A model generated the notes under the pieces. It made no database searches. It was not told the DNA's origin and was given only the letters and a program-made list of their open reading frames with translations. The position numbers were made by a program, and so were the translations under genes. Shown here piece after piece: positions 1 to 64,000 of a stretch of DNA of 64,000 nt. The stretch comes from Vicinamibacterales bacterium. GTDB lineage: Bacteria > Acidobacteriota > Vicinamibacteria > Vicinamibacterales > 2-12-FULL-66-21. The stretch lies in the NCBI GenBank assembly GCA_035699745.1, contig DASSPH010000018.1, positions 1-64,000 on the forward strand, in the 5' to 3' direction. The stretch's first letter is position 1. The number at the start of each line of letters is the position of its first letter.

Positions 1-59
1 GCAGTCGGCGCAACATCCGCAGACCTGCGACGTGGCAGAACTCTCAGCCTTGGCGTATC

Positions 60-240
60 CGGAGGCGCTTCGGCGGGGAAGCCTTCGCCTGTCCGTGTGA
101 CGTGAACTCGCGGCTTGCCCAGCCGACGCTCCCCGGCAAACAGCAAGAGCCCGCCTTCGCGCCGTGTGAGATGAGGCAGCGCTTCGGCGGGGCAGCCTTC
201 GCCTGTCCGTGTGGCGTGAGCTCGCTGGCTTGCCCAGCCG
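60..240. repeat. Two-copy direct repeat downstream of tRNA-Glu
   Basis: Two imperfect copies of a segment of about 60 bases occur about 114 bases apart, the first from about 66 to 125 and the second from about 180 to 240. Both begin CGCTTCGGCGGGG, contain GCCTTCGCCTGTCCGTGTG and end GGCTTGCCCAGCCG. They lie just beyond the 3' end of the minus-strand tRNA. The second copy continues into an imperfect hairpin (about 232-275) formed with the sequence next to the tRNA acceptor end, which could help terminate transcription, although no T-tract follows. I see no supportable gene from 1 to 272. Confidence 0.6.
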
Positions 241-272
241 AAGCTCGCTCACGAATGCAGGCGAGCGAAGGC

Positions 273-348
273 TGGCGTCCCCAACGGGATTCGAACCCGT
301 GTTTTGGCCTTGAAAGGGCCACGTCCTGGGCCTCTGGACGATGGGGAC
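273..348 (-). tRNA. tRNA-Glu (anticodon TTC)
   Basis: The minus strand folds into a complete cloverleaf. The acceptor stem is GTCCCCA paired with TGGGGAC, then discriminator G and an encoded CCA end. The D arm is GTCC/GGAC. The anticodon stem is TGGCC/GGCCA with loop CTTTCAA, so the anticodon is TTC (complement of positions 312-314). The T arm is ACGGG-TTCGAAT-CCCGT. A TATCAT hexamer on the minus strand (complement of 375-380), about 26 bases upstream of the 5' end, could be the -10 element; no clear -35 is visible. Confidence 0.97.
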
Positions 349-451
349 ATCGGGAGGCGGGCTACGAACTTCCGATGATACCACGCGGCTGCCGCCCGGC
401 GACAGCGACCGCCGCCGGGAACCGGGCGCCGAACCGCGTGTCTACAACGGC

Positions 452-943
452 ATGCGACGCCTCGCGTGTGTCCTGTTGTCGGTGAATGCGGTCGCGCAAG
501 AAGGGACGAACTTCGCGGGCCGCTGGATCCTGCAGTCACCCGCCGCGCCCAACACCCCGCGCGTCCTCGTCGTCGAACAGCCGGTCGCGGCGACCAACGT
601 GCGCGGCGAACCGATGCGTCCGGCCTACCTCGAGATCACGATCCGTCGCGAAGGCCCCTCAGGCGCCATCACGGAAACGCGGCGGATCGGTGTCATCGGC
701 GGAACCGTCGGGGGCGTCCGCGGCGGCGAGCAGGTGCCGCGCACGCACGACGCAAGCCGCTGGGAGGAGGGCACGCTGGTGTTCATCCAGGGCAGCTACA
801 CCGGCGGCGCGCCGCGTACCGGCGCATGGACCGAACGGCGCGAGGCCTGGTCCCTCGCGCCGGACGGTACCCTGTCGATCGAGATCACGACGGCCGCGTC
901 GAGCGCGCCGCGGCAGACCACACGGGCGATCTACCGGCGCTGA
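452..943 (+). CDS. Small exported protein of unknown function
   Basis: This 163-residue protein begins with a short signal-peptide-like stretch (MRRLACVLLSVNAVAQ), so it is probably exported. The mature part reads as a small beta-rich domain (FAGRWILQ near its start, many alternating polar and hydrophobic residues), loosely like lipocalin-type domains, but I cannot assign a family. I chose the internal ATG because the longer reading begins inside the tRNA region and has no signal peptide. It converges on the lysyl-oxidase-family gene with a gap of under 40 bases. No active-site motif is recognisable. Confidence 0.6.
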   Translation: MRRLACVLLSVNAVAQEGTNFAGRWILQSPAAPNTPRVLVVEQPVAATNVRGEPMRPAYLEITIRREGPSGAITETRRIGVIGGTVGGVRGGEQVPRTHDASRWEEGTLVFIQGSYTGGAPRTGAWTERREAWSLAPDGTLSIEITTAASSAPRQTTRAIYRR

Positions 944-981
944 CCGGCGCCCGCGAACGTGGATCGGCTCCCCTGCCGTCT

Positions 982-1845
982 TTACTCTTTCTTCTCCTTG
1001 GCGTGGCACTCGTTCGGTTCGGCCATGATCGCCGCGTCCGACAGCGGCCCCACCGGCCCGCGGCCCGGATGCGCCGGGATCTCGATCTCCGCCTCCGCGG
1101 TGTTGTTCGCGTAGTTCGATTCCTCGAGCATGTGGCAGGCCCCGCTGCCGTCCGTGTACGGACACGGCTCGCCGCCGCTCGGCGTGAAGGGGGGATTCGC
1201 GGTGATGCGGATGATGTAGCGTCCCGCCGGGACCGGCGGCTGGCCGTCGCCGCCGTCGAGAACGAAGTACTGGCCGCCGAGGAAGAAGCGATACGTGTCC
1301 GTCCACCCGGCGCTCACCCCCTGGTTGCCGGCATGGCTGGTCGACCCGCACGAGCGGTAGAACCCTGGACCCGGCGCGCCGGTCAGCCACGCCGGATTGG
1401 GGTCGGTGTCGAGCATGCAGAAGCCGCGCTTGGCGGCGCGCCACACCGTGCCGGTCGCCGGATCGATCAATTCGTACTTCGCGTAGTTCCGGAAGTGGTA
1501 GTGCTGATGGCACAGCGCGAACTCGAACAGACCATCGTTGGCGTCGATGTGCTTCTGCGGATCGCCGATGTAGACGTCGGCGTCCCCGATGTTGGCTATC
1601 CCCACGGTGAAGCGCACCAGCAGCCGTTCACCCGGCGTGACGTCCCCCTCGACGACGCTGCAGGCGTTGGGACTGAGATTCTCGCGGCGCACGACCCACT
1701 GGCCGCCGAGCATGTCCTTCCGCACCTGCAGGTCGGGCATCCCGACGAGATCCGGCGCAGTCTTCCCCTGCTGCGCGCCGGGCGATCCGGACATCGAGAG
1801 CACGAACGCGAGACCGAGCGACAAGGCGAGAACACGCCGGACCAT
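982..1845 (-). CDS. Secreted lysyl-oxidase-family protein
   Basis: This 287-residue protein has a signal peptide of about 25 residues followed by a lysyl oxidase domain. Lysyl oxidases are copper enzymes that oxidise the epsilon-amine of peptidyl lysine to an aldehyde using a lysine tyrosylquinone cofactor. Visible hallmarks are the histidine-rich copper site CHQHYHF (about residues 112-118), the KRGFCMLDTD segment carrying the candidate cofactor lysine, and GVSAGWTDTYRF carrying the candidate cofactor tyrosine. The cysteines and the closing ESNYANN motif also fit. I chose the ATG preceded by AGGAGG because the upstream start lacks a signal peptide. The substrate is unknown and no partner gene is adjacent; exported activity is inferred. 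Confidence 0.82.
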   Translation of the reverse strand: MVRRVLALSLGLAFVLSMSGSPGAQQGKTAPDLVGMPDLQVRKDMLGGQWVVRRENLSPNACSVVEGDVTPGERLLVRFTVGIANIGDADVYIGDPQKHIDANDGLFEFALCHQHYHFRNYAKYELIDPATGTVWRAAKRGFCMLDTDPNPAWLTGAPGPGFYRSCGSTSHAGNQGVSAGWTDTYRFFLGGQYFVLDGGDGQPPVPAGRYIIRITANPPFTPSGGEPCPYTDGSGACHMLEESNYANNTAEAEIEIPAHPGRGPVGPLSDAAIMAEPNECHAKEKKE

Positions 1846-1917
1846 GGACACCTCCTCGAAAGACCCGTGATTCGGCCACAGTCGACCCCTCCGCGTCAAG
1901 CGCGATCGTCGTGAGCC

Positions 1918-3219
1918 TCAGATGCCCTTCAGGGCCCGCTGCAGCCGCTCGTCCTCCTCTATCCGCCGCGCCGCGTCTTCGCCAAGACGATCGATCTCCA
2001 GCGCCGCCCCGGCGCGGCTGAGCAGCGCAACCAGTTGGTACGCGCGCTCCCTGTCGGCGTGATCCGTGGCCGCGGCTGCTCGCAGCGCCCACTCGAGCGG
2101 GGTGGCGTTGAAGCGATGGTCGCGCGGGTCGATCGGCGCGCCGCGCTCGAGCAGCAGCGCCGCGACCTCGACGTGCGGCCCGTACGACGTCCAGTGCAGC
2201 GGCGTCTGCCCCGCATCGTCGCAGACGCCCGGATTGACGCCGCGATCGAGCAGGTATCGTGCGGTATCGAGCCGGCCGTAGCCGCAGGCGTAGAGAAATC
2301 CCTCTTCCATCTGCCGCTGCAGCGACGCATCCCGCAGACGGCCGTGCTCGTCGAAGAATGTCCTCACCACATCCAGCCGGCCGACGCCGGCGGCCTCGGC
2401 CAGGTTCATCCGCGCGCCGCGATCCGCGAACAGCCGGGCCGCGCCTCCCTGGCCGTTGGCCAGGCATCCCCAGACCGCGGAATGCTGGTTCCCGGTCAGT
2501 CCGGGTTTCTCGATATCCGCGCCGCGCGCCAGCAGCAGTTCGAGCAGGGCGGTCTGCACCCCCGCCTGCTCGGGATGGATGCTGGTCGCCGCCAGGCCGA
2601 GCGTGGTCGAGCCGCCGCCGTACGCCGCCGACTCGGCGTTCACGTCGGCGCCGCGGTCGAGCAGGAGCCGCGCGATCTCGACGATGTTCGGCGGCGTGAT
2701 CTGACGGAAATCCTCCACGCCGTTGGCCGACACGTAGTGCAGCAGCGTCGAGCCGTGATCGCGCGTCGAGCGTGCGGCCACGAGCTCGGGATGATCGCGC
2801 AGCAGCGCGCGGAGCGTCGTGATGTCCCCCGCCACGATCGCGTCCGCCGCGGCTTCGAAGCGGGCGACGGGGGTCTGCCCCGACAGCGCCTCGACGTGCG
2901 CGGCAAACTTCGGCCAGCTCGCAAACCCGTGTTCTCGCGCGATGAAGAACTGTGCGTCGGCCAGCAGGCAGCGATCGCCTCGATCGGACGTGCGGCGGAA
3001 CTCCTGCCAGCGCCGCGTGAGGCGCTGGGCGGCGCGGTTCAGGGCGGACGTGTTCCCGTCTCGCTCCCCCCGCAATCGGGCGATCGCCGACAGCGCCTTC
3101 GCGCCCCAGCGATCGATCGCGCCGGGATCCCCGGAGGCACACGCCCGCTGCAGATCGCGGGCGATCTTCCTGTACTGCTCGAGACGCGGACGTGGAGGCA
3201 GCGGGATGGCGTCAGACAT
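1918..3219 (-). CDS. Ankyrin-repeat protein
   Basis: This 433-residue protein has an alpha-helical N-terminus of about 120 residues and then a run of ankyrin repeats to near residue 400. Typical repeat signatures are visible, for example STLLHYVSANG, LLLDRGADVNAES and GQTPLHWTSYGPHVEVAALLLERGAPID. There is no signal peptide or membrane segment, so it is probably cytoplasmic and binds a partner protein; the partner is unknown. The start is the ATG preceded by AAGGAG at good spacing, which excludes a five-residue longer form. It lies upstream of the lysyl oxidase gene on the same strand with a gap of about 70 bases, so the two could be cotranscribed. Confidence 0.8.
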   Translation of the reverse strand: MSDAIPLPPRPRLEQYRKIARDLQRACASGDPGAIDRWGAKALSAIARLRGERDGNTSALNRAAQRLTRRWQEFRRTSDRGDRCLLADAQFFIAREHGFASWPKFAAHVEALSGQTPVARFEAAADAIVAGDITTLRALLRDHPELVAARSTRDHGSTLLHYVSANGVEDFRQITPPNIVEIARLLLDRGADVNAESAAYGGGSTTLGLAATSIHPEQAGVQTALLELLLARGADIEKPGLTGNQHSAVWGCLANGQGGAARLFADRGARMNLAEAAGVGRLDVVRTFFDEHGRLRDASLQRQMEEGFLYACGYGRLDTARYLLDRGVNPGVCDDAGQTPLHWTSYGPHVEVAALLLERGAPIDPRDHRFNATPLEWALRAAAATDHADRERAYQLVALLSRAGAALEIDRLGEDAARRIEEDERLQRALKGI

Positions 3220-3377
3220 ACGAATCTCCTTCATGACGCGCCTGGAGTCCGCACTCAGGCAGGAAGATTCGTACGAAGCGAGCGAGCGTAGACGACGTTC
3301 GGGTGGGCACGGCCCTCTCCGCGGACTGGATGCGCCCCGCGCGCAGCGCCGAGTATACAGCCACGCGTGCGGTCGAG

Positions 3378-3406
3378 TTTCAAACCGGCCGCCGGTCGCA
3401 TAGACT
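3378..3406 (+). promoter_or_regulatory. Candidate sigma70-like promoter of the SpoIID-like gene
   Basis: TTTCAA (3378-3383) and TAGACT (3401-3406) are separated by exactly 17 bases, upstream of a GTG start that has a strong GGAGAGGAGGT ribosome binding site. This would give a leader of about 34 bases. It is a plausible housekeeping promoter by pattern only. Confidence 0.4.
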
Positions 3407-3446
3407 GGCTCCCCCCGGACGCGGCCGGGGAGAGGAGGTCACCCAC

Positions 3447-5345
3447 GTGCGTCGATTCATCGCTGTCGTCTTCGGTCTGGCTCTCGCCGTCTCGTCCGTT
3501 TCCACCCGGAACCAGGAGCTGCAAAGTCCCGATCAGAATCCCCCGCCGGCGCAGTCGGAACAGGAACGTCTCGAAGAGGAATTCATTCAGTCGAAGATCG
3601 CCAACGGCGAGTCGCACGCGTCGGGCGCGCGCCCGGAGCTGGGGCCGATCGTGCTCGGCAACCCCACCACCGCCGTCGTCGCGCTGCGCGTCGGCCTCAA
3701 CGCCTCGACCTTCAATGCCGCCGGCGGCCTCGCCACCGAGTTCGCGTCGCTGCATCACACCGCCGTCGATCTGGCCAACACCGCCGGGTCGGTGAAGGTC
3801 GTCGATCGCTCGGACGGCAAGGAGATCCTGCTGATGGAGGCCGGCACGAGCGTGCACGTCGAGCACGACGGCACCCAGTTCCTCGTCTCGCAGGACGGGG
3901 TGTTCCTCGGCGGCTTCGCCGGCCCTATCCTGTTCCGGCCCGACGATCCGGCGAACCGGTTCCGCGTCGACAGCATCCGGCGCACCTTCGGCACCACGCA
4001 GCGGCCGCTCTACCGCGGAGCGATGGAAGTGGCGCGCGGCTCCACGACCGCGGGCCTCGCTGGCCCGCCGCGCTTCAATCTCCTCAACATCGTGGAGGTC
4101 GAAGACTACGTGCCGGGCGTCGTGGCGAACGAGTCGATCGCGAGCTTCAGCCCTGCGGCGCTGCGGGCGCAGGCGGTCGCGGCGCGCGGCTACGCCATCG
4201 CCAACATCGGCAATTACGTCAGGCGCGGCTACCCCTTCGACATCGTCGATTCGAGCGCGTCACAGGTGTATCGCGGGGTCATCTCCGAACACGCCAACGC
4301 CGTTCTGGCGGCCGGCGCCACATACGGCCTGGTCGCGTCGGCGAACGGCCGGATCATCTCCGCCATGTACTCGTCGTCGTTCGGCGGCCACAGCGACAGC
4401 AACGAGTGGATCAGCTTCACCAACAACGTCAAGCTCGGTGGGACGCCGACGTCGTACCTGCGCGGCATCTACGACGGCCTCGAACCCCCGCCGGACTTCT
4501 CGAGCCCCGCGGGAATCGACTTCTTCTGGCGCTCCCAGCCGCCGGCCATTCCCCTGTTCTACGACGACTGCGCCTACACCGGGAACGGATTCTCGCGCTG
4601 GAGGTTCACGCTGCCGGCCAGCGTGCTCAAGACGCGCCTGACGACGGGGAATTCGACGCTGATCTCCGGCACCAGGACCGGTCCGATCACGAACGTCGAG
4701 ATCACGGAGCGCTCCGGCAGCACGCAGCGCGCCGTCGCCGCCCGCCTGACGTTGACCACGGGCGTCCTCGAGGTGCGCGGCTGGGAGAGCCTGCGCCAGA
4801 CGATCGGCCGGACGAGCGCCGGTGGAACGCCTCGAGCCTGCGGGACGAGCACCATCGCGGCGAACTTCGTGCTCAACAGCCCCTCCGCCGTCGACGTCGC
4901 GGTGAACCCTGACGGCACCGCCGGCAACCTGACCGTCTACGGCGGCGGCTGGGGACACAACCTGGGCATGAGCCAGTACGGCGCGCATGGACGCGGCAAG
5001 GCGGGCTTCTCGTTCGTCGAGATCCTGAAGGCGTACTACACCGGCGTGGACATCGGCTCGTATCCGATCGACATCGGCCGCGAGCCGGGTACGGGCCCGC
5101 CGACTCTCCGCCAGGAATTCGCGGCGCCGAACGCGCGCGGCACGCTGCAGATCCGCGCCGAGGACCTGCGCGGACTGCGGGTGCACGTCAACGGACTCTA
5201 CGACCTGAGCTTCGACGAAGCGGCGTTGTCGTCCGGGCTGATCGAGGTGGATCTCTCGCCGTACCTGGTCGCGGGGCTCAACGTGATTCAGTACAACCCG
5301 GTGGGACGCGCCGGACGCGCTACCGTGAACGTGGTCGTTCAGTAG
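3447..5345 (+). CDS. Exported SpoIID/LytB-domain protein
   Basis: This 632-residue protein starts with an export signal (VRRFIAVVFGLALAVSS) and carries a SpoIID/LytB domain from about residue 209 to 525. Motifs include LLNIVEVEDYVPGVVANES, ALRAQAVAARGYA, and near the end GGGWGHNLGMSQYGAHGRG with ILKAYYTG. SpoIID-type enzymes are lytic transglycosylases acting on peptidoglycan glycan strands stripped of stem peptides. In a lineage not known to sporulate the role is probably wall remodelling (inference). The domain is interrupted by a long insert around residues 345-430, and about 75 residues after it look like a small beta-sandwich. The GTG was chosen for the GGAGAGGAGGT site and because it exposes the signal peptide. 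Confidence 0.85.
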   Translation: MRRFIAVVFGLALAVSSVSTRNQELQSPDQNPPPAQSEQERLEEEFIQSKIANGESHASGARPELGPIVLGNPTTAVVALRVGLNASTFNAAGGLATEFASLHHTAVDLANTAGSVKVVDRSDGKEILLMEAGTSVHVEHDGTQFLVSQDGVFLGGFAGPILFRPDDPANRFRVDSIRRTFGTTQRPLYRGAMEVARGSTTAGLAGPPRFNLLNIVEVEDYVPGVVANESIASFSPAALRAQAVAARGYAIANIGNYVRRGYPFDIVDSSASQVYRGVISEHANAVLAAGATYGLVASANGRIISAMYSSSFGGHSDSNEWISFTNNVKLGGTPTSYLRGIYDGLEPPPDFSSPAGIDFFWRSQPPAIPLFYDDCAYTGNGFSRWRFTLPASVLKTRLTTGNSTLISGTRTGPITNVEITERSGSTQRAVAARLTLTTGVLEVRGWESLRQTIGRTSAGGTPRACGTSTIAANFVLNSPSAVDVAVNPDGTAGNLTVYGGGWGHNLGMSQYGAHGRGKAGFSFVEILKAYYTGVDIGSYPIDIGREPGTGPPTLRQEFAAPNARGTLQIRAEDLRGLRVHVNGLYDLSFDEAALSSGLIEVDLSPYLVAGLNVIQYNPVGRAGRATVNVVVQ

Positions 5346-5368
5346 GCAGAGAACGGCATCTTTTCAGC

Positions 5369-5402
5369 GGGCTGGGCGTCAGAAGGGCTCGACGCCCAGC
5401 CC
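5369..5402. terminator. Hairpin between convergent genes
   Basis: GGGCTGGGCGTC (5369-5380) and GACGCCCAGCCC (5391-5402) form a perfect 12-bp stem with a 10-base loop between two convergent genes. It overlaps the last codons of the minus-strand gene. No T-tract follows on either strand, so it is a candidate bidirectional terminator or RNA-stabilising hairpin and not a classical intrinsic terminator. Confidence 0.5.
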
Positions 5403-7067
5403 CTCGTGCCCCGGCGGACAGTTCGCGCCCGCCAGCGAACGCGCCAGCCACGCGCGCGCGGTCTCGCGGTCCGGCAGCGGCTGCACGGTTCCACTGCCCG
5501 CGTGATACGCAAACAGCGACGGCGAATACGGGTATCGCTTCGGCTGGCCGTAGATGCTCGCCGCGATCCCCTCGTCTTCGGCCGTCATGCGCGGCGTGAC
5601 GACGTTCGCCGCCGCCGAACGCGTCCGGTAATACACCTGCAGCGCCCCCGTGAAATCCCAGTCCGCCTCGAAGACAATCGCCGGCCCCACGTACGGACAC
5701 ACGCCGTCGAGGAGCAGCGTCGACTGCGGCGGAAGCGCCGCGAAGCGGGTGCGGATGTTCTCGAGCGTGTCGCGCTCGATCCTGTATGCCTTCACCCAGC
5801 GCTCGGCAAGGACGTTGACGATCGCAAAGCCGCTGCTGCCGATCGCGGCGATCCCCAGCGCGAAGACGAGGCTGCGCGTGCGCGTCGTCGGGAGCAGCGC
5901 GACGAGCAGCCCCACCCCGCCGACGAGGCACATCGCCGCGCCGAGCGCCGCCGCGATGGCGCTGCGGTTCGCAATCCCCGTCGTGGTGAACTGCACGTTG
6001 TAGTTGGTGAGGAAGATCGCGTACCCCAGCGCAAAGACGACGACGCCCGCGGCAGCCGCGAGGAGCCATGCCCTGCGTCCGGGCCACGGCTCCGATCGAA
6101 GCACGACCGCGAGGTAGAGAAGGATTGCGACCGCCGCCGCGAGAGTCAACGCCTGGAGCCCGGCCGGCGCCGTCCGGACGAGCGCGATCGCATTCACGGG
6201 GAGCTGCGCGCCGTATTCCACGAAATGGACACGCACGGCATTGAACGCATTCAGGCCGTACTCGCCTCGCGGAAGATCGAATCGCACCGCGTGACGCACA
6301 ATCGCCGAGACCTGCGCGGCGAGCCCCTGCTCCGCGCCGAGCCGCACCGTCGTCTGCAGCTTGAACAGGACGAGCCCGGCGATCGCGACGATATTGACCG
6401 CGGCGAACGCTGCCGCCTGCAGGATCCGCCGGCGCGTCAGCGACGTCCGACCGTGCCAGAGCTGCCAGGCGAGCGAGGCCGGAGCGGCACACAACAGCAA
6501 CGGGAGCGGCACTTCATACGCGAGCACGCTCACGCACAGCCCCGCCAGCGCAATCCCCTTCCAGATCAGCGCGCCCGCCGCACGACGCGCCCGCCACCCC
6601 CTCAGGTCCGCATAGATGCTGGCGAGCGCGGCCGTCATGCTCAGCGTGATCGCGAACGCCACGAACCAGAAACGATCGCTCGAGTAATTCGGCAGCAGTC
6701 CATACACCAGCGCCACCGGCAGCGCGACGACGCGCGACAGCCGCAGCTCGCGGCCGATCGCGTAGACCAGCAGCGGGTTCAGGACCACGAAGACCGCGTT
6801 CACGAGGTGATAACCGAGCGGATCGAGGCCGAACAGCCCATAGAGCGCGGCGCACAGCCACAGTTGCACCGGGCGCATCGCGTGCTGCGGGCTGTGAGAC
6901 GCGTCGTAGAACCCGCGAACCGTCTGGTCCGCGGACGTGGCGTACATCCCGAGGAACGCCCAGTCGTCGCTATAGAAGCCCAGGCCGGGGAGATACCACA
7001 GGAGCGAGAGGGTGACGACGACGCCGATGAAGGCGCCGTCGTACAGAGCGGGAGAGCGTCGGAGCAC
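5379..7067 (-). CDS. Multi-pass GT-C-like membrane protein
   Basis: This 562-residue protein has roughly ten to twelve hydrophobic segments with short loops. The first external loop contains LGFYSDDWAFLGMY, an acidic DD pair typical of GT-C fold glycosyltransferases that use lipid-linked sugars (PMT/ArnT/DUF2029-like families). The C-terminal 130 residues form a soluble region, probably periplasmic. I infer a role in transferring sugars to lipid or protein at the outer face of the inner membrane. The exact family and substrate cannot be told. It runs in the same direction as, and just downstream of, the phosphatase gene. Confidence 0.6.
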   Translation of the reverse strand: MLRRSPALYDGAFIGVVVTLSLLWYLPGLGFYSDDWAFLGMYATSADQTVRGFYDASHSPQHAMRPVQLWLCAALYGLFGLDPLGYHLVNAVFVVLNPLLVYAIGRELRLSRVVALPVALVYGLLPNYSSDRFWFVAFAITLSMTAALASIYADLRGWRARRAAGALIWKGIALAGLCVSVLAYEVPLPLLLCAAPASLAWQLWHGRTSLTRRRILQAAAFAAVNIVAIAGLVLFKLQTTVRLGAEQGLAAQVSAIVRHAVRFDLPRGEYGLNAFNAVRVHFVEYGAQLPVNAIALVRTAPAGLQALTLAAAVAILLYLAVVLRSEPWPGRRAWLLAAAAGVVVFALGYAIFLTNYNVQFTTTGIANRSAIAAALGAAMCLVGGVGLLVALLPTTRTRSLVFALGIAAIGSSGFAIVNVLAERWVKAYRIERDTLENIRTRFAALPPQSTLLLDGVCPYVGPAIVFEADWDFTGALQVYYRTRSAAANVVTPRMTAEDEGIAASIYGQPKRYPYSPSLFAYHAGSGTVQPLPDRETARAWLARSLAGANCPPGHEGLGVEPF

Positions 7068-7091
7068 TCGCCCCGATGATAACGCGGCCGG

Positions 7092-7682
7092 CTATCTCGC
7101 GGCCGCGGCGGCGGGGGCGACGTACTTCAGAACGAAGTCCTTGAACTCGGGGTGCAGGAAGTCGGCGCCGAATTTGTACTGCTTCATCTCCGCGAAGGCG
7201 CGGGCGCCGGGCCATCCCTCCATCGACATGCGGTAGAGCGCGGTCATCACCCCGGTGCGGTGCTTGCCGCCGATGCAGTGCACGTAGACCGGCTGGTTCG
7301 CCGGATCGTTCACGAGCGAGAGGAACTGCGCGACGATCGCCGGCGACGGCACCTGGTGCGTCGACATCGGAATGCGCACGAACTTCATCCCCGCCGCGGC
7401 GGCGTTGGTTTCTTCGGCGCGGTCCCCCTCCTGCGCGAGGTCGATCATGAGCTTGACGCCGAGCGTCGAGAGCGCCCGGAAGTCATCCCCTTTCGGCTGC
7501 GCGCCGCGGTAGTAGTGATCGTTGATCTGGCCGAAGTTGTCGATCCGGATTCCAGCGGCGGCGGCCGCGGGCGACAGCGGACCGCGCCCGCCGGCAAAGG
7601 CCGGAGCGGGGGCGGCGCTCAGCGCGAGAACCAGGGACAGCCCAGCCGTACAGGTACGAAGCGACGTCCGACTCAACCGCAT
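7092..7682 (-). CDS. Exported tyrosine/dual-specificity-type protein phosphatase
   Basis: This 196-residue protein has a signal peptide (about residues 1-30, ending APAFA) and a cysteine phosphatase domain. The CX5R catalytic loop is VHCIGGKHRTG, with the nucleophile Cys at about 136 and the phosphate-binding Arg at about 142. The upstream segment GVKLMIDLAQEGDRAEE fits the general-acid region of dual-specificity phosphatases. An exported phosphatase of this type may act on phosphotyrosine, phosphoinositide or other phosphoesters outside the cytoplasm; the substrate is not evident. The start is the ATG preceded by AGGAGG. It lies about 25 bases upstream of the membrane protein gene, so they may form an operon. 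Confidence 0.83.
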   Translation of the reverse strand: MRLSRTSLRTCTAGLSLVLALSAAPAPAFAGGRGPLSPAAAAAGIRIDNFGQINDHYYRGAQPKGDDFRALSTLGVKLMIDLAQEGDRAEETNAAAAGMKFVRIPMSTHQVPSPAIVAQFLSLVNDPANQPVYVHCIGGKHRTGVMTALYRMSMEGWPGARAFAEMKQYKFGADFLHPEFKDFVLKYVAPAAAAAR

Positions 7683-7834
7683 GTTCCAACCTCCTGGGTA
7701 CCGGTTCAAAGCGGCAAGGTCCATTCCGACGCGCCCGGCCCGAATCCCGCTGCGTGAGAGCCGATGTGGTTACGACGCTGAGTCATGTAAAAAAGACGGG
7801 GACGACTCGACTGTCCCGTGCGCCCTGCTTTTGC

Positions 7835-10588
7835 ATGCCCTGCCGCCCCTCCGCGCGCCGGACCGGCGCTGTACTCACGTTGGGAGTTTCACTGCTCTGT
7901 GTCGCACCCGTCGCGGCGTGCGCGCAGGAGCTGATGCCGCAGGCCGCCACGGCCTGGTCCGGATTCGCGGCACGGCCGGACTCCGCGCCCGCGCTCCAGA
8001 CCTCAGCCGGAAGCCCCTATGCGCTCGAAGTCTCCGGCAACGGCGTGCCGAGCGTGTACGGCGGGTGGCGCACGCGGATCAACGGGCTGAGCGGCAGCAA
8101 TCACTATCGCTTCCGCACCCGCGTGCTCGCGACCGACGTGCCGTCGCCGCGGGAATCCATCACCATTCTGCTCCGCTGGCGCGGCGCCTTCGGGGACGAG
8201 GTCGCGCCGGACTACGTCTGGAAGTACTCCGTACAGCCGGATGGCCAGTTGCTGTTCGACCGCACGGTGCAGCCGCCGGCGGGCACGACCGCCGTCGACG
8301 TCGAGCTCGTCCTGCAGTGGGCGCCGAACGGGCGCGTCCGCTTCGACGGACTCAGCTTCGCGCCGGCGCCGGCGCCCGCGGCGAGGCCGGTCAAGGTGGT
8401 GGCCGTTTCATACCGTCCGTCGGGCACGAGCAGCGGCCTCGAATCCGTGCAGCGCGCGGCGAACTACGGCCAGCAGGTCGCGACGTCGCACGGACCCGAC
8501 GTCATGGTGTTCGGCGAGCTGCTCAACGTCATCGGCGCGCCGGGAACCTACGACGCGAAGGCGGAGACGATTCCCGGCCCCAGCACCGACGTGATGTCCG
8601 CGCTCGCCCGCGGCCACAGCACCTACGTGGCGTTCGGGATGCTCGAGCGCGAAGGACGGCTGCTCTACAACAGCGCGGTGCTGATCGATCGCAGCGGCGC
8701 GATCGTCGGCAAGCACCGCAAGGTCCAGCTCCCGCTCGCCGAGGTCTCCGCCGGCATCACGCCGGGCAATACCGTCCGCGTGTTCCACACCGACTTCGGG
8801 CGCGTCGCGCTGCTGATCTGCCAGGACGTGGCGTTTCCCGAACCGGCGCGCGAGGCCGCGATCCGCGGGGCGGAACTGCTGCTGGCGCCGATCTGGGGCG
8901 GAAAACCGCCGCTGACGGCCGCCCGCGCGATCGAGCAGTCGATGTGGGTGGCGGCCTCGGGCTACGACTATCTCAGCGAGATCGTCGATCCGCTCGGCGC
9001 GGTGCTGGCCCGGGTGCCGGCGCTCAACACGCCGGATGCGGCGATGACGACGATCGATCTCGCGCGCCGCTTCCGGGAAGACTGGAGCGGCGACTGGCGC
9101 GACGTGAGCGGCAAGCAGCGCCGGAGCGAGCCGTACACCGCGGACCAGGATCCCGAAGGAGGGGTACCGCCGCCCCCGCCGCCGAACAACCCGCCGACGA
9201 GCGTCATTTCGGCGCCGACATCGGGGACCACGTACGTCGCGCCGGCGACCATCACGGTGTCGGTCTCCGCCGCCGACGGCGACGGCTCGGTGACCGGCGT
9301 CGAGCTGTTCGCCAACGGCACGTCGATCGCGACCGACACCGCCGCTCCCTACGCGTTCACCTGGAGCAACGTGCCCGCCGGCAGCTACGCCCTCACCGCG
9401 AAGGCCACCGACAACAGCGGGGCGGCGACGACCTCCGCGGCCGTGAACGTCACCGTGTCGAACTCTCCCCCCGGGTCCCTGCCCGCGCCGTGGCAGACGC
9501 AGGACATCGGCGCGGTAGGGCTCACCGGGACCGCAAGCGCGAACGGCGGCACCTTCACCATCGAAGGCGCGGGTGCGGACATCTGGAGCACCGCGGATGC
9601 GTTCCGCTACGTCTGGCAGCCGATCAGCGGCGACGCCGACATCGTCGCGCGCGTCGCCTCGGTCGAGAACGTGCACGCGTGGGTGAAGGCGGGCGTGATG
9701 ATCCGCGAGACGCTGACCGCCGATTCGCGGCACGGTCTCATGCTGGTGTCGCCAGGCAAGGGACTCGCCTTCCAGCGCCGCACGCAAACCGGCGGCATCT
9801 CGACGAGCACGTCCGGCATCGCCGGCACGGCGCCGGCATGGGTGAAGCTCGAACGCCGCGCCGCCGTCATCTCGGCGTACTACTCGTGGGACGGCGCGAA
9901 CTGGACGCTGGTCGCCTCGGACACGATCGCCATGGGCGCGAACGTCTACGCCGGCCTGGTGGTGTCGAGCCACACGACCAGCGAGCTTGCGACCGCGACG
10001 TTCGATTCGGTGACGGTGCAACCTGTCAGTCCGCCGGCCCCGGTGTGGCAGTCGCAGGACATCGGCGTCGTCGGCGTCGCCGGCGACGCATCCGAAACCG
10101 CGGGCACGTTCACCATTCGCGGGTCCGGCGCCGACGTGTGGGGCACCGCCGACGCGTTCCATTTCGTCTGGCAGCGGCTGAGCGGCGATCGCGACATCAT
10201 CGCGCGGGTGGCGACCGTCGAATACGTGCAGCCGTGGGTGAAAGCCGGCGTGATGATCCGCGAGCAGCTGACCGCCGACTCGGCACACGCGTTCATGCTC
10301 GTGTCCCCCGGCAAGGGGCTCGCCTTCCAGCGCCGCGTCTCAGCGGGCGGCCTGTCGACGAGCACGACCGGCGGCGCCGGCACGGCGCCGGCGTGGGTGA
10401 AGCTGGAACGCCGCGGCAACGTCATCTCGGCCTATCGATCCGCCGATGGCGTGACCTGGACGTTCGTCGGCAACGACACGTTTGCGATGGGGACGGACGT
10501 GTACGTGGGGCTGGTCGTCTCGAGCCACGACAACACGCGGCTGGCTACTGCGACCTTTGACAGCGTGACAGTAACCGGTAACCGGTAA
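7835..10588 (+). CDS. Secreted nitrilase-family hydrolase with Ig-like and duplicated lectin-like domains
   Basis: This protein of about 917 residues has a signal peptide, an N-terminal beta-rich region of about 150 residues, and a carbon-nitrogen hydrolase domain (about 186-435). That domain shows the full catalytic triad: Glu in FGELLN, Lys in VGKHRKVQLP and Cys in LLICQDVAFPE. A proline-rich linker leads to a bacterial Ig-like domain (about 452-543) and two closely similar domains of about 178 residues (about 551-728 and 737-915). Each of those begins WQ(T/S)QDIG and contains WVKAGVMIRE and LVSPGKGLAFQRR, resembling DUF1349/concanavalin-like folds. Nitrilases cleave nitriles, amides or carbamoyl groups; secretion with binding modules suggests an extracellular polymeric or surface substrate (inference). 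The start is uncertain: a GTG 81 bases upstream is also open. Confidence 0.75.
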   Translation: MPCRPSARRTGAVLTLGVSLLCVAPVAACAQELMPQAATAWSGFAARPDSAPALQTSAGSPYALEVSGNGVPSVYGGWRTRINGLSGSNHYRFRTRVLATDVPSPRESITILLRWRGAFGDEVAPDYVWKYSVQPDGQLLFDRTVQPPAGTTAVDVELVLQWAPNGRVRFDGLSFAPAPAPAARPVKVVAVSYRPSGTSSGLESVQRAANYGQQVATSHGPDVMVFGELLNVIGAPGTYDAKAETIPGPSTDVMSALARGHSTYVAFGMLEREGRLLYNSAVLIDRSGAIVGKHRKVQLPLAEVSAGITPGNTVRVFHTDFGRVALLICQDVAFPEPAREAAIRGAELLLAPIWGGKPPLTAARAIEQSMWVAASGYDYLSEIVDPLGAVLARVPALNTPDAAMTTIDLARRFREDWSGDWRDVSGKQRRSEPYTADQDPEGGVPPPPPPNNPPTSVISAPTSGTTYVAPATITVSVSAADGDGSVTGVELFANGTSIATDTAAPYAFTWSNVPAGSYALTAKATDNSGAATTSAAVNVTVSNSPPGSLPAPWQTQDIGAVGLTGTASANGGTFTIEGAGADIWSTADAFRYVWQPISGDADIVARVASVENVHAWVKAGVMIRETLTADSRHGLMLVSPGKGLAFQRRTQTGGISTSTSGIAGTAPAWVKLERRAAVISAYYSWDGANWTLVASDTIAMGANVYAGLVVSSHTTSELATATFDSVTVQPVSPPAPVWQSQDIGVVGVAGDASETAGTFTIRGSGADVWGTADAFHFVWQRLSGDRDIIARVATVEYVQPWVKAGVMIREQLTADSAHAFMLVSPGKGLAFQRRVSAGGLSTSTTGGAGTAPAWVKLERRGNVISAYRSADGVTWTFVGNDTFAMGTDVYVGLVVSSHDNTRLATATFDSVTVTGNR

Positions 10589-10615
10589 CCGGTCACCGGT
10601 AACCGGTTACTGTCA
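10566..10615. repeat. Palindromic heptamer tandem repeat at a convergent junction
   Basis: Five copies of the seven-base unit TAACCGG (one changed to TCACCGG) are flanked by TGACAG and CTGTCA, so the whole element is nearly self-complementary and can fold as a long hairpin. It overlaps the last codons of the nitrilase-like gene and touches the stop codon of the convergent gene. It may act as a bidirectional terminator. Confidence 0.75.
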
Positions 10616-11875
10616 GTACGTATCGAACCGATAGCCGAACTTTCTCAGGCGGTCGTACGACAGGTCCCACCAGCGGCCCTGCTCCGCGGACAGGACGCGC
10701 GTGATCTGCTGCTGCAGTGCGGGACCGTCGCGCACCGGGCCGGCGGCGGGAATGGCCTGCGAGAGCGCCGTGCAGGCGGCGGCATAGCTGTCCGACGCGG
10801 CGCACGACAGTCCGCGCCACGCCTCGATCGCTTCGCTCCGCCGCCCCTGGCGCCACAGGATCGATCCGATGAGGACGCGCGCGTCGCTCGTGCGATAGCG
10901 GCCGGGCGACGTGCGCACGATGCCGTCGAGAATCGCGAGGCGGACGCGATCGTAGAAGCGCGCCACCGCGATCGGCGACGACAGCCCGCGCTTCGACAGC
11001 TCGGTCTGGTAATGCCAGCGCAGGCGCGCGACGAGCTGGAAGGCGCGGGCGTTGGTCTGCCGCGTCCACCGCAGATCGCGGACGGGATCGGTGTCGAGCA
11101 GCGCGCCGAGCGCGTCCTGACTCGCCTCCGCGATGCGGTCGAGCAGGAACAGCAGTTCGATGGCGGCGCGGGTCGACGGATACTCCGCCACGTACTCGCG
11201 GATGAAGCCGATGAAGCTGACGTGGTCGGCGGCGATGCCGAGCTGCGCCCACAGGCGCGGATCCGGCACGGCCTTGTCCCGGTACGGCTGCAGCGCGTTC
11301 TGGTCGATGTAGCGCTGCAGCAGCGCCGGCAGCTGTCCTTCTCCCGGATCGGAGGCCCAGGCCAGCGTGCGAATCGGCTCGAAGGCCGTCCACCGCTCGC
11401 GCCGCGACCACGTTCGGTCGATCAGCGCCTGCAGCGCCGCCTCGGAGAGCGACAGCGGGTGCAGCGCCGCCTCCGCCCCTCCGTCACGCGGCCCGAGACG
11501 CGGGCGCCGGTAGACCGTCGCGCCGCTGCGGTGCACGCCGAAGTGCTCGAGCGCGATGCCGGGAGACACGAACGGGAACAACACCAGCGCGCGCGACGCG
11601 ATCTTGCCGGCGTCGAACGTGAACCCGTCCAGCGACACGAGCCGGTCTTCTGCGACCAGCGTCCGCATCGCCTCGCCGGCGGCGGGATCGACAGGGTTGA
11701 GTCCGGGATACTTCGGATCTTCAGGCGGGACGACGAACGCGGCAATCGCGGTGTCCGGCGGCCTGGTGTCGTCCGGGAGCGGCGCGCCGCCCGGCGACAG
11801 CAGCCACACGATCAGGCCGATCACGCCCGCGTGCAGCCCGGCCGAACCGGCGAACGCCGAGAGATAACGGCGCAC
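10613..11875 (-). CDS. Membrane-anchored protein of unknown function
   Basis: I do not recognise this 420-residue protein. It begins with one hydrophobic segment (about residues 8-27, SAGLHAGVIGLIVWLLSPGG), which looks like an uncleaved anchor. The rest is a soluble, mostly alpha-helical region, probably periplasmic. A segment around residues 335-385 (VLIGSILWRQGRRSEAIEAW) resembles a TPR-like helical hairpin. The GTG start sits seven bases after a GATAAT hexamer, which may be a -10 element giving a leaderless transcript. The preceding same-strand gene ends about 30 bases upstream. Confidence 0.6.
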   Translation of the reverse strand: MRRYLSAFAGSAGLHAGVIGLIVWLLSPGGAPLPDDTRPPDTAIAAFVVPPEDPKYPGLNPVDPAAGEAMRTLVAEDRLVSLDGFTFDAGKIASRALVLFPFVSPGIALEHFGVHRSGATVYRRPRLGPRDGGAEAALHPLSLSEAALQALIDRTWSRRERWTAFEPIRTLAWASDPGEGQLPALLQRYIDQNALQPYRDKAVPDPRLWAQLGIAADHVSFIGFIREYVAEYPSTRAAIELLFLLDRIAEASQDALGALLDTDPVRDLRWTRQTNARAFQLVARLRWHYQTELSKRGLSSPIAVARFYDRVRLAILDGIVRTSPGRYRTSDARVLIGSILWRQGRRSEAIEAWRGLSCAASDSYAAACTALSQAIPAAGPVRDGPALQQQITRVLSAEQGRWWDLSYDRLRKFGYRFDTY

Positions 11876-11907
11876 TCGGGCGATTATCGCGCTTCTGGTG
11901 GCCGCTG

Positions 11908-12426
11908 TCAGCTGTCAGCTCCCCGCGTGCCGCCATCCGCGAGCCGCAGCAGAGTTGCCACGCTGTCGGCAGGGCTGGTGCGGGCAGTGTCGACGACGAG
12001 GTGGGGGCGGTCCCAGGGATGGTACTCGCGCTTCAGCACGTCTTCCCACGTGACCGTCCCGCCTGCAGAGCCGGTACCGCGCTCTTCGACGCGGCGGCGG
12101 TGCTCGGCGGTATCGCTGCAGACGACTTCCACTTCCAGGATGCCGGCGGCCGCGCGCGCCGCGACGGCACGCCAGGCGTCGCGGGTCAGGCGGAGGGGAT
12201 TGACGCAGTCGGCGATCACGATGCGTCCGCCGCGCAGATTGTCTTCCGCGACCGCGCAGGCGGCGCGATAGCCCGCGTCCTCGACGCCGGCGGCCAGCCG
12301 GCCCGACTCGCGCAGCGCGGACTCGATCGAGTCGATGCGCAGGAAGACGGCCCCCATGCGGCGGGCCAGATCGCGCGCGATCGTGGTCTTGCCGACGCCC
12401 GGAAGTCCGCCGAACACGATCAGCAT
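11908..12426 (-). CDS. Small P-loop kinase / AAA_33-type ATP-binding protein
   Basis: This 172-residue cytoplasmic protein has a Walker A loop GLPGVGKTT at residues 7-15, followed by the IARDLARRMGAVFLRIDSIE helix-strand that is typical of the small-molecule or polynucleotide kinase-like AAA_33 group (related to zeta toxin and chloramphenicol phosphotransferase folds). IVIADCVNPL supplies the second acidic strand and VEVVCSDTAEHRRRVEERG the lid arginines. It probably transfers phosphate from ATP to a small acceptor that cannot be told from sequence. It is divergent from the phosphatase gene with only 24 bases between start codons. Confidence 0.75.
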   Translation of the reverse strand: MLIVFGGLPGVGKTTIARDLARRMGAVFLRIDSIESALRESGRLAAGVEDAGYRAACAVAEDNLRGGRIVIADCVNPLRLTRDAWRAVAARAAAGILEVEVVCSDTAEHRRRVEERGTGSAGGTVTWEDVLKREYHPWDRPHLVVDTARTSPADSVATLLRLADGGTRGADS

Positions 12427-12450
12427 GACGTCTCAGGGTAACCTCTTTGT
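12427..12450. promoter_or_regulatory. Compact divergent promoter with two overlapping -10-like boxes
   Basis: The 24 bases between two divergent ATG codons hold TAACCT on the plus strand (12439-12444, six bases before the start) and TACCCT on the minus strand (complement of 12435-12440, eight bases before the start). Both match TAnnnT and share two bases. No ribosome binding site fits on either side, which suggests leaderless mRNAs. Confidence 0.4.
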
Positions 12451-13965
12451 ATGCGACGCGTGCTGCTCTCCGTTCTCTTCGTCTCGTTCATGGTGCCGGT
12501 GCCGGAGGCGCAGCGTCCGGCGGCGCGCCCCGCGGCCGCGGCCCAGCGTCAGGCCTGGCTCGATCGGTTCGCGCGCGGCTACTTCCCGGGGCGCAGCGGC
12601 CAGCTGTTCGTCGTGCCGCGCGAAGGCGTGATCATCACCGACCGCGATCCGCTGTATGCGTTCATGCACGGGTCGCCGTGGGACTACGACTCGCGGATCC
12701 CGCTCCTCTTCTACGGATCCCCGTTCGTGCGTCAGGGACGCTGGACGGCGCCGGCCACGCAGCAGGACATCGCGCCGACGCTGGGCGCGCTGATCGGCGC
12801 GCCTGCCCCGGGAACCTACACCGGGCGCGTGCTTCCCAACGTCGCCGCCGCCGGCGGACGCCGGCCGAGGGTTGCGGTGCTGATGGTGCTCGACGGCATG
12901 CGCGCGGACTACTTCGACCGCTACGCGGCCGTGCTGCCGGCATTGACGCGGATGCGCCGCAGCGGCGCGTGGTTCAGCGGCGCGCGCAGCACGGTGCTGC
13001 CCACCGTCACCGGCGTGGGCCACGCGACCATCGGCACCGGCACCGATCCTCGCGTGCACGGCATCACCGCGAACAATCTCTACAACCGCGTCACCGGCCG
13101 ATCGCAGCAGGCGTACGACAAGCTGGATCCGCGCGAGCTGATGGCGCTGACGCTCGCCGACATCTGGAACCTCGCGACCGACGGACGCGCCGTGATCGTC
13201 GGCCACGGCGGCGCCATTCGCGCCACCGCCGGCCTGGTCGGGCGCGGCGCCTGCCTGGTGAACGGCCGGAAGGTGCTCGCCGCGAGCTACAGCACCACCG
13301 ACGCGGGCTGGGAGACCAATGCCGACTGCTACACGATGCCGAAGGCGCTCGACGCGTACAACGGCAAGCGCTATTGGAGCGACGTCGGCGGCACGTGGAT
13401 GGGGCACGACATTGCCTCGCCGTCGAAGTTCCGGGCGTCCGCGACCTTCCAGCAGTTCGAAGGCGAGGCGCTGCTCGCGGTGCTGGAACAGGAAGCGATC
13501 GGCGCGGACGATGTCACCGACCTGGTGATGGTGAACATGAAAGGGCCGGACTACACCGGCCACGCTTACGGTCCCGACTCGCCCGAGATCCGCGCCACGC
13601 TCGCGGAGCTGGACAAACAGATGGCGCGGCTGCTCGAGTTGCTCGATCGGAAGGCAGGCGCCGGCCAGAGCGTCGTCGTCGTCACCGCCGATCACGGCAT
13701 GCCTCCGGCGCCGCGCGACGGACGCCGCGTCTATCCCGACGAGATCGTCGCAGCGATCCACCAGAAGTTCGATCCGGCGGCGAAGGGGATCGTGAAGTAC
13801 TACGAAGACGCGGCGAACAACGAGCTGTACATCGATACGGCCCGCCTGGCCGCGCTGGGTCTCGCGCTGACGGACGTCAGGCAGCAGCTGGAATCGCTGC
13901 CGTGGTACGCGGCGGTGTTCACCGAGGACGAGGTCCGCGCCGCGGTGTCGCGGCTGCGGCGTTAG
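12451..13965 (+). CDS. Exported alkaline-phosphatase-superfamily hydrolase with permuted domain order
   Basis: This 504-residue protein has a signal peptide of about 20 residues. It belongs to the PafA-like/type I phosphodiesterase branch of the alkaline phosphatase superfamily, two-metal enzymes that hydrolyse phosphomonoesters or diesters in the periplasm. The core is present: VAVLMVLDGMRADYF with metal Asp, LPTVTGVGHATIGTG with the candidate Thr nucleophile (about 185-187), a MKGPDYTGHAYGPDS metal loop, and TADHGM (D414, H415). Unusually, the block that closes relatives, GYFPGRSGQLFVVP through HGSPWDYDSRIPLLFYG (H73) and DIAPTLGALIG, lies at the N-terminus. The protein ends at AVFTEDEVRAAVSRL, just where that block would normally follow. 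The order therefore looks circularly permuted. Confidence 0.85.
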   Translation: MRRVLLSVLFVSFMVPVPEAQRPAARPAAAAQRQAWLDRFARGYFPGRSGQLFVVPREGVIITDRDPLYAFMHGSPWDYDSRIPLLFYGSPFVRQGRWTAPATQQDIAPTLGALIGAPAPGTYTGRVLPNVAAAGGRRPRVAVLMVLDGMRADYFDRYAAVLPALTRMRRSGAWFSGARSTVLPTVTGVGHATIGTGTDPRVHGITANNLYNRVTGRSQQAYDKLDPRELMALTLADIWNLATDGRAVIVGHGGAIRATAGLVGRGACLVNGRKVLAASYSTTDAGWETNADCYTMPKALDAYNGKRYWSDVGGTWMGHDIASPSKFRASATFQQFEGEALLAVLEQEAIGADDVTDLVMVNMKGPDYTGHAYGPDSPEIRATLAELDKQMARLLELLDRKAGAGQSVVVVTADHGMPPAPRDGRRVYPDEIVAAIHQKFDPAAKGIVKYYEDAANNELYIDTARLAALGLALTDVRQQLESLPWYAAVFTEDEVRAAVSRLRR

Positions 13966-15032
13966 GCGTCCACCTTCCGCAGCTTCGTCACCCGCCCGAC
14001 TTCGACCCACTCGACGACGAAGATGTTGCCGTCGCGATCGAAACAGGCGCCGTGCGGGCAGATGAACTGACCCGGCACGAACGCCTCGCGCGGCTGGGTG
14101 CGGAGAGGGTTGTTCCAGACCGGCGCGTTGGAATCGCCGAGATGCTGCACGATCCTGTTGTCGCGATCGATCAGCGTGACCCGGGCGTGCAGGTCGGGGA
14201 CGACCACCAGGCCCTGCCGCTCGTCGAAGTGGCACGGCAGGCGGAAGCCGGCCACGAAATCGACGTGCGCGCCGTCGAGCGTGAAGCGCTGCAGGCGGTT
14301 GTTGCGGCGATCCGCGACGACCAGCAGCGGCGCCGGTCCGCGGGTGTCGATCCAGATGCCGTGCGGCTCGTTCAACTGCCCCGGCGCCGATCCGCGCCCG
14401 CCGAACGTGCGGATGTGGCGGCCGCCGCGATCGTACTGGTTGACGAAGTACGAGCCGTAGCCGTCGCCGACGTAGATGTCGCCGTTTGGCGCGATGGCGA
14501 GGTTGGTCGGGTTATAGCGCTTTGGCGTACCGTCGGGATTCGGCTCCGAGTACGCCGGCACGGCGGGAGGTCCCTGGATCGTCCACACCACCTCGCCGTT
14601 CAGCGTCGTCTTCACCACCGCGGCCTGGGTGTCCGGCGGCGGCGACAGACGCGGATTGGCGGCGTTCACGGTGAAATACAGGAACTCGCTCCCGGCTTCG
14701 CGCCGGATCTGCAGGCCGTGCGCGACGCCGCGGAACTGCCGGCCCCAGGAGCGCACGAACCGGCCGCTGCCGTCGAACACCACGACCGAGTCGCCGCTGT
14801 CGCTGCTGGCGTGGACGGTGTGATGAACGTGAAAGTGTCCCTGCGCGTCCTGGACGACCGCGTGCGTGTTGCCCCACTTGATGTGCGGCGGCAGCACGCC
14901 CCAGTCGTGGATCGCCTCGTAGGTGTAGGCGCCGCTGCCGACCACGGGCGGCCGCGTTCCCGCCTTGTCCTGCAGCCGGATCAGCGCCGGCGCCGCGGCG
15001 ATTGCCAGGAACTCACGTCGGGTCGTCTTCAT
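13962..15032 (-). CDS. Tat-exported NHL-type beta-propeller protein
   Basis: This 356-residue protein begins with a twin-arginine-like signal (MKTTRREFLAIAAAP), so export in folded form is likely. The rest consists of repeated beta-propeller blades with NHL-type signatures such as PTNLAIAPNGDIYVGDGYGS, LNEPHGIWIDTRG and CPHGACFDRDGNIFVVEW, spaced about 45-50 residues. Related propellers include peptidyl-alpha-hydroxyglycine amidating lyases, but I cannot identify the catalytic set here with certainty. It is the last gene of a minus-strand operon and starts five bases after the DUF1501 gene. It overlaps the convergent phosphatase gene by four bases. Confidence 0.75.
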   Translation of the reverse strand: MKTTRREFLAIAAAPALIRLQDKAGTRPPVVGSGAYTYEAIHDWGVLPPHIKWGNTHAVVQDAQGHFHVHHTVHASSDSGDSVVVFDGSGRFVRSWGRQFRGVAHGLQIRREAGSEFLYFTVNAANPRLSPPPDTQAAVVKTTLNGEVVWTIQGPPAVPAYSEPNPDGTPKRYNPTNLAIAPNGDIYVGDGYGSYFVNQYDRGGRHIRTFGGRGSAPGQLNEPHGIWIDTRGPAPLLVVADRRNNRLQRFTLDGAHVDFVAGFRLPCHFDERQGLVVVPDLHARVTLIDRDNRIVQHLGDSNAPVWNNPLRTQPREAFVPGQFICPHGACFDRDGNIFVVEWVEVGRVTKLRKVDA

Positions 15033-15037
15033 GGTGC

Positions 15038-16489
15038 TCACGAGCGCGCGAACAGATCGAGGATCGGCTCCCCTTCGCCGTCGCGGGTGACATAAACAGG
15101 ACGCCGCTCGACCACGTAGGAGGTATCGGCGGCAATGCCGAGCGCGTGATAGATGGTGGCGTGCAGGTCTTCCATGACGACCGGGTTCTCGATCGTCGTG
15201 CACGGACGCTCCTCCGCCGTCTTGCCGTAGAGGAACCCGCGCTTCACCCCGCCGCCGAACATCAGGACGGATCCCGCCGCGGTGAAGTGCCGGTGCATGC
15301 CGTAATGCCGCGGCTCGGTCATCACGTCGGGAATGTTGATCGCCTGATCCTTGACTTCCTTGCCGACCTTGCCTTCGGTGATGGCGTCGCGCCCGAACTC
15401 GCTGGCCAGGATGACGAGCGTCCGCTCGAGCAGGCCGCGCTCGTCGAGGTCGCGAACGAGGCGCGCCACGGGCGCGTCGATCAGCTTCTTCATCGCCGCG
15501 GCGCGATCGTGCCCGTGCTCGTGGCTGTCCCAGTAGACGAACGGGATGTATTCCGACGTGACCTCGACGTAGCGGGCGCCGGCTTCGACGAGCCGCCGCG
15601 CCAGCAGGCAGCCCTGCCCGAAGCGGCCGGTGTTGTAGGCGTCGAAGCCGTCCTTCGGCTCGAGCGAGAGGTCGAACGCCTTCGCCGACGGCGATCGCAG
15701 CAGCCGGTCGGCGGCATCGAGCGACTTGACCAGCGACTCGCGCTGGAAGCCGCCGCCGTGACGGTAGACCGGGTCCTCGCCGAGGAGCCTGGTCAGCAGC
15801 TCGCGCCGGCTGCGAAACCGCGCCTCGCCGAGCTCGCGCGGCGGCCGCACCGCCGACGCCGCGTCCTGAGGATCGACGATCAGAAAAGGCCCGTGCTCGG
15901 CGCCGAGGAACCCCGCGGTGTGAAAGGCCTTGAGCGTGCCGATCTCGCCGGCCCCTTCCACGGTCTGCCCGATGGCGATGAAGGCGGGCACGTCGGGATG
16001 CTTCGGCCCGAGCGTGCGCGAGATCACGGCGCCGATGTGCGGCATCGCCATCGGCTGCGGCGGGATGTAGCCGGTGTGCCAGTGGTACTGGTGCCGCGAG
16101 TGGAGAATGAACCCGAGATCGGCGGCGTTGAACGTGCGAATCAACGTCCCGCGATCCATCACGCGCGCAATCTGCTCGAGTCCCTCCGTGAACCGGATGC
16201 CGTCGACGCTGGTCGGGATCGAGGGGAAGGTGCTGAGCACCTGATCGACGCGCACGCCGGGGGCGAACGGCGTGTAGCGCTTCGGATCGAACGTCTCGGT
16301 CTGCGCCATGCCGCCGGCCATCCAGAGCACGATCACCGCATCCGCGGTGGCGCGGCGCGGCGGCGTGCCCTGCGCGAGGATCGGCTCCCGTCCGGCGAGC
16401 GCCGACAGCGTCGCGGCCGCGGTCGCCCCCATGAACCCGCGGCGGCTGACGGCCCGGAAGACTTCGCGCTCGGCCCGGTCAATGGACAA
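15038..16489 (-). CDS. Tat-exported DUF1501 protein
   Basis: This 483-residue protein has a Tat signal (SRRGFMGATAAATLSALAG) and the DUF1501 fold, which belongs to the alkaline-phosphatase/sulfatase-like superfamily. Motifs include VIVLWMAGGMAQTETFDPK near the start, RSRHQYHWHTGY-like histidine-rich segments, YVEVTSEYIPFVYWDSHEHGHDR and TLVILASEFGRD. Histidines and aspartates consistent with a metal site are present. Function is unproven for the family, which is typically encoded next to DUF1549/DUF1553 cytochrome-like proteins, as here. The upstream gene's coding region overlaps this one by 11 bases, indicating translational coupling. Confidence 0.85.
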   Translation of the reverse strand: MSIDRAEREVFRAVSRRGFMGATAAATLSALAGREPILAQGTPPRRATADAVIVLWMAGGMAQTETFDPKRYTPFAPGVRVDQVLSTFPSIPTSVDGIRFTEGLEQIARVMDRGTLIRTFNAADLGFILHSRHQYHWHTGYIPPQPMAMPHIGAVISRTLGPKHPDVPAFIAIGQTVEGAGEIGTLKAFHTAGFLGAEHGPFLIVDPQDAASAVRPPRELGEARFRSRRELLTRLLGEDPVYRHGGGFQRESLVKSLDAADRLLRSPSAKAFDLSLEPKDGFDAYNTGRFGQGCLLARRLVEAGARYVEVTSEYIPFVYWDSHEHGHDRAAAMKKLIDAPVARLVRDLDERGLLERTLVILASEFGRDAITEGKVGKEVKDQAINIPDVMTEPRHYGMHRHFTAAGSVLMFGGGVKRGFLYGKTAEERPCTTIENPVVMEDLHATIYHALGIAADTSYVVERRPVYVTRDGEGEPILDLFARS

Positions 16490-18929
16490 ACTGGAACTCC
16501 GGCTTCATGGTAACCGCCCAGATGAAATCCGCAAGCGCGGCGGCAGACGGCCGGGATCCCTCGGGATTGCGCAGCGCGGCTTCCGCGATCCGCCGCTCCG
16601 CCGCCGACGGCGCGCGGCCCAGCAGGTGCCAGAACACGCGATCGACCGCCTCCGCCGCGGACGACACCGGCGCCGGCGGCGGCAGCGGCGTGCCGGGCGC
16701 CGGCGGAATCAGCCGCTCCATGTCCGGCGCGGTGTCGAAGACGAAGAACCGGACCTGCGGATTCAGCGTCGAGCCGATGTCGGCGCGCGGGTTCTCCAGC
16801 CCGACGACGCCGCGCAGGCGCGTGAAGCCGCGGCCGGCGATGTCGTAGACGAGCACGGACGGGTTCCTGACCCGCACGCCGGTGCCGTTCGCGCCCGGAA
16901 CTGCGAGCGGTCCGGCCCCGGCGCGAAGCCCCGAGGCGTCGCGCGGCGTCAGCGCGCTCAACGGCGCCGGTCCGTCCGGCCCGACGAGCTCGGCCTGCGC
17001 CCAGGCCGGCCGGACCGCTTCGGGCGCGTTCGATCCCGCCTCCTGCACCACCAGCCACAGCGCCGAAGTGCGCGACACGTCGATGTCGAACGGACTCGAG
17101 GCGGCGTTCCGCCCGGCCACGGCGCGGTTGTAGAGGCTCGCCGGCTCCACGGCGATCTCGCCGAGCAGGCGGCGCGCACCGCGCGCCAGGCGGCGCGTAT
17201 AGATCTCGCCGTTCACCAGTTCGAGCGCCTGCAGCGTGGAGGCGTCGATCGCGCGCATCGAATGCACCTGATCGCGGATCGGCCGTCCCAGCGCGCGCGT
17301 GAGCGCGGACGAGGGCGTGCGCCATTCCCGGGCGTAGGCGCCGCCGGGGGTCGCCGGACGCCCGGGATAGACGTTCCACTCGCCGGTCAGCGCGCCGATC
17401 GCGTCGGCGAACTGCTCCGCGGTCAGCCGCCGCACTTCCGGACCGGCGAACGCATAACGGTGCGCCGCAGCCTCCGCCGTGCGCGTCACCGCCGGCATCT
17501 CGTAGGCGCGCGACTTCATGATCGTCGCGATCAACCGTTTCATGTCGTAGCCGCTCGCGACGAAATCGTGGGCGAGGAACTCGAGCAGCGGCGGGCTCCA
17601 CGGCCGTCCGTCCAGGTCGTCGGGGTTGACCACGAGTCCGCGCCCGAACAGCCGGTGCCAGACGCGATTGACCAGCGTGCGCGGCAGGCGGCCGTTGCGC
17701 GGATCGGTGAAGATGGCCGCCGCCGCGGCGCGGCGATCGGCCAGCGCGGAGCTGCGCGGCGCGCGGTCCAGTTCGGGAAACAGGAAGGCCGGCCCGGCGT
17801 ACTTGTTCTGCGCGACATCGCAGCGGTACAACTGCAGCGACGGCTCGGGCGAGAAGTAGGCGGCGAGCGAGTACGCGTCCTTCAGCTTCCAGCGGTTCAC
17901 GAAGCTGTCGTGGCACGCGTTGCACTTCAGATTGATCCCCAGGAACACCTGGGCGGTGTTCTGCGCCGCCTGCATCCACGGCGTCACCGCGGCGCTGGTC
18001 TCGCCGCGCCAGTTCACGCCGATCAGGAAGCCTTCCGGATCGGCCGGCCCGGCCGGATTGAGCAGCGCCGTGACGAAGCGATCGTACGGCAGGTTCGCCG
18101 CCAGCGCCGGCAGCAGCCAGTCGGTGATGCTCTTGCGCCCGGCGGTCTCGGAGAAGTAGGTGACGCCGTCCTCGTTCCGCAGCAGATCGTTCCAGAACGA
18201 GATCCAGTGCTCGGCGTACTTGTCGTTGTCGGCAAGCAGACGGTCGACCAGCGCGGCGCGCTTGCCGGGACGAGTGTCGGCCAGGAACGCGCGCAACTCT
18301 TCCGGCGTGGGCAGCAGGCCCCAGGCGTCGAGATAGACGCGGCGGGCGAACTGCGCGTCCGCCACGGGGGAGGGCTGCGGCGTGCGCTTCGCGGCGAGAT
18401 ACGACGCGACGAATCGATCCAGCGGCGCGGACCAGCGCGGCCAGACCACCGTGGGCGTCGCCGGCGGCGCGAGCGCGAGCGGCGGCTCCCACGGCTGCGG
18501 CGCGGCCGGCGACGCCGGCGTTTCGCGCGCCCCTTCGTCGATCCAGCGCTGGACCAGCGCGATCTCCGCCGGCGACAGCGGCGTCTCGTCCTTGGGCATC
18601 TGCGGCTCGACCGCCCCGGTGACGCGATGAATCAACAGACTTCGCGCCGCCGCCCCCGGCCGGATGACGAAGCCGTTGCGTCCGCCGTCGAGCGCGTCCG
18701 CGTAGGTGGCCAGCGACAGCCCGCCCTGGCGCCGATCCTGGTTGTGACACTCGAGGCAGTGCTTCGCGAGCAGCGGCTGGATCTGCCGCGCGAAGTCGAC
18801 CCGCCTCGGCGCGGGACGCTGCGCCGTCGCGGTCGCCACCGCGGCGACCCACACCGCCGCGGCGACCGCCGACGCCGCGCCTGCGCTGCAACGACGAATC
18901 ACTGCTGCCCTGCCGCCCTCACAGATCAT
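16479..18929 (-). CDS. PSD1 / DUF1549-DUF1553 protein with cytochrome-c-like heme motif
   Basis: This protein of about 816 residues has a signal-like N-terminus and then a planctomycete-type cytochrome C domain with a CLECH heme-binding motif (about residues 58-62). DUF1549 follows (from about 180, including a second CxxCH, CNACH, in NLKCNACHDSFVNRW). DUF1553 is C-terminal (YEMPAVTRTAEAAAHRYAF, RRLTAEQFADAIGALTG, PSAAERRIAEAAL). Such proteins are exported and paired with DUF1501; a redox role in polymer degradation has been suggested but is unproven. The start is uncertain because a GTG about ten codons downstream is also possible. Confidence 0.83.
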   Translation of the reverse strand: MICEGGRAAVIRRCSAGAASAVAAAVWVAAVATATAQRPAPRRVDFARQIQPLLAKHCLECHNQDRRQGGLSLATYADALDGGRNGFVIRPGAAARSLLIHRVTGAVEPQMPKDETPLSPAEIALVQRWIDEGARETPASPAAPQPWEPPLALAPPATPTVVWPRWSAPLDRFVASYLAAKRTPQPSPVADAQFARRVYLDAWGLLPTPEELRAFLADTRPGKRAALVDRLLADNDKYAEHWISFWNDLLRNEDGVTYFSETAGRKSITDWLLPALAANLPYDRFVTALLNPAGPADPEGFLIGVNWRGETSAAVTPWMQAAQNTAQVFLGINLKCNACHDSFVNRWKLKDAYSLAAYFSPEPSLQLYRCDVAQNKYAGPAFLFPELDRAPRSSALADRRAAAAAIFTDPRNGRLPRTLVNRVWHRLFGRGLVVNPDDLDGRPWSPPLLEFLAHDFVASGYDMKRLIATIMKSRAYEMPAVTRTAEAAAHRYAFAGPEVRRLTAEQFADAIGALTGEWNVYPGRPATPGGAYAREWRTPSSALTRALGRPIRDQVHSMRAIDASTLQALELVNGEIYTRRLARGARRLLGEIAVEPASLYNRAVAGRNAASSPFDIDVSRTSALWLVVQEAGSNAPEAVRPAWAQAELVGPDGPAPLSALTPRDASGLRAGAGPLAVPGANGTGVRVRNPSVLVYDIAGRGFTRLRGVVGLENPRADIGSTLNPQVRFFVFDTAPDMERLIPPAPGTPLPPPAPVSSAAEAVDRVFWHLLGRAPSAAERRIAEAALRNPEGSRPSAAALADFIWAVTMKPEFQFVH

Positions 18930-18967
18930 GGCTTCATTGCTGGCTTCCGGCCGCTGCACCAGCGAAA

Positions 18968-19765
18968 TCAGATCTGCGAATACCCCGCCGGCCTGAGGAA
19001 CACCGTGGTGATGTTCGACACGATCTCGGGATCGGTGAACCCGGGCGTCTGCGAGAGCTTGCGCCATTCGGCGTCGGTGCGGAACGCGTCCCAGCTCTTC
19101 TCGCGCGCCGCCATGTTGTCGTGCACCAGCATGTAGACGAGATTCGGCATCTTCGGGCCGGCCAGCGTGCGCGCGAAGAACACCGGCGTCAGCCCGGCGC
19201 GCTTGAAGATGTCGATCTCCCCCATCTCCGCGAACATCCTGACCTTCGCGCGGTGCGCCCGCTCGTTGTGGCTTTCGTAGGTGCGCAGCTCGAACAGCCG
19301 CGGCCCCTTCGCGGCGGTGGCGGCGGGCACCTGGATCCGCGGCATCTGCGGAAACGCCGACAGGATCGAGATCTCCTGCCGCACGTACACCGGATCGGTT
19401 GCGGCCGAATCGCCGTAGGTCGCCGAGGCGCGCGTGAACGCCTCGTCCTTGTCGAGCTGCGCCTCCCGGGCCGCGAGCGCGTCCGCCGAGGCGAAGGGCG
19501 TCAGCACGAACACGGTCGGCGACGGCACGCCGAAGACCGCCTCGAACACACCCACGGGCGTATGGCCGAGCCGATTCAGCGCCGGAAGCAACGCGTTCTG
19601 AAGATAGTCGGCGAGCCGCCGCGGCTGCGTGCCCGTCCGCAGCGAATACTGCCGCCACTCGTAGATCTGCGGGGCGCCGGCCGGCGCCCCGCCGCTGGAA
19701 GACTGCCACTCGGCCGCCATGGCCGGAAGAACCGGGAGACCGGCAAGGAATTCACGTCGCACCAT
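18968..19765 (-). CDS. Exported NIPSNAP-family protein
   Basis: This 265-residue protein has a twin-arginine-like N-terminus (MVRREFLAGLPVLPAMAAEW) and two tandem NIPSNAP-type alpha-beta barrel repeats. The first starts at IYEWRQYSLRTGTQPRRLADY and the second at LFELRTYESHNERAHRAKVRMF. The second closes with PNLVYMLVHDNMAAREKSW, a common family ending. Exported NIPSNAP proteins are frequent in this kind of gene neighbourhood, but their substrate is unknown. It is the first gene of the four-gene minus-strand operon leading to PSD1, DUF1501 and the propeller protein. A TATAGT box lies six bases before its ATG. Confidence 0.8.
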   Translation of the reverse strand: MVRREFLAGLPVLPAMAAEWQSSSGGAPAGAPQIYEWRQYSLRTGTQPRRLADYLQNALLPALNRLGHTPVGVFEAVFGVPSPTVFVLTPFASADALAAREAQLDKDEAFTRASATYGDSAATDPVYVRQEISILSAFPQMPRIQVPAATAAKGPRLFELRTYESHNERAHRAKVRMFAEMGEIDIFKRAGLTPVFFARTLAGPKMPNLVYMLVHDNMAAREKSWDAFRTDAEWRKLSQTPGFTDPEIVSNITTVFLRPAGYSQI

Positions 19766-19786
19766 GCGGGCACTATACTGCGTACG
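19766..19786. promoter_or_regulatory. Compact divergent promoter with overlapping TATAGT / TATACT boxes
   Basis: Only 21 bases separate two divergent start codons. ACTATACT (19772-19779) reads TATACT on the plus strand, seven bases before GTG, and TATAGT on the minus strand, six bases before ATG. On the plus strand TTCACG (19751-19756) lies 17 bases upstream inside the other gene and could serve as -35. The spacing would start both transcripts at or next to the start codon. Confidence 0.5.
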
Positions 19787-21778
19787 GTGCCGCCGTTCGC
19801 AACCCGGATCGTGTTGACCGGCTTCATCCCGCGTTTGTGCGGCAGCGCGGCCGCGCTCGCGTGCGCCGCGTCGCTGTCCGCGCAGCAGACGCCGCCGCAG
19901 CTTCCCCGGCCCACGTTTTCCGCGTCCGTCGACATCGTCTCGGTGGACGTCAACGTCATCGACCGGAACGGGCGTCCGGTCCGCGACCTCGCCGCCGCCG
20001 ACTTCACGCTCACCGTCGACGGCCGCCCGCGAAAGATCGCGTCGGCGCAGTTCGTCCCGGTCACCGCGCCCGACAAGGCTGCCGCCCCGCCGCCGGCGCA
20101 CTACACCAGCAACCTGTCGGCCGCCAACGGCCGGCTGATCGTCATCGTCGTGGACCGGGGCAGCATCGCGCCGCTGCGCTCGAAGGACGTGCTGGCGGCC
20201 GCCGCGCGCTTCGTCGAACGGCTCGCGCCATCCGATCGCGTCGCGCTCTTCTCCATCCCGTCGGGTCCGGCCGTGGACTTCACCACCGACCACGACGCCG
20301 TCGTCGCCGCGCTGCTGCGCACGGACGGCCAGGCGAACCCCGGGCCGGGCACGAAGAACATCGGCATCGCGGAGGCGATCGGATTCGAGCGCGGCAACCG
20401 CATCGTGATGGAGACGGCGATCGAGCGCGAGTGCGGCGGCGTGCCCGGCCGCGCCGGCGGCAACTCCGAGGTCCTGACCTGCATGAAGCTGGTCACGGAA
20501 GAGGCCGGCATCGTCGCCGCCTACGCGCGGGAACGGGCGCAGAACACGGTCGCCGGGCTGCGCGCGATCCTCGAGCGCTTCGGCGCCGGCGACACGCCCA
20601 AGACGCTGGTGCTCATCTCGGAGGGGCTGGTGATCGATGGCGAGCGCTTCGCCGCCACGGGGCTGGCGCGCGCGCTCGCCGCCGCGCACGCGACGATCTA
20701 CGCGCTCAAGCCGGAGCCGTCCGACGCCGACGCCTCGCAGCAGCGCGCGCCGCAGAACCGCGCCAGGGATCGCGCGGTCTACGAGGACGGCTTGATCACT
20801 GTCACCAGGGCCGGCGGCGGCGACATGTTCCGCGTCATCGCCGATCCGGACTTTGCCTTCGCGCGCCTCAGCGCCGAGCTCTCCGGCTATTACCTGCTCG
20901 GCTTCGAGCCGGAGCCCGCGGATCGCGACGGCAAGGAGCACAGCATCCAGGTCAGCGTCGCGCGTCCCGACGTCGCGATCCGATCGCGCCCGCAGTTCAC
21001 CTTCGGCGCCGCCGGCAAGACGACGCAGCAGGTGATCACCGAGCTCCTGCGTACGCCGGTGGCGGTCGGCGAGCTGCCGATGCGGCTCACCACCTACGCC
21101 TTTCAGGATCCGGACACGCCGAAGGTGCGCCTGCTCGTGGCGATGGAGATCGATCGGTCGGACGGCGCCACCGGCGCGATGGCGCTCGGAATGGTGATGG
21201 TCAAAGCCGGAGGCGAAGTGGGGACGACGTTCTATCAGCCGTCCATCGGCGCGCCCGATCGGCCCGACCCGCACGGCCAGCGCGCCTTCGCCACGCTGCT
21301 CGTCGATCCCGGCCAGTACACGCTGAAGGCCGCCGTCGTCGACAAGGACGGGCGCCGCGGCAGCCTCGAGCGCCCGGTGCGCGCGTTCATGACGCGCATG
21401 TCGCGCTTCCGCGCCACCGAGCTGCTGATCGGCGACGACACCAGCGGCGGCACGGGCGCGGGGAGCGTGGTCCCGACGATCACGGGCGACCTGTCAGGCG
21501 ATCAGCTGTTCACCTACCTGGAGCTGTTCGCGGACTCGGCGGCCGCGTTCGAGGGGACGTCGGTGTCGATCGAAGTGGTCCCCGCCGGCGGCACGCAGGC
21601 GGTCGGACGCGCGGCGGCGACACTTCAGCCCGTCGAGGAGGGACAGCCGGTCCGCGCCGTCTCGGGGGCCGTTCCGATCGCGCTGCTGACGCCGGGCCCG
21701 TACACGGCAAGGGCCGTCGTCAGCGTCGACGGGAAGACCGTCGGACAGATGACGCGGCCCTTCCGCGTGGCCAGGTAG
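19787..21778 (+). CDS. Exported VWFA-related protein (acidobacterial type)
   Basis: This protein of about 663 residues has an N-terminal export signal ending CAASLSAQQ. The domain after it matches the VWFA-related family common in Acidobacteria: FSASVDIVSVDVNVIDRNG and the core VRDLAAADFTLTVDG, followed by a von Willebrand A-like region (RLIVIVVDRGSIAPLRS, SDRVALFSIPSGP). The metal-binding motif is degenerate: DRGSI in place of DxSxS. The C-terminal 350 residues are beta-rich and may form Ig-like domains. It is probably a secreted or surface binding protein; the ligand is unknown. A second in-frame GTG eight codons downstream is an alternative start. Confidence 0.82.
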   Translation: MPPFATRIVLTGFIPRLCGSAAALACAASLSAQQTPPQLPRPTFSASVDIVSVDVNVIDRNGRPVRDLAAADFTLTVDGRPRKIASAQFVPVTAPDKAAAPPPAHYTSNLSAANGRLIVIVVDRGSIAPLRSKDVLAAAARFVERLAPSDRVALFSIPSGPAVDFTTDHDAVVAALLRTDGQANPGPGTKNIGIAEAIGFERGNRIVMETAIERECGGVPGRAGGNSEVLTCMKLVTEEAGIVAAYARERAQNTVAGLRAILERFGAGDTPKTLVLISEGLVIDGERFAATGLARALAAAHATIYALKPEPSDADASQQRAPQNRARDRAVYEDGLITVTRAGGGDMFRVIADPDFAFARLSAELSGYYLLGFEPEPADRDGKEHSIQVSVARPDVAIRSRPQFTFGAAGKTTQQVITELLRTPVAVGELPMRLTTYAFQDPDTPKVRLLVAMEIDRSDGATGAMALGMVMVKAGGEVGTTFYQPSIGAPDRPDPHGQRAFATLLVDPGQYTLKAAVVDKDGRRGSLERPVRAFMTRMSRFRATELLIGDDTSGGTGAGSVVPTITGDLSGDQLFTYLELFADSAAAFEGTSVSIEVVPAGGTQAVGRAAATLQPVEEGQPVRAVSGAVPIALLTPGPYTARAVVSVDGKTVGQMTRPFRVAR

Positions 21779-21785
21779 TCGCGCC

Positions 21786-24700
21786 CTAGAAACTGATCTT
21801 CAGTCCGAACTGCGCCTGGCGCGGATCGCGCGTTCTCGTCGCCTGGCCGAAGTTCCCGGGCAGCGTGTAACCGGTGATGCTCGTCGCGGTCTGCGCGTTG
21901 CCGGTGTTGAACGTCACCGACACCGGGTTCATCGTGTTGTTCAGCCCCTGCGACAGGAAGTTGGTCCGGTTGAACACGTTGAAGATCTCGAAGCGCAGCT
22001 GCACCTGCACCCGGCCGGGCGCCCGCATCGTCTTGTAGAACGCGAGGTCGGTCTGGAACAGCCCGGGGCCGCGGCAGGCGCCGCGTTTCAGGCTGCCGAT
22101 CGTGCCGAGCTGGAAGCCGGTCAGCGTGACGGCCGCCGGATCGATGATCTGCTCGGGATGCGCGCTGTCGTCGGCGCGGCAGTCGGCGCCGGTGGCGTTG
22201 GGCCGCTGATTGTCCGTATAGCCGGTGCCCGACGGACCGCCGTTCAGGCCCGGAATGCTGCCGGTGTAGATGGTCAGCGCCTGACCCGAAGCGGCCTGGG
22301 TGATCACGCCCAGTTCCCATCCCCCGAGCACTTTTCCGCGCCACCCGGGCGCGTCGTCCATCGGCGGCCCGGCGAGCACCAGCGCGGCGTTGAACACGTG
22401 GCGGCGATCCGTGTTGGCCAGACCGAAGTCGCGCGAGAAATCGCTCAGATCGATCGCGGACTCGTCCCCCGAGAGGCTGCCGGAGCTGTTGTCGAGCGCG
22501 ACGTTGGCTTCGTTGCGCGAGAGGGTGTACGACGCCTGCACCTGCGACGCGCCCCATCGGCTGACGACCTGCGTCTGCAGTGAGTGGTAGGTCGACTCAC
22601 CGTCGTGCGTCCAGAACGTGATGCGGCGATCGCCCCACGCGCCGTACGGGCGGATGTCGCCGACCCCGGCACCCCCCTGGGCGCGGAGGAAGTCGAGGCG
22701 ATCCTCGACGCCGTTGCGGTTGCGATCGCCGGGCACGACCTGGTTGATGTCCATCGTGCGGAGCAGGTCGAGCCCCTTGTTCGCCACGTACCCGATGTCC
22801 CACGTCGTGTGCGGGAGGATCTCGCGCTGGTAGGAGATGTTCCACTGCCAGTTGTGCGGGTTGGCGGCGCGCTGCTCGCGTCCCGAGCTCGGCGCGCCGA
22901 GCGTGGTGCCGAAACAGCCGCACGGATCGACGTTCGTATCGAGGGTCCGGAGTCCGTTGGTGTTGCGGATGAACGGCGGGTTGTTGCCGACGTTCAAGCC
23001 CGGACTCAGGCGCTCGCGCAAATAGAACAGCCCCAGTCCGGCGCGGACCGCGGACTTGCCATTGCCATTGACGTCCCAGGCCAGGCCGAGCCGCGGCGCC
23101 CAGTTGTTCGTGGACTGCGGGAACAGCGACCGGTTCGGTCCGGCGGTTCCGCCGCGCAGGCCGGCCTGACCGCACCAGTCCGTGCCGGGCACCTGGAGCA
23201 GGCCGTTGCACGGATCGCTGCCGAGCGCCGCACTGTAGGCGGCCGGATCGAAGCTCATGATCCGGTTGTCCTGGGCGTACGGGTTCAGGAACAGCGAATA
23301 CCGCACACCGTAATCGAGCGTGAGCCGCTGCGTCGCCTTCCAGGAATCGGCCACGTAGAACTCGGCGTCACGCCACCGCTGCGGAACCTGCCGCTGCCCC
23401 GAGTTCTCGGAGAAGCCGAAGGTCATGTCCCTGATCAGGAAGTCCGCGAGCAGGTTGCCGCTGGTCGCGCCCCAGCCCGGCAGACCGCCCGAGCCCCAGA
23501 AGGCGGAGTTCTCGAACGAGCCGAAGCCGCCGACGTCTTCGTTCTTCTGGTTGATGCTGACGAGGGCGCCGGCCTTGAGCATGTGCTTGCCGAACACCAG
23601 CGTGTAGTCGTCTTTGAGGACGAAGAGGTCCTGGTTGTTGTGGAAGGGCGCCTCGTTCCAGAGCGCCTGGTACCCGCCGCCGCCCCAGAAGACCGGGTGT
23701 CCTTCGTCCCCGGCATAGAGATGGCCGCTCGACGGGAAGATCGACGGCATCAGTTGATTGATGCGCGCGTTCAGGCCCGGCTCCCCCTCGCCGCGCGTCA
23801 CCGTGATCTTGTTGGCCGAGTACGAGAACTGCAGGCTGTTGACCGCCTTCGAGCCCAGATTCTGGTTCAGCGAGATGGCGAACGATCGGCCCGGTTGATC
23901 CCAGTTCGAATCGACGGACGGGAAGGGGTCGTCGCCCCACAGGTTCCCCTGATTGCTCGGCGCGTTGTTGGTCCACGTGTCCTGCGTGTAACGCACCATC
24001 AGCCGCGACGCGTTGGTGATGGTGTAGTCGACGCGCACGTTCTCCTGGCGCCAGTCGAGCGGGGTGGTGACCGACGTCACCCAGTTGTTGCAGCTGCCCG
24101 CGGCCGGCGTCGTATTGGGCAGCGGATACAGACTGAGGAACGCCTGCCCGGCCGGGCTGAGGCGATTGGCCGGAATGCGATTGCCGGGGAACGGCTGCCC
24201 GGTGAGCGGATCGTTCGGCGTCGGCAGCGTGCACCCCGCGATCGCCGGACCGCTGAAGTCGCCGTTGCGCTCGGCCTGGGTCGGCACGAACGCCGCGCGC
24301 GCGGTGCCGCGGCGCTCGATGTTCCACTCCTGCGACGCAAAGAAGTGCATCCGGTCGCGGCGGATCGGTCCGCCGAGCGTCCAGCCGAAATCGTTGCGGG
24401 TCAGCTCCTGCTTCGGCTGCTTCGCCTGCTTCAGGAAGTAGTTCTTGGAATCGAGCGCGTCGTTGCGGCCGAAGTAGAAGCCGCTGCCATGGAACGTGTT
24501 CGTGCCGCCGCGGGTGACGATGTTGATCTGCGCGCCGCCGGCCTGCCCGAATTCGGCGCCGTAGCTGTTGCGCAGAATCTTGAACTCCTCGATCGCATCG
24601 ACCGACGGATAGACCAGGATGGTGCGGTTCGATCCGACGTCGTTGTTGTTCGCGCCGTCGACGGTCCACAGGTTGGTGGTCACGCCGCCGCCGCTGATCG

Positions 24701-25241
24701 ACAGGTCGGAGCCGCCGAGCAGCCCCTTGTCCTTGACGTTGAGGAAGTCAGGCGCGCTGACGCCGGGCATCAGCGTGGCGAGCTGCAGGAAGTTGCGGCC
24801 GTTCAGCGGAAGCTCGCGGATCTGCTCGCCGGTGATGATGCCGGACACGTCGCCGCCGCTGGTCTTGACCGGCGTCGATTCCGCCGTCACGCTGATCGTC
24901 TCGGACAGCGAACCGGGGGCCAGCTCGATGTCGATCTCGCGCTGATCCGCGACGGCCAGGACGATGTCGGTGCGCGTGGCGGTCTTGAATCCCTGCAGCT
25001 CCACCTTCAACTGGTAGCGGCCGATCGGCAGCTGACTGAAGGAGTAGATGCCCGACTCGTTGGTGACCGCGGTCTGCGTGAGGCCGGTGTCGGCGTTCGT
25101 CACCGTGACCGTCGCGCCAGGCACGAGCGCCTTCGAAGCATCCGTGACGGTGCCGCGGAGAATCGCGGACGTTCGCTGCGCCAGCACCGGCGCGGCGCAG
25201 ATCAGGAGAGTTGCTGCAACTACTACGGAACGGAACCACAT
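21786..25241 (-). CDS. TonB-dependent receptor, Oar-like
   Basis: This protein of about 1,151 residues has a signal peptide (MWFRSVVVAATLLICAAPVLAQ) and a carboxypeptidase-regulatory-like domain (about 25-110, LRGTVTDASKALVPGATVTV). A plug domain follows (IRELPLNGRNFLQLATLMPG, DGANNNDVGSNR), then a long outer-membrane beta-barrel ending in Phe (AQFGLKISF). This is the Oar/CarbopepD-reg-TonB architecture of Acidobacteria and Myxococcota, used for uptake of large substrates or for surface functions; the ligand is not predictable. The ATG was chosen because it gives a clean signal peptide, though a GTG ten codons upstream is open. A sigma70-like promoter with an inverted repeat lies just upstream. 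Confidence 0.88.
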   Translation of the reverse strand: MWFRSVVVAATLLICAAPVLAQRTSAILRGTVTDASKALVPGATVTVTNADTGLTQTAVTNESGIYSFSQLPIGRYQLKVELQGFKTATRTDIVLAVADQREIDIELAPGSLSETISVTAESTPVKTSGGDVSGIITGEQIRELPLNGRNFLQLATLMPGVSAPDFLNVKDKGLLGGSDLSISGGGVTTNLWTVDGANNNDVGSNRTILVYPSVDAIEEFKILRNSYGAEFGQAGGAQINIVTRGGTNTFHGSGFYFGRNDALDSKNYFLKQAKQPKQELTRNDFGWTLGGPIRRDRMHFFASQEWNIERRGTARAAFVPTQAERNGDFSGPAIAGCTLPTPNDPLTGQPFPGNRIPANRLSPAGQAFLSLYPLPNTTPAAGSCNNWVTSVTTPLDWRQENVRVDYTITNASRLMVRYTQDTWTNNAPSNQGNLWGDDPFPSVDSNWDQPGRSFAISLNQNLGSKAVNSLQFSYSANKITVTRGEGEPGLNARINQLMPSIFPSSGHLYAGDEGHPVFWGGGGYQALWNEAPFHNNQDLFVLKDDYTLVFGKHMLKAGALVSINQKNEDVGGFGSFENSAFWGSGGLPGWGATSGNLLADFLIRDMTFGFSENSGQRQVPQRWRDAEFYVADSWKATQRLTLDYGVRYSLFLNPYAQDNRIMSFDPAAYSAALGSDPCNGLLQVPGTDWCGQAGLRGGTAGPNRSLFPQSTNNWAPRLGLAWDVNGNGKSAVRAGLGLFYLRERLSPGLNVGNNPPFIRNTNGLRTLDTNVDPCGCFGTTLGAPSSGREQRAANPHNWQWNISYQREILPHTTWDIGYVANKGLDLLRTMDINQVVPGDRNRNGVEDRLDFLRAQGGAGVGDIRPYGAWGDRRITFWTHDGESTYHSLQTQVVSRWGASQVQASYTLSRNEANVALDNSSGSLSGDESAIDLSDFSRDFGLANTDRRHVFNAALVLAGPPMDDAPGWRGKVLGGWELGVITQAASGQALTIYTGSIPGLNGGPSGTGYTDNQRPNATGADCRADDSAHPEQIIDPAAVTLTGFQLGTIGSLKRGACRGPGLFQTDLAFYKTMRAPGRVQVQLRFEIFNVFNRTNFLSQGLNNTMNPVSVTFNTGNAQTATSITGYTLPGNFGQATRTRDPRQAQFGLKISF

Positions 25242-25279
25242 CGGCAACCGCCTATCGTAGATAAACTGCACCAGCCGCC

Positions 25280-25307
25280 ATTATTGACAGGGGGTTGCAC
25301 CTGTCAA
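25280..25307 (-). promoter_or_regulatory. Promoter with overlapping inverted repeat upstream of TonB receptor
   Basis: On the minus strand TTGACA (complement of 25302-25307) and AATAAT (complement of 25280-25285) are separated by 16 bases, giving a leader of about 30 bases to the receptor ATG. The inverted repeat TTGACAG-N10-CTGTCAA (25284-25307) spans both promoter elements and is a candidate repressor operator. Confidence 0.5.
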
Positions 25308-25344
25308 GATGGTTTTTGCTGGGTAGTAGCGACCCAAGGACCAA

Positions 25345-27411
25345 ATGCGGGCACCGACTTTCCTGCTCATCGTTTCAGTCGCCGCCGGCGCCGCGAGTTG
25401 CGCCCGATCGACGCCGCCGTCGAGCGGCTCGTCCGCGGTCAACCGCCCGAACGTGCTGCTCGTCACGATCGACACGCTCCGTGCCGATGCGATCGGCGCC
25501 TACGGACACCCGCGCGCCGGAACGCCCTGGATGGATCGGATCGCGGCCGCGGGCGTGCGCTTCGATCGCGCCCACGCCCACAACGTCGTAACCCTGCCGT
25601 CGCACGCCAACATACTGTCGGGCCTCTACCCCATCGATCACGGCGTGCGCGACAACGCCGGATTCCGCTTCCCGGAGGCCGTGCCGACGCTCGCTACCCG
25701 CTTGAAAGAGCGCGGGTATGCGACCGCCGCCTTCATCAGTGCGTTTCCGCTCGCCTCCCGGTTCGGACTCGTCCGGGGATTCGATGTCTACGAAGACAGC
25801 TTCGTCGACGCCGTTCCGCGGACGCCGCTCCTCGAACAGGAACGGCCGGGTGTCGTAACGGTCGCGCTGGCGAGGCGATGGCTCGACGCCCATGCCGGGG
25901 AGCCGACGTTCACCTGGGTGCACCTCTTCGAGCCGCACGCGCCGTACGCGCGGAACGACTACGCCGCCGACGTGGCGGCGGCCGACGCCGCGCTCGAGCC
26001 GCTGCTCGCGCCGGTGCTCTCCGGCGCTGGAACGGGCCGGACGGTCGTCGTGCTGACCGCGGATCATGGCGAGGCGTTGGGGGAGCACGGCGAACAGACC
26101 CACGGCGTCTTCGCGTACGAAGCCACCCTCCGGGTGCCGCTCATCGTGCTCGCTCCAGGAATCTCCGGCGGCCGCGTTGTCTCGACGCCGGCGCGTCACG
26201 TCGACATCGCCCCCACGATTCTCCACGCGGTGGGCGCGCCGGCGGATCCGGCGCTTCGCGGGCGGAGCCTGCTCGCGGACGGCGGATCGTCCGATGACAT
26301 CAGCTACTTCGAATCGCTGTCTCCCGCCTTGAACCGGGGATGGGCGCCGCTCCGCGGCGTCATGCGAGGTGCGTCGAAGTACATCGATCTGCCGGTTGCC
26401 GAGCTGTACGACATCACGGCCGACCCGGCGGAACAGCGCAACCTCGCGTCGACGCGTCAGGGGGAGGTGCGCGATCTCCGGACCGCCCTCGCGCGGTTCG
26501 ACGAGAAGCACGGCGCAGCCTCGCGCGTCGCCGAGCACGCGGACGCGGCAGCGCGGCTGCGGAGCCTCGGGTATACGACCGGAGCGGCGGCACTGCGCGA
26601 GCGGTACAGCGAGGCAGACGATCCGAAGCGGCTGATGGGACTCGACGCGCGCCTCCAGGAAGCGGTTCGCCTGCACACCGGCGGCCAGCGCGCGCACGCC
26701 CTCGCAGTCGCGCGCGGCGTCGTCGCCGAGCGCCCCGACATGCGCGTGGGATGGATGACGCTCGCGCAGATTCAGCGCGACGGCCGGGATCTCGAGGGCG
26801 CCATCGCATCGATGCGGCGGGCGCTGGCGCTCGCGCCGGAGGATGCGCAGACCCTGTCGTTGCTGGGCGCCTACCTCACCGAGCGCGGACGCGCCGCCGA
26901 GGCGATCGCGCTGCTCTCCCCCGCCGCGGCGCGGCCGCAGGCGGATCTGCAGGTTCTCGTCACTCTGGGCCTGGCACAGGCGCAGGCGGGGCGCGGTGAC
27001 GAGGCGCAGGCGACGATCGAGCGCGCACGGGCCGGGCACCCGTCGAACTCGCGCCTGCTCGTCGAACTGGGAACGGTCCAGCTCGCCGCCAACCGCCGCG
27101 ACGCCGCCCGACGCACGTTCGAGCTGGCCGTACAGCGCAATCCGGGGCTTGCCCGTGCGTACAGCTCCCTCGCGGCGATCCACGTCGAAGACGGGCGGGA
27201 CGCCGAGGCCATCGCCGCCTGGCGCGAAGCGGCCCGGCTGGATGCAGGGGAATACGGCCGCATCTTTCTGCTCGGCATCGGTCTCGCCCGCGCGCAGAAG
27301 ACCGGCCCCGCTCGCACCTGTCTCTCGTTCTTTGCCGGCAACGCACCACCAGGTCCGTATGCGCGCGAGATCGCCGCGGCGCGCGCCTGGCTCGCCGGAC
27401 AAGTCCGCTAG
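25345..27411 (+). CDS. Sulfatase-like hydrolase fused to TPR repeats
   Basis: This 688-residue protein starts with a possible lipoprotein signal (AGAASC). The sulfatase-like domain spans about residues 34-400, with NVLLVTIDTLRAD, TADHGEALGEHG and HVDIAPTILHAVG. At the position of the formylglycine Cys in the usual CxPxR motif this protein has Thr83 (TLPSHANILSG), and the following Arg is His. It therefore cannot be a formylglycine-type sulfatase and is more likely a phosphoester hydrolase or transferase using Thr (inference). The C-terminal 280 residues carry TPR repeats (LALAPEDAQTLSLLGAYLTE). It is the first gene of a four-gene operon; the next gene starts nine bases after it. Confidence 0.83.
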   Translation: MRAPTFLLIVSVAAGAASCARSTPPSSGSSAVNRPNVLLVTIDTLRADAIGAYGHPRAGTPWMDRIAAAGVRFDRAHAHNVVTLPSHANILSGLYPIDHGVRDNAGFRFPEAVPTLATRLKERGYATAAFISAFPLASRFGLVRGFDVYEDSFVDAVPRTPLLEQERPGVVTVALARRWLDAHAGEPTFTWVHLFEPHAPYARNDYAADVAAADAALEPLLAPVLSGAGTGRTVVVLTADHGEALGEHGEQTHGVFAYEATLRVPLIVLAPGISGGRVVSTPARHVDIAPTILHAVGAPADPALRGRSLLADGGSSDDISYFESLSPALNRGWAPLRGVMRGASKYIDLPVAELYDITADPAEQRNLASTRQGEVRDLRTALARFDEKHGAASRVAEHADAAARLRSLGYTTGAAALRERYSEADDPKRLMGLDARLQEAVRLHTGGQRAHALAVARGVVAERPDMRVGWMTLAQIQRDGRDLEGAIASMRRALALAPEDAQTLSLLGAYLTERGRAAEAIALLSPAAARPQADLQVLVTLGLAQAQAGRGDEAQATIERARAGHPSNSRLLVELGTVQLAANRRDAARRTFELAVQRNPGLARAYSSLAAIHVEDGRDAEAIAAWREAARLDAGEYGRIFLLGIGLARAQKTGPARTCLSFFAGNAPPGPYAREIAAARAWLAGQVR

Positions 27412-27420
27412 AATCGTCCC

Positions 27421-29634
27421 GTGGTCATCCCCCGCCGCCTGTTCGCGGCGATCGCCGCCGCGCTGGTCTGCGCGGCCGCATCCCCGCGCGCGCAGAAGCC
27501 GGATCCCACCGCCGGGCTGACCGCCGCGGTGTCGGCGGCGGAGCGCGCGCTGCAGATCGGCGAGCGGCAGATCGCCGAGAGCCACCTCCGATCCGCACTC
27601 TTCGAAGGCTGGATGCTGCTGGGCGCGATCGCCGCGACCGAGGGACGTCTGCCCGAGGCGCGGACGGCGTTCACGCGCGCCGCCTCCGCGATCGCGAACG
27701 CGCGGATCGCCGAGGAAGCCCTTGCCGCCGTCCAGACGCAGATGGGGGACGCCGCGGCAGCGCTGCCCACGCTCTCCCGCCTCTCGGGCATGGATCCGAA
27801 GAACATGCGCGTCCGCCACCTGCTCGCGCAGGCATACATCGTCAGCGGCAACCCGGCGGCGGCCGTGCAGGAGCTCGAAGAGGCGCACGCGCTGGCGCCG
27901 GAGGACCTCGAGACGGTCTTCACGCTGGCCTCCGGCTACGCGCGGTTGAAGAAGTTCGACGAGGCCGAGCGGCTGTTCGCGCGCCTGGCGAAGGCCCGTC
28001 CGATGCCGCAGACGCACGTGCTGATCGGCCGCGCCTACCGCGACGCGGGCGCCTACGATCGCGCCACGGCGTCGCTGAGGCGCGCGCTCGCGATCGACCC
28101 GAAGGTCCGCCGGGCCCACTACTATCTCGGCATGGTGGCGCTCCTCTCCGAGGGCGTCGTCCGCATCGACGACGCGATCGCCGAGTTCGAGCAGGAACAG
28201 AAGATCGCGCCCGACGATCCGCTGAACACGCTGCGCCTCGGGATGGCGCTGGTGGTCGCACGGCGCGAGCGGGACGCGCTGCCGACGCTGGAGACGCTGG
28301 CGCGGTCGCCGCATCCCTCGCCGGAGGCGATCGAGTATCTGGGACGCGCGCAGCTCGGCGCAGGGCGCGCCACCGACGCCGCGGCCACGCTCCAGCGGGC
28401 GGTGACGATGGCGTCGGAACGCTCCGCCGACCCGGCGAAGCTGGGCCAGCTGCACTACGTGCTGGCGACGGCGCTGCGGGAAGCGGGGCGCGGCGCCGAA
28501 GCGGCGGCAGCATTCGAGAAGGCCGCGGCGGCGTCGGCCGAACGGGCGAAGACCGATCGCGAGCGCCTCGCGCGCTATCTCGCCGACAGCGGCGAAGCGC
28601 CCGGCACGAATACCGGCGCGGTGCCGCTCGAGTCCGCCGTCCTCGAAGGCACCACGCCGGAGCAGCGTGCCGAACTGGCGCGGCGGGCGGTCACCGCGCT
28701 GGCGCGGACGTCGCTGAACCTCGGCGTGCTGCAGGCGCAGGCGCGCCGCTTCACCCGCGCGGCGGCGTCGTTCGAGCAGGCGGCCGCGCTGGATCCGTCG
28801 CTGCCGCGCGTGCAGTTCTCGCTCGGCGTCGCCTACTTCAACGCCGGCGAGCACGCCAAGGCGATCGCGGCGCTGGAGCGGGCGAGCGCGGCCGAGCCGC
28901 AGGATCGCGAGCTGCGGCGGATGCTGGCCCTGGCCTCGTTCAACGCCGGCCAGTTCGCGCGCGCCGCCGAGCTGCTGGCCGACGATCCGCAGCGCGCGTC
29001 CGATCCGTCGCTCGAGTACACCTACGGCACCGCGCTCGTGCGCAGCGATCGCGGCGCCGAGGCCGAGCGCGTCTTCTCACGCCTGCTGGCGGCGCACGGC
29101 GACTCGCCGGAGCTGAACGTCGTGCTCGGCCAGGCGCACGCGCAGCAGGGGGACTTCGACGAGGCGATCAAGACGCTGCGCCACGCGCTGGCATTGAAGC
29201 CCGACGTTGCCGAGGCGAACGCCAGCCTCGGTCTGATCTATCTCAAGCAGGGAAAGCTCGCCGATGCCGCGCAGGCGCTCCGCGCCGAGCTGGCGCAGCA
29301 CGCCGGCGACCTGGCGTCGCGCTACACGCTGGCCACGGTGCTGGACCTCGACGGGCAGCCGGACGCGGCGATCGGCGAATTGCGGCTGGTGCTGCGCGCC
29401 CATCCCGATCATGCGAACGCGCGGTATCTGCTCGGCAAGATCCTGCTGGCCCGCGGCGACGCCGGGACGGCGCTGTCACACCTGGAGATCGCCGTGCGCC
29501 TCGCGCCGCAGGATGCGAACATCCACTACCAGCTCGGGCTCACCTATCAGAAACTCGGGCAGCCGGATCTCGCGCGCCGGCAGTTCGAGGAATTCCAGAA
29601 GCTGAAGGACCAGGGCCGGAAAGGGGGCGCATGA
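27421..29634 (+). CDS. Exported TPR-repeat protein
   Basis: This 737-residue protein has a signal peptide (VIPRRLFAAIAAALVCAAA) and is almost entirely tetratricopeptide repeats. Clear units include DLETVFTLASGYARLKKFDEAERL, LPRVQFSLGVAYFNAGEHA, and AEANASLGLIYLKQGKLADA. It probably acts as a periplasmic or envelope scaffold. It follows the sulfatase-like gene by nine bases and overlaps the next gene by four bases (ATGA). I took the GTG as start because of this spacing and the signal peptide. Confidence 0.83.
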   Translation: MVIPRRLFAAIAAALVCAAASPRAQKPDPTAGLTAAVSAAERALQIGERQIAESHLRSALFEGWMLLGAIAATEGRLPEARTAFTRAASAIANARIAEEALAAVQTQMGDAAAALPTLSRLSGMDPKNMRVRHLLAQAYIVSGNPAAAVQELEEAHALAPEDLETVFTLASGYARLKKFDEAERLFARLAKARPMPQTHVLIGRAYRDAGAYDRATASLRRALAIDPKVRRAHYYLGMVALLSEGVVRIDDAIAEFEQEQKIAPDDPLNTLRLGMALVVARRERDALPTLETLARSPHPSPEAIEYLGRAQLGAGRATDAAATLQRAVTMASERSADPAKLGQLHYVLATALREAGRGAEAAAAFEKAAAASAERAKTDRERLARYLADSGEAPGTNTGAVPLESAVLEGTTPEQRAELARRAVTALARTSLNLGVLQAQARRFTRAAASFEQAAALDPSLPRVQFSLGVAYFNAGEHAKAIAALERASAAEPQDRELRRMLALASFNAGQFARAAELLADDPQRASDPSLEYTYGTALVRSDRGAEAERVFSRLLAAHGDSPELNVVLGQAHAQQGDFDEAIKTLRHALALKPDVAEANASLGLIYLKQGKLADAAQALRAELAQHAGDLASRYTLATVLDLDGQPDAAIGELRLVLRAHPDHANARYLLGKILLARGDAGTALSHLEIAVRLAPQDANIHYQLGLTYQKLGQPDLARRQFEEFQKLKDQGRKGGA

Positions 29635-30602
29635 TCGACGTGCTTCTCGCGGCGGCGCTCACGCTGGCGGCCGCCGATCGGCAGCCGCCGTCCCCCGCGC
29701 CGGGCGACGACCGCGCCGTCCTCCTGGAGAAGGCGGCCGCCGCCATGGAGGCGGGCCGCCGCGACGTCGCCGGACGCCTGTACCAGGAAGCGGCGGAACG
29801 CTTTCAGTCCGCCGGAGCCCTCCTCCAGCTTGCGCGGCTGCAATCGACCGAAGGAGACGTTCAGGGCGCGCTCTCCTCGCTGCTCACGGCGCGCACCCTG
29901 GCGCCCAATTCTGAGGAAGTACTCAGCGCCCTCGGACAGGTCGCCCTCGCCGCACGCATGCCGGTGCCCGCCGCCGGCGCGCTGGACGCCCTCACGCGCA
30001 TGTGCCCGGACGTGGCGCAGTACCACTATCTGCTCGGCGTTGCGCTGATGACCGCGGGCGACATGGTGCGCGCCACCGAGGCGCTGCAGGCGGCCGACCG
30101 CCTCGAGCCGGGGCGCGCGCTCACGCTGACCGCGCTCGGTCTCGCCTACAACAGCCGCAAGCAGTTCGCCGACGCCAAGGCCGCGCTGACGCGCAGCCTC
30201 GAGCTCGATCCGGATTCACCGCCGGCCATCGCGGCGCTGGCCGAATCGGAAGCGTCGCTCGGCGAGTTCGCGGCGGCGGAGCGCGATGCGCGCCGCGCGC
30301 TGGCCGCGTCGCCCGACGAAGCCACGGCGCACCTCGTCCTCGGCCTGGTCCGCTTCGAGGAAGGCAAGTACGCGGAGGCGCGCGACGCGTTCGGCCGGGC
30401 CGCCGCGGCGGATCCGCGGTCCGCGAAAGCCGACTATCAGTTGAGTCTGGTGCACGCGCGGCTCGGAGATCAGGCCGCCGCGGAACGGAGTCTCGAGTCG
30501 TACCGGCGCAAGCTCGCGCAGATCGACGAAAACGTGAAGGCGATGCGCGCCGCCACCTTTCCCGCCGCGAAGCCCGGGGGCGCGCCCCAATCCCGACGAT
30601 GA
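29631..30602 (+). CDS. Exported TPR-repeat protein, second copy in operon
   Basis: This 323-residue protein has an N-terminal hydrophobic stretch ([18 protein letters not shown]) that is likely a signal peptide, followed by TPR repeats from about residue 25 to 300, for example [19 protein letters not shown] and [20 protein letters not shown]. It is shorter than the preceding TPR protein but has the same style, so the two may cooperate. Its ATG overlaps the stop of the preceding gene and its TGA overlaps the ATG of the next gene, so three proteins are translationally coupled. Confidence 0.82.
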
Positions 30603-32263
30603 TGAACCATTCGATCGCTCTGGCGGTGCTCGCCGGCGCCGTCACGCTCGGCGCACAGACGACGCGGCCGGCGGTGCTCTACCGCGACGTGACGCGCGAG
30701 GCCGGCATCACCTTTCAGCATCACGCCGCTCCCGAAAAGAAATACATCGTCGAATCGATGAGCGGCGGCGTCGCGCTCTTCGACTACGACAATGACGGGC
30801 GGGTCGACCTCTACTTCGTCGACTCGCTCACCGTCGAGACTGCCGACAAGCCGACGGCGGCGCGGAGCGCGCTCTACCGCAACCTGGGCAACTGGAAATT
30901 CGAGGATGTGACCGACCGCGCCGGCGTCGGCCATCCCGGCTGGGCGATGGGTGTCTGCACCGCGGACGTCGACGGGGACGGCTGGCAGGATCTCTACGTC
31001 ACCGGACTCGGCGGCAACCGTCTCTATCGCAACAACCGGAACGGGACCTTCGCCGATGCCACGGCCCGCGCCGGACTCCGCGGCGGCGGCTGGTCCGCGG
31101 GGTGCGGGTTCGCCGACTACGATCGCGACGGCCGGCTCGACCTGTTCGTGAGCCGCTACGTGAAGATCGATCTCAAGCGGCTCCCGGAGTTCGGCAGGGA
31201 CAAGACCTGCGAGTACCGCGGCATCCCGGTGCAGTGCGGCCCGCGGGGCCTCGAGGGGGAATCCGACGTTCTCTTCCACAACGACGGCGACATGCGCTTC
31301 TCGGACGTCTCCGCGGCGGCGGGCGTGGCCGATCCCAAGGGCTACTTCGGCCTCGGCGTCGCCTGGTTCGACGCCAACGGCGACGGCTGGCCGGATCTCT
31401 ACGTCGCCAACGATTCGAACGCCAACTTCCTCTACATCAACCAGAAGAACGGCACGTTCAAGGACTCGGCGTTTCCGATGGGCGTCGCCGTCAGCGAGGA
31501 CGGCGCCGAGCAGGGCAGCATGGGGGTCGCGCTCGGCGACTACGATCGCTCCGGACGGTTCAGCCTCTACGTCACGAACTTCGCCGAGGAATACAACGCG
31601 CTCTACCGCAACAACGGCGACCACTTCTCCGACATGTCGTTCAGGACGCGCACGGCGGCCGTGAGCCTGCCGTACGTCGGCTGGGGCAACGCCTTCTTCG
31701 ACTACGACAACGACGGCTGGCTGGATTTGATCGCGGTGAACGGCCACGTGTATCCGCAGCTCGATCGCGCCCGGCTCGGCGCGTCGGCCGGCTATCGCCA
31801 GCGCAAGCTCCTCTACCGCAATCTCGGCAACGGAACGTTCGAGGAAGTCGGCGGGAAGTCGGGGACGGTCTTCACCGAGGAACGCGTCAGCCGCGGCCTC
31901 GCCGTCGGCGACATCGACAACGACGGCGGCCTCGACATCGTCATCAACGATCTCGACGGCTCGCCGCAGCTGCTGCGCAACGAGCTGGCCGGACGCGGGA
32001 ACTGGCTGATCGTGAAGCTGCGGGGCGCCGCACCGAACACCGACGCGATCGGGGCGATCGTCACGGTCAAATCAGGCGCGGCGGTGCAGAAATCGGCGGT
32101 GCAGAGCGGGACCAGCTACCTGTCGCAGCACGACATGCGGCAGCACTTCGGCCTCGGCACGGCGGCAGCGGCCGACAGCATCGAAGTCACATGGCCCGAC
32201 GGCACGTCCACCAGGCGGGATCAGATCAAGGCCAATCAGGTGGTGGAGATCCGAAAGCAGTAG
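30599..32263 (+). CDS. Exported FG-GAP/VCBS-repeat ASPIC/UnbV protein
   Basis: This 554-residue protein has a signal peptide ([20 protein letters not shown]). Seven or so FG-GAP/VCBS-type calcium-binding loops follow, with the pattern D-x-D-x-D-G, such as [29 protein letters not shown] and [14 protein letters not shown], and probably form a beta-propeller. The C-terminal 90 residues are an ASPIC/UnbV domain ([36 protein letters not shown]-like). The function of ASPIC/UnbV is unproven; here it probably acts outside the cytoplasm with the TPR proteins upstream. It is the last gene of the operon, coupled by an ATGA overlap. Confidence 0.87.
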
Positions 32264-32273
32264 CGCTTTGGGA

Positions 32274-32294
32274 GTTGGGCGTTGGGCGTTGGGC
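32274..32294. repeat. Heptamer tandem repeat GTTGGGC x3 at a convergent junction
   Basis: Three perfect copies of GTTGGGC, followed by a partial GTTG, fill the gap between the convergent ASPIC/UnbV and subtilisin-like genes. Apart from this repeat the 43-base gap holds nothing I can name. Confidence 0.8.
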
Positions 32295-32306
32295 GTTGAT
32301 CCCCTC

Positions 32307-34145
32307 TCAGCGCACCACCGTTCCCCACACGATATTATCGAGCTCCAGCGTTCCCCACACGATGTCGGCGCCCCAGACGATGTTCGTCGGCGCGGACGCG
32401 TCGATGCGCTGACCGATCACCCGGGTGCTCCACACGATGTTGGCGCCCCACACGATGTTGGTGCCCCAGACGATGTTGTCGGCCTCGCGCAGCGCGGTCC
32501 CCCACACGATGTTGTCCCCTTCGCGGAGCGCGCTCCCCCACACGATGTTCGTGCTCCACACGATGTTGTTGGCCGCCAGCACGTCGCCGGCGAGCACCGT
32601 GTCGCCGTAGATCACGTGGCCGGCCCACGAGTACGACGCGCCGCCGATCCCGGACAGCGGCACGATCGCGCCGAGCCACGCCGCGCCGATCGGACGCGAG
32701 GTGTCGATCGCGCGCGCCAGCGCCACGGCGCCGTCGGCGTTGACCTGGCCGGCCCCCTGCGTCAGATAGTCCGCGCCGTCGATCGTGATGGCGCTGTACT
32801 GCAGAATCCCTTTCACCAGATTCGGCGTCAGCGCCGGCGCGGCCCCCCATCGACCGGCGCGCGATTCCTCGTGCGCCTGCAGCGCGAGCGCCACGACGCC
32901 GCTCGTCACCGCGGCCGCCATGCTCGAGCCGCTCAGGAGCAGCAGCGGTTCACCCGTCAGCGTCCGACCGCGGTTCTGTTGCAGCGCGTCATAGAGGTAC
33001 GACGACAGGTTGGTGTCGGACGCGAGGCGATGCCCCGGCGCGACCAGGTCCGGCTTCACCCGCGCGTCGTACCACGTCGGGCCGCGCGAGCTGTAGGGAG
33101 CGACCTCGTCGTCCAGCCGCGAAATCGTGTCCTTGGTCATCACCGCGCCGACGGTGATCGCCGACGGCGCGTTGCCCGGTGACGTGATGCCGGCGTAGCC
33201 GACGGTTCCGTCCGATTCCTTCTGTCCGAAGTTCCCTGCCGACGCGACGACGACCAGCCCGGCCGCGGTGGCCTGCTCGACGGCGCGAACCAGCGGATCC
33301 TCGGCAGCCGGCGCGAAGATCGGGTGGCCCAGAGACAGGTTGATCACGTGCACGTCCAGCGCCGCGCGGTTGGCGACGATGAACTCGATGGCGCGAATCA
33401 CGTCGCTGGTGCGTCCCGCGCCGGTCTTGTCGAGCACCTTGAACACCGCGAGGCGCGCGCCCGGGGCAACGCCCTGGAACTCCCCCTGGGACAGCTCGCC
33501 GGAGCTGCCGATCAGCCCGGCGATGTGCGTGCCGTGGCCGAAGTCGTCATAGGGATGCGAGGTCTTGCGGCCGGTCCCCCGCGTGAAGTCGTAGAACACA
33601 CTGATGCGGCCGGCGAAGTCGTCGCTCGGCGAGATCCCGGAGTCGACGATCGCCACGCCGACGCCGCGGCCGGTCGGCACCGACGGCGCCGACTGCGCGA
33701 GGTGCGGCAGGCCGAGCGTGTCGCGCAGCGTGCTGATCAGCGTCTGTGACGGACAGGGCTCCGGCGACGGGGGATACGCACGCCCGCTGGGGAGGGCGCT
33801 CGCCCGCACGTCGGCGTCGGCGGAGATGACCCGGACGCAGCCGTTCGCGGCAAGCGTCTCGACGTCACGGCTGTGAATCTCGGCGCCGATCGCCCCGATC
33901 AGCGGGAACTCGGCGTCGACGACGTCGCCGTGCCTCTCGAGCGCGGAACGAACGGAGGTGCGGCAGCCGGCATTGACGGTGATAATGACTCTCTGGAACG
34001 GCGCGCCCGCCGCCACTGCGGCGCGCACCGCGCGATCGACGCGGACGTGGCCGGGCGCCGCGAACACGGAAGTCGCAGAAAGGCAGAGAGCCAGCAGGGC
34101 GCCGGCGCAGGCGGAAGCGATTCTGGGGAGCATGCGGGTGCCCAT
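32307..34145 (-). CDS. Subtilisin-like S8 protease with C-terminal IVWG repeats
   Basis: This 612-residue protein has a signal peptide of about 30 residues, an inhibitor-I9-like prodomain, and an S8 peptidase domain. The catalytic triad is complete: Asp168 (VAIVDSG), His204 (GHGTHIAG) and Ser408 (SGSSMAAA), with oxyanion Asn305 (SAGNFG). The region from about 527 to 609 holds nine short repeats of the form (N/D)IVW(G/S)(T/S/A). Some are back to back and others are separated by spacers such as ALRE(A/G)D. The tail probably forms a small beta-structure of unknown role. Export and proteolysis are well supported; the substrate is not. The start could also be the Met four residues later; no ribosome binding site distinguishes them. 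Confidence 0.87.
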   Translation of the reverse strand: MGTRMLPRIASACAGALLALCLSATSVFAAPGHVRVDRAVRAAVAAGAPFQRVIITVNAGCRTSVRSALERHGDVVDAEFPLIGAIGAEIHSRDVETLAANGCVRVISADADVRASALPSGRAYPPSPEPCPSQTLISTLRDTLGLPHLAQSAPSVPTGRGVGVAIVDSGISPSDDFAGRISVFYDFTRGTGRKTSHPYDDFGHGTHIAGLIGSSGELSQGEFQGVAPGARLAVFKVLDKTGAGRTSDVIRAIEFIVANRAALDVHVINLSLGHPIFAPAAEDPLVRAVEQATAAGLVVVASAGNFGQKESDGTVGYAGITSPGNAPSAITVGAVMTKDTISRLDDEVAPYSSRGPTWYDARVKPDLVAPGHRLASDTNLSSYLYDALQQNRGRTLTGEPLLLLSGSSMAAAVTSGVVALALQAHEESRAGRWGAAPALTPNLVKGILQYSAITIDGADYLTQGAGQVNADGAVALARAIDTSRPIGAAWLGAIVPLSGIGGASYSWAGHVIYGDTVLAGDVLAANNIVWSTNIVWGSALREGDNIVWGTALREADNIVWGTNIVWGANIVWSTRVIGQRIDASAPTNIVWGADIVWGTLELDNIVWGTVVR

Positions 34146-34385
34146 TGATGACGCAAAAGCTCGGCCATAAAATGGACGCCCGTCCCAGACACCTAACCGC
34201 TGGTCATGCTGTGACTTAGGTGGCGATTTTCGCGCTTCGTCCAGGGATTACGGTGCTGTCGATTTGCACCGTTACAGGACACAACTATGGGCACAAAGTG
34301 CCCAGATTGGTGAAAAACAGGCCGGAACTGCGCAATCCCGCGTAACTGGCCCGGATCGAGACACGATGTACCTGGACCGCACACC
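34146..34385. other. Intergenic region with three successive inverted repeats
   Basis: This divergent gap of 240 bases is less GC-rich than its surroundings and carries three clear hairpins in a row: CACCTAA-N19-TTAGGTG (34190-34222), ACGGTGC-N9-GCACCGT (34250-34272) and TGGGCAC-AAA-GTGCCCA (34288-34304). I see no open reading frame worth calling. It may hold a structured leader, a small RNA or operators for the protease and/or the DUF5996 gene. Confidence 0.5.
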
Positions 34386-35285
34386 ATGACCCGCTCTCCC
34401 TGGCCCCCCCTGCCGCTCGACGGCTGGCGCGACACCCGCGACACGCTGCAGATGTGGACGCAGGTCGCCGGCAAGATCTGCCTCGCGCTGACGCCGCGCG
34501 TCAACCATTTCTGGAACATCGCGCTGCAGATCACGCCGCGCGGGCTCGCCACGCCGCCGCTGCCGGCCGGCGCTCGCACCTTCACCATGACGTTCGATTT
34601 CGTCGCGCACGAGCTGGTCATCCAGCTCTCGGACGGCGTGCGCGAGGCCGTCCCGCTCCGGCCGCAGACCGTCGCCGACTTCTATCGCACGCTGATGTCG
34701 TCGCTGCAGCGGCTGGGGATCGAGGTGCGCATCTGGACGATGCCGGTGGAAGTGCCCGATCCGATCCGCTTCGAACAGGACACCACGCACCGATCGTACG
34801 ACGCCGGCGCGGCCCGGCGGTTCTGGGACGCGATCCTCGCGATGACGCCCGTCTTCCAGGCGTTCCGCGCCGAGTTCATCGGTAAGTGCAGCCCGGTTCA
34901 CTTCTTCTGGGGCAGCTTCGATCTCGCGGTGACCCGGTTCTCGGGACGGCCCGCGCCGGAGCGTCCCGGGGCGGATGCGATCACCCGCGAGGCCTACTCG
35001 CATGAAGTCATCAGCCACGGGTGGTGGCCCGGCGGCGGCCCGGTGAACGAGCCCGCGTTCTACGCCTACGCCGCGCCCGAGCCCGAGGGACTCAAGACGG
35101 CGCCGGTCGAACCGGCCGCCGCGTACTACCACACCGAGCTGTCGGAGTTCATCCTCCCCTACGAGGCGGTGCGCCGGGCCGCCGACCCCGAGGCGGACCT
35201 CCGCGCGTTCCTGCGCACCACCTACGACGCGGCCGCCCGGCTGGCGGGCTGGAACCGCGCCGCTCTGGAAAGGACTCCGGTATGA
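34386..35285 (+). CDS. DUF5996 family protein
   Basis: This 299-residue cytoplasmic protein matches the DUF5996 family: WPPLPLDGWRDTRDTLQMWTQ at the start, TPRVNHFWNIALQITPRG, a TFTMTFDFVAHELVIQ strand pair, and KCSPVHFFWGSFDLAVTRFSG in the middle. The later SHEVISHGWWPGGG and AAYYHTELSEFILPYEAVR segments carry conserved aromatic and acidic residues. No function is established for the family. It is coupled by an ATGA overlap to a UBP-type zinc-finger gene. Confidence 0.85.
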   Translation: MTRSPWPPLPLDGWRDTRDTLQMWTQVAGKICLALTPRVNHFWNIALQITPRGLATPPLPAGARTFTMTFDFVAHELVIQLSDGVREAVPLRPQTVADFYRTLMSSLQRLGIEVRIWTMPVEVPDPIRFEQDTTHRSYDAGAARRFWDAILAMTPVFQAFRAEFIGKCSPVHFFWGSFDLAVTRFSGRPAPERPGADAITREAYSHEVISHGWWPGGGPVNEPAFYAYAAPEPEGLKTAPVEPAAAYYHTELSEFILPYEAVRRAADPEADLRAFLRTTYDAAARLAGWNRAALERTPV

Positions 35286-35554
35286 AGACGAGAGGCGGAT
35301 GCGGGCACATCGAGCAGCTCGAGGCCGTGAAGCCCGCGAAGGCCTACGAGTGCGAAGCCTGCGTCAAGATGGGCGCGCGCTGGGTGCACCTGCGCACGTG
35401 TCAGACCTGCGGCGTGACCCTCTGCTGCGACTCGTCTCCGAATCGCCACGCCGGCAAGCACGCCCGGGCCGAGTCGCACCCGGTGATGGCATCCGCCGAG
35501 CCCGGCGAGCGCTGGCTGTACTGCTTTCCCGACGATGCCTTTGCGGAGTACTGA
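35282..35554 (+). CDS. UBP-type zinc-finger protein
   Basis: This 90-residue protein is a single zinc-finger domain of the UBP type. It has GGCGHIEQL near the start, then CEACVKMGARWVHLRTCQTCG, CCDSSPNRHAGKHARAESHPV and a C-terminal WLYCFPDDAF. In eukaryotes such fingers bind the C-terminus of ubiquitin; bacterial stand-alone versions are common but of unknown function. The spaced Cys and His residues support zinc binding. Its ATG overlaps the stop of the DUF5996 gene, so both are probably made together. Confidence 0.85.
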   Translation: MKTRGGCGHIEQLEAVKPAKAYECEACVKMGARWVHLRTCQTCGVTLCCDSSPNRHAGKHARAESHPVMASAEPGERWLYCFPDDAFAEY

Positions 35555-35563
35555 CCGTCGGCG

Positions 35564-35755
35564 TCAGTCCGAGGATCCCTCGGGAACGGGTTCGAGTCTG
35601 TCGGCATCCCACGAATAGCGGAATCGCCCGTGCTCCGGGCAGCGATAGTAGAGCCCCAGCTGCTCGCCGACCTGCGCGGCGCGCTGCATGTCGGCGCCGC
35701 AGACGGGGCACCGGTTCAACTGCTCCCAGCGATCGGGTGTCGGGGTGTCGGTCAC
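35564..35755 (-). CDS. Small zinc-ribbon-like protein
   Basis: This 63-residue protein has a CPVCGADM knuckle and a second Cys-His site, YRCPEHGRFRYSWD, about 20 residues later, consistent with one zinc-binding ribbon. No other domain is present. It probably binds a partner protein or nucleic acid, but the role is unknown. It ends about ten bases from the convergent zinc-finger gene and precedes another zinc-ribbon gene on the same strand. Confidence 0.65.
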   Translation of the reverse strand: MTDTPTPDRWEQLNRCPVCGADMQRAAQVGEQLGLYYRCPEHGRFRYSWDADRLEPVPEGSSD

Positions 35756-35763
35756 TCTGCTGT

Positions 35764-35787
35764 CCGCCGTCCGCCAGCCGCCATCCG
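35764..35787. repeat. Heptamer-like tandem repeat (CCGCCRN)
   Basis: Three consecutive seven-base units, CCGCCGT, CCGCCAG and CCGCCAT, followed by CCGCGG, lie between two minus-strand zinc-ribbon genes. They have the same period as the repeats at convergent junctions elsewhere in the window. Confidence 0.55.
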
Positions 35788-35807
35788 CGGCTCGCGACAG
35801 CCGCAGT

Positions 35808-36083
35808 CTACGGCTTGATCTGCACCAGCGGTTCGTAGAGCCGCGTCCCCTTGCACTCGGGGCACTTCGACGGCAGGGTGACCTTGTCCTTGCCGAAGGT
35901 GTAGCCGCAGCTGCGGCAGCGGGCGGGCTCGACGCGGATGTCCTTGTCTTCCGCTTTCGCGGTCTTCAGCACGTGCTTCAAATGCTCTTCGACTTCCTGC
36001 CGTGTGAGCTTCAGTTCGTGCGCCACCGACGACATCGTCCGGGGCTGTTTGAGCATCTCGGCAATCTGCTGGCGGATGGTCAT
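35808..36083 (-). CDS. Helix-turn-helix transcriptional regulator with zinc ribbon
   Basis: This 91-residue protein has an N-terminal winged-helix-like segment (IRQQIAEMLKQPRTMSSVAHELKLTRQEVEEHLKHV as separate helices, residues 3-40) and a C-terminal zinc ribbon, CRSCGYTFGKD and CPECKGTRLYEP. This pairing is typical of small DNA-binding regulators related to ArsR-like proteins. Its targets are unknown. A TACAAT hexamer lies nine bases before the ATG, and an AAGGAG sequence sits only one base from the start, too close for a normal ribosome binding site, so the mRNA may be leaderless. Confidence 0.75.
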   Translation of the reverse strand: MTIRQQIAEMLKQPRTMSSVAHELKLTRQEVEEHLKHVLKTAKAEDKDIRVEPARCRSCGYTFGKDKVTLPSKCPECKGTRLYEPLVQIKP

Positions 36084-36136
36084 GCTCCTTCTATTGTAAC
36101 GGGCCGGAGCGCCGCGCGCCCCGGCCCGGCGGCCGC

Positions 36137-37633
36137 CTAGCGGCGATTGAAGTTGTAGGTCACGTTGAAGCGGAAGACGCGCGGCGCCAGGAACTGCGTC
36201 GGCGACAGGAACGTGGAGATCTGCGTGATCGGCGCCGCGGGGTCGCCGTTCACGCGGATGTTGGTGAGGCCGGTGCCCTGCCGCACGCCGAAGATGGTGT
36301 TCGCGTTGGTGACGTTGTAGACGTCCATGCTCAGTTCGATGCGGTCGTTGCCGAGATCGAAGAAGCGGCCGGCCCGGAGATCCAGCGTCGGCAGGGTCGA
36401 CAGCTGCACCGTGCCGCGCGGCTCGGCGTTGATGGTGAGATTCGCCTGGCGCACGCAGTTCGTCAGCACGCTGGTCGAGCACTGCGGCACCGCCCACGTC
36501 CGCGTGATCGGCAGGCCGGACTGCAGGCGGAAGTTGCCGGCGACGAGCACCTTCCACGGCAGCTCGTACGATCCGGTCGCCTTGAGGTTGTGCCGCCGCC
36601 CCCCGGCCTCGCCGTTGGCGTTCACCCGCACGTTGTTCGGATTGTTCAGGCTGACCAGCTCCTGCAGCGTCCGCGAGTAGGTATAGCCGGCCAGCATGTT
36701 CCAGCGGGCCGAGCGCCGCGTCACGACCAGATCGAGCCCGTGGTACTTCGTCGCCAGCCGGTCGTCGTTCACCGTGCGCGTCGACGTGACCGCCCCCTGG
36801 TTCAGGCTGTAGGCCGTGATGTCGCGGTCGTCAGCCGTGCCCGCCACGCCGTCCCGGCCGGGATCGCGCAGCGGCGTCGCCGAGTAGATGGTGTCCCACA
36901 AGTCCATGTTCAGGTCGAGCGTCCCCTGCACGTCGCGCTCGCGCGTATACAGGTAGGCGATGCTGAGCCCCGTGTTGGGGAACAGCTCGTGGTCGACCCC
37001 CACCGTGACCTCGTTGCGGTACGGCCGGCGCAGGTTGCGGTCGAAGGTCGCCACCGCGAGATTGTTGGTGTTGTTCAGCGCCCCGAATTCGCCGCCGACG
37101 TATTTGAGCCCGTCCCACACCGCGTTCCCCGGCTGGAACACCAGGTCGCCGTTCGCGTCGTTCCACACGTACTGCTGGTTGATGTTGGCGTTGGGGTTCG
37201 GCGGCGTGCCGGTGTTGATCTGATCGAGATACTTGCCCCACGAGAACTTCGCCGCCGTCTTGCCATTGCCGAACAGGTCGTAGGTGATGGCCGCCCGCGG
37301 CGCCCAGTCGTACCACAGCGGGTTGTTGCGGACCGGATCGAACTGCTTGCGGACGACGTAGTCCTGCACGACGCCGCCGATCGTCACGCCGCGGAACACG
37401 AGGCCGCCCGGGAAGTAGCGGCTCTCCGGCGTCGACTGCGCCGGCAGGTAGCCTTCGATGCGCTCCCACCGGATCCCGCCGATCACGTTGAGGCGGCCGA
37501 TGGTGTACGAGTCCTGACCGTAGAGCGCGGTGCTCATCACCGCGCGCTCCTGATGGAGCGGCGAATTGAAGATCGTCACCGTCGCGGCGGTCGGCGTCGG
37601 CGTGCTGCGGAACGTCAGGTTGACGTCGTCCAC
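36137..37633 (-). CDS. TonB-dependent receptor, C-terminal fragment (frameshifted)
   Basis: This reading frame encodes about 498 residues of outer-membrane beta-barrel ending in the strand FRFNVTYNFNRR. It has no signal peptide or plug domain and directly continues the receptor whose N-terminal half lies upstream in another frame. Barrel strands such as NEVTVGVDHELFPNTGLSIAY and LDLVVTRRSARWNMLAGYTYS are intact. The correct frame upstream reads KGGFDNGYTPEDVDVTRVDDV, showing that only one base is missing. It should be read together with the next entry as a single gene. Confidence 0.85.
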   Translation of the reverse strand: MDDVNLTFRSTPTPTAATVTIFNSPLHQERAVMSTALYGQDSYTIGRLNVIGGIRWERIEGYLPAQSTPESRYFPGGLVFRGVTIGGVVQDYVVRKQFDPVRNNPLWYDWAPRAAITYDLFGNGKTAAKFSWGKYLDQINTGTPPNPNANINQQYVWNDANGDLVFQPGNAVWDGLKYVGGEFGALNNTNNLAVATFDRNLRRPYRNEVTVGVDHELFPNTGLSIAYLYTRERDVQGTLDLNMDLWDTIYSATPLRDPGRDGVAGTADDRDITAYSLNQGAVTSTRTVNDDRLATKYHGLDLVVTRRSARWNMLAGYTYSRTLQELVSLNNPNNVRVNANGEAGGRRHNLKATGSYELPWKVLVAGNFRLQSGLPITRTWAVPQCSTSVLTNCVRQANLTINAEPRGTVQLSTLPTLDLRAGRFFDLGNDRIELSMDVYNVTNANTIFGVRQGTGLTNIRVNGDPAAPITQISTFLSPTQFLAPRVFRFNVTYNFNRR

Positions 37634-39114
37634 GCGCGTGACATCGACATCTTCCGGGGTGTAACCGTTGTCGAAGCCCCCTTGAACTCATGCCGGCCGC
37701 CGGCGAACTGCGGCACGTAGTACTGCCAGTTCGCCACCGTCTGCACGCGGCGCCGGAACATGATCTGCGTGCTCTGACGATTCCGGTACAGCGTGTTGTT
37801 GTTGGCCGAGTCGGTCAGCGGCTGCAGGTCCGTCTTCTGGTACAGCGGGAAGTTGGTGTTGTTGTAGCTGACCTTCGCATCGAGGAACATCCGATCGGTC
37901 AGCACGCGGTTGTACGTGAGCTGCGTAACCACGAAGGTGTCCAGCTCCTTCGAGTTCGACTCCTGCGTCACGGTCGTGCCGGCGCCGCGGTTCGGCTTGT
38001 CGTAGCGCTGCTTCGACAGGTAGCCCTCGAAGCGGTTCGCCGAGCCGAGCTGGTAGGTCAGTTTTCCTTCCCCTGCGAGAATGTCGGTCGTGTCCTGATC
38101 GCTGCTCGTGCGCAGCGGCGTGGCGATGTACGACGGCGCGACCGCCGGGAACCCCGGCACCTTGACGTGCGTGGCCTGATAGTTCACCGAGCCGAAGTAG
38201 AACAACCGGTTCTGCAGCAGCGGCCCGCCCGCCTGGAAGTTGGAGTTCGAAATCAGCTCCGTCGAGTTCGCGTCGGGGCGGAAGCCCGCGAGCAGCAGGT
38301 CGCGATCGATGTTCTTCGACTGCGTCCGCTTGCCCTGGTAGGTCTGGAGCCCCTGTCCGGTGAACCGGTTGGTCCCGCTCTTGGTCACCATGTTGATGAA
38401 CACGCCCCCGGTGCCTACCGAGATGTCCTGGGCTCCGGTCGAGACCTGGATGTTCTCGAAGGCGCTGGGGATGTAGTAGTTCATCGAGAACCCCTGCGCC
38501 GCCGGGTCGTTGACGTTGACGCCGTTGAGCAACTGGGTGTTCTGCGCATTCGGCGTGCCGCGCGCCGACATCGAGCGCTGCAGACCGCCCTGATTCCCGC
38601 CGACGTCCGGCGACTCGACGACCACCCCGGGGGCCTTGTATTCGAGGATGTTCCAGATGTCCTTCCCGCCAGGCGTGCTCTCGAGCAGCACGCTGTCGAT
38701 GTTGGTGCGGGCTCCGACGCTCTTCGTGTCGACGACGGGCGATTCCCCCTTGACCGTAACCACTTCGGTCAGCGCCCCTACCTTCAGCGGGGCATCGATG
38801 TTCGCCGTCTGCCCCTGGCGGACGACGACGTCCTCGCGGACGAGCGTCTGGAATCCCTGAAGCGCGACCTTGATGGTGTAGGTCCCGGGCGTCAGGCCAG
38901 GGAAAAGAAACACGCCCGAGGCGTCGGTCGTGCCTTCGAGCGCCCGCGGCAGGACCGCGCTGGTGATCGTCACCGTCGCACCGGGCATCACCGCGCCCTG
39001 GTCGTCGACCGCCTTCACCGAGATGCTGCCGGTCTGAATCTGCGCCGACGCAGCGGCGGCCGTGAGCCAGATGGCCCCCAGCAGCGTCGCGGCGCTGCGG
39101 ATGACTTCACGCAT
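37615..39114 (-). CDS. TonB-dependent receptor, N-terminal fragment (frameshifted)
   Basis: This 499-residue fragment has a signal peptide (MREVIRSAATLLGAIWLTAAAASAQ split as signal and cleavage region), a carboxypeptidase-regulatory-like domain (SISVKAVDDQGAVMPGATVT) and a plug domain (NTQLLNGVNVNDPAAQGF, GGVFINMVTKSGTNRF), followed by early barrel strands. The frame breaks after GGRHEFKG, at a run of five Gs where six would keep the barrel frame open; the remaining 20 residues are out of frame. The start ATG has a GGGAGGGGAGC ribosome binding site, and a good promoter lies upstream. The break may be a sequencing error or a recent inactivation. Confidence 0.87.
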   Translation of the reverse strand: MREVIRSAATLLGAIWLTAAAASAQIQTGSISVKAVDDQGAVMPGATVTITSAVLPRALEGTTDASGVFLFPGLTPGTYTIKVALQGFQTLVREDVVVRQGQTANIDAPLKVGALTEVVTVKGESPVVDTKSVGARTNIDSVLLESTPGGKDIWNILEYKAPGVVVESPDVGGNQGGLQRSMSARGTPNAQNTQLLNGVNVNDPAAQGFSMNYYIPSAFENIQVSTGAQDISVGTGGVFINMVTKSGTNRFTGQGLQTYQGKRTQSKNIDRDLLLAGFRPDANSTELISNSNFQAGGPLLQNRLFYFGSVNYQATHVKVPGFPAVAPSYIATPLRTSSDQDTTDILAGEGKLTYQLGSANRFEGYLSKQRYDKPNRGAGTTVTQESNSKELDTFVVTQLTYNRVLTDRMFLDAKVSYNNTNFPLYQKTDLQPLTDSANNNTLYRNRQSTQIMFRRRVQTVANWQYYVPQFAGGRHEFKGASTTVTPRKMSMSRAWTTST

Positions 39115-39184
39115 GCTCCCCTCCCTTTGAAGATCACGCTACGGAATGTTGAATCGTGAAAACGGATTCTTGCAGAATGCCCGT

Positions 39185-39213
39185 TGTATACAGCGGCAAC
39201 CCTCCGTCTGCAA
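39185..39213 (-). promoter_or_regulatory. Sigma70-like promoter of the split TonB receptor gene
   Basis: On the minus strand TTGCAG (complement of 39208-39213) and TATACA (complement of 39185-39190) are separated by exactly 17 bases. The predicted leader is about 64 bases and ends in a G-rich ribosome binding site. An intact promoter argues that the downstream frameshift is recent or an assembly error. Confidence 0.5.
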
Positions 39214-39292
39214 GCAGTTTGACCGGCGTTGAGCAACCGGCGTGCCCGGTCTCGGCCGTGCCGGAAACGGGCACCGCTGGAGTGGAAGTTGC

Positions 39293-39865
39293 GTGCTGCG
39301 GAGTGTGGGGCTGTTCGGCGAACTCCAGGTCCTGCCCGAAGGGTTTCTCTACGAGCCGCAGTTTCTGTCGTCCGCGGAGCACCAGTCGCTCCTCGACGCC
39401 ATCCGGCCGCTCGAGTTCCATGAGGTCCGGATGCACGGCGTCATCGCCCGCCGCCGGGTGATCCAGTACGGGTGGAAGTACGCGTTCGACGGCGCGCGTC
39501 TGTCCGAAGGACCGCCGCTGCCCGGCTTTCTCCTGCCGGTTCGCGCGCGTGCGGCCATCTTCGCGTCCGTCCCGGCTGACGCGCTGTCGGAGGCGCTGAT
39601 CACCGAGTACCCGCCCGGCGCCCCTATCGGCTGGCATCGCGACGCGCCCGGATTCGGCATCGTCGTCGGGATCTCGCTGCTGTCCGCCTGCCGGTTCCGC
39701 TTCCGGCGCGGACCCGAGCGCGGCAGCGAACGGGTGACGCTCACCCTCGAACCGGGCTCCGCGTACGTGCTGAGCGGCCCCGCCCGCACCGAGTGGCAGC
39801 ACAGCATCCCCGAAGTGGAGACGCTGCGTTACTCGGTGACGTTCCGCACGCTCAGGAAACGCTGA
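39293..39865 (+). CDS. AlkB-like 2-oxoglutarate/Fe(II) oxygenase
   Basis: This protein of about 190 residues belongs to the AlkB-like dioxygenase family, which oxidatively removes alkyl groups from nucleic acids or other substrates. The iron site is visible as HRD in PIGWHRDAPGFG and the distal His in EWQHSIPEV, with the 2-oxoglutarate-binding arginines in LRYSVTFRTLRKR. The earlier VIQYGWKYAFDG and VPADALSEALITEYPPG segments also fit. Substrate is inferred, not shown. The start is uncertain: a GTG 17 codons upstream extends the frame without adding a recognisable element. Confidence 0.82.
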   Translation: MLRSVGLFGELQVLPEGFLYEPQFLSSAEHQSLLDAIRPLEFHEVRMHGVIARRRVIQYGWKYAFDGARLSEGPPLPGFLLPVRARAAIFASVPADALSEALITEYPPGAPIGWHRDAPGFGIVVGISLLSACRFRFRRGPERGSERVTLTLEPGSAYVLSGPARTEWQHSIPEVETLRYSVTFRTLRKR

Positions 39866-39891
39866 ACCCAGTCCCGACTGACGCGCGTTGA

Positions 39892-39930
39892 GCGGATGCG
39901 GCGGGCGGATAGCGGATGGCGGATGGCGGG
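39892..39930. repeat. Heptamer tandem repeat GCGGATR at a convergent junction
   Basis: Units GCGGATG, GCGGATA, GCGGATG and GCGGATG, with an imperfect stretch after the first and GCGGGCG after the last, lie between the convergent AlkB-like and permease genes. The gap contains no gene. Confidence 0.65.
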
Positions 39931-39937
39931 CGCCGGC

Positions 39938-42415
39938 TCACTCCGCTCTCAGCGTCAGCGCCGGATCCAGGCGGAGCACACGGAGGGCGGGGATCACGCT
40001 CGCGACGAGCGCCACGATCAGCAGCGTGCCGACGACGGCGAGCAGCGTTACGGGATCGTGCGGCTGCACGCCCCAGATGAACGAGCGCATGAGGCGAACG
40101 GCGGCCAGCGCGCCGGCGGCGCCGGCGGCCACGCCGATCACCGCGAGCCTGACGCCTGGAAGGACCACGTCCTTCAGCACCTGGCCGTTCGACGCGCCGA
40201 GTGCCAGGCGAAGCCCCAGCTCCCGCGTCCGCTCCGTCACCGTGCTGGCGATCAATCCGTGGATGCCGATCGCCGCGAGCAGCAGCGCCACGGCGCCGAG
40301 GCCCAGGACGAGCGTCATCATGAAGCGCTGCGACGCCAGCGCGTTCCCCTGCACGTCGCTCATGCTCTCGATCTTCGCGACGGGCAGGAGCGGATCCACG
40401 TGGGCCACGGCTTGTCTCACCATCTCGGGCGCGCCCGCCACCGTTCCGGCGGTGCGGACGACCCACGAGGGCGAGAACCACGTGTGTACGAGCTTGAACG
40501 TCGCCGCGGTCGTCTGCGCGGCGGGGACGTAGACGATGAACGGCGTCGGAAGCGGACTGCCGTCGCCGCCGAGGCCGGAGGAGGTCGCACGCGTACCGCC
40601 GACCACCCCGATGATTTCCCGCGTCGCGCCCGCCACCGCGATGTGCAGGCCGACGACGTTCTGGCCCTTGTAGAAGCGGCGGATGAACTGGTCGTTCACG
40701 ATCGCCACGGGCATCGAGTCCGCGGTATCGGCCTCGGTGAAGGTGCGGCCGGCGCGAAGGGGTACGCGCAACGCCTCGAAATAGCCGGGCGTGATGTAGC
40801 TGACATTGGTCCCGCCGCCCTTGTCGTCGGGCGTCGCCCCTTCGATCCGTCCGAACCCCAGGTTCAGCAGCCGCGTGTACGGCAGGCCGAGCGTGACGCC
40901 GGCCGCTTCGACGCCGGGCTGGCGGCGGATCTCGGCGAGCGTGTCGGCGAACAGCCGGTTCACCTTGGCGGCGTCTTCGTACCGCGTGTCCTGGAGCGAC
41001 ACCATCGCCGTCGTGAGGTTCGCCGGATCGAACCCGGGATCCAGCATGCGGAGCTGCATGAACGAGCGCACGAGGAGGCCGGCGCCGACCAGGAGGATGA
41101 CGCTGAGCGCGATCTCTCCGCCGACGAGCACGCGGCGCGCCCATCGGCTGCTGCGGCCCGCGACGGCACGGCTTCCCGCCTCCGCGAGCGAGGCCTGCAC
41201 GTCGACGCGCGTCGCGTGCAGCGCCGGCACGAGGCCGAAGAGAACGCTGGTGATCACCGAGAGGACCAGCGTCGCGCCGAGCACGCGCGCGTCGAGCGCG
41301 ATGGGATAGCCGACAGGAAACACGTCCGCGCTGAGGCGAAGGAGTGCCGTCAGCACCAGCTGCCCGACCCCAAGCCCGAGTATGCCGCCGGCCACGGCGA
41401 GCACCGCGCTCTCGACGAGCAGCTGCCGAACGACCACCCCGCGGCTGCTGCCGAGCGCAAGACGGGTCGCGATCTCGCGCGTCCTCAGGGCTGAGCGCGC
41501 GAGCAGCAGGCCGGCGATGTTGACGCACGCGATCAGCAGCACGACGCCCACCGCCGCCCACAGCATCACGAGCGGCTGGCGGATCGATTCCGTCGCACTC
41601 TCCTGGAGCGGCACGAGCTTCGCGCGCGCCGTCGGAATCTCCTTGCGCGTCCGGTATTGCTCGAGCGCGGCCGGGGCGCCCAGGCTGTCGACTTCCGCCG
41701 TCGCCTGCTCCCAGGTCACGCCGGGCCGGAGCCGGACGATCATGCCGTAATTGCTGCCGCCACCCTCCCCCGTTCTCGCCGGCTTCACCGGCGTCCAGAG
41801 ATCGACCGGGGATCCGGTCGTGAATCCTTCCGGCATCACGCCGACGACCGTGTACGGCTCCCCTTTCAACTGGATCGCCTGGCCGAGGATGGACGGACTG
41901 GCGTTGAACACGCGCGTCCACAACGCGTGGCTGAGAATCGCGACCGGCGGACCGCCGAGGCGATCCTCCTCGGCCGCGAATTCTCGTCCCATGAACGGCC
42001 GCACGCCCAGCACCGCGAAGTAGCCGGCGCTCACCCGTCCCTGCTTCACGTTCGCCGCGGCCTCCGCGGACACGAGGTTGACGCCGCCGCCGAAACTGCC
42101 GGCCGAAACGGCCGATGCCACCGTGGCCGCCGCGTCGTGGATCGCGAGGAACGTATTGCCGTCGACGGCGGTGTTCTCGTTCGACCCGCGGCTCGAGCGC
42201 AGCACGATGGACACGCTGGCGAGACGGGCGGGATCGGGATACGGAAGCGGCTTCAGCAGGAGCGTGTTCACGACGGTGAACACCGCGGTGTTGACGCCGA
42301 TCCCGACGGCGAGCGTGATCAGTGCGATCAGCGTGAACGACGGGGTCTTGCGCAGCATGCGCACTGCGTAGCGCAGGTCGCGCAGGATCGGTTCCAGCAC
42401 AGGCATGCCGCTCAT
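39938..42415 (-). CDS. MacB/FtsX-type ABC transporter permease (ADOP-like)
   Basis: This 825-residue membrane protein has the duplicated arrangement of acidobacterial permeases: an N-terminal [20 protein letters not shown] segment, a MacB-type periplasmic core domain, an FtsX domain (about 280-400, [21 protein letters not shown]), a second periplasmic domain, and a second FtsX domain at the C-terminus ([21 protein letters not shown]). Such proteins work with an ABC ATPase in export or signalling. No ATPase gene is adjacent in this window. A Met three residues downstream is an alternative start. Confidence 0.9.
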
Positions 42416-42472
42416 CCCCCCACTGTCTGATGCTCTAAGACGGGAGGGGCGGCGGATTGGTTGGCAGCGGAA

Positions 42473-43384
42473 TCAGAGGCTCGGCGCCAGCGGGGCCTCG
42501 CGGGGACCTTCGCGCTCGTCGCTGCGCTCGTCCCAGACGTCGGAATCGGCGATGCCGCGGACGTCCGGGTGATTGCGGGCCTGCCGCACCATCTCTCCCC
42601 GCGGGTCGCCGAACCCCCACTCGCGGACGTCGATCGCGAAGCTGAATCGCGAGATGAGGGGACCGCGCGTGATGTCCGCGTCCTCCTCGTTGCGCGCCAT
42701 GTCGGCCCGCGCGCGCTCGATCAACTGTTCCATGACCCACGCCGGCACGTTGCTCCGATACCCCGGATACACGTAGCTGAAGGTCTGAAGCTGCGCGAGC
42801 AGCAGCGGCCAGGCGTCCCCGACGCGCGACACGAGCCGCTCCCAGTCCAGCACGTCGCCGCTGCAGAGAATCAGGTGGACGACGTCCGACATGTCGTGCC
42901 GGTGCCGCTCGTTGATGAACAGGCGGTGCCAGATGAGCTCTTCGGCCGGCGCGATCCGCACCGGCTGCGCCGCCAGCACGCCGGCCTTGCTGTGCTCCAC
43001 CCATCGACCGTCGATGAAGGCGACGCCGTTGCCCATGCCATATATAAGGTCCACGAACTTGTCGCCGATGAACCCTTTCGCCAGCCAGTGCAGCTCCTCG
43101 AGCCGCATCACGAACCCGGCCTCGTGCAGCGCCCGCGCCGCCGCCACCACCTGCGTCGGCTCGACGAACAGGTCGAGATCCTTGGTCTGGCGGTAGATGC
43201 CGGTGTGCTCGTAGATCGCGTAGGCCCCGGCCACCACATACGGCACGCCCGCAGCGTTGAGGGCCTGGAGTGCCCGGCGGTAGACTTCGCGTTCCTCTTC
43301 AGGTATCCAGAAGTCGCCATGTGTCAGCGACTTCCGTTCTTCGGGCGACAGGCGTCTCGGACGCCGTCCACGGACGCTTGGCAA
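42473..43384 (-). CDS. Nucleotidyltransferase-like protein
   Basis: This 303-residue protein has a nucleotidyltransferase-like core resembling the AbiEii/DUF6036 group: VPYVVAGAYAIYEHTGIYRQ followed by the acidic pair in TKDLDLFVEP. A further acid lies in KFVDLIYGMGNG. Such proteins transfer nucleotides to RNA, proteins or small molecules, and some are toxins; there is no recognisable antitoxin gene next to it. The start appears to be a TTG preceded by GGAGG. Its position next to LigD may be coincidental. Confidence 0.7.
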   Translation of the reverse strand: MPSVRGRRPRRLSPEERKSLTHGDFWIPEEEREVYRRALQALNAAGVPYVVAGAYAIYEHTGIYRQTKDLDLFVEPTQVVAAARALHEAGFVMRLEELHWLAKGFIGDKFVDLIYGMGNGVAFIDGRWVEHSKAGVLAAQPVRIAPAEELIWHRLFINERHRHDMSDVVHLILCSGDVLDWERLVSRVGDAWPLLLAQLQTFSYVYPGYRSNVPAWVMEQLIERARADMARNEEDADITRGPLISRFSFAIDVREWGFGDPRGEMVRQARNHPDVRGIADSDVWDERSDEREGPREAPLAPSL

Positions 43385-43440
43385 GGGGCCTCCAAGGCAA
43401 ATCTCAGCAACACTGAGGCCAAGTTCGGCTCAGGCCGGCC

Positions 43441-45348
43441 GTGGCTCGACACTTGATAACAGCGATGGCCGGCATTCCACAATACGACCCGCAACTGGCG
43501 CAACTCGTCAAGGAAGCACCCTCGGGTGCGGAGTGGCTGCACGAGCTGAAGTACGACGGCTACCGCATCGGGTGCCGGATCGACGGCCGATCGGTGACGC
43601 TTCTCAGTCGCAACGGGAAGGACTGGACGGAAGCGTTCCCGGAGATCGTGCGCGCGGCACAGTCGCTCCGTGTAAAATCCGCCCTCCTCGACGGCGAGGT
43701 CTGCGTCGTCCTGCCCGACGGGCGCACCAGCTTCCAGGGGCTGCAGAATCTCGCCGCCGCCGATCGGTCGCGGCTGGTCTACTTCGTCTTCGATCTGATC
43801 TATCTCGACGGCCGGTCGCTCGCCGCGGAGCCGCTGGAAGCCCGCAAGGCGGCGTTGAAGAAGATCGTTCGCGGCGAGCGCATCAAGTTCTCCGAGCATC
43901 TCGACGCGGACGGTCCGGAGGCTCACCGCGAGGCCTGCCGGCTGCGCCTCGAGGGGATCGTCTCGAAGCCGCGAAACGCCCCGTACCAGAGCGGCAAGCG
44001 CGTCGGGTGGCTGAAGACCAAGTGCGTCAGCCGCCAGGAGTTCGTCATCGGCGGTTTCACCGATCCGGAAGGATCGCGGGAAGGGATCGGCGCGATCCTG
44101 GTCGGCGTGTACGACGGGGGTCGTCTGCGGTTCGCCGGCAAGGTGGGCACCGGGTTCACGGTGAAGAGCGCGCGCGAGCTGCGGACGACGCTCAACCGTC
44201 TCGAGATTCCCTCCTCGCCATTCACGCCGCCACCGCCGGGCTGGCTCGGCCGCAACGCCCACTGGGTGAAACCGGCGCTGGTCGGCGAGGTCGAGTTCAC
44301 CGAGTGGACCGGCGACGGGAAGATCCGGCACCCGTCGTTCCAGGGTTTGCGGCGCGACAAGCCGCCGGAAGCGGTGGTCCGCGAAGTCGCCGACGCGGCA
44401 CCCGCTCCGGCGCGGACGCCCGGTAGACGCCGGGCGCGCCGTCCGCCGGCCGCCGCAGGGCCGCGGCCATCCGTGCGCGGCATCGGGATCAGTCATCCCG
44501 ATCGCGTGATGTACGAGCGGCCGCGCCTCACCAAGCTGGAGGTGGCGCAGTACTACGACCGCATCGCAGAGGCGATGATGCCGCACGTGGATGGACGGCC
44601 GCTGACCCTGGTCCGCTGCGGCGAGGGGATCGCGCACGGGTGCTTCTACATGAAGCATTCCAAGGTGTGGTCGCCGCCGGCGCTGAGGCGCGTGAAGATC
44701 CGCGAGAAGACGAAGATCGGCGAGTACCTGGTCATCGAGTCGCCCGAGGCGATCGTGTCGCTGGTGCAGATGGACATTCTCGAGATCCACACGTGGAACA
44801 CGCGGCACCAGAAGATCGAGCACCCGGATCGCATCGTCCTGGATCTGGACCCGGGGCCGGAGGTCGAGTGGAAGACGGTCGTCTCGTCCGCGAGGGCGGT
44901 GCGAAAGCTGCTGCAGACGCTGGATCTCGAGAGCTTCGTGAAGACCACCGGCGGCCGCGGACTCCACGTCGTCGTTCCGCTTGCGCCGGTGCACGACTGG
45001 GCGGCGTGCCTCGATCTCTCACGCGCCGTCGCCGAAGCGCTGACGCGCCACGATCCCGGCCTGTTCACGACGACGTTCTCGAAGCGGGGACGGGAGCGGC
45101 AGATCCTGGTGGATTACATGCGGAACAACCGGACCAACACGTCGGTTGCCGCGTTCTCGACCCGCGCCCGCGAAGGGGCGCCAGTGTCGATGCCGGTGTC
45201 GTGGACCGAGCTGACGCCGTCGCTGGACCCGGCGTCGTTCACCGCCGTGAGCGTGCCGCAGCGGCTCGCGCGGCAGCGGAAGGATCCGTGGGCAGAGTAT
45301 TTCACGCTGAAGCAGCGCTTCTCGAAGAAAGCCGTGGCCTCCGTGTGA
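43441..45348 (+). CDS. ligD: ATP-dependent DNA ligase/polymerase LigD-like protein
   Basis: This 635-residue protein has an N-terminal ATP-dependent DNA ligase domain with the adenylated lysine in ELKYDGYRIG (K37), motifs LLDGEVCVV and RLEGIVSKP, and an OB domain. A basic linker follows, then a C-terminal primase-polymerase domain from about residue 345 (ISHPDRVMYERPRLTKLEVAQYY, IVLDLDPGPE, TTGGRGLHVVVPL, FTTTFSKRGRERQILVDY). It lacks the 3'-phosphoesterase domain that many LigD proteins carry. LigD acts with Ku in non-homologous end joining; no Ku gene is seen here. A Met eight residues downstream is another possible start. Confidence 0.93.
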   Translation: MARHLITAMAGIPQYDPQLAQLVKEAPSGAEWLHELKYDGYRIGCRIDGRSVTLLSRNGKDWTEAFPEIVRAAQSLRVKSALLDGEVCVVLPDGRTSFQGLQNLAAADRSRLVYFVFDLIYLDGRSLAAEPLEARKAALKKIVRGERIKFSEHLDADGPEAHREACRLRLEGIVSKPRNAPYQSGKRVGWLKTKCVSRQEFVIGGFTDPEGSREGIGAILVGVYDGGRLRFAGKVGTGFTVKSARELRTTLNRLEIPSSPFTPPPPGWLGRNAHWVKPALVGEVEFTEWTGDGKIRHPSFQGLRRDKPPEAVVREVADAAPAPARTPGRRRARRPPAAAGPRPSVRGIGISHPDRVMYERPRLTKLEVAQYYDRIAEAMMPHVDGRPLTLVRCGEGIAHGCFYMKHSKVWSPPALRRVKIREKTKIGEYLVIESPEAIVSLVQMDILEIHTWNTRHQKIEHPDRIVLDLDPGPEVEWKTVVSSARAVRKLLQTLDLESFVKTTGGRGLHVVVPLAPVHDWAACLDLSRAVAEALTRHDPGLFTTTFSKRGRERQILVDYMRNNRTNTSVAAFSTRAREGAPVSMPVSWTELTPSLDPASFTAVSVPQRLARQRKDPWAEYFTLKQRFSKKAVASV

Positions 45349-45367
45349 TCCGTGGCTTCCGTGGCCT
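45332..45367. repeat. Nonamer tandem repeat spanning two convergent gene ends
   Basis: Four consecutive nine-base units, CCGTGGCCT, CCGTGTGAT, CCGTGGCTT and CCGTGGCCT, run from inside the last codons of ligD, through its stop, to the last base of the aldo/keto reductase gene. The repeat fills the whole 18-base gap. Confidence 0.8.
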
Positions 45368-46287
45368 CAGCCGGCGAGCTCCTCCTGCAGCGGGAACCCG
45401 TGCTGGGCGCGTCCCTCGTCCCCTTCGTGTTCCGCGGTGGTCTTGTAGCGTTCGAACCGGCCGTCGGCGGCTTTCGCCGTGACGCGGTGCCGCAACTGCT
45501 CCATCTCGGCGGCGGTGAACGGCGTGAATCCGTTCGCGATCCTGACGTTCTGCTTCAGCACCTTCATCGAGTCGATGCCGCTGACCGTGGTCGCGACCGG
45601 CAGGCTCATCGCGTAGCGCAGCGCGTCGCCGGCGGAGATGACGCGCCTGGCCACGAAGTCGCCGCTCCCGCAGAGACTCTTCATGCCGATGGCGGCGATC
45701 CCCTGCCGCTGCAGCTCCGGCAGCACGCGCTGCTCGAAGCTGCGAAACGAGCCGTCGAACACGTTCAGCGGCAGCTGGCAGGCGTCGAAGGGATAGCCGA
45801 ACGAGAGCATGCGCAGGTGAATGTCGGGATCCTTGTGGCCGGTGAAGCCGACGAACCGCACCTTCCCCTGCTCCCTGGCGCGATCGAGCGCCTCGACCAC
45901 GCCGCCGGGGGCGAAGTGGAGATCGGGGTCGTTGTAGTACGCGCACTCGTGGATCTGCCAGAGGTCGAGCCGATCGGTCTTCAGCCGGCGGAGCGACTCC
46001 TCGAGCTGCCGCATCGCGACCTTGGCGTCGCGCCCGTGCGTGCAGACCTTGGTCATGAGGAAGACCTGGTCGCGCCGGCCGGCGAGGGCGCGCCCCATGC
46101 GCTCTTCGCTCTCGTGCTCGTGATACTCCCAGGCGTTGTCGAGGAAGGTGATGCCGGCGTCGATCGCGGCGTGGATGACGCGCGCCGCCTCGCGGGCCGA
46201 GCCGATCGATCCGAGATGATAGCCGCCGAGTCCGAGAATGGAGACCGACTGATCGGCGTGACGGCCGAACGGGCGTACCGGAATCAT
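45367..46287 (-). CDS. Aldo/keto reductase
   Basis: This 306-residue protein is a TIM-barrel NADPH-dependent aldo/keto reductase. The catalytic tetrad is recognisable as Asp and Tyr in FLDNAWEYHEHESEERMGRA, Lys in LMTKVCTHG and His in LWQIHEC. The GVSGIDSMKVLKQNVRIAN-like cofactor-phosphate region is present as TVSGIDSMKVLKQN. The substrate is an aldehyde or ketone that cannot be predicted. The ATG overlaps the stop of the chlorite-dismutase-family gene by four bases, so the two are translated together. Confidence 0.9.
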   Translation of the reverse strand: MIPVRPFGRHADQSVSILGLGGYHLGSIGSAREAARVIHAAIDAGITFLDNAWEYHEHESEERMGRALAGRRDQVFLMTKVCTHGRDAKVAMRQLEESLRRLKTDRLDLWQIHECAYYNDPDLHFAPGGVVEALDRAREQGKVRFVGFTGHKDPDIHLRMLSFGYPFDACQLPLNVFDGSFRSFEQRVLPELQRQGIAAIGMKSLCGSGDFVARRVISAGDALRYAMSLPVATTVSGIDSMKVLKQNVRIANGFTPFTAAEMEQLRHRVTAKAADGRFERYKTTAEHEGDEGRAQHGFPLQEELAG

Positions 46288-47009
46288 CGCGAGGTCCTCC
46301 AGACGGCGCGGCCGACGAAGAAGGGGCCGAGCCGGTCGAGATAAAGCGCGGTCTGCTGCGTCTTGCGCATCGACTGCACGACGGCGGAAAGCGGAAACAG
46401 CTCCTTGCCGATCAGGCCGATCACGAAATCGTTGTCGTCACGATCAAGACCGTGGCAGGCGAGGCGGATATCGTGGGCGTAGTCGGCGGCGCCGAATGCC
46501 ATGCCGATCGAGCCGTGCTCGGCGAGAATCGTGCGCTGCTCCTGCTCCGGCAGCTGCGCGAAGCGGCCGCTGCGGCGGAGCGGATACCAGATCGCCCACG
46601 ACCATGCCGGATTGAGCACGGTCCGGCGCGGCCGCTCGACGAGCGTCTCGTGCAGGTCGGGCTCGTAGCCGAGCGAATAGGTGCGGCCGAACATCGTGTA
46701 TTCGGGCTTCAGCGCCATGCCGCCGCACGCGCCGCGTTTCAGCTCGGGGCGCAGCCGGTCGATGAACGCGTCAGGATCGCGCTCGAGCGCGAGCACGGCG
46801 ATGCCGCGCGGATCGTTCAGGTCCTCGTAGACGACCGCTTCGATCCCGGCCGCCTCGAGCTGCCGCGCCACGGCGCGCGCGTCCTCGCATTCACCGAACG
46901 CGAGCAGCTGCATGAAGAGACGATCGTCGGACCGCTGGGGAACGCCGTCCTTGAGGCCGCCCTTTTCGCTGAGATCGGGCGGCTCGATGCGGCCGCGGCC
47001 TCGTTCCAT
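46284..47009 (-). CDS. Chlorite dismutase family heme protein
   Basis: This 241-residue protein has an N-terminal ferredoxin-like half (LFMQLLAFGECEDARAVARQ) and a C-terminal half matching the chlorite dismutase/HemQ superfamily: YPLRRSGRFAQLPEQEQRT, LAEHGSIGMAFG and LACHGLDRDDNDFVIGLIG. The His in LACHGL lies where the proximal heme ligand sits in the family. Members either dismutate chlorite or decarboxylate coproheme; this one is too divergent to assign. It is the first gene of a two-gene operon with the aldo/keto reductase. The N-terminal 30 residues before RLFMQ may not all be translated. Confidence 0.8.
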   Translation of the reverse strand: MERGRGRIEPPDLSEKGGLKDGVPQRSDDRLFMQLLAFGECEDARAVARQLEAAGIEAVVYEDLNDPRGIAVLALERDPDAFIDRLRPELKRGACGGMALKPEYTMFGRTYSLGYEPDLHETLVERPRRTVLNPAWSWAIWYPLRRSGRFAQLPEQEQRTILAEHGSIGMAFGAADYAHDIRLACHGLDRDDNDFVIGLIGKELFPLSAVVQSMRKTQQTALYLDRLGPFFVGRAVWRTSR

Positions 47010-47646
47010 AGACCTTCAACTCTATCAGGCGGCGCGCTTTTTGGATCGGTCCGCCTTTCTGATCCGGATCGGCGAGTTCGAAGCCGGCATCGCCGACGCG
47101 CTCGCACCGGAGCGTGACGCCGTACACCAGACGTCTTCGGCGCTGCGCGCGATCACCGAAGATGCCGCAGCCGCGTGGCTCGCTCTCGTCGAGACGGGCG
47201 ACTCGCGGCAGAGCGGCGGATCGCTGGGCCGCCGCCTGACGCAGTTCGAAGCGGTGCGGCTGCCCATCCCGATCGAGCTGCGCGTATCCGAGGGCTACGC
47301 CTATTACGCGCTGTTCCCCGACACCTACGCCGCCGCGGCGCGGCGTTTCGCCGGCGACACAGGGGTGCGGCGGGTCCATGTCGTCGGCATCCGGAGCATC
47401 GGCACGTCCCTGTCGGCCGTCGTCGCCGCCGCGCTCCGGCGATCGGGCTGTGCCGTATCGACCAGCACCGTGCGGCCTCGCGGACACCCGTTCGATCGCA
47501 CGCTGCAGGCCGACGCACGCTTCGCGAACAGTCCACCACCGACTCGCAGCGCGACAGCGGCACGCCGGGAACGAACGGCAGGTCGAGGAATCCGGAGCGC
47601 AGGTCGGTGGCCGCCTGTTTCACCGCCTCCGCGAAGTCGCGGTTGA
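46987..47646 (+). CDS. Truncated protein with a Rossmann-like GIRSIGTSLSAV segment
   Basis: The first 180 or so residues look like a genuine protein: LYQAARFLDRSAFLIRIGEF, YAYYALFPDTYAAAARRF, and VHVVGIRSIGTSLSAVVAAA with TVRPRGHPFDRT, a glycine-containing strand-helix that recalls phosphoribosyltransferase-like folds. After about position 47,525 the frame continues over the tail of the oppositely oriented HAD gene and reads as low-complexity proline/arginine sequence, so the natural C-terminus is lost. The start is also uncertain because it overlaps the start of the chlorite-dismutase-family gene. I do not know its function and regard it as probably non-functional. Confidence 0.45.
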   Translation: MRPRPRSIDLQLYQAARFLDRSAFLIRIGEFEAGIADALAPERDAVHQTSSALRAITEDAAAAWLALVETGDSRQSGGSLGRRLTQFEAVRLPIPIELRVSEGYAYYALFPDTYAAAARRFAGDTGVRRVHVVGIRSIGTSLSAVVAAALRRSGCAVSTSTVRPRGHPFDRTLQADARFANSPPPTRSATAARRERTAGRGIRSAGRWPPVSPPPRSRG

Positions 47647-47945
47647 AGCAGATGGCGTGGTCGTCGATGAAGACGTGAGCCGGCGGCTTGCGCCGGGTGA
47701 TCGCACCCCACGAGATCCAGCAGGCCGTACTCGCGCAGCCACCGGCGCACGCCCGGCGGATGGCGCGTCGTAAAGACGACGACATCGAAGCCGTGGGCGC
47801 GGAGATCCTCGAGAAACTGCCGGGCGCCCGGACGCGGCGGGTCCCAATGGTCCGGATGGCGCCACCCGGTGTAGGCGTCGAGCACGCCGTTCAGATCGAC
47901 GCACGCCAGCGGCCGTTCGGGATTGTCGAGGTTGAGGCGCGCCAT
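47525..47945 (-). pseudogene. Frameshifted and truncated HAD-like hydrolase gene
   Basis: The first frame encodes an HAD-type N-terminus, LACVDLNGVLDAYTGWRHPD followed by QFLEDLRAHGFDVVVFTTRH, up to LLDLVG. One base later (around 47,705, next to a run of four Cs) the homology continues in another frame as AITRRKPPAHVFIDDHAICF and NRDFAEAVKQAATDL. An extra base has therefore split the gene. The usual nucleophile Asp is present as DLNGVLD, although the second Asp is replaced by Asn. The 3' end collides with the broken plus-strand gene at about 47,525. Confidence 0.65.
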
Positions 47946-47961
47946 TTACAATTATGGCGTC

Positions 47962-48258
47962 ATGTCCACCGACGATCGCCAGGCGGCGCAGCGCCGCCTC
48001 AACGACCTGCTCACCATGGTGCGCGCCACGCCGACGCGCGAACAGTTCGCCCGATTGATCGAGGAGGCCGAAGCGCTCGATCGCGCGATCGCCGCCTTTC
48101 ACCTCGAAGGGATCCGCTTCCGGATCTACAACGTCGATCGGATGGTGCAGCACCCGCCGGCGCCGCTTCCCGCGGACGCCACGGCCATCGTCGCCGACGT
48201 CCGCAGGCACCTCGAAGCCGCCGGCTTCCACACGCGCTCGCACCAATCGCCGACGTAG
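47962..48258 (+). CDS. Small protein of unknown function
   Basis: This 98-residue soluble protein has a helical N-terminus (DDRQAAQRRLNDLLTMVRAT) and a short beta segment, GIRFRIYNVDRMVQHP, with a final helix HLEAAGFHTRSH. I recognise no family. It has no signal peptide. A TACAAT hexamer (47947-47952) lies nine bases before the ATG with no ribosome binding site between them, a pattern seen for several genes here that suggests a leaderless mRNA. Confidence 0.55.
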   Translation: MSTDDRQAAQRRLNDLLTMVRATPTREQFARLIEEAEALDRAIAAFHLEGIRFRIYNVDRMVQHPPAPLPADATAIVADVRRHLEAAGFHTRSHQSPT

Positions 48259-48308
48259 CGCGCCGCCGCTCGGCGCCAGCCGCTGCCCGCGATCCGCTCG
48301 CTGCCGAC

Positions 48309-48653
48309 CTATTTCGGGTTGAGCACCTGATTCAGCTGGTTCGCCGTGATACGGAAGTGCGAGGCGTTCCACACAATCTTGCCGTCGCGCAGCAGGATGG
48401 CTTGCGGAGTTTCGTGGCGCAGCCCGAGCCGCTGCGCGACGGCGTCGGACAGCGGCCTGTGCGTCTGCACGGTGATCATGCGATACGCGATGTCGGAAGG
48501 TGCGTTGTCGATGTGCGACTGAAGTTCATCGAGCGCTTCCGCGCTCACACCGCAGTAGCGGCTGTGCTTGAACAGCAGGACCGGCCGCTCGTTCGATTCG
48601 AGAATGGCGGCGTCGAGAGCGGGCAGGTCCGTGAGCGGCACGAGTCGCGACAT
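48309..48653 (-). CDS. ytxJ: YtxJ-like monothiol thioredoxin-fold protein
   Basis: This 114-residue protein matches the YtxJ (DUF2847) family: VLLFKHSRYCGVSAEALDEL with a single active-site Cys in place of a CxxC pair, then YRMITVQTHRPLSDAVAQRL and the thioredoxin cis-proline-like segment HETPQAILLRDGKIVWNASH. In Firmicutes YtxJ is linked to bacillithiol-dependent redox balance; whether this organism makes bacillithiol is unknown. The chosen ATG removes a short poorly conserved extension. TACACT sits seven bases before it. Confidence 0.82.
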   Translation of the reverse strand: MSRLVPLTDLPALDAAILESNERPVLLFKHSRYCGVSAEALDELQSHIDNAPSDIAYRMITVQTHRPLSDAVAQRLGLRHETPQAILLRDGKIVWNASHFRITANQLNQVLNPK

Positions 48654-48734
48654 CCATCGAAGTGTAGCAGCCGCTTCCATCGTCAATCGAGCTCGGCGGC
48701 AGCAGAACCGCGGTGAGCGGTGAGCGGCCGGCGG

Positions 48735-49622
48735 CTATCCCCACAACCAGGCCGCGCCGCGAACGCCGCTCGAGTCCCCGTGTCTGGCGCGCGCCAGGCG
48801 CGTGTCGACGCGATCCGAGAACACCCACTCGGTCCAGATCTCGGGCACGCGGCGGTACAGCGAGGCGATGTTCGACAGGCCGCCGCCGAGCACGATGGCG
48901 TCCGGATCGAGCAGGTTGATCACGGTGGCCAGCGCCTTGGCCAGCCGCCGCGAGTACGTCTCGACCGCCTCGATCGCCTCGGCATACCCGCCGTCCGCCG
49001 CTTCCGCGATCTCGCGCGCCGTGAGCCCGCCGCCGCCGCGGTACGCCCGCTGCAGACCGGCGCCCGACAGGAACGTCTCGATGCAGCCGCGGCGGCCGCA
49101 ATAGCACGGCGGTCCGGGCCACTCCGTCTCGTCCGGCCACGGCAGCGCGTTGTGGCCCCACTCCCCCGCGACGGCATTCGGCCCGACCAGCACCCGGCCG
49201 TCGACGACGATCCCGCCGCCCGTGCCGGTGCCGAGGATCACGCCGAACACGACGCGCGCGCCGGCGCCGCCGCCATCCGCCGCCTCCGACAGCGCGAAGC
49301 AGTTCGCATCGTTGGCCACGCGCACCGGGCGGCCGAGCGCGCGCTCGAGATCCGTGTGCAGCCGCCGGCCGATCAGCCACGTCGAATTCGCGTTCTTCAC
49401 CAGGCCGGTGGCCGGCGAGATGCTGCCCGGCATCCCGACGCCGACCGTGCCGTGCGCGCCGGTCGCCCGCTCCACCTCGGCGACGAGGGCGGCGATCGCC
49501 GCAATCGTCCGCTGGTAATCGCCGCGAGGGGTATCGACGCGCCGGCGGAACCGCTCCGTGCCGTCGTCCGCGAGCGCCACCGCCTCGATCTTCGTGCCGC
49601 CGAGATCGACTCCGATCCGCAC
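48735..49622 (-). CDS. ROK-family sugar kinase
   Basis: This 295-residue protein has the ROK-family phosphate-binding start RIGVDLGGTKIEAVALADDG, catalytic Asp region RVANDANCFALSEAADGGG, GVILGTGTGGGIVVDG and the zinc-binding loop EWGHNALPWPDE followed by CYCGRRGCIETFLSG. These are features of bacterial hexokinases such as glucokinase, fructokinase and N-acetylglucosamine kinase. The exact sugar cannot be read from the sequence; GHNALP is closest to fructokinase/Mak-type enzymes. It starts at GTG with AGGAGAAG upstream and precedes no obvious sugar transporter gene. Confidence 0.9.
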   Translation of the reverse strand: MRIGVDLGGTKIEAVALADDGTERFRRRVDTPRGDYQRTIAAIAALVAEVERATGAHGTVGVGMPGSISPATGLVKNANSTWLIGRRLHTDLERALGRPVRVANDANCFALSEAADGGGAGARVVFGVILGTGTGGGIVVDGRVLVGPNAVAGEWGHNALPWPDETEWPGPPCYCGRRGCIETFLSGAGLQRAYRGGGGLTAREIAEAADGGYAEAIEAVETYSRRLAKALATVINLLDPDAIVLGGGLSNIASLYRRVPEIWTEWVFSDRVDTRLARARHGDSSGVRGAAWLWG

Positions 49623-49644
49623 CTTCTCTCCTGTCCGGCTGATG

Positions 49645-50364
49645 TCACGCGCCGCCGAGCAGCAGCGGCACGATCGCCGCCGCCGGCCCGAGCGCGTGAA
49701 TCTCCGGCACGTCCGCGGGCTCCGCCGGCTTCGGCGCGCGATGCGGATTGAACCATATCGCGCGGACTCCCGCGCGCGTCGCCCCGACGATGTCGTTCAC
49801 CCAGGCGTCGCCGACCATGACCGCGGCCGCCGCGGCGACGCCGGCGCGGTCGAGCGCGATCGCGAAGATCCGCGGGTCCGGCTTCGCGACGCCGACGTCC
49901 TCGGACGCGACCAGCACGTCGACCAGCGGCGCCAGCCCGCAGTATTCGAGCTTGTCCTGCTGCTCGTCCAGCAGGTTGTTGGTGACGATCGCGATCCGCG
50001 CGTGCGGCCGCAGCGCCGCGAGCAGCGGAGCGGCACCGTCGAGCGCGCGGCGCGACGTCGTGTAGCCCGTCCGGTATGCCGCGGCCACCGCGTCCACCGC
50101 CGCCGCGTCGAGCGCCACGCCGAGCGCGAGGAACACGCGGCGGAATCGCTCCCGCCGCGCGTCGTCGAGGCCGATCCGTCCGGCCAGCACTTCGACGTGC
50201 ATCTCTTCGAGATAGGCCGCGTGATGGCGCTCGAACTCGGCGAAGTCGAGATCCGGCGCATGCGCGCCGTGGACGGCCTGCAGCGCCGCGCGCGCCGACC
50301 GCCGGTGATCGAACAGCGTGTCGTCGAGGTCGAACAGAACCGCCCGCGCCGCCGGCCTACTCAC
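49645..50364 (-). CDS. HAD-superfamily hydrolase
   Basis: This protein of about 239 residues is a classical HAD hydrolase. The nucleophile Asp is in AVLFDLDDTLFDHR (motif I), a Thr in ARIAIVTNN (motif II), Lys in GVAKPDPRIF (motif III) and acids in VMVGDAWVNDIVGA (motif IV). A helical cap of about 90 residues lies between motifs I and II. It probably dephosphorylates a small phosphorylated metabolite. The GTG start overlaps the last eight bases of the reductase gene upstream, which indicates translational coupling. Confidence 0.88.
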   Translation of the reverse strand: MSRPAARAVLFDLDDTLFDHRRSARAALQAVHGAHAPDLDFAEFERHHAAYLEEMHVEVLAGRIGLDDARRERFRRVFLALGVALDAAAVDAVAAAYRTGYTTSRRALDGAAPLLAALRPHARIAIVTNNLLDEQQDKLEYCGLAPLVDVLVASEDVGVAKPDPRIFAIALDRAGVAAAAAVMVGDAWVNDIVGATRAGVRAIWFNPHRAPKPAEPADVPEIHALGPAAAIVPLLLGGA

Positions 50365-51631
50365 CGGCCGTCGCGGACGCAGGAACTTCCGAGCCTCCCC
50401 GGACGGCGATCCACGCCAGCCGCGGGAGCAGCCGCGGGAATCGCCAGAGCAGCTGCCGCCGCGCGGCACGATACGAGAGGCGGCCGCTGGCGTAGTCGAC
50501 CAGGATGCGCGAGAACTCGGGGCGCGACTGCGCGCCGCGGACCACGCGGTCCATGCGCGCGGCGCTGTGGAACAGATACTTCTGCACCAGGACCGAGTCG
50601 CGCAGCTCGGCGCCGATCTCGCGCTTCCAGGCGCGCACGTAGCGGCGCCGCGCGGCCGCCGGCTCGACCACCCCGCCGCGGCGCGCCGCGAGCACCGCGT
50701 CGGCGGCGAGATCGCCGGTGACCATCGCGTAGTAGATCCCTTCCGCCGAGAAGCCGTTGACGAAGCCGCCGGCGTCGCCGGCAAGCAGCACGCGGCCGGC
50801 CGCCGTCCGCCGCAGCGGACCGCCGATCGGGATCAGGAACGGTGTGAAGTTGCGGCGCTGCGACTCGCCGGCCATCAGGCCGCGGGCGCGGAGATCGCCC
50901 ACGAAGGTCTGCTGCAAATCGTACGGCGTCAGATCGATCCGCGACTTGAAGTACGGCAGAACGTAGCCGATCCCGACGTTGACGTGCTCGCGCTTCGGGA
51001 AGATGTAGGCGTAGCCGTGCGCCCCGCCGTAGCCGTAGAACACCGACAGCGTGTCGGGCTCGGCGGCGCGCAGCGCGCTCACCGGCGTCTCCTCCATCAT
51101 GTCGAGCGCGAGCCGTCCGGCGGGCCAGCCCGGATTGAGCCCGAGCCGCCGCGCGATGACGCTGTTGACGCCGTCGGCGGCGATCACGATGGGGGCGCGC
51201 AGCTCGCGTCCGTCGCGGGTGCGCAGCGTGACGCCCCCGGCGTCCTGCCGCGCCTGGGCGATCGCGGTGGACGGCAGGATCTCGGCCCCCGCCTCGCGCG
51301 CCAGCGCGACGAGGAGATAGTCGAACTCGACGCGGCGAATCAGGATCACCGCCGGACCGTTCGACTGCATCCGGAACACGCCGCCGGACGGCCCCTCGAG
51401 GTACAGGCTCGACACCGGATGGGTGGGGATCCGCGGCAGCGCCTCGGGCAGCCACGGGAATCGCGAGAGCACGCGCGTGCTGATGCCGCCGCCGCACGGC
51501 TTCTGCCGCGGCAGCGGATGGCGTTCGACGAGCAGCACCCGCATGCCGGCGCGCGCCAGCGACCGCGCGGCGGTCGCGCCGGCGGGCCCGGCACCGGCGA
51601 CGATGACGTCCGCGTCGTGTTTCGGGCTCAT
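50357..51631 (-). CDS. Geranylgeranyl reductase family flavoprotein
   Basis: This protein of about 424 residues has a Rossmann FAD-binding start, ADVIVAGAGPAGATAARSLA, the KPCGGGIS and PVSSLYLEGPSGGVF segments, and the DG motif region APIVIAADGVNSVIARRLG with GRVLLAGDAGGFVNGFSAEG. These identify the geranylgeranyl reductase family, flavoproteins that reduce double bonds in polyprenyl chains of quinones, lipids or pigments; the substrate is not evident. The ATG at MSPKHDADV was selected because upstream residues look unrelated. It is divergent from the PilZ gene with 16 bases between starts. Confidence 0.9.
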   Translation of the reverse strand: MSPKHDADVIVAGAGPAGATAARSLARAGMRVLLVERHPLPRQKPCGGGISTRVLSRFPWLPEALPRIPTHPVSSLYLEGPSGGVFRMQSNGPAVILIRRVEFDYLLVALAREAGAEILPSTAIAQARQDAGGVTLRTRDGRELRAPIVIAADGVNSVIARRLGLNPGWPAGRLALDMMEETPVSALRAAEPDTLSVFYGYGGAHGYAYIFPKREHVNVGIGYVLPYFKSRIDLTPYDLQQTFVGDLRARGLMAGESQRRNFTPFLIPIGGPLRRTAAGRVLLAGDAGGFVNGFSAEGIYYAMVTGDLAADAVLAARRGGVVEPAAARRRYVRAWKREIGAELRDSVLVQKYLFHSAARMDRVVRGAQSRPEFSRILVDYASGRLSYRAARRQLLWRFPRLLPRLAWIAVRGGSEVPASATAGE

Positions 51632-51633
51632 GT

Positions 51634-51639
51634 TAGACT
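51634..51639 (+). promoter_or_regulatory. Candidate -10 box of the PilZ gene
   Basis: TAGACT lies eight bases before the PilZ ATG inside a 16-base divergent gap, with no ribosome binding site. It is a plausible -10 element for a leaderless transcript. Confidence 0.35.
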
Positions 51640-51647
51640 GACCGGAC

Positions 51648-52352
51648 ATGTCGGCGGCGGCCCTCCTCATCGCAGCAGAAAATCTCATGCCCGCCCTCCG
51701 CGACCGGATCAAGGTCGACGGAGAGATCCTGACGTTCCCCGACACCGAACCGATTCAGGCGCTGCAGACGATCATGGAGCAGCAGCCGGCCCTGGTCGTG
51801 CTCGAGCGGCTGTTCGCCGCGACGCCTCGCGGCGCCGCGCTGGTGAACCGGATCAAGAGCGATCCGCAGCTCGCGCACACCGAGGTGCGCGTGATGTCGC
51901 ATACCGGCGACTACACCCGGCAGGTCGTCAAGCCGACGGCGACGAAGACGCCGGCGCCCGCCGCGGCGTCGGGCGGCGTCGCGCCGCAGGCCGGCGGCGC
52001 CGTCGCCACCGAAGAACCGCCGCGAGCGCTCGACTGGCACGGCACGCGCCGCGCGCCGCGCTTCCGCGTCCGCGACGGGGTCGAAGTGCAGCTCGATGGC
52101 AACCCGGCGGCGGTGGTGGATCTGTCGGTGGTCGGCGCGCAGGTGATCTCGCCGACCGTGCTGCGCCCGAACCAGAAGGTGCGAATCACGCTGCCGAACG
52201 AAGACTTCCTGCTCCGCTTCCGCGGCGCCGTGGCGTGGGCGAAGTTCGAGCTGCCGAAGTCCAGCAAGGCGCCGCAGTACCGCGCCGGGGTCGAGTTCAC
52301 CGACGCCGACGCCGCGGCCGTCGATTCGGTGATCAGCCGCAACCGCGCCTAG
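51648..52352 (+). CDS. PilZ-domain protein with receiver-like N-terminus
   Basis: This 234-residue protein has an N-terminal domain of about 85 residues with alternating strands and helices reminiscent of a response-regulator receiver (AALLIAAENLMPALRDRI, PALVVLERLFAATPRGAALV), but no clear phosphoacceptor Asp. An alanine/proline-rich linker leads to a PilZ domain with RRAPRFRVRDG (the RxxxR c-di-GMP-binding arginines, from about residue 133) and DLSVVGAQVIS (the D/NxSxxG motif). It probably senses c-di-GMP to control motility, surface polysaccharide or another output. No operon partner lies beside it. Confidence 0.87.
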   Translation: MSAAALLIAAENLMPALRDRIKVDGEILTFPDTEPIQALQTIMEQQPALVVLERLFAATPRGAALVNRIKSDPQLAHTEVRVMSHTGDYTRQVVKPTATKTPAPAAASGGVAPQAGGAVATEEPPRALDWHGTRRAPRFRVRDGVEVQLDGNPAAVVDLSVVGAQVISPTVLRPNQKVRITLPNEDFLLRFRGAVAWAKFELPKSSKAPQYRAGVEFTDADAAAVDSVISRNRA

Positions 52353-52375
52353 CGACACCGCTCGCCTGCTCAGGA

Positions 52376-55239
<2,864 letters not shown>

Positions 55240-55242
55240 AGT

Positions 55243-55288
55243 TTTTTTCAAAAATCAATTTGACAACGCGCGCGTACGTTTCTAGATT
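55243..55288 (+). promoter_or_regulatory. Strong sigma70-like promoter with UP-like element for hutU
   Basis: TTGACA (55260-55265) and TAGATT (55283-55288) are separated by exactly 17 bases. The A/T-rich stretch immediately upstream (55243-55259, a T7 run and an A5 run) resembles an UP element and stands out against the GC-rich background. Initiation near 55295 would give a leader of about ten bases before the hutU start. Confidence 0.65.
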
Positions 55289-55306
55289 GCTAACCTTCCG
55301 CACGTG

Positions 55307-56997
<1,691 letters not shown>

Positions 56998-57001
<4 letters not shown>

Positions 57002-58188
57002 TGATTCCGGAGCGTCCGACGCTCGAGCGTCGCGTGCTCGGCGCGCTCGATGGGGCGAGCGGCAGCGGTCCGCGCATTCCCGTGATCCTCGGCGGCTGCG
57101 GCAGCGGCCGCACTTCACTGCTCCTCCGCCTCCGCGACCTGATCGGCCGCACGCAGGCGCAGTACGTCGACGTCGAGCGGATCGCGACCACGCCCGAGCG
57201 GTTCCTCGGCGCGCTGCGTGAGTCGTCGCCGTTCCCGACGCACCCGCACGCCCAGCAGGCGACGCAGCCGGGCGCGCGCGAAGCGTTCGACGCGGCGCTG
57301 GCGTTCCTCGACAGCGCCCGCGCGCCGGGACTCAGCCCGGCCACGTTCCTGCTCGACGAGTTCCTCGAGCTGCGGACGTTCGAGAGCTTCCCCGGCCTGC
57401 GCACGGTGCTGCGCGACATGATCGGCGTGCTCGCGGCGAGCGGCAACCGCTTCGTGCTGACCAGCCGGTACGCGGCGCGCGCCCAGCGGCTGCTGCGCGA
57501 CGCGCCGGCGCAGTTCGAGATCATCCACGTCGCGCCGCTGAGCACCGAAGAGGTCCGCGCGACGCTGCCCGGCGTGCACCACGACGATCACGTGCGCGGC
57601 GTGGCGGGCACCGAGGACGAGGTCGATCGCCAGCGCGACGAGCTGGCGCGTCTGGTTCAGGCGCTCTCGGACGGCCGCCCCGTCTACGCCCGCGCCATCG
57701 CCGAGGCGGCGACCGGCATGGGCCCGCGCGGCGCCGCCGATCCGATCAGCGCGCTGGCATCGCTGCTCTCGCCCGGCGGCCAGCTCGCGCAGAGCTGCCG
57801 GTTCTGCTACGAGCTGCGGCTGCACCGCGCCCGCGGCTACGGCGCGCTCAAAGCGATCCTCGAGGTGCTGGCCGGGCAGGAGCCGCTCACCCTGACGGAG
57901 ATCGCGCAGCGGCTCCGCCGCACGCCCGGCTCGACCAAGGACTATCTGTCGTGGCTGGAGGACGTCGATCTGATCGTCTCGAAGCAGAAGCGCTACAGCT
58001 TCGCCGATCCGATGCTGCGTCTCTGGGTCCGGCTGCATTGCCGCCCCGTGCCGCCGACCGAGGAGGAGGTGGCGCGCGAGCTGCTCGACTACGTGCAGTC
58101 GCGCCTGCCGCAGTCCGAGCCCGCTCTCGCCCTCGCCGCCGGACAGGCGGTGCCGGAGAAGAACTGGGGAATCATCGAGATCGACTAG
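56998..58188 (+). CDS. STAND-like AAA ATPase with winged-helix region
   Basis: This 396-residue protein has a P-loop [19 protein letters not shown] at about residues 31-49, a Walker B-like [13 protein letters not shown], and [19 protein letters not shown] at sensor position 1, similar to archaeal-type ATPase/STAND proteins. The C-terminal part has a winged-helix region ([21 protein letters not shown]) followed by a DUF234-like segment ([18 protein letters not shown]). Function is unknown. Its ATG overlaps the hutU stop, so it should be produced together with urocanate hydratase. It ends next to an octamer tandem repeat. Confidence 0.75.
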
Positions 58189-58232
58189 ATCGGGCGATCG
58201 GGCGATCGGGTGATCGGGCGATCGGGCGATCG
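58188..58232. repeat. Octamer tandem repeat GATCGGGC x5 at a convergent junction
   Basis: Five copies of GATCGGGC (one ending in T) and a partial sixth run from the last base of the ATPase gene to the end of the convergent RNase III gene. Each unit contains GATCGG, and the repeat fills the whole 45-base gap. Confidence 0.85.
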
Positions 58233-58233
58233 C

Positions 58234-59187
58234 TCAGGCCGTGAGTTTCTCCAGCGCCGCGCGCGCGGCGGATTGCGCCGCTTCCTTCTTACTGCGCCCT
58301 TCCGCCTGCGCCAGCGGCTGCCCTTCCACGACCACTTCGACGACGAAGCTCTTGCGGTGATCGGGGCCCAGCTCGCCGGTCAGGCGGTAGGCGGGCAGGC
58401 CGCGGCCTTGTGACTGCAGGAATTCCTGCAGCGCCGACTTCCAGTCGTCGGTGAATGCCGCCGCCGCGCCGGTGCGCTTCGCTTCCTGGACCAGTTCGCT
58501 GAACTGCGACTCGATGAACCGCTGCGCCGGTTCGATGCCGCCGTCCAGGTAGATGGCGGCGATCAACGCCTCGTAGCAATCGGCAATCAGCGCCCCCTTG
58601 CGGCGGCCGCCCGTCTTCTCTTCACCGCGCCCGAGAATCAGGAACTCGCCGAGGTCGAGCTTCGCCGCGAGACGCGCGAGCGAGGCCGCCGAGACCAGGG
58701 ACGCCTTCAGCTTCGACTTCTGCCCCTCGTTGTGGTGCGGGAACTCGCGGAACAGCATGGCCGCGATGACGAAGCCGAGAATCGAATCGCCGAGGAACTC
58801 CATCGATTCGTTGTCGAACACGCCGCCGCTCGCGTCCTCGTGGACGCGGGACCGGTGCGTCAGCGCGTGCTCGAGCAGGCCGCGATCCTTGAAGCGGTAG
58901 CCCAGCTTCCGCTCGAGCGGCTCCAGTTCGGAGCCGAACGGCACCACCCGCCCGCCGGCCACGTCGTCGCGGTGACTCTCGATGATCCTGAGCGCCGCCG
59001 CCGCGTCGGACGGGCTGACGGCGACGCGGCGCTCCCACGCCTGGTCGTTCAGCGCCAGCGGGAACACGGTGCGCGAGTTGTCGCTGAGCAGCGCCGACGG
59101 GATGTCGTGCGTCTCCAGCAGCCCGCGGATCACGTTGGCTTCGATTTCCGACGGGGTCCGGAAGATGACCACCAGATCGTTGTTCAT
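58234..59187 (-). CDS. rnc: DUF2007-RNase III fusion protein
   Basis: This 317-residue protein ends with a standard RNase III. The catalytic domain runs from about residue 85 (ERKLGYRFKDRGLLEHALTH, with the signature NESMEFLGDSILGFVIA), and a double-stranded-RNA-binding domain from about 245 (DWKSALQEFLQSQGRG, AEGRSKKEAAQSAARAALE). The first 75 residues form an extra domain, DLVVIFRTPSEIEANVIRGL through ALRIIESHRDD, that matches the small DUF2007 signal-transducing-like family. RNase III processes double-stranded RNA, including rRNA precursors. The gene follows the SpoIIE-type phosphatase by seven bases in one operon. The ATG was chosen to start at the DUF2007 domain. Confidence 0.9.
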   Translation of the reverse strand: MNNDLVVIFRTPSEIEANVIRGLLETHDIPSALLSDNSRTVFPLALNDQAWERRVAVSPSDAAAALRIIESHRDDVAGGRVVPFGSELEPLERKLGYRFKDRGLLEHALTHRSRVHEDASGGVFDNESMEFLGDSILGFVIAAMLFREFPHHNEGQKSKLKASLVSAASLARLAAKLDLGEFLILGRGEEKTGGRRKGALIADCYEALIAAIYLDGGIEPAQRFIESQFSELVQEAKRTGAAAAFTDDWKSALQEFLQSQGRGLPAYRLTGELGPDHRKSFVVEVVVEGQPLAQAEGRSKKEAAQSAARAALEKLTA

Positions 59188-59194
59188 GCCGCGC

Positions 59195-61282
59195 TCACAC
59201 CGCCAGCCTGGCCGTGCTGACGAACGCATCCTCGATCTTGATCAGGATCATCGTCATGTCGTCGTGCTGGTCGGCGGCGCCGACGAAGGACTCGATCTCG
59301 CGCAGGATCCGCTCGCGCAGGTCCGCGGTGTCGAGGTGGCCGTGCTCGCTGACCAGGCGGCTGAGGCGCGCGTCGCCGAACAGATCGCTCTGCGGGTTCA
59401 TCGCTTCGGTGATGCCGTCGGTGTAGAACACCAGCATGTCCCCCTTGCGCAGCGTGATGCGATCCTCCTCGAGCAGGTCCTGGAACTTCTCGTCGGCGCC
59501 GGGGATGCGCAGCCCCACGACCAGGCCGTTGGGCACCAGCACCTGCGCCTGGGCGTCCTCGTCGGCCGGCATGTACATCAGCGGCGTGTGGCCGGCCCGC
59601 GCGTAGGTCATCACCCCCGCGTCGAGATCGATGACCGCGTAGGTCATGGTGATGAAGCTGCGCGTGTCGAGGTTGGCCGAGATGATCCGGTTCACTTCGA
59701 TCAGCAGCTGGCGCGGCGACTGGTAGATCTGGCTGAGCGAGAGCATCAGCCCCTTCAGCTCCGCCATGTAGAGCGCCGCCGACGTTCCCTTGCCCGAGAC
59801 GTCCGCGATCAGCACGCCCAGCCGGCGCTCGCCGACCCGGAAGAAATCGTAGTAGTCGCCGCCGACTTCCCTCGCCGGGACGCAGAGCGCGGTGACGGCG
59901 ACGCCCGGGAAGTCGAGCGGTCCGCGGGGCAGCAGCGACATCTGGATCTGCCGCGCGATGCGCAGCTCTTCCTCGAGCCGCTTCTTCTCCGCCGCCGTCT
60001 GCAGCAGGTTCTCGATGCTGCCGGTCATCTGGTTGAACGAATCGGCCAGCTCGCCGAGCTGATCGCGCGACTCGATGTTGATGCGGTGGGTGAAGTCCCC
60101 CTGGCGGACGCGCTCGGTCCCCATGAACAGCTCGTGCACCGAGCTGGTGATCGATCGCGCCAGCGCCAGCCCCATCACCAGCGCGACCGCCTCGATGATC
60201 AGGAACATCACCCCGATCAGGAACAGCACGAAGAGCAGCGCGTCGGAGAGCTTCATGTTCCCCTGCACGAGCAGCGACTGCGCGCTCGACAGGTGCCGGT
60301 ACAGCTCGCCGAGCCGGTAGGTCAGCACCGCCGTGTCGCTCCGCACGGTGCCGGAATCCCATTCGTGCACGTCGATCTGCGCCAGGCTGCGCTCGAAGAG
60401 CACGGCGCGGTTGGTCTGGCCCGGCGTGCTGTTGACCGGCGTATTGGCGTCGCGCACGCGGGTGTCGTAGACGTTCTCGAGCCGCACGCCGGACGCCTGG
60501 TGCAGCCGGTGGGTGACTTGATCGTCCACCGGCACGTCGACCACCACCGCGCCGCCGGTCCCGCCGGCGACCTTGATCAGCGCCCGGACGATCAGCTCCT
60601 CTTCGCCGTCGGCGTCCTTGGCCGGCGCGCTGATCGATCCCGCGAAGCCGTCGCCGGTCAGCCACGCCGGGATCGATCGCGGCACCGGCGCGCGCCGCCA
60701 CGGCCCGACGGTCTTCACCGAGCCGTCGGTGCCCACGAAGGCGACCGAGATCGCCGGATACATGCCGGCGCGGATGCGATGCACGCGCTCGATGGTCTCG
60801 ACCGCCGACGCCGGGTTGCGGGTGATTTCCGTCGCCGCCGCCTGCGCGCTCAGCCGCGCGTTCTCGACGATCTGGTCGTAGCCGTCCTTGAACAGGTACG
60901 CGCTGACGTTCATGAACACGAGGCTGCCGGCGAACAGGAAGAAGACGAGGATCAGCAGCGACGGGATGACGCCGATGAAGATGTAGGAGAGGATCAGCTT
61001 CCGGCGCACGCGCCACAGCAGGCGGCGCTTGATCAGCACGAACAGGCGCCAGGCGAACATGCCGAGCGCGATCGCCAGCCCCAGCGTCGCGGCGCCGCTG
61101 AGCGCCCGCACCACGGCCGGCAGACGATCGGGATCCGCGCCGGTGAGCACGCGCCCCGTCGCGACGAGGAACTTCAAGACGGCGGCGCCGAGGAACAGGC
61201 GGCCGAACCATGTTGCGAACAGAAGGTCGCGCGGACTTGGCTGCGGCGCGGCGGCGGGCCGCGGACTGGGGCGTCGCGCCAT
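59195..61282 (-). CDS. Membrane-bound SpoIIE-type serine phosphatase with HAMP domain
   Basis: This 695-residue protein has four or five N-terminal hydrophobic segments around an extracytoplasmic region (about 130-340), a HAMP domain (SVHELFMGTERVRQGDFTHR, about 375-430), a coiled coil, and a C-terminal PP2C/SpoIIE phosphatase domain. Motifs are SLLPRGPLDFPGVAVTAL, EVGGDYYDFFRVGERRLGVL, IADVSGKGTSAALYMA and GDMLVFYTDGITEAMN, which include the acidic metal ligands. It should dephosphorylate a phosphoserine protein, perhaps an anti-sigma-antagonist, in response to an envelope signal (inference). It leads the operon with RNase III. Its start is 16 bases from a divergent gene. Confidence 0.92.
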   Translation of the reverse strand: MARRPSPRPAAAPQPSPRDLLFATWFGRLFLGAAVLKFLVATGRVLTGADPDRLPAVVRALSGAATLGLAIALGMFAWRLFVLIKRRLLWRVRRKLILSYIFIGVIPSLLILVFFLFAGSLVFMNVSAYLFKDGYDQIVENARLSAQAAATEITRNPASAVETIERVHRIRAGMYPAISVAFVGTDGSVKTVGPWRRAPVPRSIPAWLTGDGFAGSISAPAKDADGEEELIVRALIKVAGGTGGAVVVDVPVDDQVTHRLHQASGVRLENVYDTRVRDANTPVNSTPGQTNRAVLFERSLAQIDVHEWDSGTVRSDTAVLTYRLGELYRHLSSAQSLLVQGNMKLSDALLFVLFLIGVMFLIIEAVALVMGLALARSITSSVHELFMGTERVRQGDFTHRINIESRDQLGELADSFNQMTGSIENLLQTAAEKKRLEEELRIARQIQMSLLPRGPLDFPGVAVTALCVPAREVGGDYYDFFRVGERRLGVLIADVSGKGTSAALYMAELKGLMLSLSQIYQSPRQLLIEVNRIISANLDTRSFITMTYAVIDLDAGVMTYARAGHTPLMYMPADEDAQAQVLVPNGLVVGLRIPGADEKFQDLLEEDRITLRKGDMLVFYTDGITEAMNPQSDLFGDARLSRLVSEHGHLDTADLRERILREIESFVGAADQHDDMTMILIKIEDAFVSTARLAV

Positions 61283-61298
61283 GTGCGATTATTAGAGC

Positions 61299-62450
61299 AT
61301 GAAACTCCCGCCGGGCGCGCGCTTCCCGACCATCTGCATCCACGCTGGACAGACGCCCGACCCCGGCACCGGCGCCATCATCACGCCGATCTTCCAGACC
61401 TCCACGTACGTCCAGGAGGAGCTCGGCCGCCACAAGGGGTTCGAGTACGCGCGCACGCAGAATCCGACCCGCGCCGCGCTCGAGGCCAACCTCGCGGCGA
61501 TCGAAGGGGGCGCCGCGGCATTCGCGTTCGCCTCCGGCATGGCGGCGATCGACGCCATCACCACCCTGCTGGAAGCCGGCGACCACGTCGTCGTCACCGA
61601 CAACACCTACGGCGGCACGTTCCGTCTGTTCGACAAGGTGCTGACCCGCTACAAGCTCGAATTCACCTACGTCGACACGTCGAACCCGGATCTCGTCGAG
61701 CGGGCGATCCGCCCGAGCACGAAGATGCTGTTCGTCGAGACCCCCACGAACCCGGTGCTCCGCCTGACCGACATCGCCGCGACGGCCGCCGTCGCGCACC
61801 GCCACGGCCTGCGCCTGGTCGTCGACAACACCTTCGCGAGCCCCGCGGTCCAGCGTCCGATCGACCTCGGCGCCGACATCGTCACCCACAGCACGACCAA
61901 GTACCTGAACGGCCACAGCGACAGCGTCGGCGGCGTGGTGATCGCGACGCGGGAGGACGACGTCGCGTGGCTGCGGTTCGTGCAGAACGCCGCCGGAGCG
62001 ATCCTCAGCCCGTTCGACTCCTGGCTGGTCCTCCGCGGGACCAAGACGCTGATGGTACGGATGGCGCAGCACAACGCGAACGGCATGGCGCTCGCCGAGT
62101 TCCTGTCGACCCACCCGAAGGTGAAGCAGGTGATCTACCCGGGACTCGCCAGCCACCCGCAGCACGATCTCGCGAAGCGTCAGATGAAGGGCTTCGGGGG
62201 GATGGTCTCGTTCGACGTCGGCACGTTCGAGGCGGCGCGCAGCGTGTGCAATCGCGTGAAGCTGATGTCGCTCGCCGAGAGCCTCGGCGGCGTCGAGACG
62301 CTGATCAGCCACCCGGCGACGATGACCCACGCGTCAGTGCCGGCGGAACGGCGCGCGGCCATCGGCCTGACCGACAGCATGGTCCGGATTTCCGCAGGGA
62401 TCGAGGACGTCGCCGACCTGATCGAGGATCTCAGGCAGGCGCTGGACTAG
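61299..62450 (+). CDS. Cystathionine gamma-synthase/lyase-type PLP enzyme
   Basis: This 383-residue protein belongs to the Cys/Met metabolism PLP-dependent family. The N-terminal TICIHAGQTPDPGTGAIITP, the YARTQNPTRAALEANLAAIE segment, the Tyr/Arg-containing PLP region SGMAAIDAI and the cofactor lysine K201 in HSTTKYLNGHSD are all typical. The C-terminal ESLGGVETLISHPATMTHAS also fits. It may condense O-acyl-homoserine with cysteine or cleave cystathionine; the two cannot be separated here. It overlaps the convergent dedA-like gene by four bases. Confidence 0.93.
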   Translation: MKLPPGARFPTICIHAGQTPDPGTGAIITPIFQTSTYVQEELGRHKGFEYARTQNPTRAALEANLAAIEGGAAAFAFASGMAAIDAITTLLEAGDHVVVTDNTYGGTFRLFDKVLTRYKLEFTYVDTSNPDLVERAIRPSTKMLFVETPTNPVLRLTDIAATAAVAHRHGLRLVVDNTFASPAVQRPIDLGADIVTHSTTKYLNGHSDSVGGVVIATREDDVAWLRFVQNAAGAILSPFDSWLVLRGTKTLMVRMAQHNANGMALAEFLSTHPKVKQVIYPGLASHPQHDLAKRQMKGFGGMVSFDVGTFEAARSVCNRVKLMSLAESLGGVETLISHPATMTHASVPAERRAAIGLTDSMVRISAGIEDVADLIEDLRQALD

Positions 62451-63112
62451 CGCGGCCGGCGTGTCAGCCAGACGCGGATGACCTCGACGATCATCGGCAG
62501 CACCGAGACGAACACGATGCCGATCGTGATCAGCGAGAAGTTGTCGCGGACCACCGGGATGTTGCCGAACGTGAAGCCGGCGCCCATGCAGAGCCCCACC
62601 CACAGGAGCGCGCCGGTCACGTTATAGAAGGCGAACGCCGGGTAGTTCATCGCCCCGGCTCCCGCGACGAACGGCACGAAGGTCCGCACGATCGGCACGA
62701 ACCGGCCGAGCACCACCGCCTTGCCGCCGTAGCGCTCGAAGAACTCGTGCGCGCGCTGCAGGTGCGACCGGTTCAGCAGGCGGTGCGTCCAGTGCGCGGT
62801 ATCGGTGGCGCTGAACGCGCGGGGGCCGACGTAGCGGCCGGCCGCGTAGTTGACCGCGTCGCCCAGGATCGACGCCGCGATCAGCAGCCCGCCCGCGAGC
62901 CAGATGTTGAGCACCCCGGCTCCGGCCAGCGCGCCGGTCGCGAACAGCAGCGAGTCCCCGGGCAGAAACGGCGCCACCACCAGGCCGGTCTCCGCGAACA
63001 CGATCGCGAAGAGGAACCCGTAGACCCAGGTACCGTAAAGCTCGACGAACTCGAAGAGGTGCTTGTCGAAGTGGATGACGAAGTCGATTGCCTGTCGGAA
63101 AAAATCAATCAC
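62447..63112 (-). CDS. DedA-family membrane protein
   Basis: This 221-residue protein has a short amphipathic N-terminus and about five membrane segments. Family motifs are FAETGLVVAPFLPGDSLLFA near the start, GRFVPIVRTFVPFVAGAGAM with its conserved arginines, and NVTGALLWVGLCMGAGFTFG. DedA proteins are implicated in lipid-carrier (undecaprenyl phosphate) flipping and membrane homeostasis. The GTG start overlaps the stop of cutA by four bases (GTGA), so it is translated after CutA. Confidence 0.92.
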   Translation of the reverse strand: MIDFFRQAIDFVIHFDKHLFEFVELYGTWVYGFLFAIVFAETGLVVAPFLPGDSLLFATGALAGAGVLNIWLAGGLLIAASILGDAVNYAAGRYVGPRAFSATDTAHWTHRLLNRSHLQRAHEFFERYGGKAVVLGRFVPIVRTFVPFVAGAGAMNYPAFAFYNVTGALLWVGLCMGAGFTFGNIPVVRDNFSLITIGIVFVSVLPMIVEVIRVWLTRRPR

Positions 63113-63444
63113 GCTGTCGATGTCCGCGTGGCTTCGCCTATCCAGCGCAGGTAGGCCTCGTTGCCGTCCACGATCGGCAGGACGATGAATTCGGGCACGT
63201 CGTAGGGGTGCAGCTCGCGCACGCGCTGCCACAACGTGGCGACGCGCTCCCGCGACGTCTTGAGGAGAAGCTGCCGCTCGCTGTCGCGCTGTACGCGCCC
63301 TTCCCAGCGATACACGGACTCCATCACCGGCAGCAGATTGACGCACGCGGCGAGCTGCGCCTCGACCAGCGCCGTCGCGAAGGCGGCCGCATCCGCGTCC
63401 GCGGGGAGCGTGGTCAGGATCAGAACGTGCGGCGTATCGGTCAT
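63109..63444 (-). CDS. cutA: Divalent-cation tolerance protein CutA
   Basis: This 111-residue protein is a full-length CutA: LVEAQLAACVNLLPVMESVY, WEGRVQRDSERQLLLKTSRE and PYDVPEFIVLPIVDGNEAYL are diagnostic. CutA forms a trimer with a ferredoxin-like fold and has been linked to copper and other metal tolerance, but its biochemical role remains unclear. I used the ATG at MTDTPHVLIL because the upstream residues have no counterpart in the family. It is coupled to the dedA-like gene. Confidence 0.95.
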   Translation of the reverse strand: MTDTPHVLILTTLPADADAAAFATALVEAQLAACVNLLPVMESVYRWEGRVQRDSERQLLLKTSRERVATLWQRVRELHPYDVPEFIVLPIVDGNEAYLRWIGEATRTSTA

Positions 63445-63515
63445 CCGGTGGATTTTCGGTCTAATGGCCGGGATGCATCCGGCCGAAACTATTGTACAAA
63501 GGAACGCTCGTCGGC

Positions 63516-63920
63516 ATGGTCCAGGCTCCCTCCCCACCCCCACTCAGACGGAAGAAAGCGGTGCCCGCGGCGCCGCCGCCCTGGACCCCTCTGCGCGCGC
63601 GGCTGCTCAACTATGCGCTGGTGTTCGTCACCGTCGTCCTCGTGGTCGACGCGCTGGTCGGCGACAAGGGGCTCCTGGATACCATGCGGGCGCGGCGGCA
63701 GCACGCCGAGATCAGCGACGCCATCGGCCGGCTCAAGCAGGACAACGACAGGCTGCGGGAGGAGATCCGCCGCTACCGCGACGATCCCGCGGCGATCGAG
63801 GCCCTCGCCCGCGAGGAGCTGGGGCTGATGCGCGAGGGGGAGCTGCTGTTCATCGTCCGCGACGTGAAGCCGTTCGACAAGAACCAGGGCAAGCCCACGG
63901 ACGCCGCTCAGCGTAAGTAA
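63516..63920 (+). CDS. FtsB/DivIC-like septum formation protein
   Basis: This 134-residue protein has a basic, proline-rich cytoplasmic N-terminus (about 35 residues), one membrane segment (LLNYALVFVTVVLVVDALVG), a coiled coil (QHAEISDAIGRLKQDNDRLR) and the C-terminal ALAREELGLMREGELLFIV typical of FtsB/DivIC septum-formation initiators. Such proteins bridge FtsL and FtsQ in the divisome. A TATTGT box lies upstream. The last 13 bases overlap the 3' end of a minus-strand gene. Confidence 0.88.
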   Translation: MVQAPSPPPLRRKKAVPAAPPPWTPLRARLLNYALVFVTVVLVVDALVGDKGLLDTMRARRQHAEISDAIGRLKQDNDRLREEIRRYRDDPAAIEALAREELGLMREGELLFIVRDVKPFDKNQGKPTDAAQRK

Positions 63921-64000
63921 CCTCTCCCCTGCAGCGCCATCAGCAGCACCGCGGACGCGGTCCCATCCATCGTCGGCTCGTTCGTGGCGTAATCCTGCCA
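63908..64000 (-). CDS. 3' end of a gene continuing beyond the window
   Basis: The minus strand is open from the right edge to a TGA at 63908-63910 and encodes a C-terminus of 30 residues, containing QDYATNEPTMDGTASAVLLM and a final ALQGRGYLR. The TNEPTMDGTASA run recalls the C-termini of some alpha/alpha-barrel glycoside hydrolases, but the fragment is too short to assign. It overlaps the convergent FtsB-like gene by 13 bases. Confidence 0.5.
   Translation of the reverse strand, partial: WQDYATNEPTMDGTASAVLLMALQGRGYLR

Follow-up and report, generated by a model that had tools for sequence, protein, structure and literature searches.

Sequence evidence for a natural circular permutant of PafA/PhoK-type enzymes in Vicinamibacterales, with an apparently relocated active-site lysine

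The locus and its parts

The window (the whole 64,000-nucleotide stretch of Vicinamibacterales DNA analysed here) carries on its forward strand a gene whose product contains the parts of a PafA/PhoK-type enzyme in swapped order. The features are as follows, with residue numbers of the encoded protein.

12451..13965, + strand: whole gene, 504 residues plus stop, ATG start; circularly permuted PafA/PhoK-type enzyme, as judged from the open reading frame, phmmer and profile-profile comparison
12451..12513, + strand: probable Sec signal peptide, residues 1 to about 21, assigned by eye with a presumed cleavage point; without a candidate lipobox
12562..12843, + strand: relocated block, residues 38-131, equivalent to PafA 443-532 and C-terminal in ordinary enzymes
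12667..12669, + strand: H73, in the alignment column of the His conserved in ordinary C-terminal blocks; predicted third Zn1 ligand
12844..12861, + strand: short joint linking the former C-terminus to the former N-terminus, residues 132-137
12862..13236, + strand: nucleophile core, residues 138-262, with D148, T187, N208 and R257
13009..13011, + strand: T187, predicted nucleophile, aligned with PafA T79 in alignments to both wild-type 5tj3 and mutant 5too
13213..13215, + strand: A255, at the position of PafA K162; no lysine
13456..13950, + strand: metal core, residues 336-500, with D367, H371, D414 and H415; the protein ends four residues further on
13540..13542, + strand: K364, a lysine confined to the permuted clade within the data set, three residues before the predicted metal ligand D367

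The motifs that the earlier note had picked out (GYFPGRSGQL, HGSPWDYD with H73, IPLLF and DIAPTLGALIG) are all located in the 504-residue open reading frame, and the C-terminal end is AVFTEDEVRAAVSRLRR, as the note had it, only four residues beyond the metal core. The block does come first in the chain, although not directly after the signal peptide as had been claimed, the two being separated by about 16 residues.

Upstream, a 420-residue open reading frame on the minus strand (window 10613-11875) has no Pfam match at E 0.001. Downstream, the minus strand of window 13962-19709 encodes an NHL-repeat protein, a DUF1501 protein and one large open reading frame, which is presumably of the DUF1553 type, a type that we take to be often paired with DUF1501.

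Order of the segments

Comparison by phmmer with proteins of solved structure gives three out-of-order stretches of similarity to PafA (5tj3), in which query residues 39-131 align with PafA 443-532, 137-220 with 16-101, and 343-479 with 270-411. The same swapped pattern is seen with PhoK (5xwi and 3q3q), where the block (query 24-132) corresponds to PhoK 438-550, and the block alone has i-Evalues of 1.1e-4 against PafA and 5e-8 and 4e-8 against PhoK. The NCBIfam PafA and PhoY models also each match the query in three stretches. When a profile of 27 permuted proteins was compared with a profile of 41 ordinary ones, there were two clean matches in swapped order, one for the core (permuted 105-472 on ordinary 5-423, probability 100, E 9.6e-55) and one for the block (permuted 8-108 on ordinary 428-522, probability 99.6, E 4e-24), the third match being noise (probability 0.2). 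The block match, made by hhalign, covers 95 columns with 41% identity to L084. The order that the earlier note had read from the letters, with the His block preceding the nucleophile core and then the metal core, is thus borne out by the phmmer matches to PafA and PhoK and by the profile-profile matches; the block is not an unrelated N-terminal domain, a possibility that the note had raised against itself, as its homologs identify it as the C-terminal block of PafA and PhoK.

In all 27 permuted proteins each segment of the parent is present once and the order is cyclically shifted, which is what a circular permutant should show in its sequence and fits the earlier description of the gene as a permutation and not a duplication or truncation. 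Truncation and duplication are ruled out by the single-copy segments and by the 0-15 residues that follow the metal core in 27 of 27.

The cut site lies in what is a linker in ordinary proteins, between '...VYRGDTIRERR' and 'RALARNYYPGRSGD' (L084), and the joint of the permuted proteins stands where ordinary proteins have a short tail after the block. The distance from the metal-core match to the block match is 6-18 residues in 18 of the 41 ordinary proteins and longer in 22, in which the core match mostly ends early; tails after the block are mostly short.

Distribution and genomic context

Segment models built from a 17-sequence profile (A1) were run on every open reading frame of at least 150 residues on the fetched loci. 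All 27 distinct reading frames with a summed segment score above 300 bits have the order C-block, N-core, M-core, and the 41 lower-scoring distinct reading frames with all three segments (16 in an earlier round) have without exception the order N, M, C. Reading frames with fewer than three segments stand outside these counts; they are distant members in which no block is detected, fragments from contig edges or short frames (L057, L098), and the broken copy of genome G041 (L045). Recurrence of the order in related genomes, which the earlier note had proposed as a check, is therefore seen in 27 distinct proteins of many assemblies, and the 26 others are 41-69% identical to that of the window over the shared part.

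A scan of genome contigs gave 22 loci, 16 of which (L001-L016) hold a full-length permuted relative, the other six having the nucleophile and metal segments at most. In a sample of 396 genomes of the phylum searched with profile A1, at least 13 have contiguous full-length matches, each of at least 629 bits, and G041 is a fourteenth in which the permuted copy is broken; the remaining matches listed are partial, score at most 148 bits, and correspond to ordinary or more distant relatives. Within the window's order at least 24 of 162 genomes match at E <= 1e-80, including the broken gene of G041. These genome counts are lower bounds, as the best three candidates per genome were scored for the phylum and the best nine for the order. 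One permuted copy (L042, from G125) resides in a single-contig genome of 7.5 Mb. In the broken gene of G041 (L045, contig 32) the block can be traced only at its start and the core is divided between two frames, reflecting either decay or an assembly error.

Beyond the genome-contig scan, profile searches covered Acidobacteriota, the phylum of L017 (Opitutales) and plasmids. None of 288 genomes in the phylum of L017 matches at E <= 1e-30, in a search without an internal positive control; A1, a profile very like the one used, does give matches in Acidobacteriota. Among plasmids 106 records match, and the sole one that covers 80% of the query (H1), which is also the one in which order was checked, has the ordinary order. 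L007, titled Cyanobacteria, is probably mislabelled, since L035 (from G167, of the window's order), which had been dropped as a duplicate, has an equal reading-frame length and equal segment scores.

In a quick tree of 68 proteins the 27 permuted ones form one side of a single branch (SH-aLRT 100), so that one change of order is needed. The tree is unrooted and is to be read with a warning of long-branch effects, as L097, a long ordinary row, attaches to the permuted stem in a join that may be false. In the rest of the superfamily the third His comes last, and because of this we take the ordinary order as ancestral. Estimates of dN/dS for block and core in seven pairs are 0.04-0.19 in 13 of the 14 comparisons, the exception being the block of L001/L002 (0.57), which rests on a dS of 0.06.

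Permuted and ordinary kinds usually coexist in one genome. In the window's assembly an ordinary member is on contig 45, the permuted gene described here is on contig 18, and a second permuted gene is on contig 57; there are two further weak matches, on contigs 5 and 42, with two segments only. The second permuted paralog (L028:385-1920, minus strand) encodes a divergent protein of 511 residues in which V replaces the active-site Asn (N208), and it groups with L042, L043 and L044 (support 100) in what we call subfamily B. An ordinary PafA-type match apart from the permuted gene is present in 24 of the 27 genomes searched, in pieces in G402, and is absent at E <= 1e-15 from G148, G169 and G474. 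Three permuted-gene loci (L001, L002 and L063) also carry on the minus strand a more distant reading frame of the alkaline phosphatase superfamily, with the nucleophile and metal segments only and open frames of 481-532 residues.

The neighbourhoods were clustered using the reading frames of 16 loci together with those of the window and of the contig 57 locus, making 18 sources, some with short flanks. Clusters that span 9-16 sources resemble, judging from their positions, chained overlapping shadow reading frames of the gene and its neighbours. Six locus reading frames were scanned with Pfam and include a creatininase-like protein, a DPP4-like peptidase and an isocitrate/isopropylmalate dehydrogenase (clusters of six sources each) and release factor 3 and cytochrome c (four sources each), with nothing above the cut-off for the sixth (three sources). 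No shared neighbour among the 18 sources, including these six, points to a substrate.

Active-site residues

Residue counts were taken from a rotated alignment of the 27 permuted and 41 ordinary proteins. H73, D148, D367, H371, D414 and H415 are invariant in 68 of 68, and T187 is T in all 27 permuted proteins and in 40 of the 41 ordinary ones (S in the other). The residues of a predicted two-metal site (D, T, D, H, D and H, with the third His supplied by the C-terminal block) are accordingly present in every permuted protein, as far as sequence can tell; the conserved His with which H73 aligns is presumably PafA H486. N208 (PafA N100) is conserved in 24 of 27 permuted and 38 of 41 ordinary proteins, the column being V in L025, L042 and L043 of subfamily B while L044 keeps N, and R257 (PafA R164) is conserved in 26 of 27 and 38 of 41.

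A different relationship is seen at the position of PafA K162, which is K in 40 of the 41 ordinary proteins and A, T or I in all 27 permuted ones. Conversely, column 364 is K in all 27 permuted proteins and S, A or P in the 41 ordinary ones, and a key lysine of the active site thus seems to have changed position in the permuted clade. The swap and the permutation fall on one and the same branch, so these counts represent one event and not 27 independent ones. We take PafA N100, K162 and R164 to have catalytic roles; the PafA structure 5too is by its title T79S/N100A/K162A/R164A, with four residues mutated together. Folds of this kind carry the active site at strand ends, and in the predicted model K364 (model residue 336) would lie between a strand at 329-335 and a helix at 337-345 (model numbers). 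This would be a strand end, three residues before the predicted ligand D367. A takeover by K364 of the charge of PafA K162 from another point of the chain is more likely than simple loss; alternatively, K364 may serve a different substrate.

We also note a Cys pair, C268 and C293, shared by all 27 permuted proteins and lacking from both columns in all 41 ordinary ones, which is possibly a clade-specific disulfide.

Predicted structure, export and proposed mechanism

An AlphaFold model made from 27 sequences in the permuted order, with the signal region left out, has a pLDDT of 94.4 and a pTM of 0.94, with no residue below 50 and a mean of 94 in the ten-residue bin that includes H73; an earlier model from 17 sequences was weaker (pLDDT 78, pTM 0.81, residues 73-78 below 50). 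Foldseek ranks PafA first (E 1.9e-16, TM 0.64 by query length), followed by PhoK. The core of the model matches the PafA fold, VIA aligning model residues 106-469 to residues 24-444 of the 5tj3 chain (Z 29.6, rmsd 2.9, 350 of 476 residues aligned), an alignment that takes in the core only and is silent on the fold of the block, which lies outside it. The structural check suggested by the earlier note therefore came out in part: a confident model of the full chain was obtained, and superposition on PafA extended over the core (model 106-469) and not to H73. We infer from homology and the high pTM that the H73 block is placed as in the ordinary fold, because a pTM of 0.94 is hardly compatible with a 100-residue block of uncertain position. 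Judging from sequence and model together, the PafA fold and a two-metal chemistry with a Thr nucleophile are likely.

A candidate lipobox Cys, identified by regular expression, precedes the block by 21-37 residues in 20 of the 27 permuted proteins; there is none in the window's copy, in subfamily B, or in L041 and L074. The best reading of the clade is of exported phosphatases, often lipoproteins, with two zinc ions and a Thr nucleophile, permuted once and with a relocated active-site lysine.

In the permutant a short linker connects the old N- and C-termini, the new ends lie in what was the loop from metal core to C-terminal block, and the relocated block is preceded by an export signal. The chain would fold to the ordinary shape, with H73 completing Zn1 together with D367 and H371, and Zn2 held by D148, T187, D414 and H415. 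T187 would attack the phosphoryl group to give a phospho-Thr intermediate, from which a Zn1-bound water would release phosphate outside the cytoplasm, while N208 and R257 would bind the oxygens of the phosphoryl group, as their counterparts do in PafA. The function of K162 would be lost or, more likely, supplied by K364, with a changed preference among phosphate mono- and diesters.

Function and origin

As a whole, the best explanation is that the gene is a natural circular permutant of the PafA/PhoK branch, including its predicted fold and chemistry, to which we assign a probability of about 85%. At the level of sequence, the swapped order, the single-copy segments, the kept predicted metal ligands and nucleophile, the confinement to one clade and the purifying selection are all in place.

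The readings that compete with parts of this differ in how well they survive. The strongest concerns substrate, and proposes that the enzyme is a permuted phosphodiesterase or other ester hydrolase, such as one resembling nucleotide pyrophosphatases or acting on phosphonate or sulfate esters, and not a phosphomonoesterase. The disappearance of the K162 equivalent from every permuted protein (27 of 27) and the V in place of N208 in three members (L025, L042 and L043) are in keeping with this, as is the presence of ordinary PafA-type genes in 24 of 27 genomes, which suggests that the permuted enzyme may act otherwise; furthermore, phosphonoacetate hydrolases and nucleotide pyrophosphatases/phosphodiesterases (NPPs) are the next entries below PafA and PhoK in the fold lists. 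However, most members retain R257 (26 of 27) and N208 (24 of 27), K364 may stand in for K162, and the nearest solved structures by both sequence and fold are alkaline phosphatases, such that we regard another ester hydrolase as a serious contender that nonetheless falls short of an even chance.

A second alternative concerns origin, and supposes that a stray C-terminal block of one ordinary gene was fused in front of a truncated ordinary gene, with the same product. No double block or tandem intermediate was found among the reading frames scanned on the fetched loci, so the duplication route is undocumented, and the donor is hidden behind the clade's long stem, at 1.1 changes per column. The ends nevertheless fall in natural linkers, as whole-gene duplication and trimming predicts, and although fusion could give the same ends we consider it unlikely. 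A pseudoenzyme or binding protein that merely retains the fold would account for the loss of the K162 equivalent in all 27 and of N208 in three members, but is very improbable given that all seven predicted metal ligands, including the nucleophile, are invariant in 27 of 27.

An assembly or binning chimera of two gene pieces, as might be suspected from the 16 source assemblies of the genome-contig scan that are titled metagenome bins, is rejected because the same order recurs in 27 distinct proteins, one from a single-contig genome; the joint is found in 26 further proteins of many assemblies, a second permuted copy is on another contig of the window's genome, and purifying selection acts on block as well as core, leaving a negligible chance that rests on identical errors in all assemblies.

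Returning to the circular permutant, a more far-reaching proposal is that the permutation and the move of the lysine, from the K162 loop to the K364 strand end beside a Zn1 ligand, are linked, and that the clade represents a new class of enzymes within the superfamily, acting on a substrate of its own and exported or surface-anchored in Acidobacteria beside ordinary PafA-type phosphatases. We offer this tentatively, as a conjecture that we would sooner doubt than assert.

Comparison with known systems

The alkaline phosphatase superfamily, most of all PafA, serves as a model of differing specificities built on a shared active site. A natural permutant with a swapped lysine would be nature's version of two experiments, asking whether chain order matters for folding and export, and whether a catalytic positive charge can come from another point of the backbone, and as such is a natural experiment in protein evolution. 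Annotation may also be affected by a permuted clade that lacks Lys162. In one survey of PafA, only sequences with key monoesterase residues were retained (PMC8812569); if Lys162 is among these, the filter would drop the permuted clade, and the clade's contribution to phosphorus cycling would be overlooked. No description of a permuted alkaline phosphatase, nor of the lysine relocation, was found in a literature search conducted mostly without subscription papers.

The window protein shares with PafA (5tj3, 5too) three homologous segments, aligned metal ligands and a Thr nucleophile, with the Asn and Arg in most members, and differs in its permuted segment order, the missing Lys at K162, the invariant K364 and the C268/C293 pair. 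It matches the PafA equivalog NF042991 with 173.4 bits in three stretches and so does not reach the cut-off of 650, which the ordinary Acidobacteriota relatives also miss (0 of 27 genomes). With regard to the active-site set of that model (Lys162/Arg164/Asn100), the permuted proteins are without the Lys in 27 of 27, and have the Arg in 26 and the Asn in 24. Against the PhoY equivalog NF051873 the score is 116.6 bits, below the cut-off of 1000.

PhoK/SPAP of Sphingomonas (3q3q, 5xwi, 5xwk) provides the best match to the block among the alignments listed, including HGSPWD, and its core fold matches with Z 25-27. Unlike the window protein, PhoK has the ordinary order, as has the plasmid relative from Sphingomonas paeninsulae (H1/L105).

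The NPPs and phosphonoacetate hydrolase share the Phosphodiest domain, to which the window protein matches with 148.3 bits (PF01663, cut-off 23), and a core fold with Z 16-20 among the matches listed, but among those same matches at most two stretches correspond by sequence. Their ligands are in the ordinary order. Judged from its sequence, then, the window protein is a natural circular permutant of a known kind of enzyme, with a probable relocation of the lysine.
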